Shown one piece after another: positions 1 to 34,029 of a stretch of 34,029 nt of DNA. The first letter of the stretch is position 1, and each line of letters begins with the position of its first letter. Both the position numbers and the translations under genes were made by a program. The DNA comes from Devosia equisanguinis (GTDB lineage: Bacteria > Pseudomonadota > Alphaproteobacteria > Rhizobiales > Hyphomicrobiaceae): positions 1-34,029 of the forward strand of contig CAMDPA010000002.1 in assembly GCA_945903565.1 (NCBI GenBank), read 5' to 3'. The notes under the pieces were generated by a model, which saw only the letters and a list, made by a program, of their open reading frames with translations, was not told the DNA's origin and did not search any database.

Positions 1-208
1 CGGCGCGCTGGGCACGCGCTTCCGACAGGCCCAGCGCAGGGTAGTCGCCCAGTGCAAAGAGGTTCTCCTTGCCCGCGATCTTGTAGCGGTAGCGCCAGAG
101 CTTCGAGCCGGTTGGGCGCACTTCCAGATAGAGCCCGCCACCATCGGTAAGCTTGGTGGTCTTGGAGCTGGCTTTGGTGCTGCGGATCTTTGCGTCGGTT
201 AGTGCCAT
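1..208 (-). CDS. Tyrosine recombinase/integrase, N-terminal fragment (cut by window edge)
   Basis: The reverse strand from the ATG at 208 reads MALTDAKIRSTKASSK, then KLTDGGGLYLEV, GSKLWRYRYK and LFALGDYPALGLSEAR. This is the Arm-DNA-binding N-terminal domain (DUF4102 type) of P4/prophage-like integrases. Only about 69 residues are inside the window, so the catalytic R-H-R-Y domain is not visible and activity cannot be judged. Such enzymes insert or excise genomic islands by site-specific recombination. The gene reads leftward, away from lpd, so the island body probably lies left of the window. Short direct and inverted repeats lie just upstream of its start (213-254). No tRNA is seen beside it, although a tRNA is the usual target. 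The family call is firm; the intactness of the gene is unknown. Confidence 0.85.
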   Translation of the reverse strand, partial: MALTDAKIRSTKASSKTTKLTDGGGLYLEVRPTGSKLWRYRYKIAGKENLFALGDYPALGLSEARAQRA

Positions 209-212
209 CTGG

Positions 213-254
213 AGCGGGTACCGTTGTTTCGATACCCGCTTTGATACCCGCTTT
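213..254. repeat. Iteron-like repeats upstream of the integrase
   Basis: A perfect 12-bp tandem repeat, GATACCCGCTTT, occupies 231-242 and 243-254. An inverted half, AGCGGGTA, sits at 213-220, immediately next to the integrase start codon. Placed directly 5' of an integrase gene, these could be arm-type binding sites or an operator for autoregulation. This is inferred from position and repetition only. Confidence 0.45.
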
Positions 255-402
255 TGCGGTGGATGCCCACGGACAAGCGCGGAGCGCTATGGCGAATAAT
301 TGTGGAGAGTCAGTGCGATTTCGCGCGGTATCGGACGGTGATGGACGGTCACGGACCTCGATGCTGATTTTCGATCAGGATCAGCATGGGGACGTCGAGC
401 GC

Positions 403-436
403 CTATCGGTTCCAATTCTACTTTATTGACCGATAG
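403..436. promoter_or_regulatory. 8-bp inverted repeat in the integrase-lpd spacer
   Basis: CTATCGGT (403-410) and ACCGATAG (429-436) are perfect inverted copies separated by 18 bp. They lie in the 281-bp gap between the integrase start and the lpd stop. There is no T-tract, so a terminator is unlikely. An operator or recombination-associated site is possible. Apart from this and the other short repeats, nothing is recognised in this gap. Confidence 0.3.
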
Positions 437-463
437 TAGCTGTCGTCCGCTGCCAAAGCCATC

Positions 464-492
464 GGCGGCGCGGCTTATGGCGGCGCGGCTTA
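464..492. repeat. 14-bp tandem direct repeat at the lpd 3' end
   Basis: GGCGGCGCGGCTTA occurs at 464-477 and again at 479-492. The second copy includes the lpd stop codon (minus strand, 490-492). A direct repeat ending in a conserved gene's stop codon, next to an integrase, resembles an attachment-core remnant. It could equally be slippage in GC-rich sequence. Confidence 0.35.
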
Positions 493-1890
493 CATATGGA
501 TTGGCCGCTTGGCGACCGCCAGCGCGGCTTCCTTGACCGCTTCGGTCAGCGTCGGATGAGCGTGGCAGGTGCGCGCCAGGTCTTCGGCCGAGCCGCCGAA
601 CTCCATGACGACTGCGGCTTCGGCAATAAGTTCGCCGACGTGCGGGCCGATCATGTGGACGCCGAGGATGCGGTCGGTCGTGGCGTCCGCCAGCACCTTC
701 ACGAAACCGTCGGTGGTCTTGTTGACCTTGGCGCGGCCATTGGCGGTGAACGGAAACTTGCCGGCGTTGTAGGCGATGCCGGCGGCCTTCAGCTCCTCCT
801 CGGTCTTCCCGACGGTGGCGACTTCGGGGGCGGTGTAGATGACGCCGGGGATCACGCCGTAGTTCACGTGACCGGATTGGCCGGCGAGAATTTCGGCGAG
901 CGCGACGCCTTCGTCCTCGGCCTTGTGCGCGAGCATCGGGCCGGCAATGACATCGCCGATCGCGTAGACACCGGGAACGCTGGTGGCGAAGTGCGCGTCA
1001 ACCTTCACGCGGCGGCGCTCGTCCAGTGCGACGCCGGCTTCGGCGAGGCCGAGGCCTTCGGTGTAGGGCACCCGACCGATGGCGACGAGCACGACGTCGG
1101 CGTCGAGCACGCTGGCCGCCCCACCGGCGGCTGGTTCAACCGTGACCTGGTGACCCTTGGGTGGGCCGCCTTCGACCTTCGTGACTTTGCTCGAGAGCTT
1201 GAACACGAAGCCCTGCTTTTCCAGGATGCGCTGGAACGAGCGGGCAACGTCGAGGTCCATGCCAGGCAGGATGCCGTCGAGGTATTCGACGACCGTAACC
1301 TGAGCGCCAAGCCGCCGCCACACCGAGCCGAGCTCCAGCCCGATCACGCCCGCGCCGACGACCAGCATGCGTTTTGGTACGACGGGCAATGTCAGCGCGC
1401 CGGTCGAGGAGACGATGGTCTTTTCGTCAATGTTGATACCCGGCAGGCGCGCGATATCCGAGCCGGTGGCGATCACGGTCGCCTTGGTGTCGAGCACCTT
1501 CTTCTCGCCGTTGATGAAGGTGACTTCGACCTTCCCCGTGCCGAGCACGCGGCCGGTGCCGTGAAAAGGCTCGATCTTGTTCTTTTTGAGCAGGTAGGCG
1601 ACGCCATCGACGTTACCCTTCACACCCTCGTCCTTGAAGGCCAGCATCTTCGCCAGATTGAGCTTCGGCGCGACTTCGATGCCCATCGCCGCGAAGCCGT
1701 GGCCAGCCTCATCGAAGAGCTCGCTGGCATGCAGCAGTGCTTTCGAGGGGATGCAGCCGACGTTGAGGCACGTGCCGCCATGCGTGGCGCGCTTCTCGAC
1801 GACGGCGACTTTCATACCGAGCTGGGCTGCCCGGATGGCGCACACGTAGCCGCCGGGGCCGGTGCCGATGACGATGAGATCGTAGGACAT
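490..1890 (-). CDS. lpd: Dihydrolipoyl dehydrogenase (E3)
   Basis: This gene encodes the FAD-dependent E3 subunit, which reoxidises dihydrolipoyl groups on the E2 protein and reduces NAD+. Given its neighbours it most likely serves the 2-oxoglutarate dehydrogenase complex in the cytoplasm. The 466 residues match the family's usual length. Visible features are the N-terminal FAD motif GTGPGG (9-14), the redox disulphide CLNVGC (C41, C46), a central GAGVIGLELGS NAD-binding motif, the AIGDV FAD motif, and the C-terminal catalytic pair HAHPTLTE (H445, E450). All key residues are present. It is co-directional with sucA and sucB but separated from sucB by about 1.1 kb holding three small accessory genes, whereas in related genomes lpd usually follows sucB closely. 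The start MSYDLIVIG is typical; the ribosome site before it is weak. Confidence 0.97.
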   Translation of the reverse strand: MSYDLIVIGTGPGGYVCAIRAAQLGMKVAVVEKRATHGGTCLNVGCIPSKALLHASELFDEAGHGFAAMGIEVAPKLNLAKMLAFKDEGVKGNVDGVAYLLKKNKIEPFHGTGRVLGTGKVEVTFINGEKKVLDTKATVIATGSDIARLPGINIDEKTIVSSTGALTLPVVPKRMLVVGAGVIGLELGSVWRRLGAQVTVVEYLDGILPGMDLDVARSFQRILEKQGFVFKLSSKVTKVEGGPPKGHQVTVEPAAGGAASVLDADVVLVAIGRVPYTEGLGLAEAGVALDERRRVKVDAHFATSVPGVYAIGDVIAGPMLAHKAEDEGVALAEILAGQSGHVNYGVIPGVIYTAPEVATVGKTEEELKAAGIAYNAGKFPFTANGRAKVNKTTDGFVKVLADATTDRILGVHMIGPHVGELIAEAAVVMEFGGSAEDLARTCHAHPTLTEAVKEAALAVAKRPIHM

Positions 1891-1942
1891 GGGACTCTTG
1901 GTTTGTGGAGTTGGAGGAGAACTTGGGACCGCCGCGGCGAGG

Positions 1943-2233
1943 TCATACCATCATCAGCTTGTGGATTTCTGCTTGCCGTTCACAATCGCGGCGCAGACCA
2001 TCCGCGCTCAAGTCGATTTCGTAGCCATCCTTGTTGAACCAGGAAATGGAGTGGCCGTATTCTTCTATTTGGAACGCGGCGAAGTTCACCGGCTTCTGGA
2101 GCCACATGAAGATCTTGCCTTTGGCGATCAGCGGCCGCAAATCGACGACACCCTCATATCCGTCGAGGAAAGCGATCTTCAGAACGCCGTGGATGACGAC
2201 CTCGGCGCTCTTAATCCGGGGAAGCTTCTTCAT
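1943..2233 (-). CDS. DUF2442 family protein
   Basis: This small protein of 96 residues begins MKKLPRIKSAEV and has the DUF2442 pattern: a beta-rich segment with a central DGYEGVVDLRPLI, a middle F(A/Q)xF and W region, and a DLSADGLRR end. Its function is not established. Its ATG overlaps the stop of the upstream DUF4160 gene by 4 bp (2230-2233), so the two are almost certainly translated as a coupled pair. From memory, DUF4160 and DUF2442 genes recur side by side in many bacteria and have been suspected of being toxin-antitoxin-like; that is not proven. It sits as an insertion between sucB and lpd on the same strand, so it may be read from the suc promoter. Confidence 0.8.
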   Translation of the reverse strand: MKKLPRIKSAEVVIHGVLKIAFLDGYEGVVDLRPLIAKGKIFMWLQKPVNFAAFQIEEYGHSISWFNKDGYEIDLSADGLRRDCERQAEIHKLMMV

Positions 2234-2481
2234 TCTATCGGCTCCACGGGCTCCAGCGAAATGGCCTGCTCGAAGGCGCGGCGCAGCTCAGCTTGTCTAC
2301 TTTTCGCCCATTTAACTACTTTTCGCTTCTTGGCCAAAGGTATGGAGCCTGCTGTGACCTTCAGCGTCTCGATGTCCATCACGGCTTGATGCTCGGCAAT
2401 GCGAAGATGGATGTGGGGCGGTGGGTGCTCGTTGGCATAGACTTGGATTTTGACGCCTTCTACTGTAGCAACCGTCGGCAT
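2230..2481 (-). CDS. DUF4160 family protein
   Basis: This gene encodes 83 residues starting MPTVATVEGVKI. It carries the DUF4160 hallmark EHPPPHIHLR (around residues 17-26), followed by a basic helix KKRKVVKW. An ATG start at 2481 gives the canonical MPTV beginning; a GTG lies one codon upstream. An AGGG stretch about ten bases before the ATG may be the ribosome site. Its biochemical role is unknown; the histidine-rich PPHIH motif could bind metal or nucleic acid. The stop overlaps the DUF2442 start (ATGA), which suggests a two-gene unit. The pair is not related in function to the surrounding TCA genes and is probably accessory cargo. Confidence 0.8.
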   Translation of the reverse strand: MPTVATVEGVKIQVYANEHPPPHIHLRIAEHQAVMDIETLKVTAGSIPLAKKRKVVKWAKSRQAELRRAFEQAISLEPVEPIE

Positions 2482-2575
2482 CACTCAATATCCCTGATCG
2501 GTCACACGGAAGGCGCATATGTACTCGTCGGGGCCGATGAAGATGACGATGAAACAGTAGGATGTTAGGCTCGCG

Positions 2576-2977
2576 CTAGTCCTGCTGGTCTGCGGGCCAT
2601 TGGGCCGGATCATCGACTGGCTGGGGCAAGCGCCCGGCAAGCCACTCAGCAGCCTGGTCTGGCGTGAAGCTTGGATCACGGCTTTCAATGACCCAACACA
2701 GAAACTCGGGTCCCCCATTCAAGTACGGCGGCGGAGACACGGGCATGAACAAGGCCGGAAGCCGCTCGTCCGGCGACAAGTAGTTCAAGACATGGCCAAG
2801 CTCCTGCACCGTGTTCCATGCCAACGGATGTTTGATGTCGATTGAAAGCTTGACCCACCAGTTGTCGTTTTCAAAGCGCCCGCTGCCAAAGGCCAAGCCA
2901 GCGGAGCTGATGGCAGGAACGCGGGCCAGAAACGCGAGCAACACTGCAAAGTGAGGAGCATGTCCCTGCCCGTTCAT
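2576..2977 (-). CDS. Uncharacterised 133-aa protein
   Basis: I do not recognise a family. The ATG at 2977 is chosen because GAGGGG lies seven bases upstream; the frame is open for 17 more codons, but those overlap sucB and look non-coding. The protein starts MNGQGHAPHFAVLL. It has a hydrophobic first third with small residues, a tryptophan pair (NDNWWVKL), a VQELGHVLNYL helix, and a proline-rich middle (PVSPPPYLNGG). It ends with a soluble segment DPSFTPDQAAEWLAGRLP. No clear signal peptide or catalytic motif is seen. It starts 11 bases after the sucB stop on the same strand and so probably lies on the suc transcript. The composition and balanced residue use suggest a real gene, but the function is unknown. 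Confidence 0.6.
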   Translation of the reverse strand: MNGQGHAPHFAVLLAFLARVPAISSAGLAFGSGRFENDNWWVKLSIDIKHPLAWNTVQELGHVLNYLSPDERLPALFMPVSPPPYLNGGPEFLCWVIESRDPSFTPDQAAEWLAGRLPQPVDDPAQWPADQQD

Positions 2978-2988
2978 GCACGTTCCCC

Positions 2989-4221
2989 TCAAAGCTCCAG
3001 CACGAACCTTTGCGGGTCTTCCAGGCACTCCTTGACGCGCACCAGGAACGTCACGGCTTCCTTGCCGTCGACGATGCGGTGGTCGTAACTGAGCGCCAAG
3101 TACATCATCGGCCGGATCACGACCTGGCCGTTGCGGGCCACGGGGCGGTCCTCGATCTTGTGCATGCCGAGGATGCCGGACTGTGGCGCATTCAGGATCG
3201 GCATCGACATCATCGAGCCGTAGACGCCGCCGTTGGAGATCGTGAACGTGCCGCCCTGCATGTCCTCGATGCTGAGCTTGCCATCGCGGGCGCGGCGGCC
3301 GTAGTCGGCGATCGAGCCTTCGATCTCGGCGAGGCCCATGCGGTCGGCCTCGCGCACCACGGGCACCACGAGGCCCTTGTCGGTGCCGACCGCGACGCCG
3401 ATGTGGTAGTAGTTCTTATAGACGATGTCGGTGCCGTCGATCTCGGCGTTGACGGCCGGGATTTCCTTCAGTGCCTGGATGCAAGCGCGCACGAAGAAGC
3501 CCATGAAGCCGAGCTTCACGCCATGCCGCTTCTCGAAGATGTCCTTGTACTGCGTGCGCAGCGCCATCACCGCGCTCATGTCGACGTCGTTGTAGGTCGT
3601 CAGCATCGCCGCGGTGTTCTGCGCCTCTTTCAGGCGGCGCGCGATGGTCTGGCGCAGCCGCGACATCTGCACACGCTCTTCGCGGGCGGCGTCGTTGGCG
3701 GGAGAGGGCGCGCGCATCCGGGCTGCGGGCATCGGAGAGGCTACGGCGGGTACGGCCGGCATCGGCCGGGCGGCAGGCGGTTGCGCGGTCAGCGCGTCGC
3801 CCTTGAGGACCTGGCCACGCTTGCCCGAGCCGTCGACGCTGGCTGCAGCGATGCCCTTTTCGTCGAGGATCTTTCGGGCGGCGGGTGACGGCGGCATTGG
3901 GGCCGCCGTGGTAGCCGGTGCTGGCTGCGGTGCGGCCGGTTTAGGTGGAGCGGAAGCGGGTGCCGCATTAGCAGCGCCGGCTGCGCCTTCGCGCACGGTG
4001 CCGAGTATGCCCCCAGGCGAAACCGTCGCCCCCTGGTCGGCCTTGATGTCGGCAAGCACGCCTGCGGCGGTTGCCAGAACCTCGAGTGTGACCTTGTCCG
4101 TCTCCAGCTCGCACAACGGCTCGTCCATCTTGACGGCATCGCCGGGCTTCTTGAACCAGCGCCCGACCGTTGCCTCGGAGATGCTTTCGCCGAGTGTGGG
4201 AACCTTGATCTCGATGCTCAT
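2989..4221 (-). CDS. sucB: Dihydrolipoyllysine succinyltransferase, E2 of 2-oxoglutarate dehydrogenase
   Basis: This is the E2 core of the 2-oxoglutarate dehydrogenase complex, which transfers the succinyl group from E1 to CoA through a swinging lipoyl arm. The start is [13 protein letters not shown] at 4221; upstream codons in the same frame come from a low-complexity spacer and are rejected. The 410 residues contain one lipoyl domain with the modified lysine in ETDKVTLE (K43), an Ala/Pro-rich linker and the peripheral E3-binding domain (around [12 protein letters not shown]). A second linker leads to the CoA acyltransferase domain ending in [11 protein letters not shown] (catalytic H381, D385). 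All expected parts are present. It follows sucA after 138 bp. That gap holds a long imperfect hairpin that could adjust the E1:E2 ratio. Confidence 0.97.
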
Positions 4222-4234
4222 GACAGTTTCCGGT

Positions 4235-4357
4235 GAAAGGGTGAGTGGCGAGTGGTGCGTTGTGCGTGGTGCGTGGTGCGTGGTGAATGGCGGCAAGGCA
4301 GGTCGGCTCAGATTACCACTCACCATTAACCACTCACCACTCACCATCCACCCTTTG
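4235..4357. repeat. GTGAGTGG-type microrepeat forming an imperfect hairpin between sucA and sucB
   Basis: The top strand from 4235 to 4290 is a run of GTG/GAGTGG/GCGTGGT units. From 4315 to 4357 it is a run of ACCACTCACC units. The outer parts pair well: AAAGGGTGAGTGG near 4236 against CCATCCACCCTTTGG near 4343, and GAGTGGTG against CACCACTC. The whole element fills the spacer between sucA and sucB, so on the minus-strand transcript it would fold into a long stem. A related but shorter element lies between the coxS- and coxL-like genes at 32267-32319. Confidence 0.6.
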
Positions 4358-4359
4358 GT

Positions 4360-7344
<2,985 letters not shown>

Positions 7345-7578
7345 GGGAACCCTTGGAAAGTGGTTGCGATGGGAGCGGACGCGAATACGCGCGCAACGAA
7401 ACGCCTGTTCGAGGCGGTTATTAGCCACGTCCACAGCGCAAGTACAGCCGGATCGACGTTGTATGGCGGGGGGCAGATGAGCGCAGCATGAATAAGCGCT
7501 GCGAGGTCAGCGGAATGAACAGAATCATCGCAGGATCGGGTGCGGAATGCCCGGAATTACGGCATGTCCCGCTTAGTC

Positions 7579-7665
7579 CGTAGGCTGGGTCAAGCGCAGC
7601 GCGACCCAGCTTTTTCCGGAACTACAATTATTGCTGGGTCGCGCAAATGCTTGACACAGCCTACG
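7579..7665. repeat. Mosaic palindromic element between sucD and sucA
   Basis: Outer arms CGTAGGCTGGGTCAAGC (7579-7595) and GCTTGACACAGCCTACG (7649-7665) are inverted with one mismatch. Inner arms GCGCGACCCAGC (7599-7610) and GCTGGGTCGCGC (7633-7644) are perfect inverted copies. GCTGGGTC also pairs with GACCCAGC inside the left arm, so two alternative folds are possible. The element begins 3 bp after the sucD stop, on the path of a sucD-to-sucA transcript. Repeats of this CGTAGG(C/G)TGGGT type are common between genes in Bradyrhizobiaceae (from memory). It may protect mRNA 3' ends or attenuate read-through. The rest of the 7345-7667 gap shows nothing else. Confidence 0.7.
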
Positions 7666-7667
7666 AC

Positions 7668-8567
7668 CTACCCCTTCAGCACCTTCGACAGCGTCGTGCC
7701 GAGCGCGGCCGGGCTGTCGGCCATGGCGATGCCGGCCGACATCATGGCCTCGATCTTGTCCTCGGCCTTGCCTTTGCCGCCCGAGATGATCGCGCCCGCA
7801 TGGCCCATGCGGCGGCCGGGAGGCGCCGATGCGCCCGCGATAAAGCCGGCCATCGGCTTCTTGCGCCCCTTGGCGGCCTCGCGCTTGATGAAATCGGCCG
7901 CTTCTTCCTCGGCCGAGCCGCCGATTTCGCCGATCATAATGATGGAGTGTGTATCGGGGTCGGCCAGGAACATCTCGAGGACGTCGATGAACTCGGTGCC
8001 CTTCACGGGATCGCCGCCGATGCCGACCGCTGTCGACTGGCCAAGGCCCGCGTCGGACGTCTGCTTGACCGCTTCATAGGTCAGCGTGCCCGAGCGCGAC
8101 ACGATGCCGACGGTCCCCTTCTTGAAAATGTTGGCGGGCATGATGCCAATCTTGCAGGCGTTCGGCGTCAATACGCCAGGGCAGTTCGGCCCGATCAGGC
8201 GCGACCAGGAGCCGGCCAGCGCGCGCTTCACGCGCACCATGTCGAGCACCGGGATGCCCTCGGTGATGCACACGATCAGCGGGATTTCCGCGTCGATCGC
8301 TTCCAGAATGGCGTCTGCCGCATAGGGAGGCGGTACGTAAATCGAGGTCGCGGTCGCGCCGGTCTTGGCTTTAGCCTCCGCGACGGTATCGAAGATCGGC
8401 ACGTTCCCGAGCTTGGCGTCGGGGTGCTTGGCCCCGCCTTTGCCGGGCGTCACGCCGCCGACGATCTGCGTCCCGTACTCCATTGCCTGGATGGTATGGA
8501 ACGTACCCTGACTGCCGGTGATGCCCTGGCAGATCACTTTGGTATTCTTGTCGACGAGGATTGCCAT
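7668..8567 (-). CDS. sucD: Succinyl-CoA synthetase (ADP-forming) alpha subunit
   Basis: The alpha subunit binds CoA and carries the phosphohistidine in the reversible conversion of succinyl-CoA to succinate with nucleotide triphosphate formation. The 299 residues begin [18 protein letters not shown], with CAGGGG six bases before the ATG. The nucleotide/CoA-binding start [11 protein letters not shown], the IGPNCPG motif and the active histidine in [12 protein letters not shown] (H256) are visible. It is full length. The partner beta subunit gene sucC usually lies directly upstream, but here the neighbouring gene is a PIN-domain toxin 95 bp away. Transcription is toward sucA. The function is certain; the location of its partner is the open question. 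Confidence 0.98.
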
Positions 8568-8662
8568 GAAGTGCCCCTGTTTGGTCGGGGCTGCTTGTGG
8601 GACAGAAATGGTCCGGGATCAAGTCCACCGATTGTCCGGGCTGACGAGGGCAAGCGAGCGCA

Positions 8663-9082
8663 TCAAACGCCAGCAAACGGATTGAGTGCGCGCACGGTGC
8701 CATAGCTTTGCCCGTGGTTCAGATCCTCGGTGTATAAAATCGGTGCCTGCAGTCGTTCAGCTGCGGCAATTACAGCTGCGTCCCAGTAGCTGATTCGGTA
8801 GCGCTCGGACAAAATGATCGCGGCCTTGATCAATGCCATATCGGTCTCGACCAAGGGCAATTGCTCGAGCCGCTCGATCCAGGCAAGCGCACGTGACGCG
8901 CTCAACCCGATATGAGCCTTGCGCCGGACGTTGACATAAAATTCCTGAAGCACTTGGCTCGAGGTGCCGAACTCATCCCCGGCTATGAGGTCGCGCGCCC
9001 GCTTTCTTTTGGGCTCGGCGTGTTCCCGGCCCATCGCTGCGTAAATCAGTATGTTCGTGTCCAGGAAGTACGGCACGCTCAT
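8663..9082 (-). CDS. PIN-domain toxin, VapC-like ribonuclease
   Basis: PIN-domain toxins are Mg-dependent RNases that cleave tRNA or rRNA when freed from their antitoxin. The ATG at 9082 gives MSVPYFLDTNILIYA. The 139 residues show the acidic quartet of the family: D8 in FLDTN, E47 in VLQEFY, D101 in SYWDAAVIAAAE, and D120 in YTEDLNHG. The protein therefore appears catalytically complete. Its start lies inside the reading frame of the upstream antitoxin gene, an unusually long overlap of 110 bp. The pair sits between sucD and a solute-binding protein gene and is likely a mobile addiction module. The exact RNA target cannot be read from sequence. Confidence 0.9.
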   Translation of the reverse strand: MSVPYFLDTNILIYAAMGREHAEPKRKRARDLIAGDEFGTSSQVLQEFYVNVRRKAHIGLSASRALAWIERLEQLPLVETDMALIKAAIILSERYRISYWDAAVIAAAERLQAPILYTEDLNHGQSYGTVRALNPFAGV

Positions 9083-9305
9083 GGGTTGCTTCCCGGCTCC
9101 ACGTCCAATCGGGTCCAAGCCGGCCGTCCGACTCGTCGCTCAACCGCGCCAACTCCGCGCGCGCGCTGGCGCTCTGAGCCCGTTGACGTGCCAGATTGCC
9201 CAGGTACTCGCGAACGAGAGCATTGACCGTCGTCTCCCGCTCAGCCGCGATCTTGCGGGCCTCCCGGAGCACATCCTCTTCAATGGCGAGCGTGATGTTC
9301 TTCAT
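8973..9305 (-). CDS. Ribbon-helix-helix antitoxin, VapB-like, with extended C terminus
   Basis: The ATG at 9305 begins MKNITLAIEEDVLREARKIA, a ribbon-helix-helix DNA-binding fold as in VapB/CopG antitoxins. Such proteins block the toxin and repress their own operon. The expected end of these antitoxins comes near residue 75, around WSREATHER, just where the toxin ATG begins. Here the frame has no stop there and runs on to 110 residues with Arg/Gly-rich, non-conserved sequence that is the toxin gene read in another frame. This suggests loss of the original stop or a small indel; a naturally long overlap is also possible. A short palindrome lies four bases upstream of the start. Confidence 0.75.
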   Translation of the reverse strand: MKNITLAIEEDVLREARKIAAERETTVNALVREYLGNLARQRAQSASARAELARLSDESDGRLGPDWTWSREATHERAVLPGHEHTDLRSDGPGTRRAQKKAGARPHSRG

Positions 9306-9308
9306 GTT

Positions 9309-9323
9309 ACACAGGATATGTGT
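9309..9323. promoter_or_regulatory. Candidate operator of the PIN/RHH pair
   Basis: ACACA-GGATA-TGTGT is a perfect 5-bp inverted repeat with a 5-bp spacer. It lies just 4 bp upstream of the antitoxin start codon. Ribbon-helix-helix antitoxins commonly repress from short palindromes in this position. The assignment rests on symmetry and placement only. Confidence 0.4.
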
Positions 9324-9375
9324 GACTGTGGAACATGTCAATGTTGGATCAGGCTGTCGCAAGGGCGGCAACACC

Positions 9376-10398
9376 CTATTTCTGCTGCGGCAGCTTGACG
9401 CCCGCGTCCTGGATGACCTTGCGGTACATCGGGACTTCGCGCTGCAGGCGTTCCATGTGGCCCTTGCCTGGCCGCGCTTCGACCTTGAACCCGGACTTGA
9501 CGAACTTTTCGCGCATGTCCGGTTTGGCGAGGATTGCAAGCATCTCCTTCTCGATGCGGGCGACGATCTCCGGAGGTGTCTTGACCGGAGCGGACAGCGC
9601 GACGTAGTTGTCGAACACGTAGTCCTTGTAACCGACCTCCAGCATTGTCGGGACGTCGGGCAGATCATGCCAGCGCTTCTCACCGGTGACCGCGAGCGCA
9701 ACCGCCGTGCCCGCCGAGACGTGCGCCCGCGCCGTCGAGATCGCGCCGCAATAGCATTGCACCGAGCCGCTCAGCAGCGCCTGCATCGCCTGTCCGCCGC
9801 CGGTATGGAACACCGTAGCCATCTGCTTGATGTCCTCGCGCAGTTTCAGCAGCTCGGTGGCCAGATGCGGCGTGTTGCCGACCGGCGGGGTGGCGAAGTT
9901 GAACTTGGACGGGTCCTTCTTCACGAGTGCGATGAAGTCCTTCATCGTTTTGGCGCCGAGGCTGGGCTGGACGCAGTAGATGTTGGGCGTTGTTGCGATC
10001 TCGGTGATCGGCGCGAAGTCCTTCAATGCATCGTAGGGGATATTGTCGAACAGGCTTGGGTTGATGGCGTAGCCGCTGGTGGAGATCAGCAGCGTGTAGC
10101 CGTCCGCATCGGCGCGCGCCGCGCGGCCCATGCCGATATTGCCGCCGCCGCCGCCAACATTTTCGACGATCACTGAACCGCCCAACGCTTCCTGCAGAGC
10201 GGGCGCGATCAGCCGTGCCGAAACGTCGGATGGGCCGCCAGGTGTGTTCGGCACGATCAGTTTGATCGGCTTGTCGGGATAGGCAGCAAAGGCAGCCGTG
10301 CCGCGCAGGATAGCGGGGGCTGCGAGGCCGGCGGCGGCGATCAGTCCCGCGCGGCGGATAAGGTTTCGGCGGGTCAAGGCTCTATTGGATCGCGGCAT
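9376..10398 (-). CDS. Tripartite tricarboxylate transporter-type (Bug) solute-binding protein
   Basis: This is a periplasmic receptor of the Bug/TctC family, which captures carboxylates or similar small acids. The ATG at 10398 follows GGGAGGA. The start MPRSNRALTRRNLIRRAG has a twin-arginine motif and a hydrophobic stretch ending AAFA, so Tat export is likely. The mature part shows the family start YPDKPIKLIVPNTPGGPSD, then VIVENVGGGGGNIG and a late DLPDVPTMLEVGYKDY. The 340 residues are full length. No TctA/TctB membrane genes are adjacent, so it is an orphan receptor, which is common where Bug proteins have multiplied. The ligand is unknown. Confidence 0.92.
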   Translation of the reverse strand: MPRSNRALTRRNLIRRAGLIAAAGLAAPAILRGTAAFAAYPDKPIKLIVPNTPGGPSDVSARLIAPALQEALGGSVIVENVGGGGGNIGMGRAARADADGYTLLISTSGYAINPSLFDNIPYDALKDFAPITEIATTPNIYCVQPSLGAKTMKDFIALVKKDPSKFNFATPPVGNTPHLATELLKLREDIKQMATVFHTGGGQAMQALLSGSVQCYCGAISTARAHVSAGTAVALAVTGEKRWHDLPDVPTMLEVGYKDYVFDNYVALSAPVKTPPEIVARIEKEMLAILAKPDMREKFVKSGFKVEARPGKGHMERLQREVPMYRKVIQDAGVKLPQQK

Positions 10399-10537
10399 GC
10401 TGTCCTCCCTATTGCCCATCCTGTTTGCGAAATGCGGGCTTGGACGACGATCCTATGCGGAGCGGTTGGTAAGCTCAACGCTGTGTGAGTACGCAACTCG
10501 CATCGTAGTATTATAACGCCGCGCACAAAGTTCGACT

Positions 10538-10701
10538 CGTCATCCTCGACCGAAGTAAGCCGAAGGCGAACGAGCGTCGGGGACCCAGCACAAGACTCGT
10601 GCGAAGCACGCACTATTGTATTGACGCCTTCGGCGACTTCTTGTGCTGGGTCCCCGACGCGGCTGCGCGCGTGAAGCGGCGCTCGCCGGTCGAGGATGAC
10701 G
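10538..10701. repeat. 164-bp palindromic element with perfect 15-bp terminal inverted repeats (copy A)
   Basis: The ends CGTCATCCTCGACCG (10538-10552) and its exact reverse complement (10687-10701) frame the element. A perfect 22-bp inner stem pairs 10574-10595 (GCGTCGGGGACCCAGCACAA...) with 10639-10660. A small hairpin CGTGC-GAA-GCACG sits at 10598-10610. The whole can fold as one long rod or cruciform. It has no coding content. It fills much of the 463-bp gap between the Bug protein gene and ada; the rest of that gap shows nothing recognisable. A diverged second copy lies at 17509-17640, so this is a dispersed, possibly MITE- or REP-like family. Confidence 0.8.
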
Positions 10702-10861
10702 GGTTGAAGGTTTCGCTCGACGGTATGAGGCCAATGAATTGGAGAGCAAGACGCGGGAGGCGAGCGCACACGTGCCGAGATAGGCTCTGGCAAGGTTCAG
10801 ACTATTCCGTTTGCGGAGATCGGCGTGCCGAGGGCTCGGCGACGAACAGGAAAACAAGGCG

Positions 10862-11938
10862 ATGACGGCTGACATTCCCGTCCATATGGAAACCGATGAG
10901 CAACGCTGGCGCGCCGTCGCGACGCGCGACAAATCGGTGGATGGCCGGTTCTATTATGCCGTCCGCACGACCGGCATCTATTGCAAGCCGTCCTGCCCGT
11001 CTCGTCTCCCGAACCGCTCGAACGTGACCTTCCACGACACGATCGAAGGGGCCGAAGAGGCTGGCTTCCGCGCCTGCAAACGCTGCCGGCCCGATGCCGT
11101 GCTGAGCGAGGGAGCGGAATCCCAGGCCGTGACGGCGGCTGCACGCATGATCGAAGAGGCGATCGCCAGGGAATGCAAAGTACCTGGGCTCGATGCGTTG
11201 GCGGCGAAAGCGGGGTTCTCGATGTTCCACTTCCACCGCATGTTCAAGAGCGTGCTCGGCGTCACACCGAAGGCCTACGAGGCCGCGATCAGAGCACGAC
11301 GCGTTGGCGCGGCATTGAACGACGGGGGGCGAGTGACGGATGCCATCTACGACGCGGGCTACTCATCCAGCAGCCGGTTCTACGAAACCGCTACCGCCAG
11401 ACTCGGCATGGCACCACGCGCACGGCGGGATGGCGGCGACGGGGAAACGATCCGCTACGCCTTCGGTGAAACGACGCTCGGCCGGGTGCTGGTCGCTGAA
11501 ACCGGGCGCGGCGTCTGTGCGATCCAGCTCGGCACCCGCGATGCCGACCTCGTTGCCGAGCTGACGCTGCGCTTCCCCAAGGCGACGCTCGTCGTCGACG
11601 CTGCCAACCTTGCCGATCGCGTGGTGGCGGTCGTTGCGTTGATCGAAAAACCCGGTCCGCATCAGCTGCCGCTCGATGTGCGCGGCACCGCGTTCCAGGA
11701 GCAGGTGTGGCAGGCGCTGCAGTCGATTCCCGCCGGGGAGACCGCGACATACACCAAAATCGCTGTCGCGGTTGGCCGCCCCAAAGCGGTGCGTGCGGTC
11801 GCGGCGGCCTGTGCCGCAAACCCAACGGCGGTAGCTATCCCCTGCCATCGTGTGGTGCGATCCAACGGCGACGTGTCCGGGTACCGCTGGGGTGTCGCGC
11901 GCAAGACCAAGCTGTTGACGCGCGAGCGCAAGAAATAG
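10862..11938 (+). CDS. ada: Ada: methylphosphotriester/O6-alkylguanine DNA methyltransferase and regulator
   Basis: Ada removes methyl groups from DNA by suicide transfer to its own cysteines and, once methylated, activates alkylation-repair genes. The chosen ATG gives 358 residues, matching the family. The N-terminal zinc domain has the ligands C41 and C45 (GIYCKPSC) and C72 and C75 (ACKRC); C41 is the methyl acceptor in this class. An AraC-type DNA-binding domain (about 90-185) has ALAAKAGFSMFHFHRMFK and AGYSSSSRFYE. The C-terminal methyltransferase domain has the active site AIPCHRVV (C328). All functional cysteines are present. A possible ribosome site, ACAAGG, precedes the start. No neighbouring alkB or alkA is seen, so it stands alone. 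Confidence 0.96.
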   Translation: MTADIPVHMETDEQRWRAVATRDKSVDGRFYYAVRTTGIYCKPSCPSRLPNRSNVTFHDTIEGAEEAGFRACKRCRPDAVLSEGAESQAVTAAARMIEEAIARECKVPGLDALAAKAGFSMFHFHRMFKSVLGVTPKAYEAAIRARRVGAALNDGGRVTDAIYDAGYSSSSRFYETATARLGMAPRARRDGGDGETIRYAFGETTLGRVLVAETGRGVCAIQLGTRDADLVAELTLRFPKATLVVDAANLADRVVAVVALIEKPGPHQLPLDVRGTAFQEQVWQALQSIPAGETATYTKIAVAVGRPKAVRAVAAACAANPTAVAIPCHRVVRSNGDVSGYRWGVARKTKLLTRERKK

Positions 11939-11986
11939 CCGCCGCCTACCAAAGTAGGGATCGCGACGACTGCTGCTTGCGCAAGA

Positions 11987-12460
11987 TTATTCCTGCTTGC
12001 CCTGGATCAGTCCGGTCAGCGAACCGAACAGGCCGGGCTGGCAATTGCCGTTGGGGCCCATGACGACGCCGCTCTCGCCGCGCATCCGTGCATCCTGAAG
12101 CGCGCGTTCGCAGAATGCGGCGTGGCGCTTTTCGCGATCGGCCTTCGATTGCGCCCGGCGGTCTTCCGGATCGACCGGCCAAGCTTCGCCCCCAGGCGCA
12201 GCGGCGAGCGAGCCGGTGACAGGCTCGGGGAGTTTGTCGTGAGATGGCGGCAGCACCAAGCCTGGGCGGGCTTCGACCTTGGTGTCGGCAAGCCGTTTTT
12301 GGCCGGAGCCCGAAAGGCCCATCGCATCGAACACGCCGCCTTGCAACTCGACGCCATCGAAGCCACTGCAGCCACCCGCAAGCGTTGCAACGCCCAAGGA
12401 TGCCGCAAGAGCAAGCGTTCTGCAGGAGTTCATCAGGCGGTTGCGAGTTAGGCTCGACAT
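11987..12460 (-). CDS. Conserved Rhizobiales lipoprotein downstream of lspA
   Basis: The start at 12460 gives MSSLTRNRLMNSCRTLAL, followed by a hydrophobic stretch and the lipobox LAGGC, so the mature protein is lipidated at the cysteine near residue 31. A start nine codons further in (MNSC) is also possible. The mature part has GVELQGGVFDAMGLSG, then a segment RPGLVLPPSHDKLPEP, and a charged helix rich in Arg/Lys/Glu. It ends with GNCQPGLFGSLTGLI. This layout (FDAxG, then LVLPPxxxxLPEP) matches, from memory, a conserved lipoprotein found beside lspA in Rhizobiales; its function is unknown. It would be processed by the product of the preceding gene, signal peptidase II. It is convergent with ada, with a 48-bp gap. 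Confidence 0.75.
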   Translation of the reverse strand: MSSLTRNRLMNSCRTLALAASLGVATLAGGCSGFDGVELQGGVFDAMGLSGSGQKRLADTKVEARPGLVLPPSHDKLPEPVTGSLAAAPGGEAWPVDPEDRRAQSKADREKRHAAFCERALQDARMRGESGVVMGPNGNCQPGLFGSLTGLIQGKQE

Positions 12461-12564
12461 CGCAAAATCCCCCGGGCGGCGGTTCGCGCCTGCCCACTTA
12501 TCCATGCCGCCTAGCTGGAACTTCAGCCCGGCAGCGAATGCACCACCCCGCGATTGCCCGCACT

Positions 12565-13113
12565 TTAGGGCGCATTTGCGGCGCCCTGACGACTCGGGAC
12601 GAACGAGTCGTACAACAGCCCGATCACGCCCGCAACGATTGCCACGTCGGCAATATTGAATACGTACCAGGAATAGTTAAAGGCGTGAAGGAGGTAGAAG
12701 TCGGCCACACCGCCTAGCCAGAGCCGGTCGATCGCGTTGCCGATCGCGCCGCCCACGATCATGCCGACGCTGATGGCCATCAGTTGGCCGGTCCCCGCAC
12801 GTGCGATCCACACCAGCATGGCAAGTGATGCGACGAGGGCGAACAATGAAAGTGCAAACTGCGGCACGGCCTCGCTTCCGATATTGTAGCTAACGCCTTT
12901 GTTGATCACGTAGACGAGGTCGAGGAACGGCGTCACAGTTACCGGACCGTGTTCCCGGACGCGGTCCTCGATACGGAATGACTTGATCATCCAAATCTTG
13001 TTGGACTGGTCGGCAGCCAATGCGACGAGTGCGGTCGACAGGCAGAGCCGCGACAATGGCCCCCACAGCCAGCCACAGATGCCAGAACCGCTCGATTTTC
13101 CGATCTCGTCCAT
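12565..13113 (-). CDS. lspA: Lipoprotein signal peptidase (signal peptidase II)
   Basis: LspA is an inner-membrane aspartyl protease that cuts the signal peptide from prolipoproteins after the lipobox cysteine has been diacylated. The start at 13113 (MDEIGKSSGSG) is preferred because AGGA lies about six bases upstream; earlier GTG and ATG codons are in frame. The 182 residues show four hydrophobic segments (about 23-40, 85-104, 110-127, 148-168). Also visible are the substrate loop NKGVSYNIGS, and the two catalytic aspartates in GNAIDR (D129) and FNIADVAI (D156). It is complete. The next gene encodes a lipoprotein, a likely substrate. It is divergent from the FHA gene, with about 120 bp between starts. 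Confidence 0.95.
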   Translation of the reverse strand: MDEIGKSSGSGICGWLWGPLSRLCLSTALVALAADQSNKIWMIKSFRIEDRVREHGPVTVTPFLDLVYVINKGVSYNIGSEAVPQFALSLFALVASLAMLVWIARAGTGQLMAISVGMIVGGAIGNAIDRLWLGGVADFYLLHAFNYSWYVFNIADVAIVAGVIGLLYDSFVPSRQGAANAP

Positions 13114-13163
13114 GGCTGTCCTGTCAATCATTCGATGACTCACGTCAAGAGCGCCGCCCGCTT

Positions 13164-13185
13164 AAGGCCTGAGTTGGGCCTTTTT
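13164..13185 (+). terminator. Weak terminator/attenuator-like hairpin ahead of the FHA gene
   Basis: AAGGCC (13164-13169) pairs with GGCCTT (13177-13182) over a 7-base loop. The pairing arm runs into five consecutive T (13181-13185). It lies between lspA and the start of the first FHA gene and is oriented toward that gene. It could act as a leader attenuator or insulate lspA. The stem is only 6 bp, so confidence is low. Confidence 0.3.
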
Positions 13186-13233
13186 ATCGCCCTGTTGGCT
13201 CGGCACGGTGACAGTATTGCTCGGGGACACTTC

Positions 13234-13857
13234 ATGTCAGCGACCGCAAAGGCCATCGTGCTTCTGGCCGCCGTGACAGCATTGCTGCTCGCGGAACCGC
13301 CGGTTGCGCTGGCCCAGGCAACAGAACTGGGCAGGCCGGCCAATTGGGCCGAGACGCTGGATGCCGGCCTGGCGATGGTCGGTCGGGTGACCTCGAATGT
13401 AACGACGTGGGTGGTCACGGGATACGCGCGCCGCCCGCTCGTCATGATCGGCCTTGGTGGCGTGCTTCTAATACCTCCGTTGGCGATTGCGGGGCTGTTG
13501 CTCTACCGCCGCCGCCCACGGGAGCGTGAAGCGCCAGCCGATGCGGCACTCGCCATCGCGTCCGTGGCCTGGATCGAAGTCGATGGCAAAGGGATGATCG
13601 CGATGCCGTCGGGCCGGGACATCATGCAGATCGGGCGCGAACAGGACAACGATATCTGCCTGGATGACGACAGGGTACATCGCTACCACGCCATCATCGA
13701 GCGCGCGCATGGCCGGGGCTATACAATTACCGACATCGGCGGCCCCGACGGCAACGGCCTCTGCATCAATGGTGCACGCCTGGAGTCGGGCATGCTCGCC
13801 GACGGCGATACGATCGAGCTGGGGAGCTCGAAACTGAGATTTGCGACCGCGGCGTAG
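13234..13857 (+). CDS. Membrane-anchored FHA-domain protein
   Basis: FHA domains bind phosphothreonine peptides. The ATG at 13234 is chosen because it opens a clear signal sequence (MSATAKAIVLLAAV to ALAQA, about 1-29); a longer in-frame start would place polar residues before it. A second hydrophobic segment (about 69-91, LVMIGLGGVLLIPP) is followed by YRRRPRER, so the C-terminal FHA domain (about 112-205) probably faces the cytoplasm. FHA signatures are MQIGREQDNDI (GR at 134-135), RVHRYHA (H152), TDIGGPDGNGLCING and GDTIELG. The 207-residue protein heads a co-directional FHA-FHA-PP2C set. No Ser/Thr kinase gene is in the window. Confidence 0.88.
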   Translation: MSATAKAIVLLAAVTALLLAEPPVALAQATELGRPANWAETLDAGLAMVGRVTSNVTTWVVTGYARRPLVMIGLGGVLLIPPLAIAGLLLYRRRPREREAPADAALAIASVAWIEVDGKGMIAMPSGRDIMQIGREQDNDICLDDDRVHRYHAIIERAHGRGYTITDIGGPDGNGLCINGARLESGMLADGDTIELGSSKLRFATAA

Positions 13858-13910
13858 CGGTTTGAAGTGGCGTGATCGGGAAGGCCCAACTGGGAGAGGG
13901 AGACACATAG

Positions 13911-14663
13911 ATGAGCATCGATAACGACCGCGGCGGTCCCGCGCGGATGGCCCAAGGAATTCTGGGCTCACTCCGGGAAGCGCTCGCGGCCGCCAGCCGC
14001 GACGAGACGGCGCGTGCACCAGCCGAGGCCGTGGCGCGGCCGGCTACTGTCCCTCCAGCATTACCCGTCAGCGAGAGTAGAGAGGATCAAGCCGTGATGA
14101 TGCGACCAGCAGCTCCCAGCGCCGCCGATGCCGCCCGCGAAGCGCGCGGTGGAACGCCCAACATTCCGCCCGCCGATGCCCCGCCAACCACACGCGTGAT
14201 CCGTGCGGCAAAACCCGCTGGTCCGGCTGACGGCGATGCGACCGCGCGCACCCGGTTCGTGCGTGGCAAGCAGCCGATCGCGCGGCAGAGTTTTCATCAG
14301 GATCCCGTGGTCGGCTGGCTTGTGATCGTCGGCGGCCCGGGCCTTGGTGCGCACAAACCGATCTACGAGGGTAACAACACGGTCGGTCGCGGCCCGAGCC
14401 AGCGCATCGCGATCGACTTCGGCGACGATGCGATCTCGACCGAGGAGCAGGCCTATATCCGCTACGAGGGCGCCGACCGCAGCTTCCTGTTCGTACCGAA
14501 CCTCGCCAAGACCAACGTCGTCGCGGTCAACGACAAGCGGCCGACGTCAGCCGTGACTTTGAACGCGATGGATGTCATCACGATGGGCCGCACGCAGCTC
14601 GTGTTCGTGCCGTTCTGCGGGCCGGAATTCGACTGGGCCGACATCAGCGAAACCAAGGGTTGA
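13911..14663 (+). CDS. Cytoplasmic FHA-domain protein with disordered N-terminal tail
   Basis: This protein of 250 residues starts MSIDNDRGGPARMAQG after a purine-rich GGGAGAGGGAG ribosome site. Residues about 31-125 are Ala/Pro/Arg-rich and look disordered. Within them are two similar motifs, TTRVIRA (about 93-99) and RTRFVRG (113-119), resembling the T-R-hydrophobic-x-R phosphorylation sites placed ahead of FHA domains in other proteins. The FHA domain spans about 133-235 (NNTVGRGPSQ with GR at 159-160, then AISTEEQAYIRY and VITMGRTQLVF). It probably binds phosphothreonine, possibly its own tail. Its stop codon overlaps the start of the PP2C gene by one base (TGATG), indicating translational coupling to the phosphatase. 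Confidence 0.88.
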   Translation: MSIDNDRGGPARMAQGILGSLREALAAASRDETARAPAEAVARPATVPPALPVSESREDQAVMMRPAAPSAADAAREARGGTPNIPPADAPPTTRVIRAAKPAGPADGDATARTRFVRGKQPIARQSFHQDPVVGWLVIVGGPGLGAHKPIYEGNNTVGRGPSQRIAIDFGDDAISTEEQAYIRYEGADRSFLFVPNLAKTNVVAVNDKRPTSAVTLNAMDVITMGRTQLVFVPFCGPEFDWADISETKG

Positions 14664-15451
14664 TGCTTACCTATCTTGCCGCCATCGCCGCCAGCCAAGG
14701 CGCGCGCCAACAACAGGAGGATGCCGCCGCGCTCTGGCCGGGCCCGGCGACGTCTCCGCCTGCGTTCGACCAGCCGCCGGAGGAAGGCCGTCTGGTCGCC
14801 ATCCTGGCCGACGGCATGGGTGGCCACGCGGGTGGCGCCTTGGCGAGCCGCATCGTCTGCGCGCACTTTTTCGAGGCCTTCGCGGGGGCGCCCTTTTCCG
14901 TGCGAGAGCGGCTCGAAACGGGTCTATGGGCCTGTAACGATGCGATCGCGCAGCAGGTTTCCGGAAATCGTGCGCTCGACGGCATGGGGGCAACGCTTGT
15001 CGGGGCGGCGTTCGGTCCCGATGGCTTGGAGTGGGTGAGCGTCGGCGATAGCCCGCTCTATCTGTGGCGGGACGGTGAGATCGCGCTCGTCAACGAGGAT
15101 CACTCGCTGGCGCCGCTGCTCGACGAGCTGGCGCGGGCCGGCAAGATTTCAGAGAACGAGGCACAGACCGATTCGCGCCGCAATATGCTGCGTTCGGCGG
15201 TCACGGGGGAGGATATCGAGCTGGTCGATCTCGCGGCAAAGCCGCTGGCGCTGTTGCCCGGCGATTGCGTGATCCTGGCCAGCGACGGCATTCATACGAT
15301 CGACGAGACCGAAATCTCACGGATCGTCGCGGCCTATCTGGCCGACGGCCCGCAAGCTGTCGCCTCGGCGCTGGTTCGAACGGTCGATAACGTGCGTGAC
15401 CCGCACCAGGACAACGTTACGGTGGTGGTCATCGTCCCGCAGGTCGACTGA
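14663..15451 (+). CDS. PP2C-family (PPM) serine/threonine protein phosphatase
   Basis: This enzyme removes phosphate from Ser/Thr residues of proteins with two metal ions. It is a 262-residue cytoplasmic catalytic domain with no extra modules. Family motifs are present in order: GARQQQEDA (R15, E19, D20), LADGMGGHAGG (D50, G51), DGMGATLVG (D108), VSVGDSPLYL (D129), ILASDGIH (D208), and HQDNVTVVV (D250, N251). All metal-binding aspartates are there, so it should be active. The ATG overlaps the preceding FHA stop; a TTG one codon upstream is ignored. The partner kinase is not nearby. The likely substrates are the phosphothreonine sites read by the two FHA proteins. Confidence 0.95.
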   Translation: MLTYLAAIAASQGARQQQEDAAALWPGPATSPPAFDQPPEEGRLVAILADGMGGHAGGALASRIVCAHFFEAFAGAPFSVRERLETGLWACNDAIAQQVSGNRALDGMGATLVGAAFGPDGLEWVSVGDSPLYLWRDGEIALVNEDHSLAPLLDELARAGKISENEAQTDSRRNMLRSAVTGEDIELVDLAAKPLALLPGDCVILASDGIHTIDETEISRIVAAYLADGPQAVASALVRTVDNVRDPHQDNVTVVVIVPQVD

Positions 15452-15459
15452 CGCGCGAC

Positions 15460-15576
15460 TTAATCCTTCGCGCGGTCAGCGGCAGCGACGCGGCGCTCCA
15501 TCAATCCAAGTACGATCGCCCCGGTGACCATCAGTGCATTTAGGCCGACGAAGCAGGCAGCCAGAACCGTGAACAT
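15460..15576 (-). CDS. Small membrane protein, 38 aa
   Basis: A short frame on the minus strand runs from the ATG at 15576 to TAA at 15460. It encodes MFTVLAACFVGLNALM, then VTGAIVLGLMERR and a polar tail AAADRAKD. It has a single hydrophobic helix (about 2-25) followed by positive charges, the typical pattern of a one-pass small membrane protein. The support is a strong Shine-Dalgarno sequence, GGAGGA, eight bases upstream of the ATG. It converges with the PP2C gene, ending 8 bp after that gene's stop. I do not recognise a family. Other readings are a regulatory peptide or a chance frame, but the ribosome site and clean hydrophobic helix argue for a real gene. Confidence 0.6.
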   Translation of the reverse strand: MFTVLAACFVGLNALMVTGAIVLGLMERRVAAADRAKD

Positions 15577-15768
15577 GGGAGTGATCCTCCGTGTTGGGGG
15601 CGTCGAGCCGGGCCGAACCGGAGGTGTGGACATTGAACGTGATCGCGAGCCGAGCCCACCTTGGATCCGCGATTTTTCTAAGGTTTATTACTAAGGAATT
15701 AAAACTACAAGCTATCCTGATGGCCGATACAGAACGGCCACAAGCGATGTCCACCGCTATTTTATTGG

Positions 15769-15891
15769 TTGGCGCTTGCGGCGAGCTTTGCTGGCTATGC
15801 GCGGTATCGGTTGCGGCGGGCCGAGCAACCGAATAATCCTGCGGCTCCGTTGCAGAGTGCGCATTCGATCGTCGAGGAACCACCCGCATGA
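15769..15891 (+). CDS. Possible short ORF coupled to maiA (weak)
   Basis: A frame starting with TTG at 15769 reads MALAASFAGYARYRLRRAEQ, then a Pro/Ala/Ser tail ending VEEPPA. Its TGA overlaps the maiA ATG (ATGA). The frame is open a further 18 codons upstream and there includes a hydrophobic PLFYWLALAA stretch. There is no ATG and no convincing ribosome site, so this could be a decayed small membrane protein or chance. Otherwise the 15577-15887 gap shows no gene; it is locally AT-rich around 15670-15720, where a promoter could lie. Confidence 0.22.
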   Translation: MALAASFAGYARYRLRRAEQPNNPAAPLQSAHSIVEEPPA

Positions 15892-16538
15892 AGATCTTCA
15901 CCTACTGGCGTTCGCTCGCGACGTTCCGTGTGCGCATGGCGCTGAACCTCAAGAACCTCAAGGCCGAGGAAATCGAGGTCGATCTTTCCGCCGGCCATCA
16001 GATGAAGCCGGAGTTTGCCGCCATCAATCCGATGAAGGCGATTCCTGTGTTCATCGACGACGACGGCACGACGCTGCATCAGTCGTTGCCGATCATGGAA
16101 TACCTCGACGAGCGCTATCCCGATCCGGCCCTGATGCCGCGCGATCCCGCCGGCCGCGCGCGGGTACGGGCGCTGGCACAGATGACGGTGGCGGACAGCC
16201 ATCCGCTGGTGGTGCCGCGCGTGCGCGCTGATCTCGCCAGCCGCTTTGGCGCGACGCCCGAGCAGGTGACGCGCTGGGCGCAGACGTGGCTGATCGCGGG
16301 CCTCGATGCCTACGAGACCACACTGAAGCGCGACAAGGAAACCGGCGACTTCTGTCACGGCAACGCCATCACGATCGCAGACATCTGCCTGGTCAGTCAC
16401 GCCGCCGGCACGCGCTTTTTCGAAGGCACGATCGACGGACATCCCACGGTCAAGCGCATCGTCGAGCGCTGCCTTGCTGACGAGCGTATCGCGCGTGCGC
16501 ATCCCTTGCGTCAGCCCGGTGCGCCCAAATCGGTGTGA
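15888..16538 (+). CDS. maiA: Maleylacetoacetate isomerase-like zeta-class glutathione transferase
   Basis: MaiA uses glutathione to isomerise maleylacetoacetate to fumarylacetoacetate in tyrosine/homogentisate breakdown; close relatives act on maleylpyruvate. The 216 residues start MKIFTYWRSLATFRVRMALN. The N-terminal thioredoxin-like domain has KAIPVFIDDDGTTLHQSLPIMEYLDE with the cis-proline and the Gln-Ser glutathione contact. The C-terminal helical domain has NAITIADICLVSHA. The zeta-class catalytic motif SSCSWR is here SLATFR (S9 onward), so only the first serine is kept; the exact substrate is therefore less sure. The last 58 bp of the gene recur at 17722-17779. No homogentisate dioxygenase or fumarylacetoacetase gene is adjacent. 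Confidence 0.85.
   Translation: MKIFTYWRSLATFRVRMALNLKNLKAEEIEVDLSAGHQMKPEFAAINPMKAIPVFIDDDGTTLHQSLPIMEYLDERYPDPALMPRDPAGRARVRALAQMTVADSHPLVVPRVRADLASRFGATPEQVTRWAQTWLIAGLDAYETTLKRDKETGDFCHGNAITIADICLVSHAAGTRFFEGTIDGHPTVKRIVERCLADERIARAHPLRQPGAPKSV
16481..16538 (+). repeat. Upstream copy of the 58-bp maiA-end duplication
   Basis: The last 58 bp of maiA match 17722-17779 with about six differences, most of them at third codon positions. Between the two copies lie the MNT/HEPN pair and the truncated palindromic repeat. Sequence outside the copies does not match. The layout is that of an element integrated at a gene's 3' end. Confidence 0.8.
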
Positions 16539-16824
16539 GCCGTTGGGGCTCGCGCCTCGAACGGACCTGCGTTTGGACTTTTTGCAATCTGGGCCGGACT
16601 TCGAGAAACGGCAGGGCGAGGGGCGCTGTGCGACAACATACGGTGCCCCGCATCCTCATCCCGGTCGCCCGCGCCTTCAGGAGCCTACTTGGTGTCTACC
16701 AGCGTCTTAAGGACCTCTCGATGGGGTCCGCGGGGCCTCTGAGTCGTAGGATCGCCGAGCCGGACGCTTGCAGGGCGCAAGCTGTGAAGCTGGAAAATCA
16801 ACCCGTAATAGCGTATCCTGAGCG

Positions 16825-17139
16825 ATGAAGGAGCAAAGCCTAATCATGGGCCGCGAGGACATCATTGCGCGCATACGGGAGCGAGCCGAGGCCGTCAGAG
16901 CCTTGGGCGCGACGGCGCTTTACATTTACGGTGCGCGAGTGCGCGGTGATGAGAGGGCCGACAGCGACCTCGACGTGTTTGTGGACTTCGATCCTACAAA
17001 GTTCGGGTTCGTCGAACTTGTCGAACTCGAGGACATGCTGTCCCGCGAGCTTGGCCTAAAGGTTCAGCTCGGTACCCAAGATGCACTGCACCCGCTGATG
17101 AAACCGGCCATCGAGCGCGATGCCGTGCGGGTATTGTAG
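16825..17139 (+). CDS. MNT-domain nucleotidyltransferase (MntA-type antitoxin)
   Basis: Minimal nucleotidyltransferases paired with HEPN proteins act as antitoxins; in studied cases they AMPylate the HEPN toxin. The 104-residue frame begins MKEQSLIMGREDIIARI; the second ATG (16846), preceded by AAGGAG, may be the true start, because family members usually begin there. The core is YIYGARVRGDERADSDLDVFVDF: metal-binding D48, D50 and D54 are present. However, the usual Gly-Ser of the motif is Gly-Ala (G36-A37), which may weaken catalysis. The C terminus has QLGTQDALHPLMKPAIERDAV, typical of this family. The HEPN gene follows after 8 bp. The pair lies between two copies of the maiA end. Confidence 0.88.
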   Translation: MKEQSLIMGREDIIARIRERAEAVRALGATALYIYGARVRGDERADSDLDVFVDFDPTKFGFVELVELEDMLSRELGLKVQLGTQDALHPLMKPAIERDAVRVL

Positions 17140-17147
17140 AGCCTCCG

Positions 17148-17486
17148 ATGCAAGACGACCTGATCCCGCTGCCTGACATCCTCAAGGAAATCGATGTCCT
17201 GCATTCGGTCCGGGATCGCACGACCCTCGATGATTTTAAAGCCAGTGCCTCCGATGTGCGCGCCACGTCCTATTCGATTATGGTGATATCAGAGGCCGTG
17301 CGCCGCATTCCGGCGGAATGGCTCGATGAATTTCCGGCGACGCCGTGGCACGCCATCCGAACAATCGGCAACAAGCTTCGCCATGAATATCAGCACATCA
17401 GCGAAATCATCCTTTGGGGCGTCATCGCGACTCATTCAGCCACGCTGAAAACGACCATTGAGGAAATGCTCGTCAGACATAGTTAA
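17148..17486 (+). CDS. HEPN/DUF86 protein (HepT-type toxin)
   Basis: DUF86 HEPN proteins are small all-helical RNases neutralised by their MNT partner. The 112 residues start MQDDLIPLPDILKEIDVL and show the DUF86 pattern, with ATSYSIMVISEAVRRIP in the middle and PWHAIRTIGNKLRHEYQHI at the catalytic end. The canonical Rx4HxY signature is altered. H79 and Y81 are kept, but the arginine position is glycine (G74); R71 and R78 are the nearest arginines. A GNxLRHxY version occurs in a subset of the family as far as I remember, so loss of activity is not certain. It is in an operon with the MNT gene, 8 bp apart. Confidence 0.88.
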   Translation: MQDDLIPLPDILKEIDVLHSVRDRTTLDDFKASASDVRATSYSIMVISEAVRRIPAEWLDEFPATPWHAIRTIGNKLRHEYQHISEIILWGVIATHSATLKTTIEEMLVRHS

Positions 17487-17508
17487 GCCAACCCGCATGG
17501 ACACTGGC

Positions 17509-17640
17509 CGTCATCTTCGACCGAAGTGAGCCGAAGGCGAACGAGCCTCGGAGACCCAGCGCAAGGCTCGCACCAAGCCCGCACTGTGAACATGATTTCC
17601 AGTGCCCTCTGTACGTCTTGCGCTGGGGCCGCGTCGCACA
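17509..17640. repeat. Truncated second copy of the palindromic element (copy B)
   Basis: The left end CGTCATCTTCGACCG (17509-17523) and the following GAAGTGAGCCGAAGGCGAAC match copy A at 10538 with few changes. The inner stem survives as CCCAGCGCAAG (17555-17565) against CTTGCGCTGGG (17617-17627). The right terminal repeat is missing. It lies just after the HEPN stop, inside the segment bracketed by the maiA-end copies. The rest of the 17487-17788 gap holds the duplicated maiA end and nothing else recognisable. Confidence 0.7.
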
Positions 17641-17721
17641 CGGTTTGCCAGCAGGGGAAATTCTTGTGACGTGCCCTCGTCGGTCGGTGCTGAGTTCCCT
17701 TCGCGCGACGCCCCACATTCC

Positions 17722-17779
17722 CAAGCGCATCGCGCGCGCGCATCCATTGCGTCAGCCCGGTGCGCCCAAATCAGCGTGA
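17722..17779 (+). pseudogene. Duplicated 3' end of maiA (remnant)
   Basis: This stretch encodes RIARAHPLRQPGAPKSA and a stop, the same C-terminal peptide as maiA apart from the last residue. Of the six base changes, four are synonymous third-position changes (CGT/CGC twice, CCC/CCA, TCG/TCA). This suggests the copy diverged as a functional gene end in another lineage rather than decaying in place. It has no start or upstream gene body. The MNT/HEPN pair lies between it and intact maiA. Confidence 0.75.
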
Positions 17780-17788
17780 CGGCGGTAA

Positions 17789-18601
17789 TCACTCCGCGAA
17801 CAGCGCATCGGCAGCGGCAATGTACGCCGCCGGTCGCTCACGCGGCAGGTTATGTCCGCATTGACCGAGCAAGTGCACGTCCGCGTCCGCCAACCGCGCG
17901 GCGAGTTTTATCGTCGTCTCCGCCGCCGGACATGGCTGGTCGTTGCGCCCGTGCAGCATCACCACCTTGGCGCGGATCGCGGCGAACTCCGCGTCGGTGA
18001 TGACGCCGGCATCGAGATAGCGCTGGCGTGGCGCGGCGAACATGTCAGCGAAATACGTCGCGTAATCGCTGCCGCTGAGAAAGCGCAGGCGGTCCTCGAT
18101 CATCGCATCGGTGACGGCGGCGGGATCGTGCACCATGCGTTGCATTGCCGCCCGTAGAGCGCCGGTTTCGGCCGGCGCCGACCAGAACGCATCGAGCGCC
18201 ATCGGCAGCACATAGGGCGCACCGACGCTGCTCGATGTCAGCACCTTCGTGATGCGCGGGCAGCGCGCCGCCAGCTCGAGCGCGACGGCGCCGCCCATCG
18301 AGTGACCGGCAACGCCACATGGCCCCGGTGGCAATAGGTCAAGCATCGCTTCGGCTTGCCGCACCCAAAGCTCGACGTCGAAGTAGGGCGGTGCGGGTTT
18401 GCGGCCGGAATTGCCGAAGCCGATGAGATCGGTCGCGACGATCCGGAACTTCGTAGCCAGCGGCTCCAGCACCGGTCCGAAATTGCCCTGGATCGACGTG
18501 CCCGGGCCGACCCCATGCAACATCAGGAACGGGAAGCCGGAGCCGCCTTCCCAAAAGTGGACCTTGATGCCGTCGAACTCGGTCAGTCTACTTGCCAACA
18601 C
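17789..18601 (-). CDS. Alpha/beta hydrolase (meta-cleavage product hydrolase-like)
   Basis: This is a serine hydrolase of the alpha/beta fold, similar in layout to enzymes that cut C-C bonds of ring-fission products or hydrolyse esters. The start is taken as GTG at 18601, because GGAGG lies six bases upstream; an earlier GTG at 18646 lacks such a site. The 270 residues have the oxyanion motif MLHGVGPG (27-34), nucleophile S101 in GHSMGG, D221 in HGRNDQPCP and H250 in CGHNLPRERP. The triad is complete. A cap region lies between about 130 and 200. It is the last gene of the minus-strand catabolic cluster, 96 bp after doxX. The substrate is unknown. Confidence 0.88.
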   Translation of the reverse strand: MLASRLTEFDGIKVHFWEGGSGFPFLMLHGVGPGTSIQGNFGPVLEPLATKFRIVATDLIGFGNSGRKPAPPYFDVELWVRQAEAMLDLLPPGPCGVAGHSMGGAVALELAARCPRITKVLTSSSVGAPYVLPMALDAFWSAPAETGALRAAMQRMVHDPAAVTDAMIEDRLRFLSGSDYATYFADMFAAPRQRYLDAGVITDAEFAAIRAKVVMLHGRNDQPCPAAETTIKLAARLADADVHLLGQCGHNLPRERPAAYIAAADALFAE

Positions 18602-18697
18602 GTGTTGCCTCCAGCCTGCCCCTGAGCAGCGCGCTTCCCGGCTCACCGAATCACGACGATCGCCGCAGCCGTGAGTCCGGACAGAAAATTGTGCTTC

Positions 18698-19150
18698 CTA
18701 AAGCGTCCAGCCGATCTTGCGGTCGAGCGAATACGGGCCCGGGCCGCGCAGCGCGATGGCAAGGAAAATCGCGCCCCATAGCAGCGTGAATTCGTAGCCG
18801 CGATTGAGCCACGAGAAGCCATTGCCCCAATAGATCATCGTGATGATGAGCATCTGGATTGCCGCAGCCGGTGCGAAGAAACGTGTGAGCAGCCCCAGCG
18901 CGATGCAGATGCCGCCGACGAACTCGATGCCGATCAGCACATAGGTCCACATCAGTGCGGGCTCGAACCCACGTTCGCCGACGGCCTTGGCCGCAATTGC
19001 GGGGCCCCGCGCGATCTTGCCCCAACCGTGCACGGCAAGCGTCAGCCCCGCGGCGACGCGAACGATCAGCCAGGAGAGCGGCTCGACGATGTTATAGAAC
19101 GGCCGCAGGAACGGCAGCAGCAGCTTGGGCTCGCCCGTAGTGCTCGACAT
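18698..19150 (-). CDS. DoxX-family membrane protein
   Basis: This integral membrane protein of 150 residues starts MSSTTGEPKLLLPFLRP at 19150, after AAGGGGGA. It has four hydrophobic helices (about 24-42, 68-87, 91-108, 121-136). It also has the DoxX pattern RVAAGLTLAVHGWGKIARG in helix one and IEFVGGICIALGLLTR in helix two. DoxX proteins are linked to quinone-dependent redox reactions, but most members have no assigned function. It sits between the molybdenum hydroxylase large subunit and the alpha/beta hydrolase. A role as membrane electron acceptor for the FAD-less hydroxylase is conceivable but purely inferred. A 224-bp gap upstream contains a short hairpin. Confidence 0.85.
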   Translation of the reverse strand: MSSTTGEPKLLLPFLRPFYNIVEPLSWLIVRVAAGLTLAVHGWGKIARGPAIAAKAVGERGFEPALMWTYVLIGIEFVGGICIALGLLTRFFAPAAAIQMLIITMIYWGNGFSWLNRGYEFTLLWGAIFLAIALRGPGPYSLDRKIGWTL

Positions 19151-19289
19151 GTTTCCCCCTTGAACCGGCCACGTCGTTGGCGGTGGCCTGATCGCAGTGT
19201 AGTCGCACGTCGAGCCTTCGCAAGTTGCCTTTCCTGAGAGCGCTCCGGCTCGCGCCGCTGGCGCGAGTGGGGCCAGCCCCACAGCCCCG

Positions 19290-19308
19290 CTGGGAGGAGA
19301 CCTCCCAG
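19290..19308. repeat. GGGAGG hairpin, copy 1
   Basis: CTGGGAGG-AGA-CCTCCCAG is a perfect 8-bp stem with a 3-base loop, followed by CCCACCCTTCTTT. It lies between the molybdenum hydroxylase gene and doxX. A near-identical hairpin with the same flank (CCCACGCACTTCTTT) is at 26631-26651. There is no U-tract in the direction of transcription. Repeated hairpins like this may stop or stabilise transcripts. Confidence 0.5.
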
Positions 19309-19374
19309 ACCCACCCTTCTTTACGCTTTAGATTGTGCGGTTCGCGGCAAGGTGCGAGACCCTACACGTGCCGA

Positions 19375-21699
19375 TTATTCCGCCGCCATCTTCGGCGCGG
19401 CACCTTGCAACGCCTTGAGAACACGCGGTGGCGACATCGGCTGCTCGCGCATCCGCACGCCGGTGGCGTTGTAGATCGCGTTGGCGATGGCCGCGATCGG
19501 TGGGATGATCGGGACTTCGCCGACACCACGCACGCCGTAGGGATGCAGCGGGTTCGGCACCTCGACGATTTCCGCGCTGAGCGGGGGCAGGTCCGAGGCG
19601 ACGGGTACGCGGTAGTCGAGGAAGCCGGGGTTCAACAGCCTGCCCTTGTCGGAGTAGATGTACTCCTCGTTGAGCGCCATGCCGATGCCCTGCGCCGCCG
19701 CGCCATGCCACTGACCCCGTACGAACTCGGGATACACGGCCTTGCCCGCGTCCTGGACGATCGTGTAGCGCAGCACCTTCACAGCGCCGGTCGCGCGGTC
19801 GACCTCGACATCGCAGATGTGCGTGCCAAAGCCTGGCCCCTGACCGGTGACGTTGATCTCGGCGTGGCCGGCGATGGTGCCGCCGTACCATGCCGCCTCG
19901 CGCGCGATATCCGCGACCGACATCGGTTTGAAGTCGCCGACGTTGGCGCCTGCGGGCCGGGCGTGGCCATCCTCCCACACGACTTGATCGGGCTTGACGT
20001 TCCACTTCTTGGCGGCAACGTCGATCATGCGGGTGATCGCATCGCGCGCGCATTTGACGGCGGCCATGCTGCCCGCCGCCGTGCCTCGACTACCCGCCGT
20101 CATGAAGTTGAAGCCGAGCGATGAGGTATCGCTGGGGACTGCGCGCACGCGGTCGTGGGGTACGCCGAGTTCTTCGGCCACGATCATCGCCAACGCCGCG
20201 CGCCCGCCGCCGGTCACGTCGACCGTGCCGTAAATGAACGACGCGGTGCCGTCCTCGTTGATGTTGAGGGTGGCGGAGGTCTCCATGCCGATCGTGAACC
20301 AGAACGCCGTGGCGATACCGCGCCCCTGATTGGGTCCCAGCGGAACCTTCATGTGCGGATGCGCCTGCGCGGCCTTCAGTGTTTCGATGTAACCGATCGG
20401 GCCGAGCTTGGGTCCGAAGTGGGTCTGCGTGCCCTCCTTCGCCGCGTTCTTGAGGCGGAACTCGATCGGATCGATCTTCAGCTGCTCGGCAATCTCGTCG
20501 ACCACCGTCTCGACCGCGAAGGCGACCATCGGCGCGCCCGGCGCGCGGTAGGCCGCCACCTTCGGGCGGTTGCACACGACGTCGTTGCCGACGACGAGCA
20601 CGTTCTCCAGATCGTAGCGCGTGAAGACAGTGACGGCGCACAACGGCAGCGAGGAGCCCGGGAAGCACCCGGCCTGATAGTTGAGCAGCGCCTCGCCGGC
20701 GACGAGGCGGCCGTCCTTGGTCGCGCCCATCTTGACCTTGACGTGCGTGCCCGACGTCGGACCCGTGGCGCGGAACACCTCGTCGCGCGTCATCACCATC
20801 TTCACGGGACGGCGCGCCTTTTGCGACAGCTTCACCGCCAAGGGTTCGAGGTACACGTTGTTCTTGCCGCCGAAGCCGCCGCCCAACTCGCACGGCGTGA
20901 CCTTCACCTTCGAGACGTCCATCTTGAGCAGCTTGGCGATCTGCGAGCGGAACACGAAGTGGCCCTGCGTCGCGGTCCACACCTCCGCCACGCCGCCGTC
21001 CGTGTAATTGGCGATCGAGGCCTGCGGCTCGATGTAGCCCTGGTGCGTCGCCTTGGTGCGGAACTCGCGCTCGATGATGATATCGGCTTTGGCAAACCCG
21101 GCCTGGATGTCGCCGAGTTTGCTCGTCAACACGGCGGCGATGTTGGACGGTTTCGTCGGCGGTGGCTGTACACCCTTGGTGATCTGCTCTTCATGTAGAA
21201 GCGGAGCGTCCGGTTTCATCGCTTCTTCCACGTCGATGACGTGTGGAAGCACGTCGTAGACCACGTTGATGAGCTTCAAAGCGGCCTTGGCGATCGACTC
21301 CGATGTGGCGGCGACGGCGGCTACGGGGTGGCCGTCGTACAGCACTTTCTCGCGCGCCATCATGTTGCGGGTGACGTCGCGGAAGTTGATCATCAGCTCG
21401 CCGGATGCGGCGTGCTCGACAACCATGTCCGGGAAGTCGTCGCGGGTCACAACCGCCTTCACACCGGGCAATTTCTCGGCTGCGGAGATATCGATCGAGC
21501 GCACCCAGGCGTGCGCATGCGGGCTGCGCAGAACCTTGCCGATCAGCTGTCCGGGCAGGTTGATATCGGCGGCGTAGCGGGCGCGACCCGTGACTTTATC
21601 CACGACGTCGGAGCGCAGGTTAGGATTGCCACCGACGATCTTGAGGTTTTTCTTCTCGTACTTGAGCGCCGTGCCGAACGGTGTTGGTGCCTTACCCAT
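19375..21699 (-). CDS. Molybdenum hydroxylase large subunit (xanthine dehydrogenase/CoxL superfamily)
   Basis: This is the molybdopterin-cytosine-dinucleotide subunit of a xanthine dehydrogenase-family enzyme, which hydroxylates carbon next to nitrogen or an aldehyde using water. The 774 residues match the family. The N-terminal domain shows VTGRARYAADINLPGQL and RSPHAHAWV. The cofactor domain has GGGFGGKN (273-280), the substrate loop AYRAPGAPM (383-391) and the catalytic base in GVGEVPI (E728). The loop is neither AYRCSFR nor AYRGAGR, so it is not a form I or II CO dehydrogenase. The iron-sulphur subunit gene is 3 bp upstream. No FAD subunit gene flanks it. The cluster suggests an aromatic or N-heterocycle substrate; the exact one cannot be told. 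Confidence 0.92.
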   Translation of the reverse strand: MGKAPTPFGTALKYEKKNLKIVGGNPNLRSDVVDKVTGRARYAADINLPGQLIGKVLRSPHAHAWVRSIDISAAEKLPGVKAVVTRDDFPDMVVEHAASGELMINFRDVTRNMMAREKVLYDGHPVAAVAATSESIAKAALKLINVVYDVLPHVIDVEEAMKPDAPLLHEEQITKGVQPPPTKPSNIAAVLTSKLGDIQAGFAKADIIIEREFRTKATHQGYIEPQASIANYTDGGVAEVWTATQGHFVFRSQIAKLLKMDVSKVKVTPCELGGGFGGKNNVYLEPLAVKLSQKARRPVKMVMTRDEVFRATGPTSGTHVKVKMGATKDGRLVAGEALLNYQAGCFPGSSLPLCAVTVFTRYDLENVLVVGNDVVCNRPKVAAYRAPGAPMVAFAVETVVDEIAEQLKIDPIEFRLKNAAKEGTQTHFGPKLGPIGYIETLKAAQAHPHMKVPLGPNQGRGIATAFWFTIGMETSATLNINEDGTASFIYGTVDVTGGGRAALAMIVAEELGVPHDRVRAVPSDTSSLGFNFMTAGSRGTAAGSMAAVKCARDAITRMIDVAAKKWNVKPDQVVWEDGHARPAGANVGDFKPMSVADIAREAAWYGGTIAGHAEINVTGQGPGFGTHICDVEVDRATGAVKVLRYTIVQDAGKAVYPEFVRGQWHGAAAQGIGMALNEEYIYSDKGRLLNPGFLDYRVPVASDLPPLSAEIVEVPNPLHPYGVRGVGEVPIIPPIAAIANAIYNATGVRMREQPMSPPRVLKALQGAAPKMAAE

Positions 21700-21702
21700 G
21701 GT

Positions 21703-22182
21703 TCAAGCTCCCCTCATCTCTTTGGCGGCGTCCATCACCGCTTCGACAACGTTGTTGTAGCCCGTGCAGCGGCACAAATTTCCGGCGAGGTAGTAGCGCA
21801 CTTCCTCTTCGGTCGGATTGGTGTTGCGCTCGAGCAGGCTGCGCGCCGCCATCAGCAGGCCCGGCGTGCAGATGCCGCATTGCAGGGCGACATGCTCGAT
21901 GAACTTGCGCTGCAGCAAGTGCAGATTCTCGCCCTTCGCCATGCCTTCGATGGTGTCGATCGACGTGCCCTGCGCCTCGACGCCGAGCATCAGGCACGAG
22001 CAGACGAGCACGCCGTCGACGGTAATGGAGCACGCGCCGCAATCGCCGGTTCCGCAGCCCTCTTTCGTGCCGGTCAGCTCCAGCTCGTCGCGCAGCACAT
22101 CGAGCATGGATTGTTGTGGCTCGCACAGGAAGTCGACGGCATCGCCGTTGATGACGGTGCTTACGTGATGCTTTTTGGGCAT
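21703..22182 (-). CDS. (2Fe-2S) small subunit of the molybdenum hydroxylase
   Basis: This electron-transfer subunit carries two [2Fe-2S] clusters that pass electrons from the molybdenum site. The 159 residues begin MPKKHHVSTVINGDAVDFL. The plant-ferredoxin-type cluster is bound by GCGTGDCGAC and VCSC (about residues 43-64). The second, in the helical domain, is bound by LQCGICTPG and LCRCTGYNN. All eight cysteines are present, so the protein looks functional. It is translated just ahead of the large subunit (3-bp gap). It lies 125 bp after the ABC permease gene on the same strand, consistent with one transcript linking uptake and oxidation. Confidence 0.95.
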   Translation of the reverse strand: MPKKHHVSTVINGDAVDFLCEPQQSMLDVLRDELELTGTKEGCGTGDCGACSITVDGVLVCSCLMLGVEAQGTSIDTIEGMAKGENLHLLQRKFIEHVALQCGICTPGLLMAARSLLERNTNPTEEEVRYYLAGNLCRCTGYNNVVEAVMDAAKEMRGA

Positions 22183-22307
22183 TGGGCTCCCTCGCTGTAT
22201 GAGCTCGGGCCGCGGTGCGGCCTGCCGGATCGATTGGCTCGGCTGGGATACTAGACGCGCGACAGCTTGGACGCCAGCGGCCCAACAGCGGCCAGACAGG
22301 CAGTCTT

Positions 22308-23150
22308 TCAGCCGGCTGGCGGGCGCCAGCGCTGGAAGTGGCGCTCGATGCGCTGCAGGATCGCGGAGATGCCTATGCCGGCGACCGCGATGACGATCAC
22401 GCAGGCGAACAGCAGGTCGGTCTTGAACGACATGCCGGCTTGGCCGACGAGATAGCCGACGCCCTTGCTGCCGGCGAAGAACTCACCGACCACCACGCCG
22501 ATCAAGCCATGTGCGAGGCCCTGGCGCAGGCCGACGATGATGAACGGTACCGACGAGGGCAGCACCACCGTGCGGAACAGATCCCACTGCGTCGCGCAGA
22601 ACGATCTCGCCGCGCCCAGCAGCTGGTCGTCGGTGGTGCGCACACCCGCCATTACGTTGAGCAGGATCGGGAAGAACGCGGACAGGAACACGATCACGAC
22701 CTTGGAGGCGAAGCCCAAGCCGAACCACATCACGATCAGCGGTACGAACACGATGCGCGGTGTCGAATAGAGGCTGGTGATGAACGGGTCGAGGATCAGG
22801 CGGGGCAGCTTGTACCAGCCGAGCAGGATGCCGAGCGGGATGCCCAAAGCGGCCGCGATGCCGAAGCCGGCGGCGAAGTTTTGTGCGGAAAAAACGATAT
22901 GCTCGATCATATCGCCTTCGCCGGCAAGGCCGCTCCATAGCCGGGCGAAAATCGCCGAGGGCCCGCTGAAGAACAGCGGATCGATCCGGCCCGCTGACCA
23001 CATCAGCTCCCAACCAGCGAGCACGATCGCAACCGCCAGGCCACCGACGATCAGCGCCTCGTTACGCGCGTAAAAACTCACGCGTGGACGGATCGGCGCA
23101 TCGGCAGATATCGCGACCGTCACATCGGCTTGCGTGTCGGGAAGGCTCAT
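22308..23150 (-). CDS. ABC transporter permease (SsuC/TauC-type)
   Basis: This is an inner-membrane permease of the nitrate/taurine/sulfonate importer class. The start is MSLPDTQADVTVA at 23150; the frame stays open further upstream, but that part is the ATPase gene read in another frame. The 280 residues have a short cytoplasmic N terminus and about six membrane helices. The ATPase-coupling loop lies around GAARSFCATQWDLFRTVVLPSSVPFI, the conserved EAA-type region ending in GLRQGLAHGLIGVVVGE. The start overlaps the stop of the ATPase gene (ATGA), so the two are translationally coupled. With the binding protein and ATPase it makes a complete importer. Confidence 0.93.
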   Translation of the reverse strand: MSLPDTQADVTVAISADAPIRPRVSFYARNEALIVGGLAVAIVLAGWELMWSAGRIDPLFFSGPSAIFARLWSGLAGEGDMIEHIVFSAQNFAAGFGIAAALGIPLGILLGWYKLPRLILDPFITSLYSTPRIVFVPLIVMWFGLGFASKVVIVFLSAFFPILLNVMAGVRTTDDQLLGAARSFCATQWDLFRTVVLPSSVPFIIVGLRQGLAHGLIGVVVGEFFAGSKGVGYLVGQAGMSFKTDLLFACVIVIAVAGIGISAILQRIERHFQRWRPPAG

Positions 23151-23998
23151 GGCGTCACCGCCGGGTCCGCTCCGCCACGCACAAGGCCGGCGCGTTCGGC
23201 CTCCTCCTCGATCAGCGCCCAGATGTCGTCGAGCAGCGCCAGAAACTCCGGACGGCGCTTGATGGCAAGCTGCCTGGGCCTGGGGAAAGGCACCTTGAAT
23301 TCGGCCTTCAACCGGCCTGGCCGTGTGCCGAACACCAGCACGCGATCGGCGAGATAGACGGCTTCGTCGATTTGATGCGTGACGAACAGCACGGTTTTGG
23401 AATGCTCCTGCCAGATCCGCATCAGCTCGGCCTGCATGAATTCGCGCGTCTGCGCATCGAGTGCCGCGAACGGCTCGTCCATCAGCAGGATTTCGGGATC
23501 GGTGGCGAGGGCGCGGGCGAGGTTCACGCGTTGTTGCATACCGCCCGACAGCTCGGCGGGAAAGCGCCGCTCGAAGCCCTTGAGGCCGACCAGCTCGATA
23601 AGGCCTTGTGCGCGCGCGGCCATTTCGGCTGGGGTGAATCTGCGATGTAACTGCATGCCGTAGGTTACGTTGTCGAATGTCGTGCGCCAGGGCAGCAGGC
23701 GGGCCTGCTGGAACACCATGGCTCGGTCCTGTCCTGGCCCCGAAATTGACCTTCCCGCGATCTCGATGGCGCCGTGGTCGAACGGCAGCAAACCCGCGAC
23801 GATGTTGAGAAACGTCGTCTTGCCACAACCTGACGGACCGACAATGCAGACGAACTCGCCGTCGGCGATGTCGAGGTTAATGTCGGAGAGAGCTGCCAGC
23901 GGTGTATCCTCGCCACTGGCCCAGAAGTGCTTGGCGACGTGGCGCGCGGAGAGTTTTGCGGAGCGCGATGGTTTGGTGCTGGCGTTGGCGGCGTCCAT
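23147..23998 (-). CDS. ABC transporter ATP-binding protein (SsuB/TauB-type)
   Basis: This cytoplasmic ATPase drives the importer encoded with its neighbours. The 283 residues contain Walker A GPSGCGKTT (about 54-62), the Q-loop MVFQQARLLPW, the signature LSGGMQQR, Walker B ILLMDEPFAALD and the switch histidine in FVTHQIDEA. All are intact. The order and spacing fit the nitrate/sulfonate/taurine class. It follows the binding protein gene by two bases and overlaps the permease by four. Regulation is probably shared across the cluster. The substrate is set by the binding protein, not by this subunit. Confidence 0.96.
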   Translation of the reverse strand: MDAANASTKPSRSAKLSARHVAKHFWASGEDTPLAALSDINLDIADGEFVCIVGPSGCGKTTFLNIVAGLLPFDHGAIEIAGRSISGPGQDRAMVFQQARLLPWRTTFDNVTYGMQLHRRFTPAEMAARAQGLIELVGLKGFERRFPAELSGGMQQRVNLARALATDPEILLMDEPFAALDAQTREFMQAELMRIWQEHSKTVLFVTHQIDEAVYLADRVLVFGTRPGRLKAEFKVPFPRPRQLAIKRRPEFLALLDDIWALIEEEAERAGLVRGGADPAVTP

Positions 23999-24000
23999 GG

Positions 24001-25053
24001 TCAGCGAAAAGCCTCCGCGCGCATCCGCTCGATCTCCGGCTTGATCGAGGGGCCGTAGAGGTGCTCGATGAATCCCTGATCGATCAGCCGGTCGATCACG
24101 CTCTGGTCGAGCGCCTTGCGGAAGTCGAAGCCGACGAGCTCCGGCGACTCCGCCTTGCCGCGCTCGACGATGCCATCGAGGCTCGATTTCGTGATGTAGG
24201 GCACCCGCTCGAATACCTGCGCTTTATGGGCCTCATCGTAGAGCCGCTCGACGAGAGACTGCTCGGCCTTGAGATACTTCCGCAGTGTCGCGACAGTGAA
24301 AGCCTTGTCGTCGTAAAAGCGCTTGATGGCTTCCATGTGGGCCTTCATGAAGGCATCGACCTGACCGGGATTGTCGGCCAGCGCCTTGCGCCGGATCAGG
24401 TACGTTGTCGCGGTCTTGATCGAGCGGTGATCCGACAGGCGGCCAAGCACGGTGTAGCCTTCGTCCGCCAGGATGAAGTGATCCGGTGGCGTCAGCATCG
24501 CGGCATCCGCCGTGCCGACGCGAACCGCCAGGGCACGCTGTTGTGGAGCGCCGGCGGGTATCCAGTTGATGCCCTTGGTCTCGACCTTCAACGCATTGAG
24601 CAGCGCCAGCGCATAGTGATACGGGGGATCTCCGGGGCGGCCGATCGCGATGCGCTTGCCGGTCAGCGCTTTCGCGTCGGGGATCGATTTGGCGCCGACC
24701 AGCACGAATTGCCCGATCTGCAACGGACTGGAAATGACAACGAGGTGCTGGCCTTTCATGGCCGCGAGCAGCGCGGTGTCGAGACCGAGATTGTGCGCGA
24801 ACGCCTCGCCAGATGCGACCGCGGCCGGGCCCGCGGGATGCAGCGCGAACATCACCTTCATGTCGAAGCCGTGCTTGGCGAAGTAGCCGCCATCCTGGGC
24901 GAGCCAGACCGGCCAGCTCGTGGTCCCCGTGGTCGGGTAGACCATCATCGCCGGCAGCGGCGGCGCCGTGGTCTGCGCTAGGGAAGGAACGGGGGCGGCG
25001 TATGCAAGCATCGCAGCAAGCATGATGCCGGGCACTTGCCTGGTCCACCTCAT
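24001..25053 (-). CDS. NMT1/SsuA-type periplasmic substrate-binding protein
   Basis: This is the extracytoplasmic receptor of the ABC importer. The ATG at 25053 follows GGAGGGG by three bases. The start MRWTRQVPGIMLAAMLAY, ending PSLAQ, is a Sec signal peptide (about 26 residues). The mature protein has TGTTSWPVWLAQDGGYFAKHG, the usual opening of NMT1/THI5-like and SsuA-like receptors. Further in are GKRIAIGRPGDPPYHYAL and ADEGYTVLG. The total length of 350 is normal. It precedes the ATPase gene by two bases. Likely ligands in this class include sulfonates, pyrimidine-like rings and aromatic acids; the cluster's oxygenase and hydroxylase favour an aromatic ligand, but this is inference. Confidence 0.9.
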   Translation of the reverse strand: MRWTRQVPGIMLAAMLAYAAPVPSLAQTTAPPLPAMMVYPTTGTTSWPVWLAQDGGYFAKHGFDMKVMFALHPAGPAAVASGEAFAHNLGLDTALLAAMKGQHLVVISSPLQIGQFVLVGAKSIPDAKALTGKRIAIGRPGDPPYHYALALLNALKVETKGINWIPAGAPQQRALAVRVGTADAAMLTPPDHFILADEGYTVLGRLSDHRSIKTATTYLIRRKALADNPGQVDAFMKAHMEAIKRFYDDKAFTVATLRKYLKAEQSLVERLYDEAHKAQVFERVPYITKSSLDGIVERGKAESPELVGFDFRKALDQSVIDRLIDQGFIEHLYGPSIKPEIERMRAEAFR

Positions 25054-25142
25054 CGTCCCCTCCATGTGCTGCAGCATTTGCGGGAATGGTAACCCAGGTG
25101 TGCGCTGGATCATAGTTGCTCGCAAGCCTCAGTCATCAAGCC

Positions 25143-26600
25143 TCAGTCCTGAAGCCGGCAGCCCAGCAGTTCCTCGACCATCGCGGTCGCCTTGCGCTTG
25201 TCGTAGCGGAGGTAGACGCCCGCCGTGATCGTGTCGGGGCTGCCAGAATGCAGACGCTCGTAGAGTTGCTGGCGTCCGCCGAACGCATCGCCGGTCAGCT
25301 CCCATGCAAGCTTGCAGAGACGGGTGCGGGCGAGCGCATTGACGCCCCGGCCACGGGCATAGACATCGAGCAGCGGTTTTAATTCAGGCGTAACAAGATC
25401 GTTCTCGCCGGGCAGAAAGATCAACGAACTCGTGCCGATATGTTCGATGATGCTGACGATGCGCTCCGACACCATGCCGATGAAGGCGCGCTTGTGTAGG
25501 AGGTTGCCGGGTGCGACCAGGCCACCCTTGGTTGTGACATGGTCGATCTCGGCGACCCGCACGAGATCCTGGAAGATGCGCTTGTAGGTGACAAGCTCGC
25601 CAAGTTCGACCTGAACCGCGGGCCGCTGATCGATACCGGCAGTCGTCGCCAGCAGATGCGCTACGCCGATCAATAACTCGAGCCGGGCAAGCAGCTGGAT
25701 CGCTGCGGCATATCCAGCCCACGCCATAACCCGCGTGCGATAGACGGTATTGGCGACTTCCGGCGCGCGCGCGAGGAACACGCGCTCCCACGGCACGAAC
25801 ACGTCGTCGAAGATTACCAGCGCGTCCTGCTCGTCGAAGCGGGACGAGGCGGGGTGCGAGAAAGGCCCCCGGTTCGCGAACGATGAGCGGCAGACGATCT
25901 TGAGGCCATCGGTTGCGATCGGTACGGCGAACCACAACGCGTGATCGCGCTCGCGCGGATTTAGTATGTAGGTTGGCGCAACAAGGATCTCGTTGGCGTA
26001 GGCGGGCAGCGTGGCAAGCCGCGCACCCCGTACGACAATGCCACCGTCAAGCTCCCTGACGATCCTCACGCAACGGTCGGGATCCTGCTCAGGCCGCAAC
26101 GACCTGTCCATCGATGGGTCGTGCAGCGCGTGCGCCAGACACAAATCGTTGTGCGAGGCGAACCGGTGATAAGTGCTCGCATTTTTCGCGAACGCGGGAT
26201 CGAGACGTTCGAGCTCGTCGGACGCGTCCTTGAAACCGACCGTCATGGCGGCGCAGAAATCGGGATAGCGGCCCATCATGCCGTAGCTCTGCTGGGCCCA
26301 TATCTCCGCATTCGCACGCCGCTTCTGGAGATCGGCGGCGGAGCGTGGCTCGAGATACGAGTAAGACACCCGTACGCCGCTGGGTTCGAGAAACGTCATC
26401 GAATCGCGCGTGCCGGGCGCGTGCTGCAGGTCGTAGATCCGGGCCATCTCGTGGGCGAGGTCGCGGAACTGTGGGTGCTGCGTGACGTCGGCGATCCGCT
26501 CGCCGTCGAGCCACACGGCACGGCCATCGCGAAGGCTGTCGAGATAGCGCTGACCGGTCAGCACGCCGGGGCCGATGGGTTCGCTGTTCTCTGCCTTCAT
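25143..26600 (-). CDS. 4-hydroxyphenylacetate 3-hydroxylase (HpaB/PvcC) family flavin monooxygenase
   Basis: This family uses reduced FAD from a separate reductase to hydroxylate phenols; some members act on other ring compounds. The start MKAENSEPIGPGVLTGQRYL at 26600 follows GGAGG; upstream open frame is rejected. The 485 residues include GERIADVTQHPQFR (about 33-46), a signature of the family's first domain. They also include the central FAD/substrate region around SHNDLCLAHAL and DALVIFDDVFVPWERVF, and the acyl-CoA-dehydrogenase-like C-terminal helices. A partner flavin reductase (HpaC) gene is not in the window. It lies 89 bp upstream of the binding protein gene (stop to start) in the same direction. 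The true substrate is unknown. Confidence 0.9.
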   Translation of the reverse strand: MKAENSEPIGPGVLTGQRYLDSLRDGRAVWLDGERIADVTQHPQFRDLAHEMARIYDLQHAPGTRDSMTFLEPSGVRVSYSYLEPRSAADLQKRRANAEIWAQQSYGMMGRYPDFCAAMTVGFKDASDELERLDPAFAKNASTYHRFASHNDLCLAHALHDPSMDRSLRPEQDPDRCVRIVRELDGGIVVRGARLATLPAYANEILVAPTYILNPRERDHALWFAVPIATDGLKIVCRSSFANRGPFSHPASSRFDEQDALVIFDDVFVPWERVFLARAPEVANTVYRTRVMAWAGYAAAIQLLARLELLIGVAHLLATTAGIDQRPAVQVELGELVTYKRIFQDLVRVAEIDHVTTKGGLVAPGNLLHKRAFIGMVSERIVSIIEHIGTSSLIFLPGENDLVTPELKPLLDVYARGRGVNALARTRLCKLAWELTGDAFGGRQQLYERLHSGSPDTITAGVYLRYDKRKATAMVEELLGCRLQD

Positions 26601-26630
26601 TCGCGCCTCCGACACGCCCGCCCTCGCCCG

Positions 26631-26651
26631 CTTGGGAGGCGACCTCCCAAG
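26631..26651. repeat. GGGAGG hairpin, copy 2
   Basis: CTTGGGAGG-CGA-CCTCCCAAG is a perfect 9-bp stem with a 3-base loop, in the 124-bp gap between the MetE-like and HpaB-like genes. It shares its core and its CCCAC-CTTCTTT flank with the hairpin at 19290-19308, so the same repeat sits at two gaps of one gene cluster. Confidence 0.5.
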
Positions 26652-26724
26652 CCCACGCACTTCTTTGCCTATCAAAGCGGGAGTTTGGGGGAAATCCAAG
26701 CGAGGAGGGGCGGCCAGCGCCCAA

Positions 26725-27876
26725 CTACTTCGACTGTGGCCAAACTTCGTCGGCGATCTCGACGATGTGGCGGAGCTTCGCCATCTGCTCTTGCTCGGAG
26801 AGGAGATTGCCGCCGGTGTGGCTGGCGAAGCCGCACTGGGCGCTGAGGCACATCTGCTCGAGCGGCATGTACTTCGAGGCTTCTTCCAGGCGCTTTTTGA
26901 TCGCGCTCTTGGCTTCGAGTTGACCGAACTTGGAAGTAACAACGCCAAGCACGATCCGCAGGTTGCCTTTAGGCACGAACCGCAGCGGCGCGAAGTCGCC
27001 CGATCGCGCGTCATCGTACTCGAGGAAGAAGCCGTCGACCTTCAGCGCGTTGAACATCGCTTCGGCGACCGGCTCGTAGCCGCCCTCCGCGTGACCGCGG
27101 CTCAGCGAATTGCCCCGGCACAGATGCACGGTGATCTTCATGTCCTTGGGACGGTCTGCGATCGCGGCGTTGATCAGGCGGGCATACAGGTGGGGCAGCT
27201 TGTCGGGGTCCTCGCCGAGGCTCTTGACCCGGTCGCGCATGCCGGCATCGCAGAGGTAGGCGAGATTGGTGTCGTCGAGCTGCAGATAGCGGCAGCCGGC
27301 GGCGGCGAGGTCCATCACCTCGGCCTTGTAGACGGCGATAATGTCTTCAAAGAACTTGTCCATGTCGGGATAAACGGCGGCATCGACGCCGCCACGCCCG
27401 CCGCGGAAATGCAGCATGCTCGGCGAGGGGATCGTCACCTTAGCCGTGCGCGTCGTTACGCCCTTGAGGAACTCGAACGACTTGCGCTGAATGCCGCCCT
27501 CCGGCCAGCCCAGCCGGGCGACCGTCTTGGGCGTCGGCGGCTGCCAGTCGCGCACGACAGTGCCGACGGGCGTATCGGCCTTGGGATGGGAGACCGATGT
27601 CGGCAACTGCACGACGCCCTTGATCGAGGTCAGGAAGTCGCCCGACCATGATGTGCGGCGGAAGTCGCCGTCGGTAATCGACTTGAGGCCGGCCTGTTCC
27701 TGCATTGCGACGGCGGCGCGGATCAGCCGGTCCTCGACCTCTATGAGAGCGGCCTGGGTGATCTCACCCTTGGCTTTGCGTTCGCGGGCGGTCTTGAGCT
27801 CTGCCGGCCGCAGCAGGCTGCCGACCTGGTCGGCACGGAAGGGGGCGTGGTCGTTGGATTTTGGCGAGGCGGTCAT
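26725..27876 (-). CDS. MetE C-terminal-like zinc methyltransferase (UROD/MetE family)
   Basis: The 383-residue protein corresponds to only the C-terminal catalytic barrel of cobalamin-independent methionine synthase; classical MetE is about twice as long. It begins MTASPKSNDHAPFRADQVGS with the family motif FRADQVGSLLRP. The zinc ligands are visible: H251 and C253 in TVHLCRGN, E286 in FFLEYDD, and C348 in SAQCGFAS. Zinc activates a thiol for alkylation. The co-substrate could be homocysteine, but epoxyalkane:coenzyme M transferase has the same size and fold, so other thiols are possible. It heads the minus-strand cluster, upstream of the HpaB-like gene, and probably starts from a promoter in the 304-bp divergent gap at 27877-28180. 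Confidence 0.9.
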   Translation of the reverse strand: MTASPKSNDHAPFRADQVGSLLRPAELKTARERKAKGEITQAALIEVEDRLIRAAVAMQEQAGLKSITDGDFRRTSWSGDFLTSIKGVVQLPTSVSHPKADTPVGTVVRDWQPPTPKTVARLGWPEGGIQRKSFEFLKGVTTRTAKVTIPSPSMLHFRGGRGGVDAAVYPDMDKFFEDIIAVYKAEVMDLAAAGCRYLQLDDTNLAYLCDAGMRDRVKSLGEDPDKLPHLYARLINAAIADRPKDMKITVHLCRGNSLSRGHAEGGYEPVAEAMFNALKVDGFFLEYDDARSGDFAPLRFVPKGNLRIVLGVVTSKFGQLEAKSAIKKRLEEASKYMPLEQMCLSAQCGFASHTGGNLLSEQEQMAKLRHIVEIADEVWPQSK

Positions 27877-28180
27877 GGTTGGTTGAGCCGTGTCGTTGGT
27901 GGTTGCAGCAAGACGTCCGCGGCGGTCTCGTTTGACGAAGCCTTGGCGCGAGGGAAAATGATGGCGCAGGCCTTACCGCGTTTGGTGGTGGCTTGTCTTG
28001 CTCGCCATCCGCCAACGCGTCAATCCGCCAGGAAGACAAAGCTGCCCGGCGGTGAATGCGTGCCTGATCCTGATCATGGGACGGGTTTCCAATAGGATGC
28101 TTCCCACTGGTGCGCGCAGGCCACCTGATCGTGTAGGGTGTCATATCGCTCAAATGACAACATCGAGGGAACGCATCGCC
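27877..28180. other. Divergent intergenic region, presumed promoters
   Basis: The gap lies between the divergent MetE-like and metallo-hydrolase genes, so it must hold promoters for both. I see no clear -35/-10 pair, operator palindrome or small gene in it. One in-frame ATG at 28154 could extend the metallo-hydrolase by nine codons. Confidence 0.5.
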
Positions 28181-29020
28181 ATGGACCGCGCCGCATCCAT
28201 CACCATTGGCGACATCGAGATCACATCGGTTTGGGACGGTACGCTGAAAGCATCGCTCGATTCGATCCTGCGACTCGATCCCAAGGAAGCTGCCCGGCTT
28301 GTCGCGGCGGAGCATGAGGAAACCGGTGTCGATCCGTTAGTGCTGCCGGTGCGCGCTTTTCTGATCCGCACAGGCAGCCGTCTCGCGCTCGTCGACACCG
28401 GCTCGGGCAATACGAAGGGACCGACCATGGGGCATCTGCCGCGCAGCTTCGCAGCGCTGGGCGTGGCCGCTGGCGATATCGGCTGCGTGCTGATGACCCA
28501 TCTTCACATGGACCATATCGGCGGGCTCATCGACGAGAGCGGGAGGCCGAGCTTTCCCAACGCCGAACTCGTGCTGCACTGCGAAGAAGCCAGCTATTTC
28601 CTCGACACGGCGGAGGACAAGCTCGATGCCCGCTCGCGCCGCAATCTCGATTTTCAGCGCCTGGCCGTCGCCGCTTATGGTGATCGCGTGCGCCGCGTAG
28701 CCGACGGCGAAGGCCTGCCCGGTGTTGTCGCGCGGCTGGCCCCCGGCCACACACCCGGACATACGTGTTGGGAAGTGACGTCGCAGGGAAAGACGGCAGC
28801 GGTGTTCGGCGATGTCGTTCATCTCGGCGCGGTACAATTGGCCCGGCCATCGAGCGCGATGATCTACGACGTCGATGCCAGCCGTGCCGCGCAAACCCGC
28901 AGCGATTTGCTGGCCAGGATTGCGCATGACGACATCCTGGTCGCTGGCGCACACTTGCCGGCCGGGGGGCTCGGCCGGATCGTCAAGGCTGGTGAAGGCT
29001 ACCGCTTCAAGGCTTGTTGA
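28181..29020 (+). CDS. Metallo-beta-lactamase-fold hydrolase
   Basis: This is a zinc hydrolase of the MBL fold, in the lactonase/organophosphate hydrolase-like group by layout. The ATG at 28181 is chosen because GAGGGA precedes it; the spacing of ten bases is a little long. The 279 residues contain the metal motif THLHMDHIGG (H107, H109, D111, H112), H190/H194 in APGHTPGHT, the bridging D211 in VFGDVVH, and H258 near the end. No signal peptide is present, so it is cytoplasmic. It is divergent from the catabolic cluster and overlaps the convergent xdhC by 14 bp. It could open a lactone or ring-cleavage product, but the natural substrate is unknown. Confidence 0.9.
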   Translation: MDRAASITIGDIEITSVWDGTLKASLDSILRLDPKEAARLVAAEHEETGVDPLVLPVRAFLIRTGSRLALVDTGSGNTKGPTMGHLPRSFAALGVAAGDIGCVLMTHLHMDHIGGLIDESGRPSFPNAELVLHCEEASYFLDTAEDKLDARSRRNLDFQRLAVAAYGDRVRRVADGEGLPGVVARLAPGHTPGHTCWEVTSQGKTAAVFGDVVHLGAVQLARPSSAMIYDVDASRAAQTRSDLLARIAHDDILVAGAHLPAGGLGRIVKAGEGYRFKAC

Positions 29021-30083
29021 GTTTGCCGTGCCGTTCGGGCGAGGCCGTATTGTGAGCACCATACAGCACAATCAATGCCTGAGCTGCGATCGATACCGCG
29101 ATTACCGCAGGCTGCTTGCTCTTGATCTCGCCGAGCCCGATTGGGCAAACCACCTGCTCTAAACGCGTGCCCGGCACGCCGTCCCGGGCAAGGCGAGCCA
29201 GCAGCCGCTCGCGTTTGACGCGGGATCCGATCACGCCGAGATAGGCAATACCGCCCGTCTCGAGCAGCGCCCGGCAGATCGCCAGATCGAGGTCGTGCGA
29301 AGCGGTCATGACCGCGTGATATCCACCGGCTGCTGCCGCCCGTGCGATCTCAGCCGGATCGGCGCAGCCGATCGCCCTGACGCCTTGCGGTATGCCGACT
29401 GGGAAATGAGCAGGCTCCAAATCGACCCAGGTCAAATCGAACGGTAGTTCCGCGAGCAGCCTGACAAGCGCTCTTGCGGCTAGACCAGTACCGTAGACAT
29501 AGAACGGCGCACGACGCGCCGCGAACCGCTCCACGACGGCCGGGGCGTCCCCCGGTAGCCCAACCTGAGCAATCGTCAATTGCGGCTCGTTGCGAAACCT
29601 CGCCACCGCCTCATGCCAAGAAGTCGAGATTTCAAAGCCCTCCGCGTGCGGCGATGGCTCGAGAGACGGCAAGACCGGAGGTAGGCCCGCAGCGAAGGGC
29701 CGCGCGAGCAACAGTTCACCTATTTTGTCCGCACGCAGACGAGAGAGTGCTTCGATTTCTCCCGGACCGAACGCCTCAACGAGCAGTACGACGCTGCCGC
29801 CCGTCCGTTCGCCCAGAACGGGGCCGGTCTCGAAGCGCAGCACCGCGCGTGGCCAGCTCGGATTGCTGCCCGGGGCAACGACCTGCGAGATCAGCACGCG
29901 GGCGGACGCGATCGCCTCGCGTTCGATCGCCCCGCGCCCGATCTTGCCTTCCGCCGTGCTCATGGAAACGAGCATGTCGGTACCCGCGGCACGTGGCGTG
30001 GGGCCGCTGACCTCTACGATCACCACACGTGCGGCGGCGCCATCGCGGGCGACACTTTCGGAAATGCGTTGCAGCCAATCCAT
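29007..30083 (-). CDS. XdhC/CoxI-family molybdenum cofactor insertion protein
   Basis: XdhC proteins bind the molybdenum cofactor, help sulphurate it, and deliver it to xanthine dehydrogenase-family enzymes. The start MDWLQRISESVARDG at 30083 is chosen over an in-frame upstream codon with unlikely residues. The 358 residues hold the N-terminal XdhC domain (VIVEVSGPTPRAAGTDMLV) and a C-terminal Rossmann-type XdhC_C domain. That domain has YVYGTGLAARALVRLLAELPF and later GVIGSRVKRERLLARL and CPIGLGEIKSKQP. It is complete. With two molybdenum hydroxylases in the window (19.4-22.2 kb and 31.8 kb onward), it may serve either or both. It has no membrane segment. Confidence 0.92.
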   Translation of the reverse strand: MDWLQRISESVARDGAAARVVIVEVSGPTPRAAGTDMLVSMSTAEGKIGRGAIEREAIASARVLISQVVAPGSNPSWPRAVLRFETGPVLGERTGGSVVLLVEAFGPGEIEALSRLRADKIGELLLARPFAAGLPPVLPSLEPSPHAEGFEISTSWHEAVARFRNEPQLTIAQVGLPGDAPAVVERFAARRAPFYVYGTGLAARALVRLLAELPFDLTWVDLEPAHFPVGIPQGVRAIGCADPAEIARAAAAGGYHAVMTASHDLDLAICRALLETGGIAYLGVIGSRVKRERLLARLARDGVPGTRLEQVVCPIGLGEIKSKQPAVIAVSIAAQALIVLYGAHNTASPERHGKLNKP

Positions 30084-30248
30084 CGCCACGCTTGAAGGTT
30101 GTCTCCCGGTGTTGTCAAAACGCGCGGCGTATCGTGAAGGCCAGCGCATTGGCGGCATTGGTATGGGGGATCGGCGGCGCGCACAAGCTGTTGCCGGGCT
30201 GGCGTTGCCGGATTGCCGCCCACGCTGGCCGCTGTCGTCCGGCGCACA

Positions 30249-31505
30249 TCACGCGATCGCGCGGCCCGTTGTGCAGACACGGACGAGGAACTCCATCAGC
30301 GTGCGCGTCGCGATCTCGACGTCATCGGCTTTGACGGCTTCGTCGGGATGATGGCTGACTCCGCCTTTGCAGCGTACGAACAGCATGCCGATCGGACACA
30401 GCTTGATCATGGCGAGACCGTCATGCCCGGCCCCGCTCGGCAGCCCATAGGCTGTTTGCCCCAGCGCATCGGCGGCGGTTGTCAGATGACTGATGAAGCG
30501 TTGATCGCAGGTCGCGGATTTCTCGCCATATGTCTCGACCATGTTCACGGTCAAGTGGCGGCGGCGGGCAATCGAGCGAAGCTCCTGATCGATCTGCTGG
30601 ATGCCACGGCGGCGCGTTCGATCGACGGGGCTGCGAATGTCGAGCGTCAATATTGCTTCGCCGGCCACGACATTGACGGCGCCCGGCTTCGCGGTGATCT
30701 GGCCGACGGTGGCGACGAGACCGGCGGTTTCTCGTGCCATCCGTTCCACCGCCAGCACCATTTCGGCAGCACCCGCCAGGGCGTCGCGCCGCTGCGGCAT
30801 CGGTACCGTACCCGCGTGACCAGCTTTTCCGGTCACCTCGATGCGAAAACGGTTGGCGCCGCTGATCGCCGTCACCACCCCGATCGGCAGCCCCTCCGCT
30901 TCGAGCACCGGCCCTTGCTCGATGTGAACCTCGACATAACCCAGCACCGCGCCTGGATCGCGAGCTACCTTTTTGAGTTTGGCGGGGTCGCAGCCGAACT
31001 TGGTCAACGCCTCCTTGAGAGGGACGCCATCGGCGTCCTTGATATCGAGCACGTCATCGTCGAGCGTCCCAGCAACCGCGCGCGAGCTCGTCAGGGTTTT
31101 CGGGAAGCGCACTCCCTCCTCGTCGCCGAATGCCAGCACCTCGACCGCAAACGGCAAGCATTTTCCCAGCCGCCGCAACTCCGCCATCGCTTCAATTGCC
31201 AACACGACGCCGAGGCAGCCATCGTAACGGCCCGCGTTGCGCACGGTGTCGATGTGCGAACCGATCAGCAATGTCCTGGCACCGCTCGTGGCGCCATCGG
31301 CCCGGCCGACGACCGTGCCAGCGGCGTCGTGGGACACTGCAAGCCCGGCATCCCTCATCCAGCCGGCCACCACGTCGGCCGCCGCGCGATGCTCCTTCGT
31401 GAGGTAAAGCCGCGTGACCTCGCCGGGAACGCTGGTGATGGCGCCCAGCTGATCCAGGCGCCCCATAATTCTGGCCGCGAGCGTATGTCTGGGCTGACGA
31501 GGCAT
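30249..31505 (-). CDS. M20-family allantoate/N-carbamoyl-L-amino-acid amidohydrolase
   Basis: This is a two-metal amidase of the hydantoinase/carbamoylase branch of peptidase family M20, which cleaves ureido groups, for example in allantoate or N-carbamoyl amino acids. The start MPRQPRHTLAARIMGRL at 31505 is likely; the next methionine (31466) is possible. The 418 residues show metal ligands H84 in LIGSHIDTV, D95 in GRYDG, E130 in FGDEEGVRF and H194 in VEVHIEQGP. The dimerisation domain has TGKAGHAGTVPM, and the late motif is SGAGHDGLAM. The family is firm. The substrate choice (allantoate versus carbamoyl amino acid) is not. It is divergent from the coxS-like gene and shares a 294-bp spacer with it. 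Confidence 0.9.
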   Translation of the reverse strand: MPRQPRHTLAARIMGRLDQLGAITSVPGEVTRLYLTKEHRAAADVVAGWMRDAGLAVSHDAAGTVVGRADGATSGARTLLIGSHIDTVRNAGRYDGCLGVVLAIEAMAELRRLGKCLPFAVEVLAFGDEEGVRFPKTLTSSRAVAGTLDDDVLDIKDADGVPLKEALTKFGCDPAKLKKVARDPGAVLGYVEVHIEQGPVLEAEGLPIGVVTAISGANRFRIEVTGKAGHAGTVPMPQRRDALAGAAEMVLAVERMARETAGLVATVGQITAKPGAVNVVAGEAILTLDIRSPVDRTRRRGIQQIDQELRSIARRRHLTVNMVETYGEKSATCDQRFISHLTTAADALGQTAYGLPSGAGHDGLAMIKLCPIGMLFVRCKGGVSHHPDEAVKADDVEIATRTLMEFLVRVCTTGRAIA

Positions 31506-31799
31506 CCGCCGGTTACGCCGTTCTTGGTCCCGTTCGACGATTAAAACGCTGAAACAGGTGTTGAGTATGTGCTGCACTCCATCTATCCGTCCCAAGATGA
31601 ACCCGCCATATGTTTCGTGACGGTTCGGTTACGGCATGTTGCCAGTCGAACACAGGAATTCCACGTGGCCACGTCCGTTGCCTCCCCCGGCACGATAGGG
31701 CACTGTATGTGCCGCTTCTCACCTCCGGTGGACCGCCATCCCGGCTCATGAGGTTCGTGGAAGCTTGTGCTAGCAAGAGCTCAGCGCCTGGAGATCGTC

Positions 31800-32264
31800 A
31801 TGCCGGAGATTGCCGTCGAGATTAATGGGCGAAGTATCAAGCGGCATGTGGAAGCCAACCTACTGCTCGCCGACCTGTTGCGCCGCGACATGGGGCTGAC
31901 CGGCACGCATGTCGGATGCGACACCGCGCAGTGCGGCGCATGCACGGTGCATATCGACGGAAACGCCGCCAAGGCCTGCAATGTCTTTGCCGTGCAAGTC
32001 GACGGCGCGAATGTAACGACCATCGAAGGTCTATCGAAGGGCGCCGACTTACACCCCGTCCAGGCGGCCTTCAAGGAAGCGCATGGCCTGCAGTGTGGCT
32101 TCTGCACGCCTGGCATGGTGATGGCGGCGGTTGATCTCCTGACCAAGAACCCGAGCCCGACCGAGGCCGAGATCCGCGCTGGTCTCAAGGGCAATATCTG
32201 CCGCTGTACGGGCTATCACAACATCGTCAAGGCCGTGCAGATCGCGAGCGGGCAAATCGTTTGA
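31800..32264 (+). CDS. CoxS-like (2Fe-2S) subunit of the second molybdenum hydroxylase
   Basis: This small iron-sulphur subunit starts [18 protein letters not shown], with GGAG seven bases before the ATG at 31800. The 154 residues contain both cluster motifs: [10 protein letters not shown] with a later KAC, and LQCGFCTPG with ICRCTGYHN. All cysteines are in place. It precedes the large subunit by 97 bp, which hold an imperfect hairpin. The S-then-L order is that of form II cox clusters (coxSLM), and coxM would be expected just beyond the window. It is unrelated in position to the first small subunit at 21703 but clearly a paralogue. Confidence 0.94.
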
Positions 32265-32266
32265 CC

Positions 32267-32319
32267 GAGTGGGAAGTGACGCACGATGCGCCCTCGACAC
32301 CTTTCCACTTTCCCCACTC
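32267..32319. repeat. GAGTGGG/CCCACTC inverted repeat between the CoxS- and CoxL-like genes
   Basis: GAGTGGGAAGTG (32267-32278) and CACTTTCCCCACTC (32306-32319) are near-perfect inverted copies, followed by further CACCACTC units. The element resembles the microrepeat hairpin between sucA and sucB (4235-4357). Both lie between subunit genes of one enzyme. Confidence 0.5.
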
Positions 32320-32361
32320 ACCACTCTCAATTCCCTACTCCCTCGAACTAGAGGATTCTCC

Positions 32362-34029
32362 ATGCCCCCCAACCCAACCGGCATCGGCGCCGCTGTTAAA
32401 CGCCGCGAGGATTTCCGCTTCCTCAAGGGGCTCGGCCGTTATACCGACGACATCGAGATCGCCCAACAGACGCACTGCTATTTCCTGCGCGCGAGCGTCG
32501 CTCATGCCCGCATCGAGGTCATCGACACAAGGCTTGCGAAGGCTGCGCCCGGCGTGATCGCGATCTACACCCAAGCCGATATCGACGCGTCCGGTCCGGT
32601 TGGCGGCATTCCATGCGGCTGGCTCATCACCAGCAAGGACGGGAGTCCAATGAAGGAGCCCAAGCACCCGATCCTCGCATCGGGCAAGGTGCGCCACGTC
32701 GGCGATCCCATCTTGGCGGTGATCGCGGAGACGCTGGCCGAGGCCAAGGCGGCGGCCGAGCTGGTGCACTTGGACATGACCGAACTCAGCCCTGTCATCG
32801 ACATGAAGAAGGCGATCTCGGCCGGTGCTGGTACGCCCGTCCACGACGAGGCGCCTGATAACCTGTGCTACGATTGGGAGCTGGGCGATAAAGCCGCTGT
32901 CGATGCCGCGTTCGCCAAGGCTGCGCACATCACCAAGATTGATCTGGTCAACAATCGACTCGTGCCCAATGCGATTGAGCCGCGCGCCGCGATCGGTCAC
33001 TACGAGATCGCGACCGGCGATTACACGCTCTACACCACCAGCCAGAACCCGCACGTCATCCGCCTGCTGATGGGCGCGTTCGTGTTGCAGATTCCCGAAC
33101 ACAAGTTGCGCGTTTATGCGCCCGACGTCGGCGGCGGTTTCGGCTCGAAGATCTACCACTACGCGGAAGAAGCGCTCGTGACCTGGGCGTCGAAGCAGAT
33201 CCTTCGCCCGGTCAAGTGGACGGCGGAACGCTCGGAATCGTTTGTTTCTGACGCACACGGCCGCGATCACGTCACGCACGCGGAAATGGCGTTCGACAAG
33301 GACGGCACTATTCTCGCGCTGAAGTGCGAGACACTCGCCAATATGGGCGCGTATCTGTCGACGTTCGCGACGTGCGTACCGACATGGCTGCACGGTACAC
33401 TGCTGGCCGGCCAATACCGCACGCCGGCGATCCACTGCAACGTCAAGGCGGTGTTCACGAACACGGTGCCGGTCGATGCCTATCGCGGTGCGGGCCGTCC
33501 CGAGGCGACATTTATTCTCGAGCGGACACTGAGCAAGGCGGCGGCGGAGCTCGGTATCGACCAGGCCGAAATCCGGCGCCGCAACTTCATCCGGCCCGAC
33601 CAGTTCCCGTATCAGACGCCGGTGGCCGTCGTGTACGATACCGGCGATTACGGCGCGAGCATGGATCTGGCGCTGAAGATGGCCGACTACGCCGGCTTCG
33701 AAGCTCGCCGTGCCGCCGCGAAGGTCAAAGGCAAACTGCGCGGCGTGGGGGTCGCCAGCTACATCGAAGCCTGCGGCATCGCGCCGTCGAGCCTCGTCGG
33801 CTCGCTCGGCGCCCGTGCCGGACTGTTCGAGGCCGCAACCGTGCGCGTCAATCCGACCGGAAGTGTCACCGTTTTGACGGGCTCGCACAGCCACGGCCAG
33901 GGCCACGAAACGACGTTTGCCCAGGTCGTCGCGGACAAGCTCGGTATCCCCATCGAGAGTGTCGATATCGTCCACGGCGACACCGCGCGCGTACCTTTCG
34001 GCCTGGGCACCTATGGCTCGCGATCGATC
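32362..34029 (+). CDS. CoxL-like large subunit, form II type (3' end beyond window)
   Basis: This is the molybdenum-binding subunit of an aerobic CO dehydrogenase/aldehyde oxidase-type enzyme. The frame runs from the ATG at 32362 to the window edge without a stop, 556 codons of an expected 750-800. The N terminus [20 protein letters not shown] and [11 protein letters not shown] are typical of CoxL. The cofactor motif GGGFGSK is at 257-263. The loop over the molybdenum site reads [10 protein letters not shown] (A373 to R379), the form II signature, rather than the AYRCSFR of proven form I CO dehydrogenases. CO oxidation by form II enzymes is doubtful, and other aldehydes or aromatics are likely. 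QGHETTF near residue 513 is the conserved Gln region. Start and frame are certain. Confidence 0.93.

Follow-up and report, generated by a model that had tools for sequence, protein, structure and literature searches.

The FHA1, FHA2 and PP2C genes of Devosia equisanguinis are three members of a four-gene cassette of the Hyphomicrobiaceae, the fourth member of which encodes a membrane Hanks-type kinase with a C-terminal WD40 propeller (the WD40 kinase). The stretch of DNA that we analysed (the window; 34,029 nucleotides) is the entire contig C2 of a MAG of 577 contigs, 94% complete and with 4.6% contamination, in which an IS-like element seems to have interrupted the WD40 kinase gene. An initial annotation of the window had described a kinase-less module; we found that the module is not inherently so, that its writer is a specific kinase–TM–WD40 protein, normally encoded by a divergent neighbour and displaced in the source genus, and that the kinase-less condition is a derived state. 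Actinobacteria and T6SS loci already offer examples of kinase, FHA and PP2C genes that are linked; what is new is that a PP2C phosphatase and two FHA proteins here accompany a WD40 receptor kinase and, probably, that the source genome has lost the writer, which would make it a naturally occurring instance of such a loss. No description of the cassette was found in the open literature that we searched. It represents a compact, T6SS-independent phosphothreonine cassette distributed across the Hyphomicrobiaceae, several of them with cultured representatives, and as writer, likely phosphosites and eraser can all be named, the circuit is directly testable.

The three genes in the window are co-directional on the forward strand: FHA1 (13234–13857), FHA2 (13911–14663) and a gene for a PP2C-family Ser/Thr phosphatase (14663–15451), with the FHA2 stop codon overlapping the PP2C start codon (TGATG, 14661–14665). 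Open reading frames and, at domain level, Pfam and NCBIfam profiles agreed with the initial annotation on this arrangement, and the conserved co-occurrence that it had proposed looking for was recovered, with the same order repeated in dozens of genomes, far above chance.

FHA1 scored 54.4 bits against the Pfam FHA profile (PF00498; cut-off 20.7; E-value 1.8e-14), its domain bearing the motifs GR..D.DI.L, VHRYHA and NG. The open reading frame can also be read from 13135; the ATG at 13234 gives a signal-like N-terminal segment, followed by a short loop, a second hydrophobic (transmembrane) segment, the residues RRRPRER and then the FHA domain. These two hydrophobic segments suggest that the domain is membrane-anchored and probably cytoplasmic. 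Profile searches of PDB chains placed GarA and OdhI as its nearest solved relatives. FHA1 is weakly conserved (31–53% identity), and at 18 of the 80 best loci drawn from 124 relatives, kinase, FHA2 and PP2C genes were present and the search used did not detect FHA1. Across the whole source genome, the Pfam FHA profile matched only at the window and reported FHA1 alone, because FHA2 scores barely above the cut-off (21.5 against 20.7 bits; E-value 3.2e-4).

In FHA2, a divergent FHA domain (residues ~135–234) comes after a low-complexity tail in which short motifs are conserved. Its AlphaFold model was of low confidence (mean pLDDT 60.8, pTM 0.41), so the Foldseek search, in which the best PDB matches were FHA domains including those of Rv0020c, GarA, OdhI and DgcB, supports the FHA assignment only; an FHA2 profile gave no match to PDB sequences at E ≤ 0.01. 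Among the PDB neighbours of FHA1 and FHA2 are OdhI, GarA and DgcB, whose FHA domains were solved together with the phosphorylated tail of the same protein. Both proteins retain the canonical Arg and Asn; in FHA1, His replaces the usual phosphate-contacting Ser (VHRYHA) and in FHA2 the Ser/His region is modified (ISsEEQA), so that binding of phosphothreonine is not assured for either domain.

Two candidate phosphorylation sites lie in the FHA2 tail: TTRVIR (residues 93–98, forward strand, 14187–14204), with threonines T93/T94, and TRFVRG (residues 114–119, forward strand, 14250–14267), with T114. An alignment of 25 orthologues showed a long low-complexity tail in which PTTRVxR and RTQLVRG form conserved islands around these threonines, T114 being nearly invariant. 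Among 81 sequences, 68 could be scored for the motifs; the pattern used to locate the start of the domain failed on the other 13, which were omitted. Strict matches to motif 1 numbered 42/68, several others carrying variants such as TTRVFR, while motif 2 matched in 64/68, with the Thr still kept in three of the other four. The tail threonines of the initial annotation were thus present and conserved at both sites. Its description of them as a pair of T-R-x-x-R motifs needs amending for the second, which is T-x-hydrophobic-hydrophobic-R-G across the family (consensus TQLVRG, against TRFVRG in the source sequence) and has Arg at +1 in few sequences.

The phosphatase matched Pfam PP2C_2 (PF13672) at 41.2 bits (cut-off 24) and has the complete set of metal-site motifs, with QEDA, DGMGGH, GDSPLY, ASDG and QDNVT all present. 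It fell short of the Stp1/IreP equivalog in NCBIfam (Stp1_PP2C_phos, NF033484; 129.4 bits against a cut-off of 230). PstP was its closest solved relative, and PppA was also among its solved PP2C relatives. A Pfam search of the source genome revealed one other PP2C domain, fused to a kinase.

In a 40-genome set, FHA2 occurred in 25 genomes including the source: 22 of the 24 from the family and 3 of the 16 from elsewhere in the order. A search at E ≤ 1e-30 of 237 good genomes, drawn evenly from the order, found it in 20. A contig scan yielded 124 relatives; among the best 80 are named isolates of Hyphomicrobium and Filomicrobium, along with many MAGs of the Hyphomicrobiaceae. Kinase searches of the 40-genome set placed a Hanks-type kinase gene immediately beside FHA2 in most module-bearing genomes, reading divergently from FHA1–FHA2–PP2C. 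Its product, of ~780 residues, has a kinase domain (Pkinase, 18–238), a linker, a hydrophobic segment near 430–450, recognised from the sequence, and a WD40 propeller (484–775); the catalytic HRD and DFG are kept in nearly all. Among the best 80 loci, six had too little upstream flank; the kinase gene was divergent and adjacent in 69 of the remaining 74. The genomes of the other five loci, two of them from the source genus, all encode a full-length kinase elsewhere, and six genomes checked (G001, G002, G011, G022 and those of loci L164 and L175) carry a full-length unlinked copy. Within the 40-genome set, 23 of the 25 genomes bearing the module have the WD40 kinase, the other two being the source genome, with a remnant only, and one 70%-complete MAG; both family genomes without FHA2 also had no kinase above the cut-off. 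This co-occurrence of kinase and module, even when unlinked, is the best evidence that the WD40 kinase is the writer.

In the source genus, the divergent slot is occupied by lspA (signal peptidase II; reverse strand, 12565–13143), identified by profile match; its adjacency to FHA1–FHA2–PP2C is genus-specific and it does not belong to the cassette. No conserved neighbours were found outside the cassette among the relatives' loci examined other than, at genus level, lspA and its neighbour. Paralogous kinases on contigs C46 of both G001 and G003 were set aside as non-orthologous, with ~40% identity confined to the kinase domain. Second divergent clusters of kinase, FHA2-like and FHA1-like genes, representing paralogous cassettes, occur in G014 (contig C30, L057/L058) and G017 (contig C38, L059), with one FHA1-like domain of G014 lying inside a 584-residue frame with hydrophobic segments. 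On contig C113 of G024 (L099), a WD40 kinase gene diverges from a PP2C gene and no FHA gene was detected beside them.

On balance, we favour the reading that FHA1–FHA2–PP2C supplies the reading and erasing side of a conserved four-gene switch that is apparently self-contained and would operate through predicted threonine phosphorylation. The cassette, the co-occurrence of its genes, the conserved tail and the kinase remnant are observed; topology, phosphorylation and binding, like the inactivity of the remnant, are predictions. OdhI and GarA each bind their own phosphorylated tail through their own FHA domain (PMC2784874), and the cassette would most likely behave as a similar switch, in which kinase writes on the tail, FHA domains read and PP2C erases. 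The membrane kinase may sense through a WD40 propeller predicted to face outwards and would phosphorylate T93/T94 and T114 of the FHA2 tail; once phosphorylated, the tail could dock onto the FHA domain of FHA2 itself, onto membrane-anchored FHA1, or onto both, and this would alter the partners or location of FHA2; and the PP2C, presumably co-translated, would, to judge by the gene overlap and its motifs, reset the switch. As in GarA and OdhI, candidate tail threonines precede the FHA domain in FHA2, and the FHA1 profile and FHA2 model match structures of both proteins; FHA2 differs in its motifs (TTRVxR, RTQLVRG), its long low-complexity tail and its pairing with a membrane FHA protein.

The actinobacterial fhaA–fhaB–PP2C (pstP/ppp)–pknA–pknB cluster likewise encodes two FHA proteins together with a PP2C and Hanks-type kinases (PMC2784874, PMC3989709), and the cassette resembles it in its FHA pair, its Hanks kinase and the closeness of its phosphatase to PstP. 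However, the cassette belongs to a different phylum, has no cell-wall or division genes and has a divergent, WD40-bearing kinase, and its FHA proteins scored 25.4 and 25.2 bits against the FhaB/FipA (Rv0019c) family (NF049868), well below the cut-off of 125. The union of a Ser/Thr kinase with a C-terminal WD40 domain is shared with PkwA of Thermomonospora curvata, where that domain spans residues 441–742 (PMC6113231); PkwA is actinobacterial, and the accessible part of that source describes no FHA/PP2C cassette for it.

Searching the source genome with the kinase of a sister species revealed no intact orthologue: only residues 548–781, the C-terminal third, matched, on a 3285-base contig (C555), and nothing orthologous turned up in the assembly when the first 480 residues served as query. 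The remnant spans ~147 to 864 of C555 and abuts an IS-like element end (bases 1–146), present at seven other places with 93–100% identity. At this end lies a 40-residue open reading frame that had no Pfam identification and that we take to resemble ISAs1-family transposases. An in-frame TAG (340–342) interrupts the remnant within a short insertion that both sister genes lack; this extra sequence was not found in the other relatives' loci examined. The insertion (300–345) bears an inverted-repeat-like GGTGCC...GGCACC. The remnant retains third-position bias, with dN/dS of 0.21–0.28 against the sister genes (0.16 between the sisters), a pattern that fits, and does not prove, recent inactivation. 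All of this concerns one short contig of a 94%-complete MAG, from which the truncated, stop-carrying remnant is judged inactive.

The writer that the initial annotation had placed elsewhere is indeed intact on another contig in two sister genomes, so that its view is upheld at genus level and unproven for the source genome, where the reader–eraser unit is accompanied only by this remnant and by an unrelated PP2C–kinase fusion on contig C444. With its kinase apparently cut, the switch in this organism may be unphosphorylated, served by the fusion, or decaying. Against the sister genomes, pairwise dN/dS is ~0.12–0.19 for FHA2 and PP2C; as averages over the whole divergence, including the time preceding kinase loss, these ratios do not reveal selection after it. 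We consider it rather unlikely that the circuit recently lost its dedicated receptor kinase to an IS insertion while readers and eraser are still under selection, as a pair either writer-less or run by an unrelated kinase.

A somewhat better, though still unfavoured, prospect is that the ~6% which the MAG lacks includes an intact WD40 kinase gene, C555 being a mis-assembled end or a second, dead copy. The fragmentation and contamination of the assembly would allow this, as would the tendency of multi-copy IS-like ends to break assemblies. Against it, unrelated sequence follows the IS-like end in its other copies, which is what a real IS end should show, the in-frame TAG sits ~190 bases into the remnant, and the N-terminal 547 residues of the kinase left no trace in the assembly.

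Replacement of the writer, with the C444 protein (a bifunctional PP2C–kinase–TM fusion) phosphorylating the FHA2 tail in the source organism, seems improbable. A genome-wide Pkinase search matched on C444 only, which upholds the statement of the initial annotation that the window has no Ser/Thr kinase and makes the fusion the sole intact Hanks kinase found in the genome. The dN/dS of FHA2 and PP2C was also counted for a takeover, an argument weakened by the averaging noted above. However, the C444 kinase has a phosphatase domain of its own and adjoins, as read from translation, an MFS-like transporter frame and a Rieske-like frame, which suggests a different job; it shares 26% identity with the WD40 kinase, across the matched stretch only.

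The operon for 2-oxoglutarate dehydrogenase (sucA, sucB, lpd; 490–7434), 6 kb from the FHA genes, raised the idea of an inhibitor of that enzyme of the OdhI/GarA type, GarA and OdhI being the closest solved FHA relatives. This idea was tested and found unsupported, and we hold it to be very improbable: neither sucA nor sucB lay near the cassette at any other relative's locus examined, and the FHA proteins scored 39.8 and 17.3 bits against the OdhI/GarA family (NF041660), far under the cut-off of 200. Descent from the T6SS threonine phosphorylation pathway, presented in the accessible parts of two reports (PMC3953482, PMC5995506) as a writer, eraser and FHA reader (PpkA–PppA–Fha), is hardly credible and was likewise unsupported when tested: cassette and pathway share this logic, and PppA is a solved relative of the phosphatase, but the writer here is a WD40 kinase of different architecture, the TagH cut-off was not reached, the cassette's surroundings are not conserved beyond lspA and its neighbour at genus level and, in keeping with the initial annotation, a whole-genome search for the VipB/TssC sheath gene found no match.

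Elsewhere in the window, an MNT–HEPN toxin–antitoxin pair (16825–17486) is flanked by direct repeats (56 nt, 91%) of the GST gene's 3′ end (16483–16538 and 17724–17779), which resemble the footprint of an insertion at a gene end. A 77-nt dispersed repeat (87%) occupies two intergenic sites (10538–10614 and 17509–17585); with similar translated text next to the C444 kinase (L001) as well, it could be an element repeated throughout the genome.
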